Below are positions 1 to 64,000 of a DNA stretch of 64,000 nt, piece after piece. The notes beneath the pieces were generated by a model. It had not been told where the DNA came from and did no database searches. It was given only the letters and a program-made list of their open reading frames with translations. This stretch comes from Acidobacteriota bacterium. GTDB taxonomy: Bacteria > Acidobacteriota > Thermoanaerobaculia > Multivoradales > J023. A program made the position numbers and the translations under genes. The stretch is from positions 1 through 64,000 of the forward strand of contig JAJCXO010000058.1 in NCBI GenBank assembly GCA_029263395.1, written 5' to 3'. Numbering within the stretch: position 1 is the stretch's first letter; every line of letters starts with the position of its first letter.

Positions 1-731
1 ACCCCGAGCTCGCGGGCGATTGCCGACGCGTCGAGCTCAGTGTTCCGATAGCGCATCGACGAAGTGCGGGAGATCACCCGTAGCGTCGGCGCCTGGGCGA
101 GCCCGGCGATTAATGCCTCGGTCATGCCGTCCGCCAGGTGCTCGCGGCCGGTGTCACCGGTGAAATTGGCGAGTGGCAGCACCGCCAGGGAGCGCACCGC
201 GGCGGTCGCCGCGTCAGGCCCCTCCGGTGACCGCTGCTGCCACTCTAGCCCCCAGGCCATCAAGCCCAGGACCACCAACGCGCCGATCGCGCCGAGAGCT
301 ACCAGCAACAGCCAGCGCTCCGACGGCCTCGCGCCTACGGTGGCTTCTGCACCCCCGGGGTCGGTCGCGTCGAGGGGCGTTACCGGCGCGATGAGCCGGT
401 AGCCGACCCGCGGAATGGTCTGGATGAAACGGGGCGAGCGAGCATCGTCGCCGAGGGCTCGGCGCAAGGTGCTGACCGCGCCGGTGAGCACGTCGTCAGA
501 CACGACGTCGCCGCCCCACACGTCGGCGAAGAGCCGCCTCTTGCTCACTTCCTCGCCGCTACCGCGGGCGAGGCACAGCAACACTTGCATAGCCTTGAAG
601 TCGATCCGCCGCGACTCGCCGCCGATGTCCAGGGACGAGGCACGGGGGCGGACGACGGCCTCGCCGAGACCAAACCCGACCTCGAGGTCGAGCAGTGCTG
701 CAGGCAAACGAACGGGCTCGACGGTCTTCAT
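1..731 (-). CDS. Winged-helix (CadC/ToxR-type) membrane transcriptional regulator, C-terminus outside the window
   Basis: Reading the minus strand from the ATG at 731 gives an open frame to the window edge, about 243 residues. Residues about 20-115 form an OmpR/PhoB-type winged helix: the segment RIDFKAMQVLLCLARGSGE, then DDVLTGAVSTLRRALGDD and the wing IPRVGYRLIAPV. A single membrane helix follows (WLLLVALGAIGALVVLGLMA, about residues 137-156). After it comes the start of a TolB/adenylate-cyclase-associated type domain (SLAVLPLANFTGD, then HLADGMTEALIAGLA). This layout is known from CadC-like one-component regulators of Acidobacteriota and Proteobacteria, which often end in TPRs; that part would lie to the left of the window. 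The DNA-binding part is cytoplasmic and the remainder outside the inner membrane. No strong ribosome site is visible before the ATG, and the target genes are unknown. Confidence 0.85.
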   Translation of the reverse strand, partial: MKTVEPVRLPAALLDLEVGFGLGEAVVRPRASSLDIGGESRRIDFKAMQVLLCLARGSGEEVSKRRLFADVWGGDVVSDDVLTGAVSTLRRALGDDARSPRFIQTIPRVGYRLIAPVTPLDATDPGGAEATVGARPSERWLLLVALGAIGALVVLGLMAWGLEWQQRSPEGPDAATAAVRSLAVLPLANFTGDTGREHLADGMTEALIAGLAQAPTLRVISRTSSMRYRNTELDASAIARELG

Positions 732-919
732 CCGGACCAGTATAGCCGTCTCAACGGGGGTCACGTCTCAACGGACTACGAGGAGCCGGTACGTGCGGTG
801 GCCATTGGGCCCAACATGAACTGACGAAGACGTGACAACCTTTCTCATCATTCAGGTAGCCCTATACAGCAATGCAGGACACCTGAGGAAATGGCCACCA
901 CTACGCGCAAACCCCGATT

Positions 920-1195
920 TCATAGCACGTTGATGTTTCGCAGCCATTTCACGACGAGCTCAGGCCATTCCGTGGTGATGGGATCAGACGTCGGGCGCAT
1001 CCCGAACGCGTGACAGCCCCTGGCATAGAAACGCATGTCGACCGGAACGCCCGCGTCATTCAAAGCCAGACCATAAGCCATGGAATGCCGGACATTGTCG
1101 GTGGGATCGTTCATGGCATGGATCAACAAAGTTGGCGGGGCGTCCGCGCTGATTTCGACCCACGGCGAAAGCTCGAGACTTGTTTTGGGGCTTTC
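920..1195 (-). pseudogene. C-terminal remnant of an acetyl-esterase-like alpha/beta hydrolase
   Basis: About 90 codons match the C-terminal third of BD-FAE/acetyl-xylan-esterase-like alpha/beta hydrolases. The segment PPTLLIHAMNDPTDN holds the acid residue, AYGLALNDAGVPVDMRFYA follows, and GCHAFGMR carries the catalytic His; the frame ends with a normal stop at 920. The nucleophile elbow (GxSxG) and N-terminal half are absent. Upstream codons (from about 1195 to 1243) do not resemble the family. The fragment cannot fold into an active hydrolase. It lies between the winged-helix gene and a repeat-rich non-coding stretch, which suggests local rearrangement. The fragment identity is fairly clear; its left boundary is approximate. 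Confidence 0.6.
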
Positions 1196-1464
1196 CGCCC
1201 TGGCTTCGCGATCCTCAGCGCGATACCTGGGTGCGTGTCGCACCTGAGCCCCCAGTCTGCGATGCGACGAATCGCCTTGTAGGAGACGTCGTTAGTGAGT
1301 CGGGACATCGTCTCGGGGCCTAATTTGCATCCCTAGACGGCATGATTTTGCGAACAGTTTTTCAATAGGATACCGTACCGATGGAACCCAGATTCTGCGC
1401 TCAGTCAGCATCAAACTGTTCACAGAAGCCCTCTTCCTTAATTTTGGGAAGGTTCAGTGTCTCA

Positions 1465-1504
1465 CGTACATTGGCACAGAGGGGCGTACATTGGCACAGA
1501 GGGG
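1465..1504. repeat. Perfect 20-bp tandem duplication
   Basis: The unit CGTACATTGGCACAGAGGGG occurs twice back to back. Duplicated terminal motifs are known near the ends of some IS21-family elements, so this may be an element end. No partner end or transposase is visible, so that reading is weak. Confidence 0.8.
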
Positions 1505-1610
1505 CTCTGCCGTCCGAAAACATGAAGATCGTTTTGGAGGGTGCCGAATTGCGTCGATAAGGCCGAGTAGAAGTTAGAGTTTGTGTCAGCAGGTACCAAT
1601 TGGCTTTCTC

Positions 1611-1701
1611 GCTCGCTCGGCCCGGCCGTCGAAACCCCTGGAACCTCAATAGGTAGAACCTGCTCGCTCGGCCGTCGAAACCCCTGGAACCTCAATAGGT
1701 A
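1611..1701. repeat. Imperfect direct repeat, spacing 46 bp
   Basis: The segment 1623-1655 is repeated exactly at 1669-1701. The shared core reads GTCGAAACCCCTGGAACCTC, and both copies are preceded by GCTCGCTCGG. A 5-bp indel separates the two copies in the leading part. Confidence 0.8.
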
Positions 1702-1728
1702 CCGGAACCCAATAGGCGCCTCAGTGCC

Positions 1729-3003
1729 TCAGTCCAACCTCGAGTACCCCATCGTCGAGTGCTCGGCTTCTCCCTCGCTCCGTAGGGAGACCTCATGGGC
1801 CTCGTGGGCGTACGGTATCTCGAAGCGCTCGAACTGTTGCTGCACAACATGGGGTGGCAGTGACGCGACGCGTCGAGTATTGCGCTCGAGAAGGGTTGGC
1901 AGCGTCACATTAAAGGTCATTAGACGGACAAGGGCACCGTAGTCATAAGCCAGTCGGACGATAGCCGCACGCCGTTCCCGCATCAGGCCAGTCGAATCCC
2001 AGACCACGAGCCGCTTTGCCGCCAAGGCCCGTTTGAGACGCAGCTTCGCCTCTTGTACGACCTGGCCTTCGTGTTTACGATCGCGCCGACTGCCGAACAG
2101 CTCGAGCCGGATGTCGTCGAGAGCGATTACCTCAGCACCCTCCAGCTCAGTCTCGATCCAAGTCGACTTACCCGATCCTGCAACGCCACACATCACGTAG
2201 AGGATCGGAAACGGCTTCAAGTATCTGTGGCTACGGGCAATAGCTTCCTCAACTGTGTTGATGACACCAGCCTCGGCTTCCAAGACGGATTGGGCGCGTG
2301 CGACCGCTCGCATCTCAGGGCTTTCGCTATCGAACGCCGCATCGAGCGGCTCGGCCCACAAGAGGTGCCTGGGCGGCGAAGCGACCACCTGCTCTTCTTC
2401 ACAACGCAGGAAGAAAAAGTCCAGGGCTTCCAGTTGAGCTTCGAGGTCCGTGCATACCCGGCCACGGAAGTCTGCTTGTTCCAGCGCAAACAGTAGCCGA
2501 GGGCAGGCGTGGCGAGCCAGACGTAAGTAGGCCCCCGCGGATTGGTTGCGACGCGACAGGCGGAGCGGGTCGTGGTGATGCCCGACCAAGCTGAGAATCG
2601 TATCGAGCCTGGCTCCGGTGAGGCCGAGGGCAGGCAGCCTCTTACCGAGATAGGAGCGGCCTTTGTCCGCATGCCGAGGTGCGACGATCCGTTCGACGCC
2701 TTCCATCTGCTCTCGACGCGTCGAGATCGGCTTTGCGATGTCATGTAAGGCGGTTGCGAGGATCAAGGCGGCGCGATTTTCGCTGGAGAGACCTAGCGCG
2801 TCGAGGCTCGAGTACAGCTCGCCGAGGACGTTCTCCGTGTGGATCCGCACGTTGCCTTCGCCGTGCCACACCGGATCCTGCTCTGTCGCTTCCAACTCAT
2901 GCAGTAGCGGCAAGGCGTCGGCGAGCGTTGTCATGAGATCGGCCAGGCTCGGGCGCTCGCCGGTCTTCAAAGCCTCGAATAGGCGGCCCCCTGCCGCGCT
3001 CAT
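1729..3003 (-). CDS. HD-domain phosphoesterase fused to 5'-OH polynucleotide kinase (HD-Pnk), RNA end healing
   Basis: This 424-residue protein joins two domains. Residues about 55-170 are an HD-type phosphohydrolase: RIHTENVLGEL, the signature ATALHDIAKP, and VGHHHDPLRL. Residues about 265-410 are a P-loop polynucleotide kinase: VMCGVAGSGKSTWIE (Walker A), VIALDDIRLELFG, VVWDSTGLMRERRAAI, and an arginine-rich lid (LERNTRRVASLP). This order matches the HD-Pnk enzymes described from Runella. Those heal broken RNA or DNA ends by removing 2',3'-cyclic phosphate/phosphate ends and phosphorylating 5'-OH ends. The start at 3003 was chosen because the ATG shares one base with the stop of the upstream RNA ligase (TGATG), implying coupled translation. 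With the ligase it would make a complete heal-and-seal pair. Specificity (tRNA or other) cannot be read from sequence. Confidence 0.88.
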   Translation of the reverse strand: MSAAGGRLFEALKTGERPSLADLMTTLADALPLLHELEATEQDPVWHGEGNVRIHTENVLGELYSSLDALGLSSENRAALILATALHDIAKPISTRREQMEGVERIVAPRHADKGRSYLGKRLPALGLTGARLDTILSLVGHHHDPLRLSRRNQSAGAYLRLARHACPRLLFALEQADFRGRVCTDLEAQLEALDFFFLRCEEEQVVASPPRHLLWAEPLDAAFDSESPEMRAVARAQSVLEAEAGVINTVEEAIARSHRYLKPFPILYVMCGVAGSGKSTWIETELEGAEVIALDDIRLELFGSRRDRKHEGQVVQEAKLRLKRALAAKRLVVWDSTGLMRERRAAIVRLAYDYGALVRLMTFNVTLPTLLERNTRRVASLPPHVVQQQFERFEIPYAHEAHEVSLRSEGEAEHSTMGYSRLD

Positions 3004-3638
3004 CAGCCGTCCTCCGCAAGTGTGTTCGGAACCACTTGAGCATGCATCCAATGGGTGTCGGTCTGGACGTGATTGGGACGTACCCATTTGGCGACCGACG
3101 ATTGGAACGCATCGAAACCGAAACGCCCCGCCTTGCGCACGACGTAGCCTTCCATCGAGAGGTCGTCAACGTTGATGCCTTGGATTGCGTCGGCCCTCCA
3201 AGTGCCACGAAAGAGCTGCCGCGGCGTCGGCAGATCCAGCAGCCGAGCCCACTCGAGGGTCTCGTCCCACGATAGACATCGATTGTCCTCGCCCCAGATC
3301 GAGAACAAGTAGAAATATCCCGCTAAGTTGGTATACGCGATCGAGTGTCGAGCATAAAGATTTTCGCCGCAGAGTCTCCAACCGGCTGGGATCTCATGCC
3401 CAATTTCGGCCTGCAGCCGCTTGATCCGATCCCGGGACGGGTGATGCCGGGAATCGATCGATCTCGCGTGGACTCCATCCCGGTACATCGTCGTATTCTC
3501 GCCATCCATCTTCTCGGTCACGACCACCTCGAGGCCTTCGAAGTGAGTCGTGGCCGTCGCCCGGACGTCCTCTTCAGTGGCACCGGGAGACCAGGGGAGG
3601 TGAGGCGTCCGTGGGTACTTTGTTCTCGTGGATAACAT
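3003..3638 (-). CDS. RNA ligase (T4 Rnl2-like nucleotidyltransferase)
   Basis: A 211-residue ATP-dependent RNA ligase core. Nucleotidyltransferase motif I is EKMDGENTTMY, with the adenylated Lys in KMDG. Motif III is CGENLYARHSIAY, followed by YFYLFSIW (IIIa). Motif IV is MEGYVVRK and motif V is VAKWVR. The N-terminus KYPRTPHLPWSPG is typical of a bacterial subgroup of RNA_ligase proteins. The enzyme would join a 3'-OH and a 5'-phosphate, the ends produced by the downstream HD-Pnk. The start at 3638 (MLSTRTKYPR) fits the family; a longer frame to 3728 lacks homology. The size matches a minimal ligase without a large C-terminal domain. A 100-bp gap separates it from the ECF sigma gene upstream, so the pair could be read from that operon or from its own promoter. 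Confidence 0.88.
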   Translation of the reverse strand: MLSTRTKYPRTPHLPWSPGATEEDVRATATTHFEGLEVVVTEKMDGENTTMYRDGVHARSIDSRHHPSRDRIKRLQAEIGHEIPAGWRLCGENLYARHSIAYTNLAGYFYLFSIWGEDNRCLSWDETLEWARLLDLPTPRQLFRGTWRADAIQGINVDDLSMEGYVVRKAGRFGFDAFQSSVAKWVRPNHVQTDTHWMHAQVVPNTLAEDG

Positions 3639-3738
3639 AGCGGCAGCTCTTAACATGGCCAATTCGCGCTCGGCAAGGCGTCTAGCCCTGGCACAAAGCG
3701 TTGATGAGCTCAGCGAAGGGCCTGTCAACCTCCGGCTT

Positions 3739-4335
3739 CTAACAGGCCTCTGATTCCATCGGCTTCAGCTCGTGGAGATGCCGATAAAGCCATAGTTTGG
3801 ACATCGTCCACTTGCGCTTGACGGTGGTTGGGGAAACACCAAGCACTTCGGCGATCTCTTCGCGGGTGAGACCAGCAAAAAACCGCATCTCGACCACCGC
3901 ACAGCCGTCGGGATTGAGTTTTGCCATGTCGTGGAGCGCATCGTCGAGGGCGATGAGGTCGATCTCACGGGCTCGAGGCAAGATATGGTCGAGGTCGATG
4001 GCAGCACGCACTGCGTCGCCTCCACGTTTGGCCGCTCGGCGACCGCGGGCGTGATCCACCAACACGCAGCGCATGAGTCGTGCCGCAATGCCGAGGAAAT
4101 GCGCCCGGCTGCGCCACTCGACTTTGCCGACGTCGACCAAACGCAGGAACACTTCATTGACCAAGGCGGTCGGCTGCAGCGTGTGATCTCGACGCTCACC
4201 TCCGAAGTAGCCATGGGCTATTCGACGGAGCTCGTCGACCACCAACGGCATCAACTCCTCGAGCGCCGCGGCGTTGCCACCACGCCAGTCCAGCAACAAG
4301 GACGTGACGTCAAATCGGGCTTCGGTCATCAACAT
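3739..4335 (-). CDS. ECF-type RNA polymerase sigma factor (Acidobacteria/Planctomycetes subgroup)
   Basis: 198 residues. Region 2 spans about residues 10-105 (AALEELMPLVVDELRRIAHGYF, TLQPTALVNEVFLRLVD, FLGIAARLMRCVLVDHARGR). Region 4 spans about 130-190 (VVEMRFFAGLTREEIAEVLG followed by SPTTVKRKWTMSKLWLYRHL). This matches the Sigma70_ECF family known as TIGR02999, abundant in Acidobacteriota and Planctomycetes. It directs RNA polymerase to alternative promoters. GGAGG lies 9 nt upstream of the ATG at 4335; the stop of the upstream membrane protein is at 4337, so the two genes abut and are probably co-translated. No classical zinc-finger anti-sigma is seen; the upstream membrane coiled-coil protein is the best candidate partner. 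Its regulon is unknown but may include the RNA ligase/HD-Pnk pair just downstream. Confidence 0.92.
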   Translation of the reverse strand: MLMTEARFDVTSLLLDWRGGNAAALEELMPLVVDELRRIAHGYFGGERRDHTLQPTALVNEVFLRLVDVGKVEWRSRAHFLGIAARLMRCVLVDHARGRRAAKRGGDAVRAAIDLDHILPRAREIDLIALDDALHDMAKLNPDGCAVVEMRFFAGLTREEIAEVLGVSPTTVKRKWTMSKLWLYRHLHELKPMESEAC

Positions 4336-4336
4336 G

Positions 4337-5593
4337 TCAGTCGGCCTCCAAGGTCAGAGCATACAGGCCCAACTCGGTTCCGCGCTGCTCACCTGCGTTG
4401 GCGCTCCCGCGTCCACCAGCTGACAGACCACTGAGCCGCAGCTCATACTCCCCCGCCGGTAGCAAAGTTCGCGGCAGAGCAACGGTCAGTTCGGCGCCGC
4501 GGGTCGACAGCTGGCTACTGCTCCAAAGCACCCGCTCCGTGCCCCGGCGCCGCACCTCTAAGCGATATTTGGGATAGGTATCCGACGGCGCGAGCCGCAG
4601 AATCAGCATGAAAAGCTCGCTATCTGACGGTAACTTTAAACGCTCACCGCCACTGCGGGTGGGGCCCGAGGATAGTACGACGAAGGGTAGGTTGACCACA
4701 GGCTGCGGTCGCCGTGACGCCCCCAACTCACGTTGGGACGCTTCGAGCTCGGCAAGTTGCTGCTGATGCTCTTCGGTTGCCCGACCCAGGGCCGACTGCA
4801 TCCGTGCAAGATCCTGCTGATGGCTTTCGTGGGCCTGTTGTTGATCTTGCTCGAGCTCCGTAATTTGCTGACGATGTTCCTGTACGGCGGCCTCTTGCGC
4901 TTGCTCGCTCAGCATCAACTGTCGACCAAGGCCCAGGCTGATAACCAAAAGGACCGACGCCGCGAGCCCCATCGGTCCACCGAAGGTCGACCACCGACGG
5001 GCAGGTCGCGGCGGACGTATCGGCACCACATCCGCGAGCTCAGACTCCGGTGTCGGACGCGACACCGGCTCGATCGCCGTTGAAGCTGCGACGAGCGCGG
5101 CGCGAGCCCCGGTGAGTGTGTCTTCGACCCACTCGAGATACTCTGAGTCGAGATCGACCTCGCGCTCCTCGAGCGAACCACAAACCTCTCCGCGATCGAG
5201 AGCCGCCCAGTGCTCCTTCGCTGCTTGTACGATCTTCGAATCGAGCAGGCCGGTCGCAGTCGCCTGTTCGAACACCGCGGCCTTGACCCACGCTCCGAAA
5301 CCGCACCGCAGGCTCAGGGCACCACGCGAAGCGCTGGCCGGCACCGCCACATCCGAGCTACCGACCAGCGAGCTGGTATCGGCTGGAATTGCCAACACTC
5401 TTGGCGGATCCAGATCGAGAATAGCCCACTCGACGGACCACTCTGCGGTCTGTGGCAAAACGTAAAGGTTACCCACACGAGGCGTGATCGCGCCCCTCGA
5501 GTCACCTGATGCCGCTGCAGCCGCGGTGAGGGACACATTCGCTGTCCCCGTTTGCCGCCGCAGCTGATCCCGCAATCCGCTGTTCTGTTTCAC
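4337..5593 (-). CDS. Single-pass membrane protein with coiled coil, possible partner of the ECF sigma factor
   Basis: About 418 residues, not recognised as a named family. The N-terminal about 210 residues are soluble and acidic. A membrane helix follows (LAASVLLVISLGLG). Next is a Gln/Glu-rich coiled coil of about 70 residues (EHRQQITELEQDQQQ, then repeats of HQQQLAELE type), then a beta-rich C-terminal domain (FVVLSSGPTRSGGERL to YELRLSGLS) resembling an Ig-like sandwich outside the membrane. The GTG at 5593 is chosen because GAGGAG sits 6 nt upstream; an in-frame GTG at 5614 is an alternative that would touch the stop of the preceding gene (5616). It lies directly upstream of the sigma gene. 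Known ECF operons of this subgroup often pair the sigma with such a membrane protein, so a sigma-regulatory role is an inference from position. Confidence 0.72.
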   Translation of the reverse strand: MKQNSGLRDQLRRQTGTANVSLTAAAAASGDSRGAITPRVGNLYVLPQTAEWSVEWAILDLDPPRVLAIPADTSSLVGSSDVAVPASASRGALSLRCGFGAWVKAAVFEQATATGLLDSKIVQAAKEHWAALDRGEVCGSLEEREVDLDSEYLEWVEDTLTGARAALVAASTAIEPVSRPTPESELADVVPIRPPRPARRWSTFGGPMGLAASVLLVISLGLGRQLMLSEQAQEAAVQEHRQQITELEQDQQQAHESHQQDLARMQSALGRATEEHQQQLAELEASQRELGASRRPQPVVNLPFVVLSSGPTRSGGERLKLPSDSELFMLILRLAPSDTYPKYRLEVRRRGTERVLWSSSQLSTRGAELTVALPRTLLPAGEYELRLSGLSAGGRGSANAGEQRGTELGLYALTLEAD

Positions 5594-5615
5594 CACGTTC
5601 TCCTCGGTTTCCACA

Positions 5616-6866
5616 TCACCCTCGAGAGTCCTCGCCCTCGTGGTATGAGTTAACCGGTGGTTTTTCAGGATTGGCTGGACGGCAACGATCGACCAATTGG
5701 CGGAGGCTGTCGAACAGGCTCGGAATCCGCTCTCGAGGGATGTGCAACAGCTTACCCAGTTTGCGCGCTGACAGTTGTTCATCGTCGCTGGCGCCGGCCA
5801 TCTCGACTCTAGCGGCGGTCGCCGCAGCAGGGTTGCGGGTGGCGCCGGAGCGGGTGTGCAGAAACTCCCATAACCGGCTCAGATACTGTGTCCCTGAGGC
5901 GACTTCGCCGCCGGCTGAGCCACCGGAGGTCATCGCGTGACTGTCGGCGGCGCTCCGTGCTCGACGATCGATCCGCTCGCTGACACACGACACCAACCTG
6001 TCGTAGCTGTCGTGTTCCTCGAGTTCCACATCCGGCGCTGCTGAAGCCGGAGTGCGGCGCACCATCACCGGACTCCCCTCTTCGAGGCTGTCCAACGCCG
6101 TCTCTCCCTCCTCCAGGTCCAACAACGCTCCCCAGCGAGCCCGGGCGTCGTTCTTCAACGGTTCGATGATCTGCTTGAAGGTGAAGCTATGAAACCCGTC
6201 CTCCGGCAAGCCGATGACCAGGCTCTGGAGCCTCGCGATCACCAGCACACGTGCCTCACCGCGCGCCGTGACCAAGTCCGGAAGCAGGGTATCGTTCCAA
6301 CCCTTGACCGTCACCTCGAGGCGCTCCTCGGAGCCGGCATCACCTTCGACCGAGGGTGCACTTGGCCCGGCAACTCCCAGGAGCGTATCGTTGCGGATCC
6401 GTCGATCGCCGCCCAACAACGCTACGTCGCCTGCCTTCAAGGCGCCCCTGATCGCGGAACGCAGGATCTCGAACACCCTGAAACCCAGCGGATCGTGACG
6501 CTTTTGCAGGTCGTGCAGGAAATTCCGAATACCCAAGAAAACCAAGCCGTCGATGTTCGGTTTGATCGCCAACTGGGCTTTCAGCCCGCCGAGCCGACGG
6601 ACAAAGATGTGGGCATAACAACCCGCCAACAGCTCCTCCAGGGCCTGAGCCGATGTTTCGTGGGTCACCACCGCCCGCGAGTGCCAAGACTCGTAGCCGT
6701 AGACTCCCAAGAAGCTGGGGGACGTATCCCAAAGGCCTCGCTTCTTGAGCTCATTGCGAAGCGCTTGACCGAGCGCGCTCCAGAGGTCATCGAAGTTCTG
6801 AGGGTCGGGCGGCTGACCCGCAGAATCCAACGAGCGAACGTAGTTCGAGAAGACCTGCCTATCCAT
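5616..6866 (-). CDS. Uncharacterised protein, first gene of the ECF/RNA-repair operon
   Basis: About 416 residues, no family recognised, no signal peptide or membrane helix. The N-terminal half is globular (FDDLWSALGQALRNELKKRG, then SFLGVYGYESW). The middle (about 100-200) includes IDGLVFLGIRNFLHDLQKRH and VFEILRSAIRGALKAGDVAL. A Glu-rich linker follows. The C-terminal about 80 residues contain SARKLGKLLHIPRERIPSLF, which looks like a small helical recognition domain. The ATG at 6866 (MDRQVFSNY) is a guess: neither it nor the in-frame GTG at 6947 has a clear ribosome site. It is transcribed toward the coiled-coil protein and ECF factor, with the next gene's possible GTG start overlapping its stop region. 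It diverges from the TPR kinase at 7055, so about 190 bp hold two divergent promoters. Function unknown. Confidence 0.65.
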   Translation of the reverse strand: MDRQVFSNYVRSLDSAGQPPDPQNFDDLWSALGQALRNELKKRGLWDTSPSFLGVYGYESWHSRAVVTHETSAQALEELLAGCYAHIFVRRLGGLKAQLAIKPNIDGLVFLGIRNFLHDLQKRHDPLGFRVFEILRSAIRGALKAGDVALLGGDRRIRNDTLLGVAGPSAPSVEGDAGSEERLEVTVKGWNDTLLPDLVTARGEARVLVIARLQSLVIGLPEDGFHSFTFKQIIEPLKNDARARWGALLDLEEGETALDSLEEGSPVMVRRTPASAAPDVELEEHDSYDRLVSCVSERIDRRARSAADSHAMTSGGSAGGEVASGTQYLSRLWEFLHTRSGATRNPAAATAARVEMAGASDDEQLSARKLGKLLHIPRERIPSLFDSLRQLVDRCRPANPEKPPVNSYHEGEDSRG

Positions 6867-7049
6867 ACCCATCGCTGAGCGAGCCGAACCATCAATGCCC
6901 GCAATTTCTCCTTCGAACCCATCGACGATACGCTCTCTGGACCGCACTTCACATTACCATAGACCACCCTTCTCATTGGCCTCTCAGGCGGTCTGCTAAA
7001 CTTGGACTCTACCCACAAGTCGGCCCGCACAGCCGATAACCGCCGCCCG

Positions 7050-7066
7050 AGGAGGTGAAGGCGCTG
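7050..7066 (+). promoter_or_regulatory. Very strong ribosome site that places the kinase start at a possible CTG
   Basis: AGGAGGTGA (7050-7058) is a near-perfect anti-16S match. The in-frame GTG at 7055 lies inside it and is too close to be its start. The in-frame CTG at 7064 is 5 nt downstream and gives the family-typical N-terminus (L/M)TPEQWQQAEEIL. A CTG start is unusual. Confidence 0.5.
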
Positions 7067-9667
7067 ACCCCCGAGCAGTGGCAGCAGGCTGAAGAGATCC
7101 TGACCGACGTTCTGGAGCTTCCCGTCGACGAGCGCCAGGCGGCTCTCGCTCACGCCTGCCAAGGCGATGAGGGACTGCGTCGTGAGCTCGAGTCCTTGCT
7201 CGCCGCTTCCGATCCAGCAAAGAGTTTCATCGAAACGCCGGTTTTCTCATTGCGTTCGGAAGGGTTGCAAGAGATCCGTGAAGGCCAGAAGATCGGCTCG
7301 TACCGGATCGAACATCTTCTCGGGCGCGGCGGCATGGGCAGCGTCTTCCTCGCCACCCGTATCGACGAATTCGAAAAGCGTGTTGCGCTCAAGATCCTGA
7401 AGCCTGGGCTGAACACCGAGGCGATTGTCCAACGCTTCCGCCACGAACGCCAGATTCACGCCCACCTCGACCATCCCAACATCGCCAAGCTCCTCGACGG
7501 CGGCAGTACCGAAGAAGGTCTACCTTACTTCGTCATGGAGTTCGTCGAAGGCGAGCCGATTCATCACTACTGCGATCGACAACGGTTGACGATCCGCCAG
7601 CGCCTCGCCCTGTTCCGCAAGGTCTGTTCGGCCGTTCATTTGGCGCACCAGAACCTGATCGTGCACCGTGATCTCAAACCCGCCAACATCTTGGTCGGCG
7701 CCGACGGTGAACCCAAGCTCTTGGACTTCGGGATCGCCAAACCCCTCGATCCCGAAGATGCCTCGACCCTGCTGACCGCCACCGGCGCCCAGCCCATGAC
7801 CCTCGCTTACGCCAGCCCCGAACAGGTGGACGGCGAGGCCATCACTACCGCCAGCGATATCTACACGCTCGGTGTCATGCTCTACGAGTTACTCTCCGGA
7901 CGGCGGCCGTATCGCATCCCGACCAGCAAATGGTTGGATCTGGCACACGCGATCCGCGAAGAGCAGCCTGAGAAGCCGAGCACTGCGATTAGCCGGCGCC
8001 CAACAACTCCACGCTCGTCAACACAGCGCTCGTCAACACAGCGCTCGTCAACAACAAGCCAACAACCGACCGGAACAGCAACAGCTTCGCCAAGTGGCTC
8101 GAGCGATCTCGCGCCTGAACCAGCGTCGACGGACCGGACATGGGCACGTGACCCATCGACCCGCGATACGTCGCCGAGTGAGGCAGCGCTGACCACCGAA
8201 GAGCTGAGTTACCGGCGCTCCACCGACCCACGTGGCCTCAGACGGCGATTGAGCGGCGACCTCGACAGCATCGTCTTGATGGCTTTGCGCAAAGAGATGT
8301 CGCGCCGCTACCCCACCGTCGAACAGTTCTCTCGAGACATTGATCGTTTCCTCACCGGATTGCCGGTGGTGGCCCGCCCAGCAACCCTGGCCTACCAAGC
8401 GGGAAAGTTCGTTCGACGACACACCCTGGAATCTGTTCTGGTTGCTTCCTTGCTGATCACCATCATCGCCTTCGGAGTCACGGCGTTGAACATCAGAAAC
8501 CGCGCCGTACTCGAGCGTGAACGTGCTGAGGATGTCACCAGCTTTCTCGTCAACCTGTTCGAAGGCTCAAATCCCGACTCAGCCAAAGGCGAAGACGTCA
8601 CAGCGCTGGAGATTCTCGATCGTGGACGCCTACAAATCGAGACCTATCGGGAGAACGAACCGCGCCTCTATGCCATGTTGGCAGCCACTATGGGTCACGT
8701 GTATTACAACCTCGGACTGTTCGAGAAGGCTAGGCCGATGCTGGAAGAGGCGCTGCCGGGTCTGCAACGACACATCGGCAAAAAGGATGACCCGCAACTC
8801 GCGATCGTAGTCAACGACTTGGCGGCCGTCGTCTGGGCGCAAGGGGACTCTCAACGAGCCGAGACCCTGTTTCGACAGGCGCTCGAAATGAAGGTTCGAC
8901 TCTACGGTAACGTAGATCCAGCAATTGTCACCAACCTCAACAACCTGGCGGTCGCAACCAAACAACGTGGTGACCTGGAAGCCGCAGAGCAGCTTTATCG
9001 CCGCGGCCTGGGAATCCGCCTGCGTCAGGATCCTCCAGACCCCTCGGCCCTGGCCTACAGCCTGTCCAGCCTCGGAACGTTACTCCTCGATAAAGAAGCC
9101 AACGCACAAGCGTTGTCTCACTTCAATCGGGCCTTGGAGATCAGGCGCCAACTGTACGGTGATGAGCACACCAGTGTGGCGTTGGTACTCAACAACCTCG
9201 GGCTGGTTCACCAGGCGCTCGGGGCCACCACCGAGGCTGAGGCAACATTCCGTGAAGCGCTCAGAATCCGCCGCAAACTCCTCGGTGACGCCCACGCGGA
9301 TGTGGCTATTACCGAAACCAACCTCGCCTCGGTTTTGGTGGCACAAGCTCGATCACGAGAAGCCAACAATTTGGCGACCCGAGCTTTGGCCAACCTTCGG
9401 CAGTCGAAGCCTGGCCATTGGCGAGTCGCCCATGCTGAAAGTGTCCTCGGCAGTAGTCTTGTGCTGCTCGAAGACTTTGCTCGAGCCGAGTCACTTTTGA
9501 CCGCTAGCTATCCGATCCGAGAGACGCCTCACAACGATTGTTCCAAGTACAACCGAGACGCCTTACTCCGGCTCGAGTCACTCTACGAGGCTTGGGGAAA
9601 ACCGGAAGCAGCGCTCAGCTATCGAGCATCGCTCGACGCATGCTCGACACGCCGACAGCCGGCTTGA
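7055..9667 (+). CDS. Transmembrane Ser/Thr protein kinase with TPR sensor region
   Basis: About 870 residues. An N-terminal helical segment (TPEQWQQAEEIL, then LRRELESLLAA) is followed by a Hanks-type kinase domain from about residue 80: GRGGMGSVFLA (P-loop), VALKILK (ATP Lys), VHRDLKPANIL, LLDFGIAKPL, TLAYASPEQVDG. A Ser/Thr/Gln-rich linker of about 100 residues, containing three 15-bp repeats (8012-8056), separates the last kinase helices (DLDSIVLMALRKEMSRRYP). A membrane helix (SVLVASLLITIIAFGVTAL) comes next, then at least six TPRs of about 42 residues (for example VVNDLAAVVWAQGDSQRAE and LVLNNLGLVHQALGATTEA). Such kinases are common in Acidobacteriota and phosphorylate partners in response to what the TPRs bind. 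The start is GTG 7055 or, better placed, CTG 7064. The 3' end overlaps a convergent gene by 53 bp. Confidence 0.93.
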   Translation: MKALTPEQWQQAEEILTDVLELPVDERQAALAHACQGDEGLRRELESLLAASDPAKSFIETPVFSLRSEGLQEIREGQKIGSYRIEHLLGRGGMGSVFLATRIDEFEKRVALKILKPGLNTEAIVQRFRHERQIHAHLDHPNIAKLLDGGSTEEGLPYFVMEFVEGEPIHHYCDRQRLTIRQRLALFRKVCSAVHLAHQNLIVHRDLKPANILVGADGEPKLLDFGIAKPLDPEDASTLLTATGAQPMTLAYASPEQVDGEAITTASDIYTLGVMLYELLSGRRPYRIPTSKWLDLAHAIREEQPEKPSTAISRRPTTPRSSTQRSSTQRSSTTSQQPTGTATASPSGSSDLAPEPASTDRTWARDPSTRDTSPSEAALTTEELSYRRSTDPRGLRRRLSGDLDSIVLMALRKEMSRRYPTVEQFSRDIDRFLTGLPVVARPATLAYQAGKFVRRHTLESVLVASLLITIIAFGVTALNIRNRAVLERERAEDVTSFLVNLFEGSNPDSAKGEDVTALEILDRGRLQIETYRENEPRLYAMLAATMGHVYYNLGLFEKARPMLEEALPGLQRHIGKKDDPQLAIVVNDLAAVVWAQGDSQRAETLFRQALEMKVRLYGNVDPAIVTNLNNLAVATKQRGDLEAAEQLYRRGLGIRLRQDPPDPSALAYSLSSLGTLLLDKEANAQALSHFNRALEIRRQLYGDEHTSVALVLNNLGLVHQALGATTEAEATFREALRIRRKLLGDAHADVAITETNLASVLVAQARSREANNLATRALANLRQSKPGHWRVAHAESVLGSSLVLLEDFARAESLLTASYPIRETPHNDCSKYNRDALLRLESLYEAWGKPEAALSYRASLDACSTRRQPA
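8012..8056 (+). repeat. Three 15-bp units in the kinase linker
   Basis: Units of CGCTCGTCAACACAG at 8012, 8027 and 8042 encode RSSTQ-type repeats in the disordered linker of the TPR kinase. Frame is preserved. Confidence 0.85.
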
Positions 9668-10103
9668 GCCCGCCGCCTTTTTGGCCGAGCCAGCGCTCCG
9701 CAAGTCCGTTGGGATCAATCTCGATCTCCTGAGCCACCACTCCATCAGCGGTGAAGCCGTTGGGATCGATCTCAATCTCCTGAGCTACCACTCCATCAGC
9801 GGTGAAGCCGTTGGGATCGATCTCGATCTCCTGAGCTACCGCTCCATCTGCGGTAACACCGTTGGGATCGATCTCAATCTCCTGAGCTACCACTCCATCA
9901 GCGGTGACACCATTGGGATCGATCTCGATCTCCTGAGCCACCACTCCATCAGCGGTGACGCCGTTGGGATCGATTTCGATCTCCTGAGCCACAACTCCAC
10001 TTACCAGGACATCTGGAACCACGTCCAGGGCAGACGTTTCAGATACGTTGACCAAAACCGACAGCACCAAGGCGATCCATACTTCAATCATTCGATTGGA
10101 CAC
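9615..10103 (-). CDS. Secreted protein built of six 17-residue repeats
   Basis: 162 residues, family not recognised. The N-terminus is a signal peptide (MIEVWIALVLSVLVNVSETSA). Residues about 35-137 are six near-identical 17-residue repeats of the form VVAQEIEIDPNGVTADG, acidic and with an Asp-Pro-Asn-Gly turn. A non-repeat tail (ERWLGQKGGGLKPAVG) follows. The GTG start at 10103 has an excellent ribosome site (AAGGAGG, about 7 nt upstream), the main evidence for a real gene rather than an open repeat. It is read against the TPR kinase and overlaps its 3' end by 53 bp. The Asp-rich repeats could bind Ca2+ or form a structural fibre, but this is speculation. The opposite strand is also open across the repeats because the period (51 bp) is divisible by three. 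Confidence 0.75.
   Translation of the reverse strand: MSNRMIEVWIALVLSVLVNVSETSALDVVPDVLVSGVVAQEIEIDPNGVTADGVVAQEIEIDPNGVTADGVVAQEIEIDPNGVTADGAVAQEIEIDPNGFTADGVVAQEIEIDPNGFTADGVVAQEIEIDPNGLAERWLGQKGGGLKPAVGVSSMRRAMLDS
9710..10015. repeat. Six tandem 51-bp units
   Basis: The word TTGGGATC recurs with an exact 51-bp period (T before GGGATC at 9710, 9761, 9812, 9863, 9914 and 9965). Units differ by a few substitutions (for example GAAGCC versus GACACC). They encode the 17-residue repeats of the minus-strand secreted protein. Confidence 0.95.
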
Positions 10104-10844
10104 AGCTCATCCTCCTTCCGGGCATTCGGGACCCGGATCGAGCGTTAAATAAGGGTCGACGCACTCGGGTCGTCAGGTCCGAGATGCCAGAGCCAGGACA
10201 GCCGGCTCGGCCGCGCGACATGCCAGCGAAGCAAAGAATCGCCGGCTTGCGAGTAGTTAACCGGGGATCATTCGAGATTGGCTGGGCGGTAGCCTGAATC
10301 TCTCTGATCCGTTGATGTAGTCCCTTTTAACGGCGCTTGCCGCATTACACACTAGAGTCCTGTAGATAGAGCCTTCGAGATCTCCCCGTTCTCTATTTAT
10401 GAGTTTATAACATATCAAGTGTATGTCAACCCAACATGACTGATAGCGAAATTACAGTCGGCGTAAGGAGACCTGATACGGCCCTCTAAACAGTCCACAA
10501 CTTGCCCGGTCACCGAGCGCTCCCCATCTAGGACCCTGATCAGTTAAATAAGCTAGAGGCAACGAACCTGTCAGCCAGCCCGAGACATAGCCAAAAAATG
10601 ATAAGCTCCAAGAGCATAATCGCTCGACTAATCTCGCCGATCTAGCATGTACGCGACTGAGCCACACACGATAGACTCAGAGAGTTCCCACCCAAGTCGA
10701 CAGGTAGCAGCAGGTAACGGGCACGCTGACCGAAGCGCTATTGAGGGCAACAACCAGGTCACGAGCCCACCGACAGGCGATAGGTAGGCAATAGACAGAG
10801 GCAGTGGACACGTCGGCAGTCAACACGTCGCGAGAGGAATAGAT
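10104..10844. other. Long intergenic region with an AT-rich core
   Basis: About 740 bp between the repeat-protein gene (leftward) and the Omp85 gene (rightward), so both promoters should be here. Segment 10385-10435 is markedly AT-rich for this genome (for example TTATGAGTTTATAACATATC). At 10253-10295 there is partial similarity to the 3' end of the unknown gene at 5616, possibly a decayed copy. No gene or RNA was recognised. Confidence 0.6.
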
Positions 10845-12503
10845 TTGAAGAGCCCTTGGCTGTTCATCCCTTACATCTTCGCCCTCTTCCTCATGGTCTC
10901 GGGATCGTCCCAGGCCGAGGACGTTTCCCACCGCAGCGCCTTCTCCCGCTCTCCCACCGAGGGTCCGATCCCTCCCGATGACTATCTGATCCGCAACGGT
11001 GCAGTGATCGGCGATATCTACGTCCGTACGCACAACATCTTCGATCCCGAGCAAGACGGCCAAGATCGACTGCTCTACAACCTGGCCAACCGCCTGCACA
11101 AAACCACCGGCCAGCGGGTGATCGAACGGAAGCTGCTGTTCGAGGAGGGTGATCCCTACGACCCTCGACTATTGCGCGAGACGGCACGTTACCTCCGCAC
11201 TCAAGGTTATCTTTACGAAGCTGACGTCAGACCGATCCGCTATCGGGGTAACCGGATCGATATTCTGGTCGAAACCCGAGATGTTTGGACCCTGAGTCTT
11301 GGAGCCGGGCTAGCGCGCAGCGGCGGTGCCAACACCTTCCAGTTCAACGTCGAGGAGTCTAATTTCCTCGGCACTGGACGTCAGCTGGACCTCAAGTACT
11401 CCGACGATCCTGATCGTAGCTCACGACGGTTCCGGTTCGTCGACACCGCACTCTTCGGCAGCCGCACCGAGCTCCGATTGTGGTACTCGAGTAATAGTGA
11501 CGGCCACCGCCAGGTGTTCGATCTAACCAAACCGTTTTACGCCCTCGACACACGCTGGGGAGCCGCCACAAAACTGGTGTCTGAAGATCGCCAAGACAAG
11601 CTCTACAGCCAAGGCGAAGTGATCGAACATTTCCAGCACGAACGGACGATGGTCGAAATCAGTGGCGGTTTATCCCGCGGGCTGATCGGCGGGCGCGCTA
11701 GCCGCTGGTTCGTCGGCTACACCTTTCAAGAAGATCGGTTTCGCGTCAATCCGCAGACCTCGGACGACTTCGAGTTACCCATTGCTCGCACCCTTTCCTA
11801 CCCTTGGATCGGCTTTGAAACCGTTGAAGACGATTACCTCGAAACTCAGAATCTGGATCGCCTTGCACGCACTGAAGACCTCAACCTTGGTACCGAGTTT
11901 CGTGGACGGCTGGGTTGGTCTCCCTCAGCCTTGGGTGGCGACAAGGATCAGGCCATCTTCTCGCTGAGGCTGCACTCTGGTTGGGCTTCAGAGGAGCATC
12001 AGACGCTGCTTTTCACCGGTCGCGCAGATGGGCGTTGGGGGTCGGACGGCTACGAAAACGTCACCCTCGGTGGCGAGTTGCGATACTTCCTGAACACCTT
12101 TGGCCGCCACCGGCTGCAAATTGCATTACGGGTTGACGCAGCCTGGAATCTCGACCCTGAACGCCAGCTGCTGCTGGGCGGCGACAACGGTCTGCGCGGC
12201 TATCCACGCCGCTTTCAGGACGGTGACCGGAGATTTCTCCTCAGTTTGGAGCACCGCTTCTATACCAACTGGGAGCTGTTCAATCTCGTCAATGCCGGTG
12301 CTGCCGTGTTTATGGATGCCGGACGCGCCTGGTACGACGACGTCGGCGGCGGCCATGGAGTCCTGAAGGATATCGGCCTCGGCCTGAGGTTGAGTTCCAG
12401 CCGCTCCGCCAAAGGTACGATGGTCCACCTCGACGTCGCTTATCCCCTAGACGGCGACACCGACAAGATCCAGTGGTTGGTCACGACCCGCGAGACGTTC
12501 TGA
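10845..12503 (+). CDS. Omp85/BamA-family outer-membrane protein with a single POTRA domain
   Basis: 552 residues. A signal peptide (LFIPYIFALFLMVSGSSQA) is followed by one POTRA-like domain at about residues 52-150 (GDIYVRTHNIFDPEQDG, RVIERKLLFEEGDPYD, LRTQGYLYEADV). The rest is a beta-barrel: alternating strands, LGGDNGLRGYPRRF (resembling the conserved RGxR/RGY loop of the bacterial surface antigen domain), and a terminal Phe as expected for BAM substrates. BamA itself has five POTRAs, so this is a smaller relative, perhaps a dedicated exporter or membrane-assembly protein. The start is TTG at 10845 with GAGAGGAAT upstream. It is a single gene after a long intergenic region; its substrate is unknown. 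Confidence 0.85.
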   Translation: MKSPWLFIPYIFALFLMVSGSSQAEDVSHRSAFSRSPTEGPIPPDDYLIRNGAVIGDIYVRTHNIFDPEQDGQDRLLYNLANRLHKTTGQRVIERKLLFEEGDPYDPRLLRETARYLRTQGYLYEADVRPIRYRGNRIDILVETRDVWTLSLGAGLARSGGANTFQFNVEESNFLGTGRQLDLKYSDDPDRSSRRFRFVDTALFGSRTELRLWYSSNSDGHRQVFDLTKPFYALDTRWGAATKLVSEDRQDKLYSQGEVIEHFQHERTMVEISGGLSRGLIGGRASRWFVGYTFQEDRFRVNPQTSDDFELPIARTLSYPWIGFETVEDDYLETQNLDRLARTEDLNLGTEFRGRLGWSPSALGGDKDQAIFSLRLHSGWASEEHQTLLFTGRADGRWGSDGYENVTLGGELRYFLNTFGRHRLQIALRVDAAWNLDPERQLLLGGDNGLRGYPRRFQDGDRRFLLSLEHRFYTNWELFNLVNAGAAVFMDAGRAWYDDVGGGHGVLKDIGLGLRLSSSRSAKGTMVHLDVAYPLDGDTDKIQWLVTTRETF

Positions 12504-12639
12504 TCACTACCAGATGAGTTCTCGACTGAGCAGCCAGTCCCGTCCGTCTATCGATTCGGAAACGCCATCGGTTCACAAAAGTCCAGGGGGAAACAGAGGT
12601 AGTCGATAAGCGCTCAGAACAGCATATAGTAGAGACCGT

Positions 12640-13764
12640 ATGAGCCTACGATCGACTGCAGCCACTCCGGCAAGCTCGCCCCCCTTGCGCGTCTTGCTGG
12701 TAGAAGACGATGAATTCGACTTTGCGGTCTTCAACCGCGCCTTTCACAAGAGTGACATCCCTTGTGAGGTGGTCAGGTGTCGTCGCGGCGAGGAGGTCAT
12801 CGCCGGTCTCCGCGATGCAGACCTCTACATCGACTTATTGGTTGCCGACCATCAGTTGCCAGGAATTCCCGGCTTTGATCTCTGCGTGAAGCTGCTCGAA
12901 GAGAGCCCTCCGTTCGCTATTGTGCTGTTGACCGGCGGAGGCTCGGAGCAGATGGCGATTCGTGCCTTGCGAGCCGGCATCCATGAGTACATCGTCAAAG
13001 ACTCGTCCCACGAGTACCTGGAACTGTTACCCCTCGTTCTACCTCGCGTTGCTCGCCGTCAGCGAGATCGCCGGGCTAGGACCCAGCGCGCTCGCCGCTC
13101 CACTATCAAACTCGAGCTGCAATCTGTGGACCGAGCCGGCATTGATCAGCTACAGCTCGAAGACTGCGCGGCTCTAGCACTGCAACGCGGCGGCGAGGTC
13201 TGGCTCGATACCCACGAGGCTCGGCAGCCGATGCTCCACTTCACGGTGCCTCTCGCCGCGTCAGAGGTCGACATCTGGACACCCTATGGCGGTCCGATGA
13301 GCCTCGAAGGAGAATCTGCAGCTCCATGCAGCGACGCCGAAGGAACAGACGGCACCGCCGACACCGACGACCCATCCTCGGTCTTTCGACGGTCGCCGCA
13401 CGTCCTGGTGGTCCACCCCAATCCAGTGGTCAGCTTCGTCGTGCATCAAGCCCTCAATCGCCTGGCATATCGCTACGTCACGGTCATCAACGGCGACAAA
13501 GCGCTCGAGGCTCTGGAGCTCGAGCCCTTTGACATTGTCCTCGTCGCCGCTCGCTTACCGGGCCTCGACGGCGACGCCGTGGCACGACAAATCCGCCACA
13601 GCACGGATCCAGCCGTACAGTCACTACCGATCATCGCACTCGCTGCCGATGAAGGCGATATCGAGGCTTGCCGTGAGGCTGGGATCAACGACTTTGTCCC
13701 GCGCAAAATCAATTTCGCAACCTTGCGCGCCGCCATCGAACGAGTATTCAATAGCGTTGGCTAG
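12640..13764 (+). CDS. Response regulator with two receiver domains, the second lacking phosphorylation residues
   Basis: 374 residues. Receiver 1 (about 16-140) is complete: acidic pair in LLVEDDEFDF, phospho-acceptor Asp in LLVADHQLPGIPG, Thr in VLLTGGG, Lys in YIVKDSS. A central segment of about 100 residues (LELQSVDRAGIDQLQLEDCA) follows; it resembles part of an ATPase/HPt-like fold but is not identified. Receiver 2 (about 255-370) keeps the fold and Lys (VPRKIN) but has HPN where the acidic pair belongs and VAARLPGLDGD where the acceptor Asp belongs, so it should not be phosphorylated. No output domain is present, so it probably acts by protein contact. The ATG at 12640 stands alone, convergent with the lytic transglycosylase gene; the cognate kinase may be the hybrid sensor at 19334, but nothing proves it. 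Confidence 0.88.
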   Translation: MSLRSTAATPASSPPLRVLLVEDDEFDFAVFNRAFHKSDIPCEVVRCRRGEEVIAGLRDADLYIDLLVADHQLPGIPGFDLCVKLLEESPPFAIVLLTGGGSEQMAIRALRAGIHEYIVKDSSHEYLELLPLVLPRVARRQRDRRARTQRARRSTIKLELQSVDRAGIDQLQLEDCAALALQRGGEVWLDTHEARQPMLHFTVPLAASEVDIWTPYGGPMSLEGESAAPCSDAEGTDGTADTDDPSSVFRRSPHVLVVHPNPVVSFVVHQALNRLAYRYVTVINGDKALEALELEPFDIVLVAARLPGLDGDAVARQIRHSTDPAVQSLPIIALAADEGDIEACREAGINDFVPRKINFATLRAAIERVFNSVG

Positions 13765-13802
13765 TCCCGGCAACACTCAAGGTCGCGCGAGCTAAGCCGC
13801 CG

Positions 13803-15782
13803 CTAACTCACATACACCAACAGGCGCTGGCCGGGGCGAATCAACGACCGAGAGCCCAAGCCATTGGCGGTGAGGACATCCTGCACCGGCACACCGAAGC
13901 GACGTGCAATCCTGGCAACCGAATCGCCGCGACGGACCTGATAACGCTCAGTGCGAGTTGCTCGCGGCGGATGAATCACCAGTTTCTGGCCGACTTGCAC
14001 CGTGCTGCGTCGGAGCTCGTTCCAAGCCATGATGTCGCGATAGCGGACCGAGAAAATGTCAGCGATTGCACGCAAGTTGTTACCACGCTGCACCGTGTAA
14101 ACGACCCGCGGACGGGAGCCTGCACTGGGATGAATGACGAGCTTTTGGCCAACCCGAAGTTGATAGGGTCGGCGCAATCCGTTCCACGACGCCACATCGG
14201 TGTAACGAACTCCAAACCGCTCCCCGATCTCGCTGAGCGTGTCCCCGGAGCGAACCCTGTACTCCACATTGTCCGTGGGACGGGAGCCACTACCACGAGT
14301 GCTCTCAGGAGCCATTTCTGCCCGGCGCGATGGTGACGAGGTCTCGGCAGGCTGACGCCCAGGACTCGATGATCTGCTGCCGGGAGTCACCAGCGAAGCC
14401 AACCGCTCTCCCCCACCTTTGGGCACATAGAGTGGAAAGTTGCGCACTGGGGTGGCGGTGGCGGTCGACGCCATGTCGGTGTTGGCGGTCCGCAGCTCAG
14501 CGACACTGACACCGGCGTGCTGAGCGATACGCGACAAGCTGGTGACGGCGGGAATCGTCACGACATCGTATTGTCCACGAACCTCCTTCATCGACGGCAA
14601 ATCAAAGCCGAACCGCCGAGTGTCGGCACTGATTACCGCTGCCGCCATAATGCGTGGGACATACTCCCGAGTCTCACGGGCCAGGCAGCCTCGAATCTCC
14701 CAGAAGCTGCGTTTCTCGAATGGGTCATCGAGCTTGCGCAGGCAACGCTGAATGCGCGACTCGCCGGCATTGTAAGAGGCAGTGGCCAGCAAAAAAGACC
14801 GTGAGCCAAAAATGCCAATGAGGTCGAGCAGATACTCAGAGGCCGCCTCGGTCGCCATCTGCACGTCATAAAAGTCGTTGACCTGGCGAAGACCATAACG
14901 TCGGCCGGTGGAAGGAATGAACTGCCACAGGCCACGGGCGTTGGCGTGACTCTTGGCCCGCGGATTGAAACCGCTCTCAACCAATGCCATGAAGGCTAGC
15001 TCGATCGGAATATTGCGCGATGTGAACACCGCCTCGATCGTCGGCATGTACTTGTGCATACGACCATAGGAGCGTTCAAAAAACTCTCGCTGGTTGCCGC
15101 GATAGAAGTCGACGTAACGCTGCACCTCGTCGACAAAGGTCTCGAAATAGATGTCTTTGGGGGTGGGCGCATCAAAGGCCCGCAGAATCCGACGGACTTC
15201 ACGTTCGATGAGCTCCCGTTCCTCGAGCTCTGCTGCCGGACGGGATTCGAGCTCGAGGATCTCGGCGACCGCTTCGAGATTGTGGTGTCGTAGTTCGTCG
15301 GCAAGCGCCCCCTGCAGCAGCGTCAACCCTTGTTCCTGCAACGCTTCCGGTAAGTCCGCCTGCAACAGCATGATCCGCGCACCGTTCAGGCTGCGACGAG
15401 CTGCCTCATGATCCTCTTGGTCATAATGTCGTAAGCCTTCCGCTGCCCCGTCGAGAGCCTGCTCCAAGGCAACTCGGGTAGAGATGGCCCCTTCAGGGCC
15501 TTCCAGAGGCTCCCCTACCAATCCCAACTCGGGCCCCGCGACGCGGGCTGGTACCAGCTGATCTCGAGGCTCGACGGCGGCCAGCTCCGACTCCAACGCA
15601 TCCGAATCTGACGATGTCGACCGCGTTGGGGGCGCCGGCAAACTGAAGTTCGCGGGTGCATCTGGATCGATAGGTACTGACCGCACCGCCGGATCGACGC
15701 CGGCTGAAGAGCAGGCCGCCAACCATCCGACCAGGCCAGCCATCAGCAGCATTCGAAGAGTTCTTCTCGTGTTGAAGTACAT
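13803..15782 (-). CDS. mltD: MltD-like membrane-bound lytic transglycosylase with three LysM domains
   Basis: About 659 residues. A lipoprotein signal (MLLMAGLVGWLAAC, lipobox LAAC) is followed by a Glu-rich helical region. The SLT catalytic domain (about 240-400) has the catalytic Glu in FMALVESGFNPRAKS, the motif GLWQFIPSTGRRYGLR, and TASYNAGESRIQRCL. Three LysM repeats end the protein (YRVRSGDTLSEIGERFGV, YTVQRGNNLRAIADIFSV and YQVRRGDSVARIARRFGV), each binding glycan. It would cleave peptidoglycan into anhydromuropeptides from the outer-membrane inner face. The ATG at 15782 has AAGGGG 9 nt upstream; a longer frame to 15872 adds an unlikely extension. Downstream of the DegV fusion gene by about 90 bp on the same strand. 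Confidence 0.9.
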   Translation of the reverse strand: MYFNTRRTLRMLLMAGLVGWLAACSSAGVDPAVRSVPIDPDAPANFSLPAPPTRSTSSDSDALESELAAVEPRDQLVPARVAGPELGLVGEPLEGPEGAISTRVALEQALDGAAEGLRHYDQEDHEAARRSLNGARIMLLQADLPEALQEQGLTLLQGALADELRHHNLEAVAEILELESRPAAELEERELIEREVRRILRAFDAPTPKDIYFETFVDEVQRYVDFYRGNQREFFERSYGRMHKYMPTIEAVFTSRNIPIELAFMALVESGFNPRAKSHANARGLWQFIPSTGRRYGLRQVNDFYDVQMATEAASEYLLDLIGIFGSRSFLLATASYNAGESRIQRCLRKLDDPFEKRSFWEIRGCLARETREYVPRIMAAAVISADTRRFGFDLPSMKEVRGQYDVVTIPAVTSLSRIAQHAGVSVAELRTANTDMASTATATPVRNFPLYVPKGGGERLASLVTPGSRSSSPGRQPAETSSPSRRAEMAPESTRGSGSRPTDNVEYRVRSGDTLSEIGERFGVRYTDVASWNGLRRPYQLRVGQKLVIHPSAGSRPRVVYTVQRGNNLRAIADIFSVRYRDIMAWNELRRSTVQVGQKLVIHPPRATRTERYQVRRGDSVARIARRFGVPVQDVLTANGLGSRSLIRPGQRLLVYVS

Positions 15783-15873
15783 CGTCTCAAACCCCTTGAT
15801 CACCCCTGCGCATCTTCTGGCGCTCGGGCTCACTGACTGAATACGCACGAACTCCCGAAGAGTTGAGTGCAAA

Positions 15874-17670
15874 CTACTCCACTGGCTCGATCAACGGCCA
15901 TTCGTCTTCTTCCGGCTGAAAGATGAGGCCTCCCACACAGCCCGGCCCAGTATGGGTCCCTACCACTGGACCGATGTCAGTCAGAATCATCTCGCGTACA
16001 TCGAATCGTTGCTCGATCAAAACCCGTAGTCGATCTGCCCACACCGGCGCCCGGGCATGGGCAACTGCCACGATAACCGGGCGCTTGGGATCCACAGCCT
16101 TCGCCAGCAAGTCGACGATTCGAGGGTGGACCTGACGACCGCCACGAACGCGATCGACCGCCGTCACTTCCCCCTTTGTCACCCCTAGGATGGGCTTGAT
16201 ACCCAACAATTTGCCGACCGTTGCCCGAGCTTTGCCGATCCGCCCCCCCTTCACCAGATAGTCGAACGTATCGACTGCAAACAGCATATGCAACCGTGGC
16301 GCGATCGCTCGCAGTCGCTGAGCAATTGCAAATACCTTGAGCTCGCGCTGCGCCATTCGTGCGGCAAACAACGCCAGCAGTCCAACCCCAATGCTGACGG
16401 TTTGGGTGTCGACCACTTCGAGGGCGATGTCTTGGCGCTCCGGCGGTAGATGATCGAAGGAGCGGCTGCCCCGCATCGCCGCCGCTCGCGCATGGTTCGC
16501 TGTCTCCGACATCCGGCCCGAGATATGTACGGAAATGATGTCTTGGTCAGCGATCAGGTTGTAGTAATTCTCGTAGAATTCCGGCTCAGGAGGTGGTTGG
16601 GTCTGAGGATGGTCATCGCTCGACGCGAGCAATTGATAAAAGTCCCGCGGTTTGATGTCGACTCCGTCTCGTAACGTATCCTTGCCGAAGATCACCGCCA
16701 GGGGGACCACCAAGATGTCGTGGCTTCGAACTAGCTCGGGTGGCAGATCGGCGGTCGAATCGGTCACCACCGCAACGGCGACCTGTGGACGATCAACGCG
16801 CACCCAGCCACGTTCCTGCAAACTACGTAACATCTGGACGATGCGACCATCGGTTGCAGGCAACGCGTCGAGCAGATCGCGCAGCGAGTTGCAGCCTTCG
16901 ATCACCTCCAGCAGTGTTTCCTGCAGCTGGGAAGGCTCTTCCTCTCCCGGTGGCGTCAAGATGCGCACCCGCGATCTCAGATCAGGCTGTTCAACCTGCA
17001 ATTCTTCGATCGCCTGCAGGACCAAATCTGGTACCGCCAACTCGATTTCGTTCGCCAGCCCGGTCGATCCCAAGTAGATGTGGAACGGCCCCGCCACCTG
17101 ACCGCTCAAGCGGCAAAAAGCCTTGACTCCGGTGGCACGGCCCGCTCGCGCCGCGATGACCTCACCGCGCTCCAGCATGATCGATCCACCCTCGATTTCG
17201 AGGCGTCCGCTCGCCAAGCAGCGATGCAACGCCCGGACCAGCTCCAATAGCGGTGTCAACGCCAACTCACCGACCAGGGATCCGAGCTCTGTGTCAGCCT
17301 CGACGCCAATTTCGCGACCGACCAGAACCAAGCGAATGCGGCGGGTCAGTTCGTCGTGAGACAACCCACGCACCGACAAGAACAGGATGTCCTCCGGCAC
17401 CCCGGTCTCGTCGCCGGGCTCGCCGAGCAACACCAAAGTACGTTTCACCGAGGACTCGCGGACCGCAAAGCTGTCGAAAACCTCACCCTGGCCAAAGCCG
17501 AATAGCTCAGCTGACGCCACGATCACACTCGGTCCAAGTCCACGAGCGAACTTCAACCCTTCGGCGGAAGTCATCGCCGGCACCGCTTCGTAGCCATGCG
17601 CGGCGAGCCCCTCGCTCAGAGCATGCCGTCGCGAGTCATCCGGATCTACGATCAGAACCGCCGGTCGCAT
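15874..17670 (-). CDS. DegV fatty-acid-binding domain fused to pseudo-receiver and DUF4388 domains
   Basis: About 598 residues with three parts. Residues 1-120 look like a receiver (VLIVDPDDSRRHALSEGLA) but the acceptor position reads VIVASAELFG, with no Asp. Residues about 130-200 match DUF4388/PATAN (TPLLELVRALHRCLASGRLE, MLERGEVIAARAGRATG). After a linker, residues about 315-598 are a complete DegV domain (VTDSTADLPPELV, ISVHISGRMSET, RIGKARATVGKLLGIKPIL, HTGPGCVGG), the fold that binds fatty acids for FakA-type kinases. The ATG at 17670 follows AGGAGG at 4 nt. DegV proteins are normally about 280 residues and single-domain, so this fusion suggests a lipid-sensing or signalling adaptor. 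No FakA partner is in the window. Confidence 0.88.
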   Translation of the reverse strand: MRPAVLIVDPDDSRRHALSEGLAAHGYEAVPAMTSAEGLKFARGLGPSVIVASAELFGFGQGEVFDSFAVRESSVKRTLVLLGEPGDETGVPEDILFLSVRGLSHDELTRRIRLVLVGREIGVEADTELGSLVGELALTPLLELVRALHRCLASGRLEIEGGSIMLERGEVIAARAGRATGVKAFCRLSGQVAGPFHIYLGSTGLANEIELAVPDLVLQAIEELQVEQPDLRSRVRILTPPGEEEPSQLQETLLEVIEGCNSLRDLLDALPATDGRIVQMLRSLQERGWVRVDRPQVAVAVVTDSTADLPPELVRSHDILVVPLAVIFGKDTLRDGVDIKPRDFYQLLASSDDHPQTQPPPEPEFYENYYNLIADQDIISVHISGRMSETANHARAAAMRGSRSFDHLPPERQDIALEVVDTQTVSIGVGLLALFAARMAQRELKVFAIAQRLRAIAPRLHMLFAVDTFDYLVKGGRIGKARATVGKLLGIKPILGVTKGEVTAVDRVRGGRQVHPRIVDLLAKAVDPKRPVIVAVAHARAPVWADRLRVLIEQRFDVREMILTDIGPVVGTHTGPGCVGGLIFQPEEDEWPLIEPVE

Positions 17671-17860
17671 GCGCCTCCTCGTCTGGGTCGTCAACAGGTC
17701 TGGGTCGTTAACCAGGGGGGTCGTCAACCGTTTGGGTCATCAAGAGCGTCGCAATGGATGACAACGTTGGCCACCGTCGCCGCTCAGCGCCGAATGGCGG
17801 CTGTCAAGGGAAGTATAACTGACGTCTCGTCAGTCGTTTCTGACGTCGTCACATTTGCGC
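17671..17860. other. Intergenic region with imperfect repeats and a short hairpin
   Basis: Between pheA and the DegV fusion, both on the minus strand. Three imperfect copies of a TGGGTCGTCAAC-like word lie at about 17684-17742, just before the DegV start. A perfect 7-bp stem (17818-17824 with 17828-17834, loop TCT) sits just past the pheA stop, read as a stem followed by TTATACTT, so it could be a weak terminator for pheA. Confidence 0.4.
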
Positions 17861-19030
17861 TTACGTCGCCGACTCTTGCGACAACGACTGTGCTGGTCGC
17901 GACGTCTGTGCTTCCGGATAGGTGCCCAACAACCGCAGTTCGCCGGTCAACTTGCGCACCTTGTCCAACGCAGCAACCATCTCAACCGAATCAGCATGCG
18001 CCATGACGTCGATGTAGAAGCAGTATTTCCAGGCATCGGTGGGAACCGGCCGCGATTCGAGTTTGGTCATCTGGATATTGCGCTTACCAAATTCCATCAA
18101 GACCTCGCCGAGATGGCCGACATGATGGTCTACCGTCATCACGAGAGAGGTTTTGCAGACGGCATCGGCGGGGCAAGGCGACGCCTCGATCGCCACTTCC
18201 ACAAAACGTGTCGCGTTCGCCGCTTGCATTTGGATCCCTTGCCGCAAGACCTGCAGGCCCAACATCTTGGCCGCAGACTCGCTGGCGATCGCCGCGCGAC
18301 TCTTGTCTTTCGCCTCAGCGACCTTACGTGCTGCGCCCGCGGTATCGAACTCAGCTTCGGTAACCACCTGCGGCAAGCTGAGCAGGAACTCTTCACATTG
18401 TTTGAGAGCCTGTGGATGGGAGCTCACCTGACGCAAGTCACCCAGTTTGGCGCCAGGCACCGCCAACAGGCAATGCTGTACCTGGCTGACCACTTCCGCA
18501 TTGATGGTCAGGCGCCCCTCGGCCAACTCATCGTACGTCTCGTTGATACTGCCTGCCGTCGAGTTCTCGATCGGCAGCAGAGCGACATCGGCGGTTCCTG
18601 CGCGCACTGCATCCGTCGCTTGGCGTACCGTCGCGTAGCCGGTCAACAACACACCACCGCTACGACCAGCGTACCGACGCTGCGCGGTTAGATGGCTGTA
18701 GGAGCCTTCCACACCTTGGTAGGCAACCCGTAGAGGGGTTGTATCCAACCCCTGGACATGGGCTTGCTGATGCGAAATCGACATCTCCATGATCTGTCGA
18801 TACAGCCGTTCGATCGCATGGGCGTCGAGACCAAGCTCGACCGCCGCCCGTCGCACCCGCTGCAGCACTTGCTCCTCGCGGTGCTGATCGCGAAACGGGA
18901 ACGCCGCCTTGAGCTTCGTGGTCGCAATCTGCTCCACCAGCTCCATCCGCTGTTTGATTTGCTTCATTAGCTCACGATCGACCGCTTCGATCGATTCGCG
19001 TAGGGTCTGTAAGTCAGCGCCAGTGAACAT
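17861..19030 (-). CDS. pheA: Bifunctional chorismate mutase/prephenate dehydratase (P-protein)
   Basis: 389 residues in the usual order. Residues 1-85 are an AroQ chorismate mutase (LRESIEAVDRELMKQIKQRM, VLQRVRRAAVELGLDA). Residues about 98-275 are prephenate dehydratase (VAYQGVEGSYSHLTA, VALLPIENSTAGSINETYD, SSHPQALKQCEEFL, ANATRFVEVA). Residues about 285-370 are an ACT domain (TVDHHVGHLGEVLMEFGKRN, the KLESRP motif that binds Phe, and YCFYIDV). The enzyme makes phenylpyruvate from chorismate for phenylalanine synthesis and is normally feedback-inhibited by Phe through the ACT domain; the ESRP residues are intact. TRF is the family's catalytic Thr-Arg-Phe. Stand-alone gene; start at ATG 19030. 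Confidence 0.96.
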   Translation of the reverse strand: MFTGADLQTLRESIEAVDRELMKQIKQRMELVEQIATTKLKAAFPFRDQHREEQVLQRVRRAAVELGLDAHAIERLYRQIMEMSISHQQAHVQGLDTTPLRVAYQGVEGSYSHLTAQRRYAGRSGGVLLTGYATVRQATDAVRAGTADVALLPIENSTAGSINETYDELAEGRLTINAEVVSQVQHCLLAVPGAKLGDLRQVSSHPQALKQCEEFLLSLPQVVTEAEFDTAGAARKVAEAKDKSRAAIASESAAKMLGLQVLRQGIQMQAANATRFVEVAIEASPCPADAVCKTSLVMTVDHHVGHLGEVLMEFGKRNIQMTKLESRPVPTDAWKYCFYIDVMAHADSVEMVAALDKVRKLTGELRLLGTYPEAQTSRPAQSLSQESAT

Positions 19031-19273
19031 AATGGTTGCGTATTATGATGCGAGGGCCGTTCATGTCAAACTATTGCTGTTCTTGTAGATCTAGCTTTCA
19101 CTTCGTGGGACGCTCCTCTCAGCAGCCAGAGGTTCTAGCCACCGCCTGCGATCGTTCGAGATGGCGACACCAAAAGTAAATAGATGCCACATCCCATCAC
19201 TCTGAAGGTTGCCGTCTGGAAGCTTGCCGCCAACATCAAACTCGGGCAGGCTCGCAGTCTAAGAGAGTCGCGG

Positions 19274-19333
19274 TCTGCGACTGGTACGTCTGCGACTGGC
19301 ACGTCTGTGGCTGGTATGTCTGCGGCTGAGGCG
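19274..19333 (+). repeat. Four 15-bp units abutting the sensor-kinase start
   Basis: Units of TCTGCGACTGGTACG and variants at 19274, 19289, 19304 and 19319 end exactly one base before the ATG at 19334. They therefore occupy the ribosome-binding region (last unit contains CTGAGG). If a more upstream start is used, they encode SATGT-type repeats. Confidence 0.85.
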
Positions 19334-21796
19334 ATGCGGTTGTGGCCAGGCCGCACCTTGATGCTCATGTTGTCAATGATGTTGTCGGCTTGTGGCAACA
19401 ACCCATCAACCAAGGTTTCGGTCAATGAGCTCGAAGCTCGACCACGGTTTGTGGTCGGCATCGACCGTGAGTTTCCGCCGTACAGCTTTGTTGATGCCGA
19501 CGGACAACTTGCTGGCTTCAGTGTCGACCTGACCCGTGCTGTCGCGGAAGTGATGTCCTTGGAGATCGAGTTACGGGCTGGAACTTACGACGAGATCATC
19601 GCTGCACTCGAAGCAGGCGATGTCGACATCATTCCCAACCTCTCGGCGTCCGAGGAGCTCGAGACCAAATTCGAGTTCACCTTGTCTCACAGCGAAGCTA
19701 GCGACGGCATCTTCCTGCGCAAGGAGATCACCGGAGTTGTCACCGAAGCACATCTCAGGAATCGTCCGACCTTGGTCTGGCAGCCAGGTGCGGTCCAAGA
19801 TTTTGTGCAACGTGAGCTGACCGGTGAGATCTTGGGGGAGAGCTCGATCTCTGAAACTCTGCGGCGGTTGGCTGCCGGAGAGGCGGATTGTGCGCTGGTG
19901 CCGCATCTCACCGGCCTCCAACTTGTCCGCGATCTCAAGCTCACCAATTTGCGGATCGCCGGCCCGCCGATCCAGAGCTATTCGCGCAGCCTGAGCTTTG
20001 CCGTACGCCGTGGCGAAAACGAATTGCTCGAGCGTCTCGATGACGGCCTGACCCTCGTGACCACGACCCAGCGGTATCCCGAGCTCTACACCACGTGGTT
20101 CGGCGTCCAGGACAAGGGGGTTCCGACCGAAATACTGATCACTTGGCTGTTGTGGATTGCCCTGCCGTTGTTGGCTATGGTGTTGTTGGCTTTCGGCTGG
20201 TCCTGGTCGCTCCGCAACACCGTCGCACGGCGGACCGCAAAACTTCGCGAGAGCGAAGAGCGTCTGCAAGGTATCCTCGACAATGCCCCGATGATGGTTT
20301 ACATGAAAGACTCTGAAGGGCGCTACCTGTTGGTGAATCGCCAATTCGAAATGCTGGTCGGACAACAGCGCCATCAGGTGCAGGACTCTACGGACAGCAA
20401 GTTCTTCGCGCCGTCGCAGGTCGCCGAACTCCGGGCCAACGACTCCCGAGTGCTCGAGACCGGCGAGATCGATCGGTGTGAAGAGATCTTCCCGACCGGA
20501 GATGGCCCCCGCACTTTCTTGTCGGTGCGCTTTCCCTTGCACGATGACGCCGACAACATCTATGCAGTGTGCGCAATCTCCGCCGATGTCACGGATCAGA
20601 AACAGGCCCAGGCCGAAAAGGAGAAGCTCGAGGCGCAGATTCAGCAAGCGCAGAAGTTGGAAAGCTTGGGCGTCCTGGCCGGCGGCATCGCCCACGATTT
20701 CAACAATCTCTTGATGGGTATCCTCGGCAACACTGGCCTGGCATTACTGGAGCTAGACCCCGATTCGCCCATACGGCCCAGGCTACGTGACGTCGAGAGC
20801 ACCAGCCGACGGGCCGCGGATCTCTGCCGTCAAATGCTGGCGTACTCGGGCAAGGGCAAATTTGTCGTGCAACCGGTCGATGTCTCACAGCTGGTCGTTG
20901 ACATGACCCAGCTGCTCGAGGTCTCCATTTCCAAGAAAGCGTTGCTCGAGCGCAACTTCAGCACCCAGCTGCCAACCTTCGAAGCGGATGCGACTCAGAT
21001 CCGGCAAGTTGTGATGAACCTGATCACCAACGCGTCGGAGGCACTCGGTGACCGTAGCGGAACGATCAGCATCCGCACTGGTGTGATGGAATGCGACGAA
21101 GACTACTTGGCGGGAACCTACCTCGCCGAGCAGCTCGCCGCTGGGACCTACGTATTCCTGGAAGTTCGTGACACCGGTGACGGTATGGACGCCGAAACCC
21201 GTGAACGCATCTTCGATCCCTTCTTCAGCACCAAGTTTGCCGGTCGTGGGCTGGGACTGGCGGCGACCCTCGGCATCGTCCGTGGCCACCGTGGCGCGAT
21301 CGAGGTCGAAAGTGAACCCGGCGAAGGAACCGTGTTTCGGGTGCTGTTTCCAGCCAGTGCAAAGCCACTACTCGAGCCGATCGAAGAGTTGCTGCCGACT
21401 GATCAGCAGTTACCGGCCAACGACAGGACCATCTTGGTTGTCGACGACGAGGCCATGGTACTGACCATCGCTCAGCGAGTGCTCGAGCGTGCTGGATACG
21501 ATGTGTTGACCGCCGCCGACGGCGAGGAGGGATGTGAAGTGTTTCAGCGTCATGCTTCCGATATTGCACTCGTCTTGCTCGATGTCACAATGCCGCGAAT
21601 GGACGGGGACGAAACCTTTCGCAGGATGCGCCAAATAAAGGGCGATGTTCGGGTTCTTCTGACCAGCGGCTACAACGAGCGCGAAGCCACCAACCAACTC
21701 GCAGGCCGAGGGCTTGCTGGATTCATCCAGAAGCCCTATGCACCCGCCGCCCTGCTGCGCAAAGTCCGAGAGGTGATGGATCAATGCCCAGCCTGA
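19334..21796 (+). CDS. Hybrid sensor histidine kinase with periplasmic solute-binding domain, PAS and receiver
   Basis: About 820 residues. A lipoprotein-like signal (RTLMLMLSMMLSAC) is followed by a family-3 solute-binding domain (about 30-255; VVGIDREFPPYSFVDADGQL, DVDIIPNLSASEE). Then come a membrane helix (ITWLLWIALPLLAMVLLAFG), a PAS domain (LQGILDNAPMMVYMKDSEGR), the phospho-acceptor helix GGIAHDFNNLLMGILGN, and the ATPase boxes NLITNASEALGD (N), VRDTGDGMD (G1), FDPFFSTKFAGRGLGLA (F/G2). The final receiver has VVDDEAMVL, LLDVTMPRMDG and QKPYAP, all intact. It would sense a small periplasmic ligand, probably an amino acid. The start at 19334 is chosen for the signal peptide; an upstream ATG (19184) is in frame. 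The GGDEF gene follows 58 bp later. Confidence 0.9.
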   Translation: MRLWPGRTLMLMLSMMLSACGNNPSTKVSVNELEARPRFVVGIDREFPPYSFVDADGQLAGFSVDLTRAVAEVMSLEIELRAGTYDEIIAALEAGDVDIIPNLSASEELETKFEFTLSHSEASDGIFLRKEITGVVTEAHLRNRPTLVWQPGAVQDFVQRELTGEILGESSISETLRRLAAGEADCALVPHLTGLQLVRDLKLTNLRIAGPPIQSYSRSLSFAVRRGENELLERLDDGLTLVTTTQRYPELYTTWFGVQDKGVPTEILITWLLWIALPLLAMVLLAFGWSWSLRNTVARRTAKLRESEERLQGILDNAPMMVYMKDSEGRYLLVNRQFEMLVGQQRHQVQDSTDSKFFAPSQVAELRANDSRVLETGEIDRCEEIFPTGDGPRTFLSVRFPLHDDADNIYAVCAISADVTDQKQAQAEKEKLEAQIQQAQKLESLGVLAGGIAHDFNNLLMGILGNTGLALLELDPDSPIRPRLRDVESTSRRAADLCRQMLAYSGKGKFVVQPVDVSQLVVDMTQLLEVSISKKALLERNFSTQLPTFEADATQIRQVVMNLITNASEALGDRSGTISIRTGVMECDEDYLAGTYLAEQLAAGTYVFLEVRDTGDGMDAETRERIFDPFFSTKFAGRGLGLAATLGIVRGHRGAIEVESEPGEGTVFRVLFPASAKPLLEPIEELLPTDQQLPANDRTILVVDDEAMVLTIAQRVLERAGYDVLTAADGEEGCEVFQRHASDIALVLLDVTMPRMDGDETFRRMRQIKGDVRVLLTSGYNEREATNQLAGRGLAGFIQKPYAPAALLRKVREVMDQCPA

Positions 21797-21854
21797 CACG
21801 GATGCCCATCTCATCGCAAAACGCTCTCCCAGCGCTGTTGTTGGACGCCAAGCC

Positions 21855-22952
21855 ATGACCGAACACGCTTCGAACCTCGAGGAGCGGGACCGGTCTCAGA
21901 AGCTTGGGGTTTTGGCTCTGACCACCTTGCTGGCAGCATTTGCGATCTGGTGCGCCCTGTTGTTCTGGCGGGTGCACAGCTTGCGCGCTGAGCTCGAATT
22001 TCGGATGGCGTCGATCGAAGAGGTCCACCGTCTTCACGGCGAGCTCGATCAACTGCGTGCTGACGGCACCGAGGTTGGTAACGATCGCGACCATGCCTTC
22101 AGGATCGAAACCACTGAGCGGTTGATACAACGCGGGGACGACCCCGAACTCCTAGTGGCAGTCCAGAGCTTGAGCGGTGCCTTGGAGCAACTCCATCAAC
22201 GCCTCAAACTGGGCAACATGCCAGATGCCATCTGGGAAGCCACGGTGACCGCACGCAGCTCAGTCGCCGCGGTCGAAAGTCGTATCCAAGGCCAGATCAC
22301 CGACCTCCACAGTCGGTTGGGGAATCACTGGACAGCGGTCTATATGCTGATCGCCGCCTCCCTGCTGCTGGCGGGCTCGAACCTCGGCCTGTTGCGCTTG
22401 GCGCACCGTCGACGCCGGAAACTCGAGCAGGCCCATCTCGAGGCGTTGAAGCAAGCGACTCAAGACCCGCTAACCAAGGTCTGGAATCGCGATGCAATCT
22501 TCAAGCTCCTGCGCCGCGAGATTGCCCGTGCCGAGCGCCATCAATCCCCGCTGGGCGTGATCCTGGCCGATATCGACGACTTTCAACAAGTCAACGTGAT
22601 GGTCGGCCAAGATCAGGGCGACTTCATCTTGGAACAGCTGGCCGAGCGTTTGGGAACCTTTGTCCGCCCCTACGACACGATGGGCCGTTTCGGTGGTGAT
22701 GCGTTCCTGATCGTGCTGCCAGTGTGTGACGAAACCGCCACCGGCAACGTCGCTGACCGCCTACAAGAAGCGGTCAACGAGCATGATGTGAATCATGCTC
22801 TGGGACGCATGCGGGTCACGATCAGCCTGGCTTACGCAAACGTCGGAGATCCCGAGGAAGCTGATGCCGACTTGCTGATTCACCGGCTACAAGAACGGGT
22901 CTCAGCGCTACAAGCTGAGACCCCGGGCGGTGTTGCCAAGTTGGGCGAGTAG
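21855..22952 (+). CDS. Membrane GGDEF protein with an altered active site (GGDAF)
   Basis: 365 residues. Two membrane helices (VLALTTLLAAFAIWCALLFW and YMLIAASLLLAGSNLGLL) bracket a periplasmic helical sensor region of about 120 residues. The C-terminal GGDEF domain (about 205-355) has DPLTKVWNRDAIF, the metal-binding Asp region LADIDDFQQVN, and the signature RFGGDAFLIVLP, in which the fourth signature residue Glu is replaced by Ala. Diguanylate cyclases make c-di-GMP; loss of this Glu often reduces or abolishes synthesis, so activity is doubtful. It lies 58 bp after the hybrid sensor kinase on the same strand and may share its transcript. Confidence 0.88.
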   Translation: MTEHASNLEERDRSQKLGVLALTTLLAAFAIWCALLFWRVHSLRAELEFRMASIEEVHRLHGELDQLRADGTEVGNDRDHAFRIETTERLIQRGDDPELLVAVQSLSGALEQLHQRLKLGNMPDAIWEATVTARSSVAAVESRIQGQITDLHSRLGNHWTAVYMLIAASLLLAGSNLGLLRLAHRRRRKLEQAHLEALKQATQDPLTKVWNRDAIFKLLRREIARAERHQSPLGVILADIDDFQQVNVMVGQDQGDFILEQLAERLGTFVRPYDTMGRFGGDAFLIVLPVCDETATGNVADRLQEAVNEHDVNHALGRMRVTISLAYANVGDPEEADADLLIHRLQERVSALQAETPGGVAKLGE

Positions 22953-22965
22953 CAGCTCGAACTCT

Positions 22966-23832
22966 CTACTTGCCGATCTCGATCAACTCGACGTCGAATA
23001 CCAACATGCCGGCCGGCGCACCGGGTTGGCCCTTGTAGGCGAGCTTCTGGGGAATCCAGAAACGGCGCTTCTCGCCTTCCACCATCAGCTGCAAGCCTTC
23101 GGTCCAGCCAGGGATGACTCGATTCAACGGGAAGCTCGCCGGCTGCCCACGCGTCACCGAGCTATCGAACATTTTGCCGTCCGTCGTCCAGCCACTGTAG
23201 TGCACAGTCACTGTGCTCGAAGCCTTGGGGTGTTGCTCACCCGAGCCGGCAGCCAAAACTTTCGACGCCAGACCCGATTTCGTGACCTCGGCCCCTTCGG
23301 GTGGCGCAGCAACATCAGAAGGCACCTCGGGCGGCTTGGGTGCCTGCTTGATGTCGAATAGCTCGACATCGAACACCAACATCCCTGCTGGTCGTCCAGG
23401 GCGCCCACCGTAGGCCAGGTTCTCCGGGATCCAGAAGCGGCGTTTCTCGCCGACCACCATCAACTGGAGGCCTTCCGTCCAGCCGGCGATCACTCGGTTC
23501 AGCGGAAAGCTCGACTGCTTACCCCGGGCGACCGAGCTGTCGAACATTTTGCCGTCTGTCGTCCACCCGGTGTAGTGCACGGAGACGGTATCCGCCGCAG
23601 CTGGATGTTCACTGCCGGTGCCCGGAGTCAAGACCTTGGAGGCTAGCCCGGTTGTCGTAACCTCGGCATCTGCTGGCGTGGCCGCCACATCGGGGGGCGC
23701 CGCAATATCTTCGGCCAACGCCATGCCGACGCTGCTGAGGGTTAACAGGAGATTCATGACAAAAACTTTCTTCAGGTATTTGTTCATAGTGCCGTAACGG
23801 TATCCCGTTTCCTGGCGCACTGACAACTCCAT
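22966..23832 (-). CDS. Exported peptidyl-prolyl isomerase with two FKBP domains
   Basis: About 288 residues. The ATG at 23832 is preceded by GGAGG at 7 nt; an internal ATG at 23787 would give a shorter signal peptide. The hydrophobic stretch VFVMNLLLTLSSVGMALA is followed by two tandem FKBP domains (about 70-165 and 185-285). Each has HYTGWTTDGKMFDSSV or HYSGWTTDGKMFDSSV, FPLNRVI.GWTEGLQLMV, and AGMLVFDVEL. The domains are so alike that a recent internal duplication is likely. They would isomerise proline bonds in envelope proteins. A Pro/Ala-rich linker precedes each domain. Confidence 0.92.
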   Translation of the reverse strand: MELSVRQETGYRYGTMNKYLKKVFVMNLLLTLSSVGMALAEDIAAPPDVAATPADAEVTTTGLASKVLTPGTGSEHPAAADTVSVHYTGWTTDGKMFDSSVARGKQSSFPLNRVIAGWTEGLQLMVVGEKRRFWIPENLAYGGRPGRPAGMLVFDVELFDIKQAPKPPEVPSDVAAPPEGAEVTKSGLASKVLAAGSGEQHPKASSTVTVHYSGWTTDGKMFDSSVTRGQPASFPLNRVIPGWTEGLQLMVEGEKRRFWIPQKLAYKGQPGAPAGMLVFDVELIEIGK

Positions 23833-23889
23833 CCGCGATCCTCCTGGCTGCCGATCCATCGACGCCTGAGGTCAACTCAAATCACTGGA

Positions 23890-25014
23890 CTAGCACAACG
23901 AGCCAGCACAACGCACTAGCCCATCGTCGAGTCGAGGCACCAGCCGCGGCCAGTGGAATTCCGCAACCGCGTCAACACCTCGTTTCGGATCTCCTCGCCA
24001 AAGGTCATCCGCCGCCAGCCTTGCGGCCAGCGTCTTCAAACCCGCTACCAAACCGTCGACGCAACCATCGTAGAAACAGTCGGGCCGTAACGTCGGATCG
24101 ATCGCCGACAGCAGTTCTGGATACGCCAACCGCTTGGGCAGCAGTGGGTAACAGCCAGCAGCGACAGCTTCAGCAACGCCGACGCCAAAAAACTCGTGGC
24201 GCGCCGTCGACACGATCACATCGGCTTCACTCAACGCAGCCAGATAACCTTCACGATCAGGCTGATACCCCCACCGATCGATCTCTTCGGCAAACCGTTC
24301 GCGGGCCAGCGCAAAAACCGCCGGCACCCGCCGGAAACTCTCACCGAGGACGCTGACTCGAAACGCTACCCCAGCTCTTCGCAGCCCTTCGAGAGCAGCA
24401 AAAAAGTCCTCCGGCCCCTTGTCGAACTCCCAACGAGCTGCCCACAAAATACGTAGCGGTCCCGGCTGACGTGATCCACGCTTTGCCATGTCACCAATTC
24501 CCTGCGGATAAATCCAAGACCGCGAGCGGATCTGTTCGACGGCATCGTATGGTTGGTAGTCCGGCATTCGCTTGAGCATCCGTGGAATCGCCGCCAACCA
24601 TTCGTCGCGATGAAACGCCGAGTTGAACCACACTTCGTGCGCCGCCAGAGCGGTCGTCATATTGGTCAGCGCGAAGTGGATATCGCGTTCCTTCTCGACT
24701 TGCACCGGATAAGTCAGCTGATTCTCGTGGAAGTAAGCCACCACCGGTAGTGGGTGGATCGCTGGCGATATCAGGCCCCGCCAGGTCGCCAGATCCAACA
24801 TGTCCGAGCAGAACACCACGTCCCACATCTCACCCGCAGCCACTCGCTTCGCCACCCGCTCCGCAAACGTCACCGCGCCGTGACGCATCCGCCACTTCCA
24901 CTTGAAGGGTGGCAACGTCATCAAGGTCCAATGGTGTCGACTACCCTCGATCCACGGATCCAGGAAGGCCCGGTGACTACCGCCGTAATAGGCTTCGAGA
25001 GCAAGAACGCGCAT
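23890..25014 (-). CDS. DUF3524 glycosyltransferase, homologue of queuosine-tRNA mannosyltransferase
   Basis: About 374 residues. The N-terminus is the DUF3524 signature: LALEAYYGGSHRAFLD, HHWTLMTLPPFKWKWRMRHG and FCSDMLDLATWRGL, then VVAYFHENQLTYPV. The C-terminal half is a GT4-like domain (LRILWAARWEFDKGPEDFF, VIVSTARHEFFGVGVAEAVA, with the EX7E-like acidic pair). The human homologue GTDC1 was identified as the enzyme that mannosylates queuosine in tRNA-Asp. Whether bacterial members do the same is not established. The ATG at 25014 matches the family start. It follows the VWFA gene by about 90 bp on the same strand; no queuosine gene is in the window. Confidence 0.88.
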   Translation of the reverse strand: MRVLALEAYYGGSHRAFLDPWIEGSRHHWTLMTLPPFKWKWRMRHGAVTFAERVAKRVAAGEMWDVVFCSDMLDLATWRGLISPAIHPLPVVAYFHENQLTYPVQVEKERDIHFALTNMTTALAAHEVWFNSAFHRDEWLAAIPRMLKRMPDYQPYDAVEQIRSRSWIYPQGIGDMAKRGSRQPGPLRILWAARWEFDKGPEDFFAALEGLRRAGVAFRVSVLGESFRRVPAVFALARERFAEEIDRWGYQPDREGYLAALSEADVIVSTARHEFFGVGVAEAVAAGCYPLLPKRLAYPELLSAIDPTLRPDCFYDGCVDGLVAGLKTLAARLAADDLWRGDPKRGVDAVAEFHWPRLVPRLDDGLVRCAGSLC

Positions 25015-25102
25015 CGCGCTATCTTGTCGCATTCGCCCCATGAGAAACGACCCCGGCGGAATCCACCGAGGTCGACAAATGCTAGAACGTTGACCGGCTG
25101 CC

Positions 25103-26779
25103 TTAGAGAGTCACTTCGACCCGTTTCGAGAACATGTTGCCCGAAGTTGGATCATAGAGCGAGATCAACAGACGGTGAGGTTGGCGACGCAGTTTGAGCT
25201 GGGTCTCTAGGACCGCAACCTGGCTCGAGGCCGGAGTACCGCTGAGGACAATTGGGATCACCGAAACATCCGCCCGATCACCGTGAGCATCCGTAGCCGC
25301 AACTCGGATCTCGAGCTCCGCGGCGGCCTTGCCGCCAATGCCCAACAGAGTGATGGAATCGACCGGAATCTCGAGACGTAGCGGCAACAGAACCTTCTTG
25401 AAGCCGGCACCCGTAGGCTCTCCGAAGCTCACCGTCAACGATCCATCACCGAGCAACGGCAGATCGAAGAGCTGCGCACTCTCTACCAACATCGTGACTT
25501 CACTTTCGCGAGATAGGTCTGAGAACCCTTCGCGGGTGCGAACGTTGATTCCTTTGCGCCGCACCTCGACCTTGACGTCACGGTTCGCATCGTCTTCTTT
25601 CCAGTCCGGCGTGAAACCCAGCCAGTAGTACGAACGCGTATCCTCGACCACACGCTCGAGGGCCGTAGACCGGGCGCCGTCGAGAAGGGCTTGGCCGCCG
25701 GTAGCGACAGCCAACTCGATGAGGCTGTCCTCCTCAAGTTGTTCGCGATTGGAGTTCTGCTCGGCCAACAGTGTCGACTCCGCAACGTTGCCGAGCTCGG
25801 CGCTACCAAAACCATTGTTCTCGATGCCGTTGATATCGACGGGATATAGGGTGTAACCAAGGCGATTGGCGGTTTCCGCTAGCGCCGCAAAGGGTTCCCA
25901 ATCGTTCAAGCTACCGTCGTCCAAGACCGGCTCGAACGTCCCTGCTACCCAGCTTGAAATCGACGACGGCCAGCCACCCGACAGCAACAACATGACCTTG
26001 CGTCCCTCGGGACGGGCGAAGGCACGTAACGCTGATGTGGCGGCATCCGCAACTTGCTCAACTTGCAAAGCGACCTCGCGGGCACGTTGCCGTTCGAGCT
26101 CGTCGAGGGTCAGCAGGCCACCGGAGCGGCGGCCGCGAAAGGCGGTGGACGAGAAACGGGTACCGCGGAAGCTACGCCCTCGGAAACGCTCGGTGGTGTC
26201 GAACTGCCGTTGCTCACTGAGCCGTTGCAGCCCATAGGCTCGCCGCTTGGTTGCTTGGTCGAGTGCCGCCCCGAGCTCGGCCAAGGATCGAGTCCAACTC
26301 GATAACATCTCGACTTCTTCGCCATCGAACGCGACAATGGCCATACGGTCGTCAGCACCCAATAGAGGGAGCTGCTCGGCGAGCTGACCGAGGACTCGGT
26401 CACGGTAGGACGGGATGGCGAAGAAGTCGTCGACGAACACCAGGTATTTGGTCCCCACCGCTTCACCAGGCTCGAGCGCCGGCATCGCAAACGCATCCGC
26501 CGACTCGTTACCCTCGACCGCCCAGCCCTCGCGGACCTCGCTGAAGTACTCGACGGGCACTTCCTCACCGTCGACCAACAGTTGGAAGTCGTCGAGTTCG
26601 AGACCCTTGACACGATCGCCCCGATCGGTGACCACCACCTCCAGGTTGATCACTCGGACATCTACAATTTCACCAAAGCCAGGCACTTGCTCTGGCTCGG
26701 CTCGGGCTACTATCGGTATCGTCAGGAGCGCAACAGCCAGCCAACTGATCGATCGCAACATGGTTCTATGGTTCTTCAC
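25103..26779 (-). CDS. Exported VWFA-related protein of the acidobacterial type
   Basis: 558 residues. The GTG at 26779 has AAGGAG 6 nt upstream. A signal peptide (SWLAVALLTIPIVARA) is followed by a small beta domain (DVRVINLEVVVTDRGDRVKG, FQLLVDGEEVPVEYF) typical of TIGR03436. The VWA fold follows: KYLVFVDDFFAIPSYRD carries a degenerate MIDAS-like site, and KVMLLLSGGWPSSISSW is the later strand. A central Arg/Gly-rich segment (FRGRSFRGTRFSSTAFRGRR) interrupts it. The C-terminal part is beta-rich (SYYWLGFTPDWKEDDANRD, VEVRRKGINVRTREGF). This family is widespread in Acidobacteriota and its role is unknown, presumably periplasmic protein binding. Divergent from the TonB receptor. Confidence 0.88.
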   Translation of the reverse strand: MKNHRTMLRSISWLAVALLTIPIVARAEPEQVPGFGEIVDVRVINLEVVVTDRGDRVKGLELDDFQLLVDGEEVPVEYFSEVREGWAVEGNESADAFAMPALEPGEAVGTKYLVFVDDFFAIPSYRDRVLGQLAEQLPLLGADDRMAIVAFDGEEVEMLSSWTRSLAELGAALDQATKRRAYGLQRLSEQRQFDTTERFRGRSFRGTRFSSTAFRGRRSGGLLTLDELERQRAREVALQVEQVADAATSALRAFARPEGRKVMLLLSGGWPSSISSWVAGTFEPVLDDGSLNDWEPFAALAETANRLGYTLYPVDINGIENNGFGSAELGNVAESTLLAEQNSNREQLEEDSLIELAVATGGQALLDGARSTALERVVEDTRSYYWLGFTPDWKEDDANRDVKVEVRRKGINVRTREGFSDLSRESEVTMLVESAQLFDLPLLGDGSLTVSFGEPTGAGFKKVLLPLRLEIPVDSITLLGIGGKAAAELEIRVAATDAHGDRADVSVIPIVLSGTPASSQVAVLETQLKLRRQPHRLLISLYDPTSGNMFSKRVEVTL

Positions 26780-27186
26780 TGCTTTCTCCTTGGTGTCGAG
26801 TCGCTGAGACTCGTGATCGGCATTGTCTTGCCACTCAGTGCGTGGCTAGCCGGGTATTGTGCAAGGGCCGTACCACCCACACATAGGTTTTGTTTTCAAT
26901 GGTTTGGGCAAGAGAGACACTCGCGGCTGACACTCCAGTCCTAGGACAATGTCCTCTCTGAGTGACGCTCTGATGGAGTGCACTGATCGACTCCTCAAGT
27001 CCCGTGTACGCCACCGAAGTCGAGCCTTTAGCCTGTGTTAGACTTGCTGTTCTCAAAGTCAACCTGTGTGCAGATCGCGAACCTGGTAGCCAGAGAGCTT
27101 GCTGAACATCGACTGTCGTTCGATCGATCGTCGTCCCTGGGATGGGCAAGAACTGCGTGGCCACCGCTGACCCAAGGAGAAATGCG
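26780..27186. other. Divergent intergenic region
   Basis: About 400 bp between the VWFA gene (leftward) and the TonB receptor gene (rightward). The ribosome sites of both genes are at its edges. I see no further gene or clear operator; a CGATCGATCG palindrome lies near 27120-27130. Confidence 0.5.
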
Positions 27187-29319
27187 ATGGCTCGCCTGAG
27201 CAAACTCGTCGGTTTCGGGCTAACGATGGCCCTGTTGTTGAGCAGTGGCCTGGTGATCACTCAAGACGTGATCGCCCAAGACGCTGAAGACCCAGCCGAG
27301 CCCGAAGGCGGCGAAGTCAGTGACGTCATTGTCGTCACCGCCTCACGGACCGAGCAGCGGCTGCAAGAGGTTCCGGTCGCGATGACTGTCATCAGTGCTG
27401 AAGAGCTCGCCACCATGCCTGCAGACGACTACGGCGACGTGCTGCGCAACGTGCCGGGACTCAACGTCACCCAGATCAGCGCCCGCGACGTCCAGATCAA
27501 CACCCGCAAAGCAAGCGGCAGCTTGTCCACCGACCAGTTGGTGCTCCTCGACGGCAGGTCGGTTTACCTCGACTTCTTCGGCTTCGTGATGTGGGATCTG
27601 CTGCCGCTCAACTTCAACGAGATCGCTCAGATCGAAGTTGTCCGTGGCCCCGGCAGCGCCGTCTGGGGCGCCAACGCCTTGGGCGGCGTCATCAATCTGA
27701 TCACCAAGTCACCCTGGGAAGCTGCGGGCACCAGTGTGCAACTGGGAGGCGGTGAGTTGTCGACCCTCTACGGCAGCATCGCTCACGCGGCTGGCGGCGA
27801 GAAGGTTGGCTACAAAATCTCGGCCAGCTACTTCGAACAAGATCCCTATGATCGCCCGACCGGCATCATTCAAGAGACGGAGATCACCAACCCGCCAGGC
27901 ACCCCCTACCCCGCCTTCGAGAACGAAGGGACGGAACAGCCGAAACTCGACTTTCGAGTCGACTACAACCAGACTCTCGACACCAGTTGGTCGTTTTCCG
28001 GTGGTTATGCTGGTACCGACGGCATCGTCCACTCCGGTATCGGTCCCTTCGACGTCGATCCGAGCTCTAACTTGAGCTACTTCAAGGTCAGTTACGCCAA
28101 GAAAGCCTTGGTGGTGAATGCCTACGCCAATCTCCTCGACGGCGAGAGTAGCAACTTGCTGACACGCGGGCTCGATGACCAGCCGCTAATACTGGGATTC
28201 GAGAGCCAGACCTACAACGTCGACTTTGCCAACACCCACGTTCTCGGCGGCGACCGCCACGTCGTCACCTACGGTGCCACCGCTCGCACCACCGACTTCG
28301 AGTTGTCGATTGCGCCCAACGGTCGCAAGCGCGATGAATACGGTCTTTTCCTGCAGGACGAGATCAGCTTGGGAGACAAGGTCCGCTGGTTGGTAGGTGC
28401 TCGCTTTGACGATATCGATACTATCGGCTCGGTGGTTTCACCCCGGACCAGCTTGATGTTCGCCCCGTCTTCGAACCACAACTTCCGGATCTCGTACAAC
28501 GAAGCGTTTCGGGCGGCATCGGTGGTCGAGAACTTCCTCGGCATCAACATTGTGAACGACGTTCTGCTGCCGCCGATTCCGCCTTTCACGTCGAGTCCAT
28601 CTCTGTTCACCTTCCCATCCGCAACCGCTGGCAACCCGAATCTGGAAGAAGAGAGCCTCGAAGCTTTCGAAGTTGGCTACGTCGGCACCTTCGCGGACAA
28701 CAAGGCAACGGTCACAGTTGCGGTCTATCGCAACGAACTGATCGACGGCATCGACTTCTTCACGTCCGAGTATTACGACTCCTTCAACCCGCCGCCAGGC
28801 TGGCCAATTCCGCCGCTCATTCCGACACCCTTCGGTTTGATTCAAACGGTTCCCGAGAACACTTTCCCGTCGCTCTTCACCTACCGCAACATCGGCAGTC
28901 AGATCAACGAGGGCTTCGAGTTCTCGTTTGACTACCGACCGGCCACCGAATGGCGTTTCGGTATCAACTACTCCTACCAAGAAGAGCCTGAAGTCACTGG
29001 CATCGATCCGCGTGAGGTCAACACCCCGCCGGAGAATCGCTTGAACCTCTCTTTGGCCTACAGCGGGGCGCGCTTCTTCGCCGACCTCAACGTCAACTAT
29101 GTTGACAGTGCCCGCTGGACCGACGTCCTCGACAGTCGCTTCCACGGCGTCACCGATGACTACACCATGACCAACCTGTCGGTTGGCGTGCGTCTACGCA
29201 ACGACCAGGTGACCCTCTCCGTCATCGGTACCAACATCTTTGACGACGAGATCCTGCAGCACGTTTTCGGCGACATCATCGCCCGTAAGGTATCCGGACA
29301 GGTCAGTTTCCGGTTCTAG
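27187..29319 (+). CDS. TonB-dependent outer-membrane receptor
   Basis: About 710 residues. The ATG at 27187 follows AAGGAG at 7 nt. A signal peptide (FGLTMALLLSSGLVITQD) precedes the TonB-box region and a plug domain (VIVVTASRTEQRLQEVPVAM, LRNVPGLNVTQISARDVQIN, QLVLLDGRSVYLDFFG, IEVVRGPGSAVWGANALGGV). The remainder is a barrel ending in GQVSFRF with the terminal Phe typical of outer-membrane proteins. The plug is of the iron-siderophore/cobalamin superfamily, but the substrate cannot be told. It stands alone, followed by a strong hairpin terminator; the divergent neighbour is the VWFA protein. Confidence 0.94.
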   Translation: MARLSKLVGFGLTMALLLSSGLVITQDVIAQDAEDPAEPEGGEVSDVIVVTASRTEQRLQEVPVAMTVISAEELATMPADDYGDVLRNVPGLNVTQISARDVQINTRKASGSLSTDQLVLLDGRSVYLDFFGFVMWDLLPLNFNEIAQIEVVRGPGSAVWGANALGGVINLITKSPWEAAGTSVQLGGGELSTLYGSIAHAAGGEKVGYKISASYFEQDPYDRPTGIIQETEITNPPGTPYPAFENEGTEQPKLDFRVDYNQTLDTSWSFSGGYAGTDGIVHSGIGPFDVDPSSNLSYFKVSYAKKALVVNAYANLLDGESSNLLTRGLDDQPLILGFESQTYNVDFANTHVLGGDRHVVTYGATARTTDFELSIAPNGRKRDEYGLFLQDEISLGDKVRWLVGARFDDIDTIGSVVSPRTSLMFAPSSNHNFRISYNEAFRAASVVENFLGINIVNDVLLPPIPPFTSSPSLFTFPSATAGNPNLEEESLEAFEVGYVGTFADNKATVTVAVYRNELIDGIDFFTSEYYDSFNPPPGWPIPPLIPTPFGLIQTVPENTFPSLFTYRNIGSQINEGFEFSFDYRPATEWRFGINYSYQEEPEVTGIDPREVNTPPENRLNLSLAYSGARFFADLNVNYVDSARWTDVLDSRFHGVTDDYTMTNLSVGVRLRNDQVTLSVIGTNIFDDEILQHVFGDIIARKVSGQVSFRF

Positions 29320-29341
29320 CCTTCACCGAAATCGCAGACGA

Positions 29342-29367
29342 AAAAGGCCGGCATTTGCCGGCCTTTT
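29342..29367. terminator. Bidirectional hairpin terminator after the TonB receptor
   Basis: An 11-bp perfect stem (29342-29352 with 29357-29367, loop ATTT) flanked by A- and T-tracts. It closes the receptor transcript and would also serve the leftward-reading small gene. Confidence 0.85.
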
Positions 29368-29393
29368 GCTTCTGCCCTTCTTGACTGATTGAG

Positions 29394-29720
29394 TCAGCCT
29401 TCCGGCTCGTTCGTCAGCTCAGGATCCTCGTCCACCATCGCATCATCGAGCGGTGGACATGCTGGCTCGCTGACCGGTCGATAGCTCCATCTCTCGAGAT
29501 CGGGCCCAGTGCCGGCGTAATCGACCAGGAAGTCCGGATCAACGAACCGCTTGTTGGAGAACGGCGGCTCGTCGAGCCCTGTGATATCGAGGATCTTGCC
29601 TCGGTTGCGAGGTACAAATCTGAACTCCAGGGTCACCGGTCTCTTGCCGATGTTGGTGTTCCGACGACCACACCCTTGCGGACAAGGAATCGGTTTCGTT
29701 TGATCGGGCTCATTCGACAC
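29394..29720 (-). CDS. Small uncharacterised protein downstream of the cyclase-kinase
   Basis: 108 residues, not recognised. No signal peptide or membrane helix. A CPQGCGRRNT motif near the N-terminus gives two Cys, with a third Cys near the C-terminus (EPACPPLDD); the middle is rich in Pro and charged residues (FVPRNRGKILDITGLDEPPF). The C-terminus is acidic. The GTG start at 29720 has GGAGG at 7 nt, supporting a real gene. It follows the cyclase-kinase-TPR gene by 67 bp on the same strand and is probably co-transcribed, so it may be a substrate or partner of that kinase; this is inference from position only. Confidence 0.65.
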   Translation of the reverse strand: MSNEPDQTKPIPCPQGCGRRNTNIGKRPVTLEFRFVPRNRGKILDITGLDEPPFSNKRFVDPDFLVDYAGTGPDLERWSYRPVSEPACPPLDDAMVDEDPELTNEPEG

Positions 29721-29787
29721 AATCTATCCTCCTCTTGAATCGACCCATACCCTCCATTGACGCTGCCAGAGTCTACACGAACCGTGA

Positions 29788-32700
29788 TCAAGGGTCGGCG
29801 CGACGTAAATCCCCATAACGCAGCGAGTCCATCTTCTGGACGATGGCGAGGGCCTCTTCGTCTCGGCCGAGATTGGACAGTATCTGCGACCATGGCTCGA
29901 GGACATCCAAGTCCATTGACTCACGAGCGAAGGGTTCGAGGATGTCCTCGGCACGCCGCCAGGCCTTCTCGGCTTCCTCAATCTCCCCCATCGCCTTCAA
30001 AACTCGAGCTCGCAAGCTATAGCTTTTGCTGTGCCAACGTTTGCTTCGACGATCTTCGGGGTTCTTTTCAACCAAGACCTCGAGTCGCTCGATCGCTTTC
30101 TCCACGCTAGTCAACGCACCGACAGCATCTCCTCGAGCTTCCAAAACCTCGCCAACACCGAGGTGCCCCATCGCAAGGTCACGCTGCCATCCAGGTTTGG
30201 TGCTGTCCACTGCAACCAGCTTCATGAAAATCACCAAAGCCTGCTGCATATGATCCGATGCCTCGTCTAACTGATGGCGTGCGATGAAGTCATGCCCGAT
30301 CCAAAAGTGGGCCAGGGCAAGATGGCGCTGCCACGACGTGCGGCCCGGTTCGATCGCGATCAGCTCCTCAGCGAGCCTTAGATGGTCGAGAAAGTGCTCA
30401 CGCGCAGCATCCCTTTCACCTCTCATCCATAACGCTCTGCCAACAAAATTGTGGCTGTGGGCAAGTTGCTCCTGCCCGCTAGTGTCAGCGGGATCGTTGG
30501 CCACCAAGGCCGTTGCGATCTCCTGGTCGAGGTAGAAGTGTTCGAGGGCAGCTGGCAGGTCCCCGAGTTGCATCAGGACCCAACCCACCAGGTTGTAGTG
30601 GTTCGCCAGTCTGAGCTGTTGGCGCCTGTCTTCGGGCTTACGATCGGCAAGTTGTCGCTTGATTTCCAGGCCTGAGCGAAAGGCTGAAAGCGCACCTTGC
30701 AAGTCACCGCGTTCCTTATGAATGAAACCGATGTTGGTATTTGCCTGGTCAACGCTCAGTTGTCGATCAAGGTTGTCCGGATCTGCTGCTGCGAGGCCCT
30801 GCGCGATGGCACGCTGGATCTGGAAACGATTCAGAGCGCCGTCGAGATCCCGCTGGTCCCAGAGGATCTTGCCAATCCAGAAATGTCTTCGTCCTAGCGC
30901 CTGCTGCCAGTCGGCACGGGTTGGATCACGTTCCGTCAGCAGTTGCGCCAACGCCAACGACCGCTGGAAGGCTTCCATCGCCTGCTCCGGGTTGCCTTCG
31001 TTGATCCGCACCTGGCCAATCTGCTCCATGGCCTTGGAGTAACGGAAGAGTTCCTCCTCCGTCAGGTTGTCACGGGGAACTGCGGCAAAATATTCGAGCG
31101 CCTTGTCGCCGACATCGTTCAGAATGTCCAGCCGCCCCATCGGTTTGAGCTTCCTTCGCAGGTCCCCCAACATGAAGTCGATGAGGTCTTCCGCCTGGTC
31201 TCGTCGCAGGTCGGCTTCCTGTCTCGCCTGGGTGGCTTGCAAAGCCAGGATCGAAACCACCAGAAGCACGACGGTTGCCACACTGCCGATTACGGCAATG
31301 AGCTTCCTCCGACGATGGGCTTTTGCTTGGGCTTGCACAGTTTCCGCAGCTGCGCGCCGATGTTCTAAGCGACGCAATCGGTCGGCCACATCCATCGCGC
31401 TGACAGGGCGACGTTCTGGCGCCCCATCGACGATCTGAGCGATGTCGGCGGCCAGAATCTCGTCAGAAATATCCCGTCGCCATCCCGGAGCCAGAGGATG
31501 GGAAAAATTCCCCGTCACCATCTGGTAGAGGATGATGCCCAGGGCATAGATGTCCGCCTGGATCGTGGCCACCTTGCCTTCGAGAACCTCCGGCGCCATA
31601 TAAACGAACGTGCCAGCAACCTCGGCCAAGTCGTCCGAAGCCATCACTTCGGTCAAACCGAGTTGAGTGATGCCATGTTCGGCCAGCACACTTTCGTCGA
31701 CCAGGCCGATTCCGAAATCCGTCAGTCGAACCCTGGGGTGGCCCTCACGATCGGTTGTCACTAGGATATTTGCCGGTTTGATGTCCTTGTGCAGAACACC
31801 CACGGAATGGGCTGCTGCCAACGCCTCGGCTGCTTGGGCGACAAGCTCGAGTCGAACCGGCAGCGGGATCGCCAGCAGACCGCCCTGGTCTTCGGCCCAC
31901 TCCGCGAGGTTGCCGCCCTCGGTATATTCCGACTCGAGAAAATATGGGGCCTGCTCGAAGTTCCAATCCAACACACGTGCGATGTCGTCGCGATGCCCGA
32001 GGCTCTCCTTGAGCAGTCGAAATAGCGTGACCTCGCGCTGCAGGGACCGCAGCCGGTTGGCCTCCAGGCAGAACTTGAAGACTCGCTTTTCCCCCGTCTT
32101 CAGCTGCTCAGCAAGCCAGACTTCACCAAAACCACCGCTGCCGATGCGCTCGTTCAAGATCCAATTGACGCGCAACGGCACGGGTTGATCAGGAGCAGGA
32201 CGCCAGCCGAGGATCGGCTGATGGCGATCTGTGACGATCCGGTGGACTTTCTCGGTATCAGACGGCACTGCCAGCGGGGCCAAGCCGACAGCACCCACTT
32301 CAAAAACTTCGAGTGGCTCGTCGACACCTTTGAATTGATACAGACCATGGGCTTGCCACGTGACCTGCTCAAAGGCCAGGGGTGTGCCGACGGCCGAGCG
32401 CCGAGCAAGATCGAAGGCACCACGCGTCAACAGCGTCTGGTTGCCAGCTGCCAGCGACATGACGCGTGCGGTCGTCGGCTTGGCGAGGCCCTCCACTTCG
32501 GTGAGCTTCGCTCCGCGATCGATATCCGCCGACGAGTTCTGGCGTAACACAACCTCCCCGAGGTGGATCCCTGCCCGCGCCTGCAGCGTAACCCCGAGTT
32601 CTCGCGTCAAACTCGCCAGGGTCTGGTGGTACGTCAGGGCGTACGCTACCGCGTCGATCGGACGTTCGAAGAGCAATAGGAAACCGTCCGTCTTGTCGAT

Positions 32701-32889
32701 CTCGAGACCCTTGAAACGGCGCGCAAGATCTCGCGCTTCACGATCGTGACGCATCGCAACTTGTGAAGCTCGAGTATCACCCAGTGTTGCCACCATCCGC
32801 GTGCTGTCGACCAGATCGGTCACCAGCAAGGTCGTGATGACAGCTTCTCCGAGAGCGGAACTGGCAACGGCGAGATTGGAGGCTTGCAT
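29788..32889 (-). CDS. Class III nucleotide cyclase fused to a Ser/Thr kinase and TPR array
   Basis: About 1033 residues. Residues about 15-180 are a class III cyclase catalytic domain (LLVTDLVDSTRMVATLGD and EIDKTDGFLLLFERP hold the two metal Asp residues, GIHLGEVV follows). A kinase domain starts near residue 245: GSGGFGEVWLA, the ATP-site Lys in KRVFKFC, VLHKDIKPANILV (HKD instead of HRD), LTDFGIGLVDE, FVYMAPEVLEG. A membrane helix (IAVIGSVATVVLLVVSILAL) separates the cytoplasmic part from about nine TPR-like repeats at the C-terminus (for example WQQALGRRHFWIGKILWDQR). The start at 32889 has GAGGAG close upstream (3 nt). Fusion of a cyclase-like domain to a kinase is unusual; the cyclase could be active or act as a nucleotide sensor. 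The small gene at 29394 follows. Confidence 0.85.
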   Translation of the reverse strand: MQASNLAVASSALGEAVITTLLVTDLVDSTRMVATLGDTRASQVAMRHDREARDLARRFKGLEIDKTDGFLLLFERPIDAVAYALTYHQTLASLTRELGVTLQARAGIHLGEVVLRQNSSADIDRGAKLTEVEGLAKPTTARVMSLAAGNQTLLTRGAFDLARRSAVGTPLAFEQVTWQAHGLYQFKGVDEPLEVFEVGAVGLAPLAVPSDTEKVHRIVTDRHQPILGWRPAPDQPVPLRVNWILNERIGSGGFGEVWLAEQLKTGEKRVFKFCLEANRLRSLQREVTLFRLLKESLGHRDDIARVLDWNFEQAPYFLESEYTEGGNLAEWAEDQGGLLAIPLPVRLELVAQAAEALAAAHSVGVLHKDIKPANILVTTDREGHPRVRLTDFGIGLVDESVLAEHGITQLGLTEVMASDDLAEVAGTFVYMAPEVLEGKVATIQADIYALGIILYQMVTGNFSHPLAPGWRRDISDEILAADIAQIVDGAPERRPVSAMDVADRLRRLEHRRAAAETVQAQAKAHRRRKLIAVIGSVATVVLLVVSILALQATQARQEADLRRDQAEDLIDFMLGDLRRKLKPMGRLDILNDVGDKALEYFAAVPRDNLTEEELFRYSKAMEQIGQVRINEGNPEQAMEAFQRSLALAQLLTERDPTRADWQQALGRRHFWIGKILWDQRDLDGALNRFQIQRAIAQGLAAADPDNLDRQLSVDQANTNIGFIHKERGDLQGALSAFRSGLEIKRQLADRKPEDRRQQLRLANHYNLVGWVLMQLGDLPAALEHFYLDQEIATALVANDPADTSGQEQLAHSHNFVGRALWMRGERDAAREHFLDHLRLAEELIAIEPGRTSWQRHLALAHFWIGHDFIARHQLDEASDHMQQALVIFMKLVAVDSTKPGWQRDLAMGHLGVGEVLEARGDAVGALTSVEKAIERLEVLVEKNPEDRRSKRWHSKSYSLRARVLKAMGEIEEAEKAWRRAEDILEPFARESMDLDVLEPWSQILSNLGRDEEALAIVQKMDSLRYGDLRRADP

Positions 32890-33000
32890 CAGCTCCTCAA
32901 GCACATGACGGATGCGAAAACCTGGCAGGCTGAATCGAACCCAACTGAATAAACAGGGAAAATCTTGAGGATTGTAACGCGACGCCTCATTGAGGACCAA

Positions 33001-33698
33001 TCGAGGCTATTTGCAGGGGATCAGGCCACCCATTACGATAGAGTTCCAGTCTTCTAGGGAGGTGAACTTGCAAAATCAGATGATTGATACGAGGTATCTG
33101 ACGTGCAGACCGTTCGAACAGAAGATTGCTAGGCACCGGGTACGCCGGCCAGTTTGGACGCCAAAATTCTCGGAACATCCGATGCGGCGGCCAGTTTGGA
33201 CGCCAACATCCTCAAAACATCCGATGCGTCGGCTAGTTTGGACGCCAAAATCCTCAAAACATCCGGTGCGTCGGCTAGTTTGGACGCCAACATCCTTGAA
33301 GCATCGGAAAACTAGGTGTCCTCGGCGGTCAGCACGCTACACTTCGAGCTTCCTGACACGCCCAGTCCTGCAGCCTAGCCTCGAATCTGGCTCAACAACA
33401 CGTTGAACCCCGTCTGAGTCGGCGTTTTCTCGCTCAACGCCACGGTGGTCGGACGCGGCAGGCACGCTCTGCGTCGAAACAACACCTTCGTCGACTAGCA
33501 AGTCGCCCGTTCGATCCTGAATCGTGGGTTGCCAGAGCATACGGCAGGACGGGCTTCGAAGGCAGCCCCAAAGATTCGGCCCAGCAGGGGTGGCGGAATT
33601 TAGTGAACCGAGGTCGGGTTGTTCTGGGCAGCCTGAGTGAGCTCAACCTACAGGGCTGCACAAACCAGGCCGCAGTCGAAAATCCTGACGAGGCCAGC
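33001..33698. other. Intergenic region with a four-copy 42-bp repeat
   Basis: No supportable gene lies between the cyclase-kinase (leftward) and the GAF/PP2C gene (rightward). The region holds the 42-bp array at 33141-33310. Several frames are open over the array only because the period is divisible by three. The promoters of both flanking genes must be here. Confidence 0.6.
33141..33310. repeat. Four 42-bp tandem units
   Basis: The word (C/T)AGTTTGGACGCCAA recurs at 33150, 33192, 33234 and 33276 (42-bp period) with spacer-like variation between copies. There are no unique spacers, so it is a minisatellite, not CRISPR. Translated leftward it would give an ASKLADASDVLR-type repeat; no good start codon supports this. 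Confidence 0.9.
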
Positions 33699-35042
33699 AT
33701 GAACCAAACCGCCACCACCCGCCCAAGCCCTAGGCCATCGCCAAGCGAGATCTCCGGACTCACACCCAACACCGACCATGCGGCCCGCTCCCCCCTCGGC
33801 ACCCAAGCCCGCAAGCTGGAGCTATTACACGAGGTCGGTCGCGAGTTGGTGGCCATCCTGGATCGTGACGAGCTACTCGAACGAGTGGCACAACTCGCCA
33901 AACACTTGATCGACTACCAGTTGTTCAGCGTGCTGTTGTGGAACGAAGACACGAAGCGCCTCGAGTCGATCCTGTCCGTGCGCTGGGGTGGCTGCCGCAG
34001 CAAGAAATTCAGTGTCGCCATGGGTGAGGGCGTGCTGGGAGCCGTGATGGAACTCGAACAACCGGTGCGCGTTCCCGACGTGCGCCTCGATCCGCGTTAC
34101 AAACACTGCGGTGACGACAACGTCCGCTCCGAGCTCGCCATCCCGCTGATGATCAAGGATCGGCTGATCGGTGTCCTGGATCTCGAGAGCTATCGCGAGG
34201 CTGCCTTCAGCGAAGAGGACGAACGTCTCCTGACCACCTTGGCGTCGAGTCTGGCGATTGCGCTCGAAAACGCCGCCCTCTACGAACGGGTGCGGGAAGA
34301 CGAGCGCCAGATGGCCGCCGACCTGCGGACGGCCCGGGAGATGCAACGGTTCCTCCTACCGCGCACCACCCCTTGGTTTCCAGGCCTTCAGACCGCGGTG
34401 GCCTACTGCCCGGCACGTCACTTGGGCGGTGATCTCTACGACTTCTTGAGTTACGGCGAAGGTCGCACCGCTATCGCCGTTGGCGACGTCGCCGGCAAAG
34501 GTACCAGTGCTGCTCTCTACGGTTCTCTCGCTATCGGCCTGCTACGGGGCTACATGGCGGACAACCGTTGCGATCCGTCCTGTGTCTTGACCTATCTCAA
34601 CGAAGAGCTCTGTCAGGTCCAAGCTGACAAACGTTTCCTGGCCTTGACCTTCGCAGTGTACGACCATGGTGCAGGAACCCTGGCGGTGGCTAATGCCGGT
34701 CTACCTTATCCGTTCCTGATCCGCGACGGCAACGTCGAGGAGATCGAAGCCAACGGTGTGCCGGTGGGCGCAATGGCAGCCTCCCAATATTCTCACCTGA
34801 AGATTGCGTTGCAACCCGGAGATGTGGTGGTCTTCACCTCCGACGGTATCGACGAAGGCTTCAACGCTCAGGGGGAGGCCTTCGGAACCGAACGCGTACG
34901 AGAGGCGCTGCAAGCGCTCTGTTCGAGCTCTGCCCGGGACATTGCCGATGGCTTGCTCAGCGCCAACGAACGACACATCGGTGATCGCCACCAGGCTGCC
35001 GACGACCGTACCGTTGTCGTACTCAAAGTCACCGGCGACTGA
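33699..35042 (+). CDS. GAF-domain PP2C (SpoIIE/RsbU-like) phosphatase
   Basis: About 447 residues. The ATG at 33699 has GAGG at 5 nt; an upstream in-frame ATG (33603) adds 32 residues without support. Residues about 35-200 are a GAF domain (LLHEVGRELVAILDRDELLE, ELAIPLMIKDRLIGVLDLES). Residues about 245-440 are a PP2C/SpoIIE domain (GGDLYDFLSYGEGRTAIAVG, DVAGKGTSAALYGSL, VVVFTSDGIDEGFNAQGEAF, QAADDRTVVVLKV), with the metal-binding Asp residues in GDLYD and DVAGKG. A coiled linker (RQMAADLRTAREMQRFLLP) joins them, as in RsbU-type phosphatases that control anti-sigma antagonists. It is convergent with the propeller-esterase gene (8 bp apart). Confidence 0.92.
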   Translation: MNQTATTRPSPRPSPSEISGLTPNTDHAARSPLGTQARKLELLHEVGRELVAILDRDELLERVAQLAKHLIDYQLFSVLLWNEDTKRLESILSVRWGGCRSKKFSVAMGEGVLGAVMELEQPVRVPDVRLDPRYKHCGDDNVRSELAIPLMIKDRLIGVLDLESYREAAFSEEDERLLTTLASSLAIALENAALYERVREDERQMAADLRTAREMQRFLLPRTTPWFPGLQTAVAYCPARHLGGDLYDFLSYGEGRTAIAVGDVAGKGTSAALYGSLAIGLLRGYMADNRCDPSCVLTYLNEELCQVQADKRFLALTFAVYDHGAGTLAVANAGLPYPFLIRDGNVEEIEANGVPVGAMAASQYSHLKIALQPGDVVVFTSDGIDEGFNAQGEAFGTERVREALQALCSSSARDIADGLLSANERHIGDRHQAADDRTVVVLKVTGD

Positions 35043-35049
35043 GGCTCAC

Positions 35050-37425
35050 TCAGCGAGCCGGAAACAACTCTGCCAGGATGCTGCCGGTGCGGGCGCTCCA
35101 CATGCCCCAGCCGACACCATCATCCACCTGGATCACCGACGGTTTGAAGCCGTGTTTCTCGAGGTGTGTGACCAACTCCGGGCCATCACTACGGGCGTTC
35201 TCATAGTCGTAAGAGCTCCAATGAAACACCAGCTGCAAGTCTCGAGCCTTGGACGCATCGATCATCGACACCAGGTCATCGTGCTGCTCACCTTTGTAGA
35301 ATGACTGGGCAGCCGCTTTGCCGAAGAGCTCCGGTTGATCGAAGGCAGCGTAAATCGAGGCGAAGCCAGCGCTGCCGACACCCATGATGCCCCGCGCCTC
35401 GGCCATGGCCAGGGTTCGGTAGGATGTGTCCAGAGTCGGAATGAGCTCCTTGGCTAGGGCGGCGGTGTAGTCCGAAGTCCCCGATCCACTATATTCAGAC
35501 CAATCGGCTCGCGGTACCAAGGCGACAATCATCGGTGCCACTTTGTTACCGATCAGATTATCCAGGCTGTTGTTGATCGCCCCGAATCGTAGCGCTTGAT
35601 CACCATGATTGACCACCAGCAGCGGATAACGGGTGTCACCGTCGCTGTAGCCCCCAGGCAGGTAAATCTGGACTTCACGCTCGCGGCCGAGCAACTCGCT
35701 CTTCCACTGCATGGTCTCTAGGGTGCCGCGAGGTCCCTTGGGCTCCGCCAGATGGGCCGGGGTTTGCCAACCGGCGGTGGTCAGGGCGGACTGCTCGCCG
35801 CCTTCGGGACCAAAGGTGTTGGGATTGAGGGGGTCGGTGACCCGCTCGTCGAAAATCGTGTACTGATAAGAGAAGTGTGCAGCCTTGGGTAGGGCGACGG
35901 TCAGGTAATAAAAATCAGTGCCTTCGAGACGATGCATCGGATGGTCTTGGCCGTCCAGAAACAGGTTACCGGTGAGCGCCAAGTCTTCTACTTGGCCGCG
36001 ATAGACGAAGTGGACGTCGTCCCCTTCCTGCATTGGCCACTCGGTGTGCTCAGCCATGAAGGCATCGATCAAAGCCCGTTTGTCATCCACCGCCATCACT
36101 TTGCGCACGAAGCTTCCCAGCGTACCCCGCAGCTCGCCTTCGGCCGCTTCGCTGCGAGCGACCTCCTTGTCCATCGCTGGCGCTGCCACCTTGTCGGTGA
36201 CCCCAATGGCGGTGATATCGGTGAGGTTACGGACATAGAAGCGCCCGCCAGCAAAACTCGGCCGCGTGAAGTAGCCACGATCCAAGGCTTGGACGCGGGT
36301 CTTCTCACGATAACCTTCGGGAGACGCCTCGGCTACCACCAGCTCACCGCTCGGTGCCTGAATCACCAGGTGACCATCTACTAGTACCAGATTGCCGCCC
36401 CCCGGCGGCCGAGACTTCCACACCGTCTCGCCGGTTTTGGCGTCCACGCAGGTCAGGAAACGGCCGCTGAAACCATAAAGATGGCCTTCGTAGGGAATTG
36501 GGATCGCGTAGTTGCCGCGCAAGGCCGGTGAGCGCCAGGCTTCTTCCACCTGGTAGTCACTACCCGCCTTGGTGATGCGAAACAGCGCTGCTTCTGGCCA
36601 TGAGGTCAAAAGGACCCCATCTTCACCGACCGGCACCGGCTGGGCAAAGCCGTCCCCATTCTCATTGTTCTCGTGCTGCCACAACACTTTGCCGGTCGCA
36701 GGCTCGAGCCCCATCATGTGCTCGTTGGTCACCGCCAGGATCTGACGCGTGCCGCCGACCGACAGCGCGATTGGCGACTGATAACCCACCGAGTCGTCAC
36801 CGGTTGACCAGCGAAGCTCACCGGACGTGCGATCGAAAGCAGAAATCGACCGCCCAGCATCTCCCCCAGTCTCGACGATCAAAAGTTGGTCGACCACAGT
36901 CGGAGTGGTGGTAAAGCCATACTCAGGTTTGCGGGCACCAAATTTCTCGACGACATGATGCGCCCACAACGGCTTGCCGGTAGCCAACTCGAGGGCGAAT
37001 AGATGGCCCCAAGCGCCAAGCCCATACACCTTGCCGTCGGCGATCATCGGCGACGCCAACGGCCCGTCGTCGGAACCGTCGTGACCTTTGTAAGTCTCGG
37101 AAATCTTGAAACGCCACTGCTCCTTGCCGGTGGCGGCGTCGAGCGAGATCAGAAAATCCGACGTTCCGTCAGAAAACCCGGTCACCACCCGCTCACCGAC
37201 GATCGAGATGCCGGAGTAGGCTGAGCCCAGAGGGCGCTTCCAGACCGTTTCGAGCCCAAAGCTCTCACGGTCGAAGATGCCGTTTCCCAACGAGGTCAGG
37301 TTGTGGTCGGGACCGCTCCACTGCGGCCAGTCTCGCATCGTCCCAGGCGCAGCCGAGCTCACCTCGGCACCCGCCAAGCTCAACAACACACCACACAGGA
37401 CCAGGCTCAGGCTCTTCTTGTTCAA
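35050..37425 (-). CDS. Exported PQQ-type beta-propeller fused to a Fes-like esterase
   Basis: About 791 residues. The TTG start at 37425 is set by GAGGAG 7 nt upstream; a signal peptide (LVLCGVLLSLAGAEVSSA) follows. Residues about 30-400 are a PQQ-like beta-propeller with repeated blade motifs (LISLDAATGKEQWRF, LFALELATGKPLWAH, MGLEPATGKVLWQH, LTCVDAKTGETVWKS). Residues about 440-580 are an early-set domain as in enterochelin esterases. Residues about 580-791 are an esterase D-like alpha/beta hydrolase, with the nucleophile elbow GVGSAGF (about 700). The fusion may hydrolyse an ester while the propeller docks or binds. It lies about 200 bp downstream of the other propeller gene; the pair is probably co-regulated. 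Confidence 0.88.
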   Translation of the reverse strand: MNKKSLSLVLCGVLLSLAGAEVSSAAPGTMRDWPQWSGPDHNLTSLGNGIFDRESFGLETVWKRPLGSAYSGISIVGERVVTGFSDGTSDFLISLDAATGKEQWRFKISETYKGHDGSDDGPLASPMIADGKVYGLGAWGHLFALELATGKPLWAHHVVEKFGARKPEYGFTTTPTVVDQLLIVETGGDAGRSISAFDRTSGELRWSTGDDSVGYQSPIALSVGGTRQILAVTNEHMMGLEPATGKVLWQHENNENGDGFAQPVPVGEDGVLLTSWPEAALFRITKAGSDYQVEEAWRSPALRGNYAIPIPYEGHLYGFSGRFLTCVDAKTGETVWKSRPPGGGNLVLVDGHLVIQAPSGELVVAEASPEGYREKTRVQALDRGYFTRPSFAGGRFYVRNLTDITAIGVTDKVAAPAMDKEVARSEAAEGELRGTLGSFVRKVMAVDDKRALIDAFMAEHTEWPMQEGDDVHFVYRGQVEDLALTGNLFLDGQDHPMHRLEGTDFYYLTVALPKAAHFSYQYTIFDERVTDPLNPNTFGPEGGEQSALTTAGWQTPAHLAEPKGPRGTLETMQWKSELLGREREVQIYLPGGYSDGDTRYPLLVVNHGDQALRFGAINNSLDNLIGNKVAPMIVALVPRADWSEYSGSGTSDYTAALAKELIPTLDTSYRTLAMAEARGIMGVGSAGFASIYAAFDQPELFGKAAAQSFYKGEQHDDLVSMIDASKARDLQLVFHWSSYDYENARSDGPELVTHLEKHGFKPSVIQVDDGVGWGMWSARTGSILAELFPAR

Positions 37426-37625
37426 GGTCTCGCTCCTCGGGTCATTAAATGATTGGGCACACCAAACGGTATGGACTCCTACGGTACCCACAGCGTGAGG
37501 TTCGTCGTCGGCACCCATCCAGGAGCAATCCGTCGGTACGTTTTACAGCTTGGTTACAGTTCGAGCCGCTGGACAGGATCCAGCGGCTCGTCGGCAGGGT
37601 CACCAGGCTTGGCAGACGGGAGGCG

Positions 37626-38849
37626 CTAAGACGACTGCTTGATGTCGTAGGCCATCAGCACTTCGCCGTGGCGGATGTAGAGCACACCGTTCGAGATCAC
37701 CGGATGGGACCAATGGTGGCCCGAACCTTCCTTGACCTTGAACTTGCTGATCACTTTAAAATTGTCCGGATCAGGATCGACCAACACCACGTCACCACCC
37801 TCAGTGTAGCCATACAGCTTGCCGTCGGCGTAGATCACCGCACCTTTGCCGAGGCGAGGGATCGATGCCACGATCTCACCGCTAGCAGCGTCCAGGGCAT
37901 ACCAGGTCTTTTTCGAAGCGGCGCCGTAAATCCGCCCATCAACCCACACCGCACCGCCATGGTGGATGTCGAGCTTCTCTTCGGTCCACTTCTTCGTCAC
38001 CGACTTACCATCCGCCGCCAGCTCGTAAAGCATCCCGCCCTGATCATAGCCATGGGAAACATAGATTGAATTGCCATCGAACACTGGGCTGGTCGAATGG
38101 ATGTCATAGGTCGCCTCGTTGGGCTCACGCCACAACACTTGCCCAGTAGCTGGATCGAGGCCAACCAAATGTTTCGACACCAGCGTCACGATTTGGCGAT
38201 GTTTACCGTTGTCGAACAGCATCGGGTTGCAATAGGCCGCGGGATCGTCGAGCCCTTTGCTGGTCCACACCGTGTCACCAGTTTTGGCGTCGAGGGCTAC
38301 CACTGCCGCATCTTTGCCACCGGGAGAGTAGATAACCTTGCCGTCCACCACCAGCGGCGACTCCGAGATCCCGAAATAGATGTTCTCACCCTTGAAGCGC
38401 TCGAACAGGTCGACCTCCCAAACGATCTTGCCCGACTCTGCGTTGAGCGCTACCGCCTTACCCATCGACGAAAGCAGGTAGAGGTGGTCGCCAGCAACGG
38501 TCGGAGTGCTGCGGGTGCCGGGATAACCGTTGCCACTGTGCTCGGCACCATACTCGGTCTTCCACAACGTTTTGCCGTTGAGATCGAACGCATAGGCCGA
38601 TCCTTTTTCACCCGCCATGCCAGTGGTGTAGATCCTGCCATTCACCACCGTCATACTGGCGTAACTTTCGCCTAATCCCTCAGCCATCCACAAGCGTTTG
38701 GGACCATCATCTGGCCATGACCCCATCAAGCCAGTTGCGGCGAACACACCGTCGCTGGCGGGTCCACGGAAACGGGGACTGTCAGCCGCGAACGACCACG
38801 AGGCGATGAGCGTGAATACGAGCGTCAGGGTCAACGTCTTACGGGACAT
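37626..38849 (-). CDS. Exported PQQ-like beta-propeller protein
   Basis: 407 residues. The ATG at 38849 has GGAG at 7 nt and is followed by a signal peptide (TLTLTLVFTLIASWSFA). At least six blades are visible by the motif A.DA.TG..VW (for example VVALDAKTGDTVWTSKGL, LVGLDPATGQVLWRE, WYALDAASGEIVASI). No Trp-docking dehydrogenase residues of true quinoproteins were recognised, so it is a binding or scaffold propeller rather than a proven dehydrogenase. It is divergent from the ASPIC/FG-GAP gene at 38994. Confidence 0.85.
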   Translation of the reverse strand: MSRKTLTLTLVFTLIASWSFAADSPRFRGPASDGVFAATGLMGSWPDDGPKRLWMAEGLGESYASMTVVNGRIYTTGMAGEKGSAYAFDLNGKTLWKTEYGAEHSGNGYPGTRSTPTVAGDHLYLLSSMGKAVALNAESGKIVWEVDLFERFKGENIYFGISESPLVVDGKVIYSPGGKDAAVVALDAKTGDTVWTSKGLDDPAAYCNPMLFDNGKHRQIVTLVSKHLVGLDPATGQVLWREPNEATYDIHSTSPVFDGNSIYVSHGYDQGGMLYELAADGKSVTKKWTEEKLDIHHGGAVWVDGRIYGAASKKTWYALDAASGEIVASIPRLGKGAVIYADGKLYGYTEGGDVVLVDPDPDNFKVISKFKVKEGSGHHWSHPVISNGVLYIRHGEVLMAYDIKQSS

Positions 38850-38993
38850 TCGAGATCTCCTCGGTTGAATTGCTGATGAGTTGGTGCAGGTGGGCTGCGC
38901 CAACAGAAGTCTAGCAGGTCTCCTGCGTGTCGGAATGGCAAGCTCTCGAGGCTTCAGCCCTGCAACGGGAACCGTGCTTCGGGCAGAGAGCGT

Positions 38994-40757
38994 ATGATGG
39001 GCAGGATGACTCGTCACACGATCCCAAAACTTCTGGTTCAGTTGATTCTGCTCCTCGTCGCCTCGACCACGGCAGCCGACGAGCCGACGAGTAAAGCCGG
39101 CAGATTTGTCGATGTGACCCACGCCACCGGCCTCGATTTCGTCCACGATCCCGGCCTACGAGGCGACTACTTCGTACCTGAGAGCCTGGGCGCAGGTGGC
39201 GCCTTGTTCGACTACGACAGCGACGGTGATCTCGACATCTACCTGATGAATGGTGCTCGACCTGCCGCCGCCGATCAGGAGAGCGAGCCCTTACGCAACC
39301 GCCTCTTTCGGAAAGACGCGGATGGTTCGTTCCACGATGTCACCCTGGCTTCCGGCCTGGGCGACACCGGGTACGGCATGGGGGTAGCGATCGGTGATGT
39401 CGACCAGGACGGCGCACCGGACGTCTATGTCACCAACTATGGACCAGACGTGTTCTACCGTAATCAGGGGGATGGCACGTTCGTCGACGTCACCCAGGTG
39501 GCCGGGATCGACAATCCGGACTGGGCCAGCTCGGCGGTGTTCTTCGATCCCGATCTCGATGGTGATCTCGACCTTTACGTCGCCAACTACCTCGTACTGG
39601 ATACCGCGGTGGTGTGCTCGGACTTGGCTGGGCGGCCCGATTACTGCGGCCCCGGCAGTTTCCAGGGGGTCAGCGATCGTCTGTTTCGCAATCAAGGTGA
39701 TGGCACTTGGAGTGACGTGTCCAGGTCCGCGGGTCTCGATCAAGTGAAAGGCAAAGGGCTGGGGGTGGTAAGTGCCGACCTGAACGGCGACCACAAACCA
39801 GATCTTTTTGTCGCCAACGATGGCCAACCCAACCTGCTATGGCTGAATCGGGGTGCTGCCGGTGAGATCCTCTTCGAAGAGCAAGCGTTGAAGATGGGGG
39901 TTGCGGTCGACGCGATCGGCCGGGCCGAGGCTGGGATGGGTATTGCTCTTGGCGACGCTGATGGCGACGGCATGGTTGATCTGTTCCTCAGCCACCTGCG
40001 CACTCAAACCAACACCCTCTATAGTCAGGCTGGGGACATCGGCTTCGTGGAGACCACTGCGGCGGCCGGATTGGCTGGACCGAGTTTGCCTTTCACCGGT
40101 TTCGGCACCGGCTTCTTCGACGCTGACAACGACGGCGACCTCGACCTCGCGGTGGCCAACGGACGGGTCACCCGCGGACCGATCGAGGCCGCCGCCGAGG
40201 GTGCCTGGGCAGCGTATGCCGAGCCCAACCTTTTCTTCCTGAACGATGGTCGCGGCCATTTCAAACGGATAGTCACCGAAGGCGGCGCACTGACCCAGCA
40301 GGTCGAGAACAGCCGTGCTCTCATAGTGGGCGATGTCGACAATGACGGCCATGTCGACTTGTTGGTGACCCAGGGTGGCGGGCGGGCTTTGCTGCTCCGC
40401 AACATACCGTCCATGCGCAACACAGAGTCCATGCGCAACACAGAGTCCAAAGAGCACTGGCTGGGCGTGCAGATTCATGACGGAGCACGGACGGTGGTGG
40501 GTGCCAGAGCCTGGGCCGACCTCCATGCCGCGGTCAGCAGCAACAGCCTGGAAGGGCCAGCTGTTCAACATCTCCTGCGTCTCGTTGCACCGAGTTACAG
40601 CTATCTAGCGCACAACGACTCCCGGATCCATTTCGGCCTCGCGGAGACACCAGAAGTCGATATGCTTCGGGTGCGTTGGCCTGATGGCCGCACGTTGACT
40701 CTCCATGACCTACCGGTGGACCGATGGCTGCAATTGACACCTCCCCGAGATCACTAG
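38994..40757 (+). CDS. ASPIC/UnbV FG-GAP repeat protein
   Basis: 587 residues. A signal peptide (LLVQLILLLVASTTAA) precedes an FG-GAP/VCBS propeller with several DxDxDGxxD calcium-type loops (FDYDSDGDLDIYLMN, IGDVDQDGAPDVYVTNYG, LGDADGDGMVDLFLS, FDADNDGDLDLAVANG). The C-terminus is an ASPIC/UnbV domain (WLGVQIHDG, RIHFGLAE, VRWPDG). It is probably extracellular or periplasmic with Ca2+-stabilised blades. Two 18-bp repeats (40411-40446) encode MRNTES twice in a loop. Its last 34 bp overlap the start of the TPR gene. ATG 38994 is used; 39006 is an in-frame alternative. Confidence 0.9.
   Translation: MMGRMTRHTIPKLLVQLILLLVASTTAADEPTSKAGRFVDVTHATGLDFVHDPGLRGDYFVPESLGAGGALFDYDSDGDLDIYLMNGARPAAADQESEPLRNRLFRKDADGSFHDVTLASGLGDTGYGMGVAIGDVDQDGAPDVYVTNYGPDVFYRNQGDGTFVDVTQVAGIDNPDWASSAVFFDPDLDGDLDLYVANYLVLDTAVVCSDLAGRPDYCGPGSFQGVSDRLFRNQGDGTWSDVSRSAGLDQVKGKGLGVVSADLNGDHKPDLFVANDGQPNLLWLNRGAAGEILFEEQALKMGVAVDAIGRAEAGMGIALGDADGDGMVDLFLSHLRTQTNTLYSQAGDIGFVETTAAAGLAGPSLPFTGFGTGFFDADNDGDLDLAVANGRVTRGPIEAAAEGAWAAYAEPNLFFLNDGRGHFKRIVTEGGALTQQVENSRALIVGDVDNDGHVDLLVTQGGGRALLLRNIPSMRNTESMRNTESKEHWLGVQIHDGARTVVGARAWADLHAAVSSNSLEGPAVQHLLRLVAPSYSYLAHNDSRIHFGLAETPEVDMLRVRWPDGRTLTLHDLPVDRWLQLTPPRDH
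40411..40446 (+). repeat. Two 18-bp units inside the ASPIC gene
   Basis: CCATGCGCAACACAGAGT at 40411 and 40429. It adds an in-frame duplication (MRNTES) to a loop of the propeller protein. Confidence 0.85.
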
Positions 40758-42022
40758 CACAAAGCTCTTCCAAGGTCGGTTTGACCGCCCTGGCGATGAT
40801 CCTCTGGCTGGTCGGTTTGCTGGGGTCGCCGACAACAGGCCTTGGGCAGGCTCCCCCAGCCTTACCCAACCCAGATCTCACCGATGTCGAGGCGTGGGTG
40901 GTTGCACGGCTTCAGGAGCGTCGCTCACAGCTTGCTGAGCTGGAAAAAGAAAGCTCTCATTCGACTCTTGTCGTCGGCGAGGCCTGGGGCGCCTACGGCA
41001 TGAGTCTTGACGTCCACGGCTTCAAGACCGAGGCGTTACAGTGTTACGAACAGGCAGCAAACCTCGATCCTACCGAGCGCCGGTGGCCCTATTTCCGCGC
41101 GATTTTGCTTGCCGAATTGAGCTGGCCCGAAGCCAGCGAGTGGTTCGAACGCGCCCGTGTGTTGGCGCCGGACTACATGCCGCTCAACATCCGACTTGGA
41201 AACCATTTGCTGGCGGCCGGAGATCTTGCCGCAGCGCGGGCCACGTTCGGTGCCGCCAGCGGCACCCGACGTCAGCTGGCAACCCACGCTCACCTCGGGT
41301 TGGCCCGCACCGCACTCGCCATGGGCAACCCAGACGATGCCATGGTCCAAGTGCGTCGAGCTTTGGCCGCCGAACCACGCCATCGTGATGCCCGCAGTCT
41401 ACTCGCCGAACTGCTGCGTCAACTCGGCCAACCTGAGCAAGCCGAGGTCGAACGTCAACGAGCGGAACGGACCGAAGCCTCCATCGGCCTGCCAGATCCG
41501 ATGGCCGTAACCTTGTTCGAAGAAGGCGTCAGCTCGTTCTGGTTTCACAAGCGCGGCCGACTTTATCTGACCGCTGGAGACTTCGTTCACGCCGCTGAGG
41601 AGTTCCGCCAAGCTCTCGAAATCGCACCTCGTGCTGAGCACCATGCCGGACTGGGAGAGGCTCTCTTACGCCTCGGAAAAGCGGAGGAAGCTGAGCCTGA
41701 GTTGCGCGCCGCCATCGCTCTGCGGCCCGAGTCGGCACCGACGCTGGCTCACCTCGGATTTGCCCTCTGGCAACTCGGTAAACCCGAAGCAGCGATCCCG
41801 GTACTCGAGCAATCCGTCAATCTACCGCAGGGGGATCGGGCAACAGCGCTCGATGTGCTGGCGGCCGCTTATGAAGCCAGTGGTCAGCTCGCTCAAGCCG
41901 CTGAAACCGCTCGACGCGCCCAGGCGCGGGCGATCGCGACCGAACAGACTGAGCTCGCCCGTCGGATCGGCGCCCGTCTGGAACGCTGCTTGGCCGGGGA
42001 ACCAGCCGGCGACCAACCGTGA
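40724..42022 (+). CDS. Exported TPR protein
   Basis: 432 residues. An N-terminal hydrophobic stretch (GLTALAMILWLVGLLGSPTT) is a signal peptide or anchor. Residues about 85-425 hold at least seven TPR-like helical pairs (GFKTEALQCYEQAANLDPTE, ARTALAMGNPDDAMVQVRRA, LLRLGKAEEAEPELRAAIAL). TPR proteins bind partners; none is known here. It starts inside the last 34 bp of the ASPIC gene, so the two are likely translated together and may act together. It is convergent with the oxidase gene (21 bp apart). Confidence 0.85.
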   Translation: MAAIDTSPRSLAQSSSKVGLTALAMILWLVGLLGSPTTGLGQAPPALPNPDLTDVEAWVVARLQERRSQLAELEKESSHSTLVVGEAWGAYGMSLDVHGFKTEALQCYEQAANLDPTERRWPYFRAILLAELSWPEASEWFERARVLAPDYMPLNIRLGNHLLAAGDLAAARATFGAASGTRRQLATHAHLGLARTALAMGNPDDAMVQVRRALAAEPRHRDARSLLAELLRQLGQPEQAEVERQRAERTEASIGLPDPMAVTLFEEGVSSFWFHKRGRLYLTAGDFVHAAEEFRQALEIAPRAEHHAGLGEALLRLGKAEEAEPELRAAIALRPESAPTLAHLGFALWQLGKPEAAIPVLEQSVNLPQGDRATALDVLAAAYEASGQLAQAAETARRAQARAIATEQTELARRIGARLERCLAGEPAGDQP

Positions 42023-42043
42023 GCACACCATCTCGGTTCGAGA

Positions 42044-43228
42044 TCAGCCGTGATAACGCGCTGCCTCCTCACTGTCGGTTTCACTGGCCAGCTCACGCCA
42101 CCGAAACCTGCTGAGTCGTGGGTTGGGGTTGGCGGTCATCGCGTCGGCGATCAATCCGCCCAACATCGGCGCCATCTTGAACGCATGGCCACTACCCCCA
42201 GCCGCTACCGTCAATCCCGAGATCTCCGGATGACGATCGATCCACAAGTGGCCGTCCAGGGTATCGCTGTAGAGACATCGACGGGTGTAGACCAAGGGAG
42301 CTTCGGCCAAATCGGGCAGCGCAGAGGCCAGGAACTGGCGTAACTGCACCTCGTCTTCGGCGGTGACAACCCGCTCACCGCTGGCGGGATCGACCGCTAC
42401 CCCAACGCCGTGGTTGCCGACCTTCACGACGTTTGCTCGTGGATGGTACGGAAATCCATACCAACCGCTGTTGGCGATATCAGCGGTGAACACTGCAAAG
42501 CGGGGAGAAGAGAAACGCTTGGGCTGGTCGCATTGCAGGTGAAAAATAGGATGGCCGGTCGACCGCATGACCGGCTGTAATTCTGGCAACAGCCACGGAG
42601 TCCAGGCGCCGGTACAGAGCACCACGTCGCCTGCACTGACCGTCTCCCCGGCTCGCGTCGCAACACCCGTCGCGACCCACCGATCCACCGTCACGTTGGC
42701 AACCGTCACCCCTTCTAAGACCTCGATGCCCGAACGCCTGGCCTGTTGCACCAACGTCGACACCACCCGACCGCTTTCTGCGAAGCCCCCGCGAGCATGA
42801 AAGAAGCCATCTTGATATTGGTCGGACCGCCAGGCTGGGAACCGGTGAGAGATCTCCTCTGCGTTCAACCGTTCGGGTTCTCGGCCGCGCTCTAGGAGCC
42901 GCTGGTAGCTCTCGTACTCAAAACCCCCAGGAGCCATGACTCGACGGCTCAACATGGTGACACCTGTCTCATGATACAGCGTCTCGCCGAAGGTTTCGTT
43001 CCACCGATGCCAGCCGGAAATTGCGTCGTCGACCAGCGCCATATAGCCGCTATCCGCGCCGTACTCCATGCGAACTACTTTGCTGATGTCGGTCGACGAG
43101 GCCAAAGGATGTGGTATCGGGCCAGGGTCGAGTAACACCACGCGACGACCGCGGCGATGCAGCTCGAGAGCGGCTGTGGTGCCGTAAATTCCAGCCCCGA
43201 CCACAACAACGTCGTAGGTTCTGCTCAT
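42044..43228 (-). CDS. Monomeric sarcosine oxidase-like flavoprotein
   Basis: 394 residues. The Rossmann FAD-binding motif is DVVVVGAGIYGTTAALEL. The C-terminal segment RRCLYSDTLDGHLWIDRHP holds the Cys to which FAD is covalently attached in monomeric sarcosine oxidase, and GGSGHAFKMAPMLGGL is the second FAD-contact motif. Family members oxidise N-methyl amino acids, giving formaldehyde and H2O2; the exact substrate cannot be told. Its ATG (43228) overlaps the stop of the upstream kinase (43225) as ATGA, so it belongs to the TIR/kinase transcript, an unexpected partner for such an enzyme. Confidence 0.92.
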   Translation of the reverse strand: MSRTYDVVVVGAGIYGTTAALELHRRGRRVVLLDPGPIPHPLASSTDISKVVRMEYGADSGYMALVDDAISGWHRWNETFGETLYHETGVTMLSRRVMAPGGFEYESYQRLLERGREPERLNAEEISHRFPAWRSDQYQDGFFHARGGFAESGRVVSTLVQQARRSGIEVLEGVTVANVTVDRWVATGVATRAGETVSAGDVVLCTGAWTPWLLPELQPVMRSTGHPIFHLQCDQPKRFSSPRFAVFTADIANSGWYGFPYHPRANVVKVGNHGVGVAVDPASGERVVTAEDEVQLRQFLASALPDLAEAPLVYTRRCLYSDTLDGHLWIDRHPEISGLTVAAGGSGHAFKMAPMLGGLIADAMTANPNPRLSRFRWRELASETDSEEAARYHG

Positions 43229-45522
43229 CTAGCCTGGTGCACCAAACGCTCGAGGCGATCGAGCTGGCCTCGCACTTTCCCCCACAGCGTGCGGGTTGCG
43301 CTGTCAAGCTCAACTTGCGGCACTAGCTCTTTGATCCGCTTGCCGGCCGAAACCGCCTGTTCTGCCCGAGTCCAAACCTTCTGTCGATCGGCACCACTCA
43401 CCAGGCGACCGGCTCTCGCCTTGATCTTGCGGAACGTGCGGCGTCGCTTGATTCCCCCGCCGCCTTCCTTGTCGGCAATCTGATCGTAGGCTCGCTGCAA
43501 TCGATTGGTCGCTTCCTCGAGCACTTCGAAGCGTGTGGCAAGATCCCAAGCTGGCGATCCGTCCGGCGGCTCACGCGCATCGAGTAATTCTTCAAAGCTT
43601 TCGAGTAGCAGATTACAGTTGAACTGCAGCTCTTCAGCGAGCGGGTCGAGGCTATCCAGCGGATCGCCAGATGCGGCAGGTTCGGGCAGCGGCGTCGTAT
43701 CCGACAAACCGCTCGACTCTGAAGGTTCATGCGAGCTCGACGACCCGCTAGGCTCCCTGACTGGAGCTTCCGTAGTCTGTTCGCTGGCTGGCGTGTTCGA
43801 GCCAGAGAGAGCGGCCCGCCGTGACTCGTCAGACCGTGTTTCTTCAGACCGTATCTGTCCAGACCGCGTTGCGCCAGATCGTGACTCACCAGATCGTGAC
43901 TCACCAGACCGTGTTTCGCCAGACCGTGTCTCACCAGACCGTGTCTCACCAGACCGAGACTCCACCGGTGATGCCCCCGCTCGTGGCTCAGTCGCTCCAG
44001 GTGAGGATGGCGTTGGCGCCCCCAACCCCGACGGCTCTGACGTCGAACCCGAGGCTGACATCGTCGGCCGCGGTTGCGGCGTCGCCATCGTCGCGCTCCC
44101 GGGCTGAGGATCGGCAGGCCCTGCGGACGCATCCACCGACTGCGGCATTGTCCCATCTGACACTTCTGCCAGCTGTTGTGGAGGCTCGCTGCCTTGCCCC
44201 GGCCTCATCAAGGCGACACCCACGATCAACAAGGCCGTGACCAACAGCCCGAGGGTCACCCATGGAATGATCTTCGATGGTTTGCTCGGGGGTGGCTCGA
44301 GGCCAGCCGACACCACGGCTACGGGTGGTGGTGCCGGTGGCACCGCTACCGATGCATCCGTTGGCCCAGCGTAAGCTATCGCTTGAACACCCTGCGCAGG
44401 CGTCATAGCCTGGGGGGCGACCACTGGAGGAGTCACCGCAGAGGGAGCTACTGTAGACGGAAACACAGGCGGCGACGCGGCGACAACTGGTGCCTCGGCA
44501 GCAGGAGGCGTCGCTGAGGTCGGTGTGACATCCGGCAGCCGGGGGACCTCGGGTCGCGACTCGATGGTCGGGGCGGTTTCCAGGGTCGGCGCATCCGGTC
44601 TCGCCCCGACTGGCCAGGTGACATCACGGGATGCGGAGCCAGGCACCGGGGGCGGCACGACTGGCACCGGAATACCGACCGAAGCGGCCTCGGTCCGACC
44701 GATCCCGCTCGCCTCGAGGCCATCGCGCAGGGCGCTGGCGAATTCAATGGCTGATTGAAACCGTTCGGCAGGGCGTTTGGCGAGGGCCCGTAGAGTCGCC
44801 GACTCGAGCCAGGCGGGCAACCCTTCAGCGAGCTTGCTCGGCGGTTCCGGCACGGCTTCGAGTTGCGCCCGCATCACCTCGAACTCACTGCCGCCCGGAA
44901 ACGGCACCCGCCCGGTCAGCAATTCGTACAGCACCAGCCCAAGGGAGTACACATCCGAACGCGGATCGAGCTCTTCACCTTGAATCTGCTCCGGCGACAT
45001 GTATTCGACGGTACCGATGATGCTGCCCAGACGGGTCAATCGCTGCTCACCGACGATGTGCGCAATCCCAAAATCGGTGACCTTGACCACCCCACCATGG
45101 CTCAACAGACAGTTACCCGGTTTGATATCGCGATGAATGATGCCTTGCTGATGGGCATGGGCCAAACCATCGAGCAAGGCGCAGGTGATCGGCACGGCCT
45201 CGGGCCAGGAGAGCTTGCCTCGCCGTTTCTGAATCTCGTCGAGCGGCTCCCCTTCGACCAGCTCCATCACCAAAAAGAGCTCGTTACCTTCTGCAAAAAA
45301 CGAGTAGATCGCCGTCACATTGGGGTGATCGAGCCGTGCCAGCGCTTTGGCCTCTTTGCGGAACCGTGCGACAAACTGGGTGTCGTTGGCCAGTTCAACG
45401 TTGAGCACCTTGATCGCCACCCGACGATCCAACATCAGGTCCAAGCCTTCGAAGACTGTCCCCATACCGCCGCGGCCGAGTTCGCGGACGATCCGAAAGT
45501 TACCGACTTCTCGCCCGATCAC
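43225..45522 (-). CDS. Ser/Thr protein kinase with long Pro/Ala and RSGE-repeat linker
   Basis: 765 residues. Residues 1-270 are a complete Hanks kinase: GRGGMGTVFEG, VAIKVLN (Lys), IIHRDIKPGNCLL, VTDFGIAHIV, GTVEYMSPEQIQG. A Pro/Ala-rich linker (about 270-410) follows, then a membrane helix (VTLGLLVTALLIVGVAL). Next is a low-complexity region with nine or ten RSGET/RSGES units encoded by 15-bp repeats (43821-43963). The C-terminal helical domain (FNCNLLLESFEELLDARE, LVPQVELDSATRTLW) has no recognised family. Its ATG (45522) overlaps the phosphatase stop as ATGA, and its stop overlaps the oxidase start. Kinase and phosphatase are thus translationally coupled, a known arrangement for reversible Ser/Thr signalling. 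Confidence 0.93.
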   Translation of the reverse strand: MIGREVGNFRIVRELGRGGMGTVFEGLDLMLDRRVAIKVLNVELANDTQFVARFRKEAKALARLDHPNVTAIYSFFAEGNELFLVMELVEGEPLDEIQKRRGKLSWPEAVPITCALLDGLAHAHQQGIIHRDIKPGNCLLSHGGVVKVTDFGIAHIVGEQRLTRLGSIIGTVEYMSPEQIQGEELDPRSDVYSLGLVLYELLTGRVPFPGGSEFEVMRAQLEAVPEPPSKLAEGLPAWLESATLRALAKRPAERFQSAIEFASALRDGLEASGIGRTEAASVGIPVPVVPPPVPGSASRDVTWPVGARPDAPTLETAPTIESRPEVPRLPDVTPTSATPPAAEAPVVAASPPVFPSTVAPSAVTPPVVAPQAMTPAQGVQAIAYAGPTDASVAVPPAPPPVAVVSAGLEPPPSKPSKIIPWVTLGLLVTALLIVGVALMRPGQGSEPPQQLAEVSDGTMPQSVDASAGPADPQPGSATMATPQPRPTMSASGSTSEPSGLGAPTPSSPGATEPRAGASPVESRSGETRSGETRSGETRSGESRSGESRSGATRSGQIRSEETRSDESRRAALSGSNTPASEQTTEAPVREPSGSSSSHEPSESSGLSDTTPLPEPAASGDPLDSLDPLAEELQFNCNLLLESFEELLDAREPPDGSPAWDLATRFEVLEEATNRLQRAYDQIADKEGGGGIKRRRTFRKIKARAGRLVSGADRQKVWTRAEQAVSAGKRIKELVPQVELDSATRTLWGKVRGQLDRLERLVHQAR
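43821..43963 (-). repeat. 15-bp repeats coding RSGE-type units
   Basis: About nine imperfect 15-bp units (CAGACCGTGTCTCAC type on the plus strand). They encode RSGET/RSGES repeats in the extracytoplasmic linker of the kinase. Unit number would be prone to change by slippage. Confidence 0.85.
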
Positions 45523-46349
45523 CGGTTGACCTTGACTTTGCGCGTTTCAGCAGCTGGCCGCTCCCGCTCGCGATCAGACTGCTGAACCACCAGTAGTATC
45601 ATCGATATGTTGTCGTAGCCGCCGCGCTGTTTCGCCTCGGTCAACAGATCTTCGCACGCAGTGTGGACGTCACGAGTAGTGGCGAGATCCTGCATCCGGC
45701 TGCGCTCCAACAGATCATGGAGGCCGTCGGTTGAAAGCAGGTATCGATCGCCGGCCCGCAGTGGCAGCGGACGCGGCCAGCTTGCGACGGTAACTTCGCG
45801 CTGGGTACCGAGGGCCCGGGTGATGACGTTCTTGTCAACGTGACCGTCGGCCTGGGATTGCGTAAGCGCACCTTGCCGAACAAGCTCGGCGACCAGCGAA
45901 TGATCTTCTGTCATCTGGTGCATCTCGCCTTCGCGCAGCAGATAAAGCCGACTGTCGCCCACATGGGCCAGGTACCCGAGATTGCGGCGCATCGCAAAGG
46001 CTGTGCAGGTTGTCCCCATACCGCGCAAGCCATCATTCGCCTCACCGTGCTCGAAGATCTTGCGATTGGCTTCCTCGAAAGCTTCGACCAATGCCACCGC
46101 TGGCGACGCCGGACTGCGATAGTAGCGTTGCCGAATCACATTGGCAGCCATCACGCTGGCGACCTCACCTGCTTTGTGGCCGCCCATACCGTCCGCCACC
46201 AACGCCAGCATCCCCTTGGCGGCCAACGACCGCTCATCCCCAGGCTGGACGAACACTGCTGAGTCTTCGTTGTGCTCGCGCTGGCAACCGCAGTCGGTAA
46301 TGACTCGAGCATCGATCGACAGCATTTCGGAATCGTGATTCATCGACAC
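45519..46349 (-). CDS. PP2C-family protein phosphatase
   Basis: 276 residues, the usual length of bacterial Stp/PrpC enzymes. Motifs: GCQREHNEDSAVF (metal Asp), VADGMGGHKAGEVASVMAA (the DGMGGH box), HVGDSRLYLLREG, LLSTDGLHDLLERSRM and GGYDNISMILLVV. It would remove phosphate from the targets of the kinase downstream. The GTG at 46349 has AAGGA 7 nt upstream; an ATG six bases later is possible. The gene overlaps the kinase by four bases (ATGA), and lies 82 bp after the FHA-protease gene. Confidence 0.94.
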   Translation of the reverse strand: MSMNHDSEMLSIDARVITDCGCQREHNEDSAVFVQPGDERSLAAKGMLALVADGMGGHKAGEVASVMAANVIRQRYYRSPASPAVALVEAFEEANRKIFEHGEANDGLRGMGTTCTAFAMRRNLGYLAHVGDSRLYLLREGEMHQMTEDHSLVAELVRQGALTQSQADGHVDKNVITRALGTQREVTVASWPRPLPLRAGDRYLLSTDGLHDLLERSRMQDLATTRDVHTACEDLLTEAKQRGGYDNISMILLVVQQSDRERERPAAETRKVKVNR

Positions 46350-46431
46350 ACCGTAACATCCTTGGCGCTGAGGGTTTGAAGCAGATCGTTTGAAATCGGC
46401 CGTTCGGCACAGGCTCTCATGGGTAGCTCTC

Positions 46432-48162
46432 TCAGCGCAGAACGGGCGAAATCTTCATCAAGTCGACACCATAACGAATCGGCACCGCAAAGGTCACCGT
46501 GGTTGCGCTGTTGAACAGTCCATAGGTAAAAATGCCGATCACTCGGCCGCGATCGTCGAACACCGGACCGCCGCTATTGCCGTGCCCGGCATTGTCGACC
46601 GTCAACTGGTAGACGTCGCCCATATGGCTGCGATAGTCAGCTCGCTCAGCCTCGCCCGGGGTCGACTTGCCGCGGATGACGCGACCGACCAGCCCCGGGC
46701 TGATCGTCGGATCTGGAACTTGGCGCCACTCCGAGGAATGATTGATCGCATCCAACGAAGCGACCCGCACCTCGACGTTCGGAGAAATGGCTGGATAGCC
46801 GATAACGGTCACTGTTTCGCCAGCCCGAATACTGTCGTAGTTGTCGTAGAGCTCAACCGGTTTGACCGAATTGGGCAAGTCGATCTTGATCAACGCGGCA
46901 TCATGAATGTCGGATACCCGTACGACTCGTGCCGGAATCCTCAGGGTATTCTTCGGAAACGTCACGTCGAGGTAGAGATGTCGTCCCTCCACCACCTTGC
47001 CGACGCTCACTTTATTACCGAAGGCCAAGGCTTCGGATGGTATCCAACCCCGCACCAGGTGCCGCCCCTCTTGCTCGCTCAGCTCGCGAAGGTAGGTAGG
47101 GTCTCCCTCGGCATCAAATTCGTACAAACGACCGGGCAGAGGCAGTTGATATTCACTGCGCCAGGAGGCCGCGACATGACGGTTGGTGAGGATGAACCCG
47201 TCTTCCTTGACCACAAAACCAGAAGCGGTTCCCGAGCTACCGATGCGTTTGTTTTCGGATTCAGGTCGGTCCAAGAGCCAGGGCTCGACCTGCCCATTGG
47301 GCAGCCGGATGTAGTCCGGCTTGCCTTCTGTGGTGCGATGGTAGACCTCCTGTCCGGTCTGGGCGTGAACCAGGGTCCAAGAAGTTTCGATGAAAACGTT
47401 GGAGTGACTGTAAAGATCGGCGATCTCGGCCGGCGTCATCGGCTGCTCAGCGGTAACATCGGCGATCGTTTGTCGAGCCTCCTCCAGACCTCGCCGAGAC
47501 TCCTGGCGGCTGAGGTAGAACAGCACCGCCGCCACCACTGCCAACGATCCAATGGCTAGGCCGATGAGCTGGGTCCGTTGACGGGATTCCCGATCCGAGC
47601 TCGCGACCATCCGCTCCACCGTCTCACGACCAACCGCAGCCCGTCCGCTCACCTGCAGCGGGGCCGTCACCTGCGGCCCGGACGAGGGTGCGGCCTCTGG
47701 AGCTGGGGACACCGGGGCCTGACGGGTAGCAGGTGGCAACGCTTCGGCGGCCAAACGGGTTGCGGGCGGCGCCGCCACCGGCCGCGGCTCGAGATCGAAC
47801 ACAACCTTGGGACCGCCAGCCCCGAGCTGGAACGTATCACCCGGGCGCAGTCGAGCTTGCCCCACCAGGCGATCGCCACTGAGTAACGTACCATTGCTGC
47901 TACCGAGGTCAACGAGGTCGAAAGCGTCAGGATCATCGGCACTCGGAACCAACTTGGCGTGGCGCCGGCTCACCAAGTCGTCGCGATCGGGATCAAATTT
48001 CACGTGCACGTCAGGGTCGCGCCCCAAAACCACTTCCCGAACATCGTCGACCGGGAACTCCTCAACCTGGTTACTGCGGGCGCCGCTGACAATGCTGAGC
48101 ACAATCCGGCGTCCAACTCCCATGCTGGCGGTGCTGGTCAAGCCATCGTCTTGCTGGGACAT
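46432..48162 (-). CDS. FHA-domain, single-pass membrane, trypsin-like serine protease
   Basis: 576 residues. Residues about 25-120 are an FHA domain (VVLGRDPDVHVKFDPDRDD, LVSRRHAKLVPS, DLGSSNGTLLSGDRL), which binds phospho-Thr. A Pro-rich linker is followed by a membrane helix (QLIGLAIGSLAVVAAVLFYL, about 205-224). The periplasmic part is a chymotrypsin-fold protease: His in ILTNRHVAASW, Asp in DIHDAALIKID, Ser in GHGNSGGPVFDD. The cytoplasmic FHA could read phosphorylation by the neighbouring kinase and pass it to the periplasmic protease; this is inference. ATG 48162 (MSQQDDGL). Confidence 0.92.
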   Translation of the reverse strand: MSQQDDGLTSTASMGVGRRIVLSIVSGARSNQVEEFPVDDVREVVLGRDPDVHVKFDPDRDDLVSRRHAKLVPSADDPDAFDLVDLGSSNGTLLSGDRLVGQARLRPGDTFQLGAGGPKVVFDLEPRPVAAPPATRLAAEALPPATRQAPVSPAPEAAPSSGPQVTAPLQVSGRAAVGRETVERMVASSDRESRQRTQLIGLAIGSLAVVAAVLFYLSRQESRRGLEEARQTIADVTAEQPMTPAEIADLYSHSNVFIETSWTLVHAQTGQEVYHRTTEGKPDYIRLPNGQVEPWLLDRPESENKRIGSSGTASGFVVKEDGFILTNRHVAASWRSEYQLPLPGRLYEFDAEGDPTYLRELSEQEGRHLVRGWIPSEALAFGNKVSVGKVVEGRHLYLDVTFPKNTLRIPARVVRVSDIHDAALIKIDLPNSVKPVELYDNYDSIRAGETVTVIGYPAISPNVEVRVASLDAINHSSEWRQVPDPTISPGLVGRVIRGKSTPGEAERADYRSHMGDVYQLTVDNAGHGNSGGPVFDDRGRVIGIFTYGLFNSATTVTFAVPIRYGVDLMKISPVLR

Positions 48163-48297
48163 GGTAATTCCTCCTCGGATTCCTGCTGGTTGATCCGCAC
48201 CTGCCAGATCGTTCCATGCCGTCGGCTCTCGAATATCGGCAGGGCGCTCGGGCCCCAGGTCATGGGTTGCCCCTTGGGTTAGAGGCTAAATCAGAGT

Positions 48298-49257
48298 TCA
48301 TTTTTCCACCTTCTCGCATTTCAACCAAACACCACTGCGGGAATTACCCTGAATACTGTCCCTGACCCGCACACTGGTGTCCTTGGTCCAGGTTCCAATC
48401 TCTTGGTAATGGCCGACACGGTTCTCAGCAAAGACTGAGACATCCCCCATCATGAGCAATACGTCGTCTTTCAGCGGATCCCGCCCCCGTTGCGTGACAT
48501 TGGTGTAGTCGGCCCCTTGATGGATGTATCCCCGTGGAGGTGATTCCACCACTGGATCGTCGTGTAAAGACAAGCCCACCAAACCCAGCACGACGAGAAT
48601 GGCGACCGCGCCGCCAACCATCCATCGGCGGTCGCGTAACCAGTTTCCTGCCGTGGTTTCGGCTTCACTGACGGTGCTCACCAATGGAGCACGCCGAGCG
48701 TTGGCCGAGGGCACCACCGGGGACCCCGGCTGGGGCTCACGGGGCAGCGAATCAAGAGGCGGTGGTGGTGCCTGGCCACGCTCACGACGCCGCCGGATCT
48801 CGTCCTCGATCGCTCGCTTGAGGCCCTGTTGTACGTTCAGGAATGCCTCGTCCTGGTTTGACCACAGGGTGATCGGCTTGGCATCCTTGGGAAACACCTG
48901 CAACTTGGCGTACGGAGCCTCACGCCAGTCCACCGGCCGTACGATGATCGGAATCACCCGCGCACTACCTCGCTGGTGGCGCTGCATTGCTCGCGGCACC
49001 TCGATTTCAGAACAGTACTGCGATGCCATGAAGTCGGGACTGATCAGCAGCAGGATGATCTCTGAGGCATCGAGATGGACATCAATCTTCTGCGCCCACT
49101 CTTCGCCGGCCTTGATCCCTCGATCATGCCAGGCGCGGATCTTGCCTTGGCGCTCGAGAGACGCAAGATGCTTACGCAACTCGTCTTGCAGGTCTTCGTC
49201 TTCATGAGCATAGGAGACGAAAACATCGAGGGCCTCCGGTGGCTGATCATGGCTCAT
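48298..49257 (-). CDS. TIR-domain protein with membrane helix and C-terminal periplasmic domain
   Basis: 319 residues. Residues about 10-140 are a TIR domain of the bacterial TIR_2 type: LDVFVSYAHEDEDLQDEL, IRAWHDRGIKAGEEW, IILLLISPDFMASQYC, then SEIEVPRAMQRHQRG (candidate catalytic Glu) and VIPIIVRPVDW. Such domains often hydrolyse NAD+. A disordered linker leads to a membrane helix (WMVGGAVAILVVLGLVGLSL, about 215-234) and about 80 extracytoplasmic residues (DVLLMMGDVSVFAENRVG, SGVWLKCEKVEK), not recognised. The ATG at 49257 matches the domain start. It is the first gene of the kinase/phosphatase/FHA-protease cluster, 135 bp before the next gene. Confidence 0.85.
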   Translation of the reverse strand: MSHDQPPEALDVFVSYAHEDEDLQDELRKHLASLERQGKIRAWHDRGIKAGEEWAQKIDVHLDASEIILLLISPDFMASQYCSEIEVPRAMQRHQRGSARVIPIIVRPVDWREAPYAKLQVFPKDAKPITLWSNQDEAFLNVQQGLKRAIEDEIRRRRERGQAPPPPLDSLPREPQPGSPVVPSANARRAPLVSTVSEAETTAGNWLRDRRWMVGGAVAILVVLGLVGLSLHDDPVVESPPRGYIHQGADYTNVTQRGRDPLKDDVLLMMGDVSVFAENRVGHYQEIGTWTKDTSVRVRDSIQGNSRSGVWLKCEKVEK

Positions 49258-49320
49258 GGCATCTCGATGGTTAGCGGTCAAAGCGTCCGATCGTAAAGGC
49301 GACGCACCTGATAGAAAAGC

Positions 49321-49356
49321 ACGGTCTGCGGGACGAGCACCGTCTGAGGGACCAGC
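49321..49356. repeat. Two imperfect 18-bp units upstream of the TIR gene
   Basis: ACGGTCTGCGGGACGAGC and ACCGTCTGAGGGACCAGC lie side by side about 65 bp upstream of the TIR start. They resemble the other small repeats near starts in this window. Confidence 0.6.
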
Positions 49357-49487
49357 ACTGAGGACAGCGTAAAGCAAGGCAACACTCCGCCATCAACTGA
49401 CGTTCTGCCATAAATTGACCCGAGCGAAAGCCAAAGCGGTTAGTCGTCAGATTATATCCCACCCACTTTTTCCCTTGACGCACCCTG

Positions 49488-51497
49488 TCACTCGATGTCG
49501 AGGGTCGCCACAACCGGCAAATGATCTGAGGCGTGGGTCCAAGGCACTTTGACATCCGTAGGCCGCAAGTCCGGTGACGTCCAGATGTAGTCGATGCGCT
49601 GCCGAGGCTCGGTTGCGGGATGGGTCTCGCCAGGCACGGCACCCGCCACTTCGAACACATCCTGCAGCCCGGCCCGTCGCAACACTTCGATCTCTTCGGC
49701 TCCAGGCTGGGCATTGAGATCCCCTGCCAAAGCCGTTCGGTGACGGCCTCGCCAAAAATCGACCACGGCCTGCGACTCCAGTTCGCGAATCGCACCGCCA
49801 TCTTCGGGGTCGTGAAAATGGGTCACGATCGCGTTCAGACTTTCGCCCTCCCCGAGGTTGATGTGAGCGGCCAGCAAACCGCGACGAATCAACAATTCTT
49901 CGGTCGGAAGATCGATCGCCTCGGTGTTCTCGATCGGCCGACGGCTGAGCACGGCATTACCCCACAACGGATCAGCGGTCGGAGCGAAGACGAAGGGCAT
50001 ACCGAGGCGCTGGGAAAGCCAAGTCGGCATATCGACCGAGCCGTTGACCAACCAACCTCTCGAAACTTCTTGCAGTACGACCACGTCCGGCCGCTCAGCC
50101 TCGATCGCGACGGCTAACGCATCGAGCCCGAGATGCCCAAGGGGGTCGACTCCGCAATGTAAGTTGTAGGTCATCAGCCGTACCGGGAACCCGTCACCGA
50201 GTTCGGCTGTCACCGTTGGAGTCACGGCAAGCTTGGCAAGCGGCAGCACGATCAGCACCGCCATCACCAGTCCGAGCTTCAACTCCAGGCCGCTCACTGT
50301 TGGAGATGCGGCTGAGCCTCCGGTCACCGGCCGCCGGCCGCCGATCCAGGCGGCCAAGCCAAGGATCATGGCCGCCGCCGGCAGCAAGGCCTCTTTGGCG
50401 AACGGTAGCCGGATATCGATGCTGCCGTAGTACAAGAAAATCAGCAGCGCCAACATCATCAGCCCAGCGAGGTGACTGATCGCGAGGCGGACCGGCAGGC
50501 TCTCAGGACGATCTCGAGACCCGTCGTCAGTCGCTGATCGTAGGGCGATCACCAATAGTAAAACCGCCGTCCCGTGGATCACCAATAAGAGCCCTGCTGC
50601 TGTCCAACCCTGGGGCCAAAACTTCAGCAGAGACGTCATAAGCAAGAGCGCCAACAGCGACGCCGCCCATGGCAGGCTAACCGGAAGCCAAGGCGAAAAT
50701 ACCGGCCGGCGCTCAGCTGTCACCCACCGAAGCCAGCCGATCACGGCCCACAAGGCCAAGCCACGACACAGCAGAACCCACACCGCAACCACTTCGGGAC
50801 GCCAGCCGGTGGCAGCGCTCGAACGGGCCAAGTTACCCACCACCTGGAGCTCGAGGAACAAAAACGGCCCAACCGCCATCAGTGGCCATGCCCGTTGCCA
50901 AGACACGTCATTCAGCCCAGGCTCAGCGCATCGACTCACTCCAACCAACAGCCCCCACTGCGCCAACACCATACCAGCCACCACCAAGTGGGTGAGGTGG
51001 TCCGATCGCCAGCTCATGTCGAACGTGCCATACAAACCGTGTAGAGCTGTATCCAAAGCCAAACCCATCAAACCGCCAACCAACCAAGATCGAAAGCTGG
51101 CCGAGTCACCCCAAGCCAGGACAACGGGCAGACTCTGGAAGAGGAGTATCGCAGCCGCCAACGCCAAGAAGGCATCAACCAACGGATCACCGGTCCACAA
51201 CTGGAACGCCAGTCGACAGAGGCCAACTCCACCGAGGGTCACCCACAGAAAACGAGCGGGCCCAAGATAGCGCCGCAGGAGCGGAGCAAGCCCGCTGGCG
51301 ACAAAGGCTGTCAACGCCAAACTGCCCACGGCAACGGCATGCCAGCCAAAGCGGTCGCGAAAGATGAAGACCAGCAGCGGCAGCAACGTCCGCAGGGTCT
51401 GCATGCCAAACAGTACGGTCAGCGCACACAACGCCACCCAACGCAACCCCGACCGGCCGTTGCGTCGAGACGCTGGCGTCTCTACTCGGTTGTCCAT
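49488..51497 (-). CDS. Polytopic membrane protein with C-terminal endonuclease/exonuclease/phosphatase domain
   Basis: About 669 residues. Residues about 1-400 contain roughly 10-12 membrane helices (for example LLPLLVFIFRDRFGW, LLALLLMTSLLKF, LMMLALLIFLYYG). Residues about 425-669 are an EEP-fold metal hydrolase: VRLMTYNLHCGVD, VVVLQEVSRGWLV, TALAGDLNAQPGAEE, WTHASDHLPVVATLD. The EEP family includes phosphodiesterases acting on lipids, nucleic acids or phosphoinositides; a multi-membrane N-terminus suggests a lipid-linked substrate. The layout recalls eukaryotic CWH43/PGAP2-interacting proteins. The start is ATG 51497. Six 15-bp repeats lie just upstream (51519-51608) and the usual ribosome site is not visible. 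Confidence 0.85.
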   Translation of the reverse strand: MDNRVETPASRRNGRSGLRWVALCALTVLFGMQTLRTLLPLLVFIFRDRFGWHAVAVGSLALTAFVASGLAPLLRRYLGPARFLWVTLGGVGLCRLAFQLWTGDPLVDAFLALAAAILLFQSLPVVLAWGDSASFRSWLVGGLMGLALDTALHGLYGTFDMSWRSDHLTHLVVAGMVLAQWGLLVGVSRCAEPGLNDVSWQRAWPLMAVGPFLFLELQVVGNLARSSAATGWRPEVVAVWVLLCRGLALWAVIGWLRWVTAERRPVFSPWLPVSLPWAASLLALLLMTSLLKFWPQGWTAAGLLLVIHGTAVLLLVIALRSATDDGSRDRPESLPVRLAISHLAGLMMLALLIFLYYGSIDIRLPFAKEALLPAAAMILGLAAWIGGRRPVTGGSAASPTVSGLELKLGLVMAVLIVLPLAKLAVTPTVTAELGDGFPVRLMTYNLHCGVDPLGHLGLDALAVAIEAERPDVVVLQEVSRGWLVNGSVDMPTWLSQRLGMPFVFAPTADPLWGNAVLSRRPIENTEAIDLPTEELLIRRGLLAAHINLGEGESLNAIVTHFHDPEDGGAIRELESQAVVDFWRGRHRTALAGDLNAQPGAEEIEVLRRAGLQDVFEVAGAVPGETHPATEPRQRIDYIWTSPDLRPTDVKVPWTHASDHLPVVATLDIE

Positions 51498-51518
51498 TGG
51501 CAATCGGAACTTATCACC

Positions 51519-51608
51519 GCAGACCTGATCACCACAGGCCTGATCACCACAGAACCCATCACCGCAGGCTCTATCGCCGCAGGCTCTATCGCAGCAGACT
51601 CTATAGCC
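51519..51608. repeat. Six 15-bp units upstream of the EEP membrane gene
   Basis: Units at 51519, 51534, 51549, 51564, 51579 and 51594 (for example GCAGGCTCTATCGCC). They end about 20 bp upstream of the ATG at 51497, within the likely promoter or leader. Confidence 0.85.
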
Positions 51609-51685
51609 TGCCCGGAAGGAACTTTACTCGAGGGAAAGACGCCCAAGTCGACAACAGCCCTGAGTCAAGTGCCTACTGAAAGTCC

Positions 51686-53227
51686 CTACTCCCACTCGAT
51701 TGTGCCAGGAGGCTTACTGGTGACGTCGAAAACTACTCGATTGACACCGTTGACTTCATTGACAATTCGGTTCGCAACCTTCCCGAGCAGATCGTAAGGC
51801 AGCCGGCTCCAGTCGGCGGTCATAAAGTCATCGGTATCAACGGATCTGAGGGCAACCACGTGCTCATAGGTTCTCTCATCACCCATGACTCCGACACTCT
51901 TCACCGGTAGCAGCACCACCAAAGCCTGGCTGACCCGGTTGTACCAACCACTGGCCTTGAGCTCCTCGATGAAAATTGCATCGGCTCGCTGCAGAATCGC
52001 AACTCGTTCTGCGGTCACTTCACCAAGGATGCGGACCGCCAGACCAGGACCGGGGAACGGATGGCGCGCGATCAGGTCTTCGGGAATGCCGAGCTCGCGG
52101 CCGAGTTGCCGCACCTCGTCTTTGAACAGAAACCGTAGCGGCTCGACCAGTTCGAAGCCGAGACGCTCCGGTAGCCCACCGACATTGTGATGAGTCTTGA
52201 TCACCGACGACGGCCCCTTGATCGACACCGATTCGATGACGTCTGGATAAAGTGTTCCCTGAGCCAAAAAACGAACCCCTTCGAGCTCCTTCGCGACGCG
52301 CTCGAAGACTTCGATGAACAAGCGGCCGATAGTCTTACGTTTCGCTTCCGGCTCGGTTTGTCCGGCCAACGCCCCGAGGAAGTCTTGCCGCGCATCCACC
52401 GCCACGATCGGTAAACCAAGACCGTCGCGTAAGTTGTGGACTACCTGCTCTTTCTCGCCCTGCCGCAGCACTCCGTTGTCGACAAAAATTGCCGTCAGCT
52501 GATCACCGACCGCACGTTTCACCAGGGCGGTCATCACGGTCGAGTCGACACCGCCCGACAGGGCGCAAATGATCTTCTCACGACCCACCTGGCGGCGAAT
52601 CGTCGCCACTGCGTCATCGAGGAACGAGGTCATCTGCCAATCGCCCTCGAGGCCGCACACGCTGCGCAAGAAGTTGCGCAAGATCTTGGCCCCGGACGGA
52701 GTATGGGAGACCTCGGGATGGAACTGGATGCCGTAAATCCGTCGCGCCGGATCCGCCACCGCCACCACCGGTGCGTTGGCGCTCGAGGCATTAACGGAGA
52801 ATCCAGCTGGCGCCGAGGTAATACGATCACCGTGGCTCATCCACACGGTCTCATCCGGTTCGAGGCCTGCGAACAGCAACCCGGGATCGTCGATGGAGAT
52901 CTCTGCACGCCCATACTCACGCTCAGAGGAAGGTTCGACACTACCGCCCAGGTGATGGGCGATGAGATGGATGCCATAACAAATACCGAGGATCGGAATC
53001 CCGAGCTCGAAGAGCTGGCGGTCGATCTGCGGTGCTTCAGCGTCGAACACACTCTCCGGTCCGCCCGATAGAATGATCCCAGCCGGCTGCCGCTGGCGAA
53101 TCTCTTCCAGCGGCATATCGAAGGGGTGAACTTCGCAGTAAACGCAGCTCTCGCGCACCCGGCGCGCGATCAGTTGCGTGAATTGACTTCCGAAATCAAG
53201 AATTAGCAGCGTCTGATGTGGTTTCAT
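51686..53227 (-). CDS. guaA: GMP synthase (glutamine-hydrolysing)
   Basis: 513 residues, the normal length. The class I glutamine amidotransferase domain has the catalytic Cys in [17 protein letters not shown] (GIH in place of the usual GMQ), and the His-Glu in [11 protein letters not shown]. The ATP-pyrophosphatase has the P-loop [14 protein letters not shown] and the dimerisation domain ends with [16 protein letters not shown]. It converts XMP to GMP with glutamine as nitrogen source. ATG 53227; it stands alone between the membrane EEP gene and the PilZ gene. Confidence 0.97.
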
Positions 53228-53476
53228 GGCGCGCGATTCTAGCCTGATTCGCTTTAGCCTTCACGCTCCCTGGTCAATCTTCACGAGGCCCAATCACCAG
53301 AGGCCCAAGGCACTGGAAATGATCTGATCTGGTCTAGAGGTCGAAACCCCGCTAAACCGTAGTAGACTCACGCTTCCAAACCGGGCTTGCCGCACCAGGT
53401 GCCGTCTCCTCGGTGACCACCTGGAATCGCATGCGTCTTAGATAAGCTTTCCGGTGAAGGAGTTGTCGTCATCAGC

Positions 53477-54166
53477 ATGCAGAAACGTAGAAATGTTCTT
53501 GTGATCGGTGTCGACACCGATGATTTCGGGCGGGTTGCGCCGTTTCTGGCGCGTGACGCTTTTGATGTCGACAGATTTCCAAGCGGCACTGGCGCTTTGG
53601 AACTCATCGCCCACGTCGAGATCGAAGTCCTCTTGGTGCGCTACCCGCTGCCCGACATGGATCTCGGTGTTTTCCTGCAGACCGTGCGGCAACCCGATAG
53701 CCAGTGTTACCGGTCGCCGATTCTGATCCTCGCCGAAGCGACGGAGTCCACTGAGGCCGACACCTATATCGGCCGAGGGGCCAACCGCACTTTGGTGCTC
53801 GACGACGCTGAAGAAACCCTCCAGGGAGCGGTGTCCAGCCTGCTCGACGTAGCGCCGCGTAAAGACGCACGGTTTCTTGCTCGAATGGAGATCAAGCTCG
53901 GCGGCGCCAAGGACATGATCCTCTGCCAGACCGAAAATCTATCCGCCAGTGGTATGTTGATCCGCACCGATCGGCGCTACGACCAAGGCACAAAGATCGA
54001 TTTCGAGTTCTCGCTACCCGATGACCCCCGCCCCATCGTGGGAGTCGCGGAAGCCATGCGTCACACTATGGTTGGCCGCGATCAGATCGGTGGCATTGGC
54101 GTTCGCTTCTTATCCTTCAGCGGTGACTCCCAACGCCGCTTCGAAGCCTATTTGAGACGCTTCTAG
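53477..54166 (+). CDS. Pseudo-receiver/PilZ-domain protein
   Basis: 229 residues. Residues 1-110 have a receiver fold (RNVLVIGVDTDDFGRVAPFL) but the acceptor strand reads VLLVRYPLPDMDLG, with Arg in place of Asp, so it should not be phosphorylated. Residues about 130-229 are a PilZ domain: RFLARMEIKL contains RxxxR, ENLSASGMLIRTD supplies the D/NxSxxG motif, and GGIGVRFLSFSGDSQRRFEA ends it. Both c-di-GMP-binding motifs are present, so c-di-GMP binding is plausible. The ATG at 53477 lacks a clear ribosome site. Stand-alone gene, reading away from guaA. Confidence 0.82.
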   Translation: MQKRRNVLVIGVDTDDFGRVAPFLARDAFDVDRFPSGTGALELIAHVEIEVLLVRYPLPDMDLGVFLQTVRQPDSQCYRSPILILAEATESTEADTYIGRGANRTLVLDDAEETLQGAVSSLLDVAPRKDARFLARMEIKLGGAKDMILCQTENLSASGMLIRTDRRYDQGTKIDFEFSLPDDPRPIVGVAEAMRHTMVGRDQIGGIGVRFLSFSGDSQRRFEAYLRRF

Positions 54167-54207
54167 GCCGAACGGAAGAGCTTGTCTCGGCCCTACTGTC
54201 GCCGGCC

Positions 54208-54624
54208 CTAATCCTCCGGGTCGACGAAAATCACATTTGGCTGCTGCGACTGACCAACGACCGTAAACCGGCGCTGCATCCAGGCCTTGATGCGGCCTCG
54301 CAACCAACCACGGCACACCGGCGTCAACAAGAAGAAGCCGAAGAGATCGGTCAACAGGCCGGGGGTCAAAAGAACCGCCCCGGCGATGAAGATCAATAGG
54401 CCGTCCAACATCGTGTCAGCCGGCATCCGTACCGACTGCAACTCCTGCTGCAGGCGGGTCAGCGTCCGGACCCCCTGACTTTTCGCCAACCAGGCACCGA
54501 GGGTACCGGTGATGATCACCAACGCGATCGTCACCGGCAGACCGACCACTTTGCCAAGCTCAATCAGCAGAGCCAGCTCGACAAGAGGCACAACCGTGAA
54601 CAGCAACAGCAAGCGAAAGAACAT
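54208..54624 (-). CDS. fxsA: FxsA-family membrane protein
   Basis: 138 residues with three to four membrane helices (FFRLLLLFTVVPLVELALLI, VTIALVIITGTLGAWLA, GLLIFIAGAVLLTPGLLTDL). The motif AGAVLLTPGLLTDLFGFFLL and the basic tail GRIKAWMQRRF are typical of FxsA, an inner-membrane protein known in E. coli as a suppressor of F exclusion of phage T7; its cell role is unclear. ATG 54624 has GGAG 6 nt upstream; the longer frame to 54657 is not needed. Convergent with the PilZ gene. Confidence 0.9.
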   Translation of the reverse strand: MFFRLLLLFTVVPLVELALLIELGKVVGLPVTIALVIITGTLGAWLAKSQGVRTLTRLQQELQSVRMPADTMLDGLLIFIAGAVLLTPGLLTDLFGFFLLTPVCRGWLRGRIKAWMQRRFTVVGQSQQPNVIFVDPED

Positions 54625-54813
54625 GTTCGTCTCCGAAAGCGAGTGTTCGTAGACCATCGCGTCGACTCTGGCGGCGTTTGCTGCCGGAATCAGAGACTAT
54701 CAACGATCTCAATGAGCCAGGGGAAACCCCAATCGACGCTCGATCGCACGTTCCCAACGCTCGGGAACCCTCAATCGGAGATCAGACGCCCTTTCTGAGT
54801 TGAAAGGGCGCAA

Positions 54814-55917
54814 CTAGCACCCTTCTTGCGACTCACGGATCACCTGATCGACGACGGCTTTGAAGTCTTGTGTCTCAGCATAGATCGCACGTTGCCGATC
54901 GGCACTCGATCCGTTAGCGAGAATCTGGTGCAAATACTCCACCTCTTTGCGCGAGCCGAGATCATCGACCACGTCATCGATCAGTTCGAGCAGCTCTGTA
55001 GACAAGTCGCGCACCGAAACTTCCTGCTTCTTGCCGAAGTCGATCAAGTTGCCATCCAGCCCGTAGCGTACCGCCCGCCATTTGTTCTCAGTGATCAGGT
55101 GATGACGATAGGGCCGCCAACAGCGATTGTCGAAACGCAGCTTGATCAACTTGGCGACGACGGCCTGCAGGAGCGCGGCGACACAAATGGTCTCGTCAAT
55201 CCGGGTACAGATGTCTGCAACTCTAAACTCGAGGGTCGGGAATTTTGGATGGGGTCGAATGTCCCACCAGATCTTGGTCGGCTCGTCGATGCAGCCGGTC
55301 TTGACCAGGGTGTCGATGAAGCCGAGATACTCGCTGTGGGAAGCGAACGACGGCGGCGTGCCGCTACGCGGCATGTTCTCGAAAACCACCGATCTGTACG
55401 ACTTGAGGCCGGTGTCACGACCATGCCAAAACGGCGAACTGGTCGTGATCGCCAGGATGTGGGGCATGAAATATCGCGCCTGGTTCATGATGTCGATCTG
55501 CAACTCGCGATCTTCGATACCGACATGGACGTGCATGCCGAAAATCAACAGTCGACGCGCAACATCTCGCAGATCGGCTGCCAGCTTTTCGTAGCGATCC
55601 GCCGACGTCATCTTCTGCTCGCTCCATCTGGAGAACGGGTGGGTGCTGGCAGCACCCATCCGCAGACCGTGCTCCTCTGCGATCTGGCCGATTGTTCGGC
55701 GTAACCGCGAGACCTCAGCGCGAGCCTCACCAATGTCACGACAAACATGGGTCCCGACCTCGACCTGTGAGCGCATCAGCTCGGGCTTGATCTGTTCCTG
55801 CAAGATCTCCTGGCCCCGCGAGATGAGCTCTTCGCTATAGGGCGCAAGCTCCCGCGTCTCGGGATCGATGATCTGGTACTCCTCTTCAATGCCCAGCGTC
55901 AGGTCCGGTAGCCGCAT
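54814..55917 (-). CDS. Carboxylate-amine ligase of the YbdK/glutamate-cysteine ligase 2 family
   Basis: 367 residues. The family start TLGIEEEYQIIDPETREL is present, with RSQVEVGTHVCRDIGEAR, GAASTHPFSRWSEQ, MHVHVGIEDRELQIDIMN, PTLEFRVADICTRID and RHHLITENKWRAVRYGLDG. Members ligate an amine such as cysteine to glutamate gamma-carboxylate, but many bacterial YbdK proteins have only weak activity of this kind, so the substrate is not set. ATG 55917. It faces the uppS promoter region on the other strand. Confidence 0.92.
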   Translation of the reverse strand: MRLPDLTLGIEEEYQIIDPETRELAPYSEELISRGQEILQEQIKPELMRSQVEVGTHVCRDIGEARAEVSRLRRTIGQIAEEHGLRMGAASTHPFSRWSEQKMTSADRYEKLAADLRDVARRLLIFGMHVHVGIEDRELQIDIMNQARYFMPHILAITTSSPFWHGRDTGLKSYRSVVFENMPRSGTPPSFASHSEYLGFIDTLVKTGCIDEPTKIWWDIRPHPKFPTLEFRVADICTRIDETICVAALLQAVVAKLIKLRFDNRCWRPYRHHLITENKWRAVRYGLDGNLIDFGKKQEVSVRDLSTELLELIDDVVDDLGSRKEVEYLHQILANGSSADRQRAIYAETQDFKAVVDQVIRESQEGC

Positions 55918-56091
55918 TCGAAAAGCTCCAAGTTGTGAGAAGACAGAGACGGTCCAGAGATTCTAACATGGCCCCATGGCGCACAAGATCCCGTGATGCG
56001 GCCATTTGTGATAAGAAAAGGACTTAGGGAGACCTGTCACTGGCAGACATACCGCCCGCAAATTGCCTCATTTTGCCCACACCCCATCCCT

Positions 56092-56107
56092 ATTCTCGAT
56101 CGAGAAT
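56092..56107. promoter_or_regulatory. 16-bp perfect palindrome upstream of uppS
   Basis: ATTCTCGATCGAGAAT is an exact inverted repeat about 88 bp before the uppS start, in the divergent region between the YbdK gene and uppS. It could be an operator. The bound protein is unknown. Confidence 0.35.
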
Positions 56108-56194
56108 CTTCGTCGAAGTTCAACGAGCCTATTGTGGCTAGACGACTCCACGTCTCGATCTTTTGGTGACCATTCAGTTTTGTAGGAGAGACCG

Positions 56195-57088
56195 ATGACC
56201 GAAGACGCAACATCCATTGAACATCCAGGAGCATTGGCTGGCAGTGGCTCTGGGCTTGGCATCCGTGGTAGTCGCGCCCTCATCGGCGACCTCTGGCAAG
56301 GCCTCAAATATCTGATCAAGCAACCCTTCTACTCGCTGTATCTCAGACGATTGCGGGCCAAGTCTCATCTCTGGAAACATCCCAACCACCTTGGCGTCAT
56401 CATGGACGGTAATCGCCGCTTCGCCCGCCAAGCAGGTTTCGTCAGCGCTCTCGCTGGCCACCGCCTGGGCGCCGACAAGCTGCACGAAGTTTTACGCTGG
56501 TGTCATGATTCTGAAATTCCCGTCGTCACCGTTTGGTGCTTTTCGATGGAGAACTTCCAACGCAGTGCGCACGAGGTCGAGGATCTGTTGGGGCTGTTCG
56601 AAGACAAGACCCGCGAGATGGCCAACGGTGGCCAAATCCATGAACACCAGATCCGGGTGCGGTTCATCGGCCGCCTGGAACTCTTGCCAGAGAGTCTGCG
56701 GCATGAGATTGACCGAGTCGAGGAAGCGACTCGCGACTACGATCGCCTGCAGCTCAACATTGCGATGGCCTATGGTGGTCGCGAAGAAATCGCCGACGCC
56801 TTCCGCCGCCATATTTCGCAGCGGGTTGCCACGGGTGAGCCGATCGACGACGTGCTGTCGAGCCTCGACGCCAACTCGATCAATCCTCACCTCTACACCT
56901 CCGGTCAACCGGAACCAGACTTGATCTTGCGTACCTCCGGCGAAGTCCGCCTGTCAGGCTTCTTGCTGTGGCAGAGCGCTCATTCGGAGTTTTACTTCTC
57001 CGACGCCAATTGGCCGGCTTTCCGCGAAATCGACTTCCTGCGTGCCCTGCGCGCCTATGACGATCGTCAACGCCGCTTCGGCAGGTAG
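56195..57088 (+). CDS. uppS: cis-Prenyltransferase (undecaprenyl/polyprenyl diphosphate synthase)
   Basis: 297 residues. The ATG has TAGGAG 6 nt upstream. An N-terminal extension of about 60 residues precedes the family core: VIMDGNRRFARQAG (catalytic Asp in MDGN), TVWCFSMENFQRS, IRVRFIGRLELLP, LNIAMAYGGREEI, and PDLILRTSGEVRLSGFLLWQ followed by SEFYFSDANWPAF. It makes the C55 carrier lipid for peptidoglycan and other envelope glycans from FPP and IPP. The extension is like that of longer actinobacterial decaprenyl synthases; product length is not readable. nudC follows after 12 bp. Confidence 0.94.
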   Translation: MTEDATSIEHPGALAGSGSGLGIRGSRALIGDLWQGLKYLIKQPFYSLYLRRLRAKSHLWKHPNHLGVIMDGNRRFARQAGFVSALAGHRLGADKLHEVLRWCHDSEIPVVTVWCFSMENFQRSAHEVEDLLGLFEDKTREMANGGQIHEHQIRVRFIGRLELLPESLRHEIDRVEEATRDYDRLQLNIAMAYGGREEIADAFRRHISQRVATGEPIDDVLSSLDANSINPHLYTSGQPEPDLILRTSGEVRLSGFLLWQSAHSEFYFSDANWPAFREIDFLRALRAYDDRQRRFGR

Positions 57089-57100
57089 CCTGCCGTCGAA

Positions 57101-57946
57101 ATGACCCTTCCGAACGAGTATCTCCCCGCCGTCGGCTCGCCGGATACGGCCGCCCCTGAGAGTTACGCCTTCGCCTTCCTCAATGGTCGTCTGCTCGTCC
57201 ACATCGAAGACAAGGCTGCGCGGCTCCCGAACCTCGCCGACCTCGACGCATTACATCTCGACGCCACCGTTCAACTGACGACCGTGCGTCGCCAACACCT
57301 CGGATCGTTCCATGGCCGCGATCTCGTGTCCTTAGAGTTACATGCGGATGCTGAGGCGCCGGAAGGTATGCTGCTCGAGAACCTGAGAGCGCTGTTCTTC
57401 CGCCTCGACGAGGAACTGTTCTGGCTCGCAGCTCGCGCCGTCCAGATCGTCGCCTGGGACCGTGATCACCAAATCTGCGGGCGGTGCGGCACCCCCACCG
57501 AAGACCATCCCAAAGAGCGCTCGAAGCAATGTCCCGAGTGTGGTCTCACCCACTACCCACGCTTGTCACCCGCGGTGATCGTCCTGGTCGAGCGCGGCGA
57601 TCAAATCTTGCTTGCCCGTTCACCTTATCTGCCAGCCGAGATGTTCTCCACCCTCGCCGGCTTCGTCGAGCCCGGCGAGACCCTCGAGCAAACCGTTGCC
57701 CGAGAAATCGAAGAAGAAGTCAGCATCCGGGTCAAGAACGTACGTTATTTCGGCAGCCAGCCTTGGCCCTTCCCCAACTCGTTGATGATCGGCTTCCGCG
57801 CCGACTATGCCGGCGGCGAAATTGTCATCGATGAAGACGAAATCGAATCTGCCGACTGGTTCACTGTCGACACGCTGCCCAAAATCCCGCCCCGGATCTC
57901 GATCGCACGCGCCTTGATCGATTCCTGGATCGGGGAACAGTCTTGA
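57101..57946 (+). CDS. nudC: NAD(H) pyrophosphatase/deNADding Nudix enzyme
   Basis: 281 residues. A zinc ribbon (CGRCGTPT with QCPECGLTHYP) precedes the Nudix box GFVEPGETLEQTVAREIEEE and the NudC signature SQPWPFPNSLMIGF. It hydrolyses NADH to NMNH and AMP and removes NAD caps from RNA. It lies 12 bp after uppS on the same strand. Its end meets that of the metallophosphoesterase gene (57948) with no gap. Confidence 0.94.
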   Translation: MTLPNEYLPAVGSPDTAAPESYAFAFLNGRLLVHIEDKAARLPNLADLDALHLDATVQLTTVRRQHLGSFHGRDLVSLELHADAEAPEGMLLENLRALFFRLDEELFWLAARAVQIVAWDRDHQICGRCGTPTEDHPKERSKQCPECGLTHYPRLSPAVIVLVERGDQILLARSPYLPAEMFSTLAGFVEPGETLEQTVAREIEEEVSIRVKNVRYFGSQPWPFPNSLMIGFRADYAGGEIVIDEDEIESADWFTVDTLPKIPPRISIARALIDSWIGEQS

Positions 57947-57947
57947 C

Positions 57948-58844
57948 TCAGTCAGCGCGTTGCATCCGGCGGTAAAATTCTTTTAGCGACTCACCGGGCT
58001 CGAAAACCTCGAAGAACGGTTCGAGCTGCGCCGAAATCGGCTCAACTCCAACGTGTTTGGCCCACTCGAGAAAAGGTACCAAGATGGGCGTGGCGTGCTC
58101 GAGCTCGAGACGCAGCAGGCGAGCGGTAATACCGCCCTCCGCGAGAAAACCGGTGGAGTCGTAAATGGCAAAGATTGCGTCCAGATCGTAAGGCACGCGG
58201 CGTAGTTCGACACTCCAAGCTGGTGGTTCGCTGCCAGCCTCTGTATCGCTAATGACGTCGGATTCATGGGTGAAGATGGCGTATTGGGCTCGCTGATCGC
58301 GATTGAACGGCAGACCGACCGAGCCGACGTTGACAACTTGGCCACCTTCCACAGAGCGAATCATCGGCCGATGCGTGTGGGCACAGACCAGTAGGGACTC
58401 CTCGATCTCCCCCCAATGGCCCGCCAATTCGTCGTCCTGGGTCCAGGGGCCAACCCCCGAACGGTTGGTCTTTGGTGTGCCATGCACCAAACGCAAGCCT
58501 GGCCTTGCGATCGAAAACGGCAAGCTCGCAAGATAGCCAACGTCGTCGTCGCTGAGTTCGGCGGACATCCATCGCGCCGCGGCCCATTCCTCGGCGATTT
58601 GCCAACCCTCGGGACCGTCACCCCGGCGAAGATCCAACAGGTAGTCTTCGTGGTTCCCGCCAATCGCCGGCAAGCCAAGATTGCGAACTCGCTTCACGAT
58701 CTCACTTCCCTGAGGCCCGCGGCCGACCAGATCACCGCCCACCAACACCTCGTCGATCGCCTGCGCGGCAATGTCCGCTAGAACTGCTTCTAGGGCGGGC
58801 ACATTGCCATGAATATCGGCCAAAATTGCGATGCGGGTGCTCAT
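57948..58844 (-). CDS. Calcineurin-like metallophosphoesterase
   Basis: 298 residues. Metal-binding motifs: ILADIHGNVPAL, VLVGGDLVGRGP, IGGNHEDYLLD, and LVCAHTHRPMI; RLVHGTPKTNR is a further His-containing loop. This is a YfcE-type or protein/nucleotide phosphoesterase; the substrate cannot be told. A C-terminal region of about 70 residues (TARLLRLELEHATPILVPFL) is additional. It begins 1 bp after the RecQ stop, so it is in the RecQ operon. Confidence 0.9.
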   Translation of the reverse strand: MSTRIAILADIHGNVPALEAVLADIAAQAIDEVLVGGDLVGRGPQGSEIVKRVRNLGLPAIGGNHEDYLLDLRRGDGPEGWQIAEEWAAARWMSAELSDDDVGYLASLPFSIARPGLRLVHGTPKTNRSGVGPWTQDDELAGHWGEIEESLLVCAHTHRPMIRSVEGGQVVNVGSVGLPFNRDQRAQYAIFTHESDVISDTEAGSEPPAWSVELRRVPYDLDAIFAIYDSTGFLAEGGITARLLRLELEHATPILVPFLEWAKHVGVEPISAQLEPFFEVFEPGESLKEFYRRMQRAD

Positions 58845-58845
58845 A

Positions 58846-60795
58846 TCAGACGGCTGGCGCCTCGGTTTGCGCCTGCTCCAGCACTATCGTAAACGGTATC
58901 TGCGCCAAAGCACCAAACAAAGGATGGGCAGAGAGCTTGGCGCGACTGATACGCGGCGACTTGAGACCGGTGAGAAAACGACTGAACGCCCGCGCATCAC
59001 CCAAAATCTCTGGTTTTTCGACCCGCAGAATGCAAGCCTCGCTCCATAACGCGTCATCGATCGCAATCTCGGCAGCGGGCAACAAATCCACCGCCTTCCC
59101 TCCGTCCAAACACCAGCCACAATGGCCGCAAGGCTCATTCAAGGTCTCGCCAAAGTACTCACACAGGGATGCGGTCTGGCACCCATCAAGGGCAGCGAGC
59201 TGCAGCACCCGGTCCAGGCGCTCGTTCTCCCGCACCTCGTGCTCTATGGTTCGAGCATGGAGCTCTGCAACCACGGCTTCGACATCGTCAATCCGACGCA
59301 GCCAGCGATAATTGTGCCTCAACCCTCCGGCCTGTAGTTCCATCATCTGCTGCTCGGCCAGGTAATCGAGCGCGCCAACCAATCGGGCGCGGGGAGCGCT
59401 CAGCGCCCGGCTGGTACTCTCGAGATCGATATCGAACCAAGTTCTGGCCTTCTTCGCCTGGCGGAACAGCCGAGCGAGAAAGTCGCGGCGCTCACCCTGA
59501 AAATTGCCCAGAATCTCCATCGACGTAAACAGTGGCCGGAAACGATAGCTGCCGTAGGTAGGTGTCCCGGCTTCGAGGAAACCCTGTAACTCGAGGTAGG
59601 TAAGCAACGTCCGGATCACCAAGACTCGGATGTCATGGCGGTTCGCCAATTCGTAGTAGCTGACATCGAATGGATCAGGGGTGGCAGCCAACTCTTGCAT
59701 CAACCCCTCCACCGCGGCATGCGCCGGGGTGTCGCCATAGGCAAAGTTGCGCAAGACCGGAAGATCCTCGGGGCAGACAAGGCTCTCGCAGACCGCAGGC
59801 GCGCCGTCGCGACCGGCGCGACCGATCTCCTGAGACAAGTTCTCCAGGCTCTTGGCCAGGCTGTAGTGATAGACGTAACGAATATTGGATTTGTCGATCC
59901 CCATGCCGAACGCGATGGTGGCGACAACAATGGCTTGGTCAGATGTCAAAAACCAGTCCTGCACCTCGGACCGCTTGTCGTCTTTCATTCCGGCGTGGTA
60001 GGCCCGGGCCGGCAAACCGACAGCGGCGAGTCGATCGGCAACGGTTTCGGCAGTGCGCTGCAGGGTGACATAAACGATGGTCGGGCCCGGAGGGCGCTCA
60101 CCGAGGCGCCGTTCGAGCTCACGGTCTCGCTCAGAGCCTGCAACTGCCGAGGCTCGTAGTTCGAGATTGGGACGATGGAAACCAGTGCAGACAGCATGCT
60201 CGCTATCGATCTGAAAACCACGACAAATATCATCGAGTACCCGTGGAGTGGCGGTGGCGGTCAAGGCCAAGACTCGCTCGGCTCCGTAGCGCTCGGCGTA
60301 ACCTGCCAGCTTCAGGTAGTCGGGGCGGAAGTTGTGCCCCCACTCCGAGATGCAATGCGCCTCGTCAACCGCAAACAATGAGATCCGGAGGCGCGACAAG
60401 CTGCCTCGGAAGCGTTCGTTGTTGAAACGCTCCGGCGCCACGTACAACAACCGAAGATCGCCGTTCCGCACCGCGGCGACAATCTCGCGATAACGCTCGA
60501 CGCTGAGGGTCGAGTCGAGACGTTCAGCGGCGATACCGCGTGCTTTCAGCTGGTCGATCTGATCTTTCATCAAGGCGATCAAGGGTGAAACGACCAGGGT
60601 CAGCCCTGGCAACATCTGTGCTGGCAGCTGGTAACACAGGGACTTCCCACCACCGGTAGGAAACACTGCAGCGGTGCTGTGGCCTGCCAGCAAATGCTCG
60701 ATCACATCCTGCTGCCCAGGCAGGAAAGTATCGAAGCCGAAGTGCCGCTGCAGGGCCTGTTGTGAATCAAGGTCATTGCTCTTCGTCACATTCAT
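58846..60795 (-). CDS. recQ: RecQ-family ATP-dependent DNA helicase
   Basis: 649 residues. Motifs: FLPGQQDVIEHLLAG (motif 0), AVFPTGGGKSLCYQLPAQ (Walker A), VVSPLIALMKDQ, LFAVDEAHCISEWGHNFRP (DEAH), LALTATATPRVLDD, ATIAFGMGIDKSNIRYVYH, LENLSQEIGRAGRDG. A C-terminal zinc-binding winged-helix region has CEYFGETLNEPCGHCGWC. No HRDC domain is evident. RecQ unwinds DNA in recombination and repair. ATG 60795; GTG 60801 is also possible. The metallophosphoesterase gene follows at 1 bp. Confidence 0.94.
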   Translation of the reverse strand: MNVTKSNDLDSQQALQRHFGFDTFLPGQQDVIEHLLAGHSTAAVFPTGGGKSLCYQLPAQMLPGLTLVVSPLIALMKDQIDQLKARGIAAERLDSTLSVERYREIVAAVRNGDLRLLYVAPERFNNERFRGSLSRLRISLFAVDEAHCISEWGHNFRPDYLKLAGYAERYGAERVLALTATATPRVLDDICRGFQIDSEHAVCTGFHRPNLELRASAVAGSERDRELERRLGERPPGPTIVYVTLQRTAETVADRLAAVGLPARAYHAGMKDDKRSEVQDWFLTSDQAIVVATIAFGMGIDKSNIRYVYHYSLAKSLENLSQEIGRAGRDGAPAVCESLVCPEDLPVLRNFAYGDTPAHAAVEGLMQELAATPDPFDVSYYELANRHDIRVLVIRTLLTYLELQGFLEAGTPTYGSYRFRPLFTSMEILGNFQGERRDFLARLFRQAKKARTWFDIDLESTSRALSAPRARLVGALDYLAEQQMMELQAGGLRHNYRWLRRIDDVEAVVAELHARTIEHEVRENERLDRVLQLAALDGCQTASLCEYFGETLNEPCGHCGWCLDGGKAVDLLPAAEIAIDDALWSEACILRVEKPEILGDARAFSRFLTGLKSPRISRAKLSAHPLFGALAQIPFTIVLEQAQTEAPAV

Positions 60796-61023
60796 AATCA
60801 CGGAGTCTACGAAATGCCTTGACCGTCAGCCAGCGGCTTCCTAGAATGTGCTTGCTTCAACGCGACGGAAAAATTTGAAGGTGACCTTGTGTGGGTGGGT
60901 CAGTTCACCCAAATCAGGGGGAACTGTTATCTCAGCGCGGGTTTTCTGGCTCGCCGGGTGGAGTTTCGCCGTCGAGACTCTGGCAAGCGTTTCAAGCGGG
61001 TCTCTTGTACCCCCTAAGCCGGC

Positions 61024-61203
61024 ATGAGCGAACAAATCTTCGTCACCCGGCGTGTCGCCAGCGCCAGTGTCGACACGCGCTCGCGAATGCCCACTATGGC
61101 AGCCACCAACGCGATCGCCCATCTGCGCCGCGAGCCGGCCCCCAACGTCGTCAACCCCAAGGTCTACAGCACCGAAGCCTACCGGCGCCGCACGCTACGG
61201 TGA
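61024..61203 (+). pseudogene. Internally deleted D-2-hydroxyacid dehydrogenase
   Basis: A 59-codon frame begins MSEQIFVTRR, as the first strand of glyoxylate/hydroxypyruvate reductases does (for example KVFVTRR). It passes directly into VASASVDTRSRMPTMAATNA and then NVVNPKVY, which match the last about 45 residues of the same enzymes (xIASASxETRxxMxxMAxxN, NVVNPEV). The about 260 residues in between, including the NAD-binding domain and active-site Arg, Glu and His, are missing. The frame is preserved, and the stop (TGA 61201) overlaps the ribosome site of glycerate kinase. The product cannot be active as a dehydrogenase. Confidence 0.75.
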
Positions 61204-61213
61204 AGGAGGCCCT

Positions 61214-62584
61214 GTGACTCTGGAACTTGATCTCCGCGCTGACGCCATGGCTTGCCTGAAGGCGGCAATCGCGGCAGTCGAACCCGAGTCGCTGACAATG
61301 GACTTCTTGCGACAGCACCCCGAGTGCATTGTGAATCCGGGACGGCTGGTCATCGTCGCTATCGGTAAGGCCGCGGCGACGATGACTCGCGGTGCAGTGC
61401 ACGGTATCCGAGACCTCAGGAGCACACACGACCTCACCGGCGCGCTGATCGCTCCAACGGATGACGTTGACAGCCTCGAGCAGTGGTTGTCCGCGAAGGG
61501 TTTACCTACATCCCAAGGCCTCGAAGTCTTCGGGGGTGGACACCCGATGCCAAACCTCGAGGGAGTGCGGGGAGCCCGAGCAATCCACACCCTGGCTGGC
61601 GAGCTCGAGGTGAGTGACACGCTGCTCTGCCTTATTTCTGGGGGTGGCTCGGCCCTGATGACCCTCCCGCCGGATGCGGTCACCTTGACCGAAATGCAAT
61701 CCACCACCCAAACCTTGTTGCAGGCCGGCGCCAACATCCACCAACTCAATAGCGTCCGCAAGCACCTCGACCTGCTCAAGGGTGGACGCCTGGCCCAGGT
61801 CGCTAGCCCGGCTCGTGTCGTCGCCTTGGTGTTGTCCGATGTTGTCGGCGACCCGCTTGACGTCATTGCCTCCGGGCCGGTGACTGCCGACCGTACAACC
61901 TATCGCGACGCGATCGACACCCTGCGCCAATTCGCGGTCTGGGACATCATCCCCGCCGCCGTCCGTGATCATTTGGAACGTGGTAATGATGGGAACACTC
62001 CGGAATCCCCCAAGCCTGGAGCGGCTTGCTTCGACCGAGTCGAAACTCATGTGATCGGCTCCAACCGTCTCGCCGCTGACGCCGCTAGAGCGACGGCTGA
62101 ACGCCGTGGATACGCCACCCAGTTGCTAACCACCTGCCTCACAGGAGAAGCTCGGGAAGTCGGGCACATGCTGGCGTCGATCGGACAGCAAATTGTTACC
62201 AGAGAAGAGCCGCTCTCCGCTCCGGCTTGCATCGTGGCTGCCGGCGAAACCACCGTCAGCGTGCGCGGCGGTGGTGTCGGCGGTCGCAACCAGGAAGTTG
62301 CCCTGGGTGCCGCTCTCGCACTGGACGAAAACCCAGTGAGCGAAAGTATCCTCATCACCTCGATGGGTACCGACGGCATCGACGGTCCGACCGATGCCGC
62401 TGGCGCCTGGTCTACCGGCACCACGCTGCCTCGCGCCCGGCAGCTAGGCCTCGACGCTGCCAGAGCTCTCGCCGACAACGACGCCTACCCATTCTTCAGA
62501 GCCCTCGACGACCTCATCATTACCGGTGCTACCGGCACCAACGTGATGGATATTGCGCTGGTGCTGGTGGGCACCAAAACTTGA
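61214..62584 (+). CDS. Glycerate 2-kinase (MOFRL/DUF4147 family)
   Basis: 456 residues. The GTG at 61214 has AAGGAGG 4 nt upstream, directly after the stop of the deleted dehydrogenase. Motifs: VIVAIGKAAATMTRGAVHGI (N-terminal GKAA motif), CLISGGGSALMTLPPDAVTL (nucleotide-binding SGGGSAL), LNSVRKHLDLLKGGRLAQVA, VGDPLDVIASGPVTAD, and the MOFRL region GGVGGRNQEVALGAAL with TDGIDGPTDAAGA. It phosphorylates D-glycerate to 2-phosphoglycerate in glyoxylate and serine breakdown. Its usual partner, a hydroxypyruvate reductase, is the deleted gene just upstream. Confidence 0.93.
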   Translation: MTLELDLRADAMACLKAAIAAVEPESLTMDFLRQHPECIVNPGRLVIVAIGKAAATMTRGAVHGIRDLRSTHDLTGALIAPTDDVDSLEQWLSAKGLPTSQGLEVFGGGHPMPNLEGVRGARAIHTLAGELEVSDTLLCLISGGGSALMTLPPDAVTLTEMQSTTQTLLQAGANIHQLNSVRKHLDLLKGGRLAQVASPARVVALVLSDVVGDPLDVIASGPVTADRTTYRDAIDTLRQFAVWDIIPAAVRDHLERGNDGNTPESPKPGAACFDRVETHVIGSNRLAADAARATAERRGYATQLLTTCLTGEAREVGHMLASIGQQIVTREEPLSAPACIVAAGETTVSVRGGGVGGRNQEVALGAALALDENPVSESILITSMGTDGIDGPTDAAGAWSTGTTLPRARQLGLDAARALADNDAYPFFRALDDLIITGATGTNVMDIALVLVGTKT

Positions 62585-62656
62585 ACGGCCGAACCAGCCC
62601 AAGCCTGAAAGACACTCGGTCCGAAGACGGCAAACCACCTCGACATTATTCAACTA

Positions 62657-62670
62657 ACCGACCAGTCGGT
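62657..62670. promoter_or_regulatory. Palindrome upstream of the MATE gene, TetR-type operator candidate
   Basis: ACCGACCAGTCGGT has perfect 6-bp arms around CA. It lies 16 bp before the MATE start codon, partly overlapping where a -10/leader would be. Such GACCGAC...GTCGGTC palindromes are typical of TetR-family operators. No TetR gene is in the window. Confidence 0.55.
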
Positions 62671-62686
62671 CATATAGCATGCATCG

Positions 62687-64000
62687 ATGAGTGAGAGTCC
62701 GCCATCGATGGCCCCGGAGGCTCCAACCAGCTTCTGGGGTGACGTGAGATCTGCGATCCGTGGCGGACGCCAGGACTACACCTCGATCACCATCGACCGA
62801 GCCATCATGTTGCTGGCGATTCCGATGGTGCTCGAGATGTCGATGCAATCCCTGTTCGGGGTGGTCGATGTCTACTTCGTGAGCCGGCTGGGATCCAACC
62901 CGGTAGCGATTCTCGGCCTCGCCGACTCACTGCTGGCGCTGGTATTCGCGCTTGCGATGGGCTTGTCTATGGGAACCGCAGCGATGGTTGCTCGCCGGAT
63001 TGGCGAGGGGAACCTCGAGGCTGCAGCCGTCGCTGCGGTCCAAGCCATCGGGTTGGGTGTGTTGGTTGCGGTACCTTGCGGGCTACTCGGCAGCCTTTTC
63101 CCGGTTCCAGCCCTGAGACTCATGGGTGCCAGCCAGGCTCTGGCGGCGGAAGGTTCAACCTACACTGCCATCCTGCTCGGCAGCAACATCACGGTGATGT
63201 TGCTATTCCTGATCAACTCGGTATTCCGTGGGGCCGGAGATGCGGCGCTCGCAATGCGTGCCCTATGGCTGGCAAACGGTATCAACATCGTTCTCGATCC
63301 AATATTGATTTTCGGATTGGGACCGATCCCGGCCCTTGGCTTGGAGGGAGCGGCAGTTGCGACCACTATTGGACGAGCCACCGGCGTGCTCTACCAACTG
63401 CGAAAGCTCAGTGACGGCAGCAGCCGGGTCAAGATCAATCGGCACCACTGGCAACTCCAATGGGCGACCATGCTTCGACTCGCAAGGGTCAGTGGCATCG
63501 GCATCCTGCAATACATGATCTCGACCGCCAGCTTTATGGGATTAGTGAGGATCTTGGCTGTCTTCGGTGACGTTGCGCTCGCCGGCTATACCGTGGCGGT
63601 CAGGATCATCATCTTCATCTTGTTACCGGCTTGGGGCATGGGCAACGCCGCGGCAACTCTGGTCGGGCAAAACCTTGGCATCGGCGATCCGGAACGAGCT
63701 AAACGCTCGGTCTGGAGAACCGCTTATTGCAATGTAGCCTTTCTAGGCAGTGTGGCGGTGATCTTTCAATTGTTCGCCGAGCCGTTGGTCGGCTTCTTCA
63801 CCCAAGAGCAAGCGGTTGCCGATCTCGCCGCTGAATGTCTCAGGATATCGAGCTACAGCTATGTCTTTTGGGCCTTCGGCATGATTATGGTCCTCGCTTT
63901 CAACGGCGCTGGTGACACCACCACCCCAACCTGGATCAACTTCTTGGTTTACTGGTTGTTCCAGCTACCTCTCGCCTACCTACTCGCACACCCATGGGGT
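62687..64000 (+). CDS. MATE (MOP superfamily) multidrug/toxin exporter, C-terminus outside the window
   Basis: The ATG at 62687 opens a frame of 438 codons to the window edge. After a short cytoplasmic N-terminus comes a first helix with MLLAIPMVLEMSMQSLFGVV, typical of MATE, then MGLSMGTAAMVARRIGEGN, and further helices including NGAGDTTTPTWINFLVYWLF near the end. About ten of the usual twelve helices are in view. It exports cationic drugs or metabolites using Na+ or H+. The start has a weak ribosome site. The palindrome at 62657-62670 probably controls it. It is about 100 bp after glycerate kinase. Confidence 0.9.
   Translation, partial: MSESPPSMAPEAPTSFWGDVRSAIRGGRQDYTSITIDRAIMLLAIPMVLEMSMQSLFGVVDVYFVSRLGSNPVAILGLADSLLALVFALAMGLSMGTAAMVARRIGEGNLEAAAVAAVQAIGLGVLVAVPCGLLGSLFPVPALRLMGASQALAAEGSTYTAILLGSNITVMLLFLINSVFRGAGDAALAMRALWLANGINIVLDPILIFGLGPIPALGLEGAAVATTIGRATGVLYQLRKLSDGSSRVKINRHHWQLQWATMLRLARVSGIGILQYMISTASFMGLVRILAVFGDVALAGYTVAVRIIIFILLPAWGMGNAAATLVGQNLGIGDPERAKRSVWRTAYCNVAFLGSVAVIFQLFAEPLVGFFTQEQAVADLAAECLRISSYSYVFWAFGMIMVLAFNGAGDTTTPTWINFLVYWLFQLPLAYLLAHPWG

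Follow-up and report, generated by a model that had tools for sequence, protein, structure and literature searches.

A kinase-linked ECF sigma cluster and a likely acquired RNA-repair cassette lie side by side in an Acidobacteriota genome

Introduction

Genes that follow one another on a strand may belong to one system, or they may simply be neighbours. This question is raised by a run of five genes in an Acidobacteriota contig, of which we analysed a stretch of 64,000 nucleotides (hereafter, the window). The run encodes an unknown protein (UNK), a membrane coiled-coil protein (MEM), an ECF sigma factor, an ATP-dependent RNA ligase and an HD-Pnk end-healing enzyme. A sequence-only reading of this DNA had proposed that, if the genes are transcribed together, RNA repair would be under a membrane-sensing sigma circuit. 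Is the run such a circuit, or do two units meet here?

Results

The five genes on the minus strand, their approximate placement and their domains, all described in the sequence-only reading, were borne out (Table 1). The genes form two tight blocks, UNK–MEM–sigma and ligase–HD-Pnk. With only 1 nt between UNK and MEM and 1 nt between MEM and sigma, the three genes of the first block probably constitute one operon. In the second block, the TGATG overlap of the ligase stop and the HD-Pnk start is real. The same neighbourhood also holds a divergent Ser/Thr protein kinase gene, which had been overlooked.

Table 1. Features of the five-gene run and the divergent kinase gene in the window
Feature	Position	Strand	Evidence and remarks
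HD-Pnk	1729..3003	-	PF01966 HD 4.7e-7 + PF13671 AAA_33 5.3e-25
ATP-dependent RNA ligase	3003..3638, ATG start	-	PF09414 5.9e-30, KMDG
Sigma/ligase gap	3639..3738		100 bp, sigma stop to ligase ATG
ECF sigma factor	3739..4335	-	TIGR02999 / PF07638; LQPT at the DAED place
Membrane coiled-coil protein (MEM)	4337..5614, GTG start	-	No family; one hydrophobic stretch by eye
Unknown protein (UNK), about 416 aa	5616..6866	-	No Pfam/NCBIfam family up to E 0.1
Divergent Ser/Thr protein kinase with TPRs	7055..9667	+	Domain search

The sigma factor scored 197.7 bits against TIGR02999 (cut-off 126.15), a family that presumably overlaps with ECF43. In our own register, it has LQPT at the place in region 2.2 that DAED occupies in other ECF sigmas. 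Among 44 distinct homologue segments, a count that may include the same gene twice when two loci contain it, 27 had LQPT, 15 had other words, none had DAED and two were off-pattern. According to excerpts of PMC8999054, the kinase-activated ECF43 sigmas have no DAED, and Thr is present in region 2.2. The motif and the nearby kinase point to a likely resemblance between the window sigma and these kinase-activated sigmas. A hydrophobic stretch between the kinase domain and the TPRs, read by eye, suggests that the divergent kinase is a membrane kinase. Since the sigma has LQPT for DAED, as reported for ECF43, a membrane-sensing role fits the divergent kinase better than the coiled-coil protein. 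By analogy with the ECF43 work, the kinase probably senses a signal and would phosphorylate the LQPT Thr, thereby activating the sigma.

In the second block, the KxDG nucleotidyl-transfer motif of the PF09414 ligase is present as KMDG. HD-Pnk comprises an N-terminal HD phosphohydrolase (56–150) fused to a C-terminal P-loop polynucleotide kinase (AAA_33, 268–397), and its HD and P-loop residues are conserved in an alignment with Deinococcus homologues. The window ligase is 60–61% identical to three Deinococcus plasmid ligases and 54% identical to that of D. radiodurans MP1; for HD-Pnk, the corresponding values are 41–42% and 35%. In the predicted reaction, HD-Pnk takes off 3' or 2',3'-cyclic phosphates and adds phosphate to 5'-OH ends, after which the ligase seals the healed ends and so undoes RNA cleavage, probably of tRNA or rRNA.

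Neighbourhoods were surveyed for the best 80 of 432 ligase relatives, in loci of up to 7 kb on each side, some cut at contig ends. HD-Pnk was next downstream on the same strand in all 80, which supports the heal-and-seal pair predicted from the sequence: the closest ligase relatives, which come from several phyla, keep HD-Pnk adjacent. A related ECF sigma occurred in the fetched locus of only two of these best 80 of 432 relatives, at distances of 3.9 and 5.2 kb, and tblastn found UNK or MEM in none of the 80 loci. The sequence-only reading had held that RNA genes never found near the sigma gene in other genomes would count against it. This is nearly what was found, the two loci with a related sigma being the exceptions. 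The closest ligase relative also has a kinase–sigma pair in its locus, encoded on the opposite strand, and the sigma gene is 5.2 kb away. In some lineages, the pair is near genes for RtcB, an RF-1-domain protein, RlaP or an MJ1316/2H protein; it also occurs on Deinococcus plasmids, and the two genes are adjacent in phage LR756500. Because the other neighbours of the pair vary, its regulation probably varies too.

The same spot could be compared in G001, a genome of the same genus. It holds an orthologous sigma cluster, with the Ser/Thr kinase kept next to UNK, followed by unrelated DNA with no RNA genes there. DNA homology between the two genomes runs 13 bp beyond the sigma stop codon and no further, to window position 3726. 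The G001 locus is spread over two contigs, C742 and C560, which overlap within the sigma gene, over exactly 17 bp. On C560, a convergent ORF at 360–1373 follows sigma, and neither ligase nor HD-Pnk was found in the remaining 3.4 kb. The second G001 ORF after sigma, sought in the window's own genome, was matched there only in part (33 and 20 bits). The idea of RNA repair under the sigma circuit therefore finds no support as a conserved system, given the sister species' sigma cluster without RNA genes at this spot and a related sigma in only two of the 80 loci surveyed. A five-gene run can mimic a single system; the sister genome exposes two units meeting at a sharp break.

The window's own genome has 59 matches to the window sigma in 10.68 Mb, about one per 181 kb. 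For any one gene, sitting directly behind such a sigma would be uncommon by chance (a rough estimate of less than 1% per gene, assuming about 9,000 genes), but it is no surprise for a gene that could have inserted at any site in the genome.

The 100-bp gap bears on transcription in this strain. A strong promoter and terminator in 3639–3738 had been named beforehand as the finding that would speak against shared control, and simple scans found neither a terminator-like hairpin nor a sigma-70-like promoter there. Because these scans gave no promoter or terminator, read-through from sigma into ligase is possible in this strain. A promoter motif common to the gap and the UNK/kinase leader was sought and discarded, there being no convincing match. 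Against the opposite strand of the leader, the gap gave one weak 13-nt match, reached by 6 of 500 shuffles in a comparison that involved two tests.

Could all five genes nevertheless form one transcription unit in this strain, with the acquired pair under the kinase–sigma circuit and repair induced together with the sigma regulon? The shared strand, the short gap and the outcome of the scans would fit, but the arrangement is not conserved: G001 has the sigma without RNA genes behind it, and none of the best 80 of 432 ligase relatives has the pair directly behind a related sigma. Moreover, on the UNK strand the gap and the UNK leader have no significant common motif (453 of 500 shuffles were as good). 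We regard a single unit as unlikely. It is just as doubtful that a mobile heal-and-seal cassette was recruited into a kinase-activated ECF sigma operon in this lineage, leaving RNA repair to be turned on by a membrane kinase; to our knowledge, no example of ECF or kinase control of a ligase–HD-Pnk pair has been described.

The origin of the pair was approached through its relatives and its composition. In a quick tree, the window ligase clusters with the ligase of a Rhodothermia MAG (69–70% identity, SH-aLRT 92), and four same-order ligases stand apart from it. No ligase match was found in 137 of the 147 genomes searched, nor in G001 and five other same-family genomes. Nine other ligases came from the 147-genome search: seven are 33–38% identical over 196–223 residues, two are matches of only 37–38 residues, and HD-Pnk was found in the fetched locus of none of the nine. 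A ligase from the same phylum (genome G316) is 0.75 kb away from the end of its contig, and the sequence present shows no HD-Pnk. More distant ligases of the same order and phylum are without HD-Pnk nearby.

GC and GC3 of the cassette match those of the neighbouring genes, so that composition gives no sign of recent transfer. A mobile-element boundary was also looked for and dismissed, as there are no convincing flanking repeats; a 23-nt pair at 78% and some shorter ones look like chance. Clear tandem duplications are seen only downstream of HD-Pnk, at 1465–1504 and 1620–1701.

These data also bear on whether the cluster ancestrally carried the cassette, with a later loss in G001. The RNA genes are intact and native in composition, and one deletion would also yield the G001 arrangement. 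Against this stand the missing ligase matches in the six same-family genomes and in 137 of 147 genomes, the distant or short matches of the nine other ligases, without HD-Pnk, and the fact that the nearest kin found for the window ligase belongs to another phylum. An ancestral cassette thus appears improbable. The direction, gain here versus loss in G001, is judged from absence in six relatives, some of them incomplete (among those lacking the ligase, completeness is 86% for G001 and 81% for G005).

UNK matches were found in 16 of 147 genomes, the window's own included. At the 31 UNK places examined, MEM was adjacent in 28, a sigma lay within 5 kb in only 13, a CHAT protein lay within 5 kb in 15, and the ligase or HD-Pnk lay within 5 kb only in the window. 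UNK–MEM is an uncharacterised protein pair that recurs with CHAT–TPR proteins, kinases and ECF sigmas. MEM matched nothing in Pfam up to E 0.1; its three NCBIfam matches were far below the cut-offs. It is unlikely to act like the membrane-bound anti-sigma factor of a canonical ECF system, sequestering the sigma: its gene directly precedes sigma and it has one hydrophobic stretch, read by eye without a TM program, but no anti-sigma family was matched in Pfam or NCBIfam, MEM accompanies UNK far more often than a sigma is near, and the sigma without DAED points to a kinase.

UNK was also considered as a hidden sigma factor and, on the searches made, rejected. Its profile gave a probability of 0.4% over 18 columns against a sigma alignment; Pfam gave nothing for two members alone and only scattered, weak single-member hits for 18 members; and the best match in a PDB search, at E 0.99, was not significant. 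A structure model predicted from the UNK sequence alone was of poor quality (mean pLDDT 41.8).

Discussion

We conclude that two independent units probably lie side by side at this locus, a kinase-linked sigma cluster and a likely acquired RNA-repair cassette. The first would extend over 3739–9667 and include the divergent kinase. The second, at 1729–3638, would be a cassette for healing and sealing RNA ends, like DRB0100/DRB0098. This cassette was most likely acquired horizontally, landing immediately downstream of the sigma stop codon. Nothing points to conserved co-regulation of RNA repair by the sigma.

The D. radiodurans operon DRB0100-DRB0099-DRB0098 encodes a ligase, PARG and HD-Pnk; record NC_000958 was linked to the DRB names by gene order and annotation. 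The operon and the window have in common the ligase family (54% identical), the HD-Pnk architecture and the order, with the ligase first on the same strand. They differ in that the window has no PARG gene between the pair, and no room for one, and in that its pair sits behind an ECF sigma cluster. Because three other Deinococcus plasmids also have the pair without PARG between its genes, PARG is not treated as defining for the wider ligase–HD-Pnk pair. On these three plasmids (Deinococcus KNUC1210, D. taeanensis and QL22), the stop and start overlap as in the window, but the annotated neighbours differ (e.g., aldo/keto reductase, ABC transporter, uracil-DNA glycosylase) and no related sigma is found at the loci. 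According to excerpts of PMC1997131 and PMC11833690, irradiation or DNA damage induces the DRB operon, to which a putative repair role is given. In the excerpts of PMC1997131, DRB0100 showed no DNA ligation, whether on its own or together with the other operon products, and 3'-phosphatase activity was not assignable to the DRB0098 HD domain, as HD-motif mutants kept the measured activity.

As for the sigma cluster, the ECF43-type systems EcfP/PknT and EcfK/PknS, as presented in excerpts of PMC8999054, are like the window in having no DAED, a Thr and a Ser/Thr kinase gene nearby. They differ from the window, where the kinase is divergent and UNK and MEM are extra genes. RtcB is unrelated to the window ligase, and sigma-54 and RtcR are unrelated to the window ECF sigma. 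Nevertheless, rtcBA under RtcR and sigma-54 is, in excerpted descriptions, likewise an RNA-repair operon under an alternative sigma factor.

Two gene blocks on one strand

The sequence-only reading had described a run of five same-strand genes, and the follow-up confirmed that all five are real and lie on the minus strand. A divergent Ser/Thr kinase rounds off the same neighbourhood.

Genes of the neighbourhood and their family assignments
Gene	Position	Strand	Family
HD-Pnk (HD/kinase fusion)	1729-3003	-	HD + AAA_33 kinase (Pfam/NCBIfam)
RNA ligase	3003-3638	-	RNA_ligase PF09414 (Pfam)
ECF sigma factor	3739-4335	-	TIGR02999/Sigma70_ECF
MEM, membrane protein	4337-5614	-	without accepted family (Pfam, NCBIfam)
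UNK, unknown protein	5616-6866	-	without accepted family (Pfam, NCBIfam)
Ser/Thr kinase with TPRs	7055-9667	divergent	

By their junctions, the five genes form two tight blocks, UNK–MEM–sigma and ligase–HD-Pnk. A single nucleotide separates UNK from MEM, as it does MEM from the sigma gene, and the ligase and HD-Pnk genes overlap in TGATG, while 100 bp lie between the sigma and ligase genes.

In the flanks, no clear intact gene was seen 3' of HD-Pnk at 900–1728, where a short, hydrolase-like ORF (920–1243, read by eye) and tandem duplications of 20 nt (1465–1504) and 36 nt (1620–1701) are found. At 9706–9999, a 51-bp unit forms a tandem array of 5.8 copies (91% matches) that is in-frame open on both strands.

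Possible linkage between the sigma factor and RNA repair

Simple consensus scans detected no terminator-like or promoter-like site in the 100-bp gap (3639–3738), which folds no better than its shuffles (z 0.12); read-through transcription from sigma to ligase is therefore possible in the window strain.

The sole same-genus genome in our sample of relatives, that of a sister species (G001, 86% complete), encodes a UNK 71% identical to that of the window, with the kinase adjoining (82%). Its sigma gene is split across two contigs, C742 and C560, whose ends share exactly 17 bp within that gene; identity to the window sigma factor is 98% for one part and 91% for the other, against 62% for the next best paralogue in the window's own genome. 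Homology extends to window position 3726, 13 bp beyond the sigma stop, and then ends. Beyond the sigma gene, C560 (3691 bases) carries opposite-strand ORFs at 360–1373 and 1783–3150, and neither ligase nor HD-Pnk is present on it. Since the second of these ORFs finds only low-scoring, partial counterparts in the window's own genome, and the only match to the post-sigma part of C560 among the window and the other loci compared is another copy of that DNA, the DNA 3' of sigma differs between the two genomes. G001 and the five other same-family genomes searched gave no ligase match, and the only HD-Pnk match in G001 covers query residues 34–218, the HD part, on a different contig.

Among the 147 genomes of relatives, 10 have a ligase match, the window's own included, and 43 have HD-Pnk matches, nearly all of those listed being to the HD part only or the kinase part only. 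The only other place among the listed matches with both parts together is a single protein in G006 (26% identity), a genome without a ligase match. Across the phylum, the ligase profile matched 10 of 396 genomes at E 1e-10 or better: the window's own (5.9e-116), G316 (2.3e-70) and eight more (1.6e-37 to 9.4e-15). The stretches fetched around the ligases of G316, G404, G319, G160, G258 and G379 contain neither HD-Pnk nor a related sigma factor, the G316 ligase lying 0.75 kb from a contig end. HD-Pnk is likewise absent from the loci of nine distant same-order ligases (L066–L074), three examples of which share 35–40% identity with the window ligase over the aligned part.

In the genome collection, 432 stretches encode ligase relatives, and the best 80 of these were analysed as loci spanning at most 7 kb per side, some stopping at contig ends, together with 18 additional loci, nine of them those of the distant same-order ligases. 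All of the best 80 show a same-strand HD-Pnk match that begins no further than 505 bp downstream. A sigma factor of the window kind occurs in two of the 80 (L147, 5.2 kb away; L148, 3.9 kb away, E 8.7e-7), and in L147 the kinase and sigma genes are encoded on the other strand and converge on the ligase–HD-Pnk cassette. By tblastn, none of the 80 loci contains UNK or MEM.

The comparative data offer no support for a selected link. Control of RNA repair by a membrane-sensing sigma circuit, as had been proposed for the window, is not supported as a conserved system by the sister species or the 80 relatives; linkage in this single strain is possible. Among the open-access matches listed, titles and abstract openings yielded no report of an ECF sigma factor controlling a ligase–HD-Pnk pair, and a combined search for "extracytoplasmic function", "RNA ligase" and "RNA repair" returned a single phage genome paper.

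UNK, MEM and the sigma factor

We examined UNK in 31 places in 29 loci, out of 41 match rows listed, some of which are pieces of one gene. In 28 of the 31, a MEM gene is found on the same strand no more than 800 bp away, as counted with a profile derived from these very loci. Within 5 kb of UNK are a CHAT protein in at least 15 places, a sigma factor in at least 13 and a kinase in at least 11, and a ligase or HD-Pnk is near UNK in the window only; these counts are lower bounds because some loci end near the gene. CHAT-TPR neighbours were confirmed by Pfam in seven cases. UNK falls inside one long ORF (682–835 aa) in seven loci, and in L048 that ORF also contains the MEM match, which suggests that UNK and MEM act together. 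The distribution of UNK is patchy (16/147 relatives; 7/396 genomes across the phylum). UNK–MEM is an uncharacterised pair (window, L047–L065 and L075–L083), in some loci fused into one long ORF, and is repeatedly found together with CHAT-TPR proteins, TPR kinases and ECF sigma factors; searches found no Pfam family and no solved relative for it.

The window sigma factor has LQPT in place of the DAED of other ECF sigma factors, the register being set by the L-x-x-E-x-[FYW]-type pattern that follows. Among 44 distinct homologue segments, in which a gene present in two loci is possibly counted twice, 27 have LQPT, 15 other words and none DAED, the pattern being unmatched in two. According to PMC8999054, ECF43 members lack DAED and owe their activation to a Ser/Thr kinase encoded next to them, and control by proteolysis has been proposed for a further group, ECF54, which has CHAT, subtilase and carboxypeptidase neighbours. 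Because LQPT replaces DAED and ECF43 offers a DAED-less, kinase-activated precedent, activation by a kinase would fit the window sigma factor better than an anti-sigma model.

The window's own genome (10.7 Mb) holds 59 matches to this sigma protein, and six relatives hold 9 to 63.

The ligase–HD-Pnk pair and known RNA-repair systems

The pair is also present on three Deinococcus plasmids, in D. radiodurans MP1, where PARG stands between ligase and HD-Pnk, and in phage LR756500. On a Vibrio plasmid, HD-Pnk and a ligase are about 11 kb apart. In three other phages, which encode the ligase, HD-Pnk matched neither in the stretch nor, at E 1e-5, anywhere in the record; the sigma profile has two weak matches in one of these (E 6e-4).

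ORFs were clustered over 84 pair-bearing loci, with families named from one example per cluster and at most 12 loci listed for each. RtcB-type neighbours occur in 16 of the 84 loci, RF-1-domain proteins in 15 and RlaP-type proteins in eight, the loci listed being gammaproteobacterial except for L148 (Verrucomicrobiales) in the RlaP cluster. In 20 loci a large MJ1316/2H/poly(A)-polymerase-type protein follows, and all 12 of these loci that were listed come from actinobacteria. Neighbours of these four kinds favour a role in RNA repair over one in DNA repair. RtcB-type, RF-1-domain and RlaP-type genes accompany the pair in L153, L159, L170, L180, L181, L184 and others, company that suggests composite RNA-repair islands.

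For the Deinococcus counterparts, PMC1997131 reports adenylyltransferase activity for DRB0100, with DNA ligation absent either alone or with its operon partners; DRB0098 is described there as a 5'-kinase for which phosphatase activity of the HD domain could not be demonstrated, and the operon as increasing after irradiation. In PMC11833690, DRB0100 is named an RNA/DNA ligase and its gene set a putative three-gene operon. Jumbo-phage RNA ligases with kinases and phosphatases are described in PMC7824862 as repairing RNA cut by host defences. The heal-and-seal reading first made of the window's ligase and HD-Pnk is backed by family and neighbours, and the pair belongs to an already described kind.
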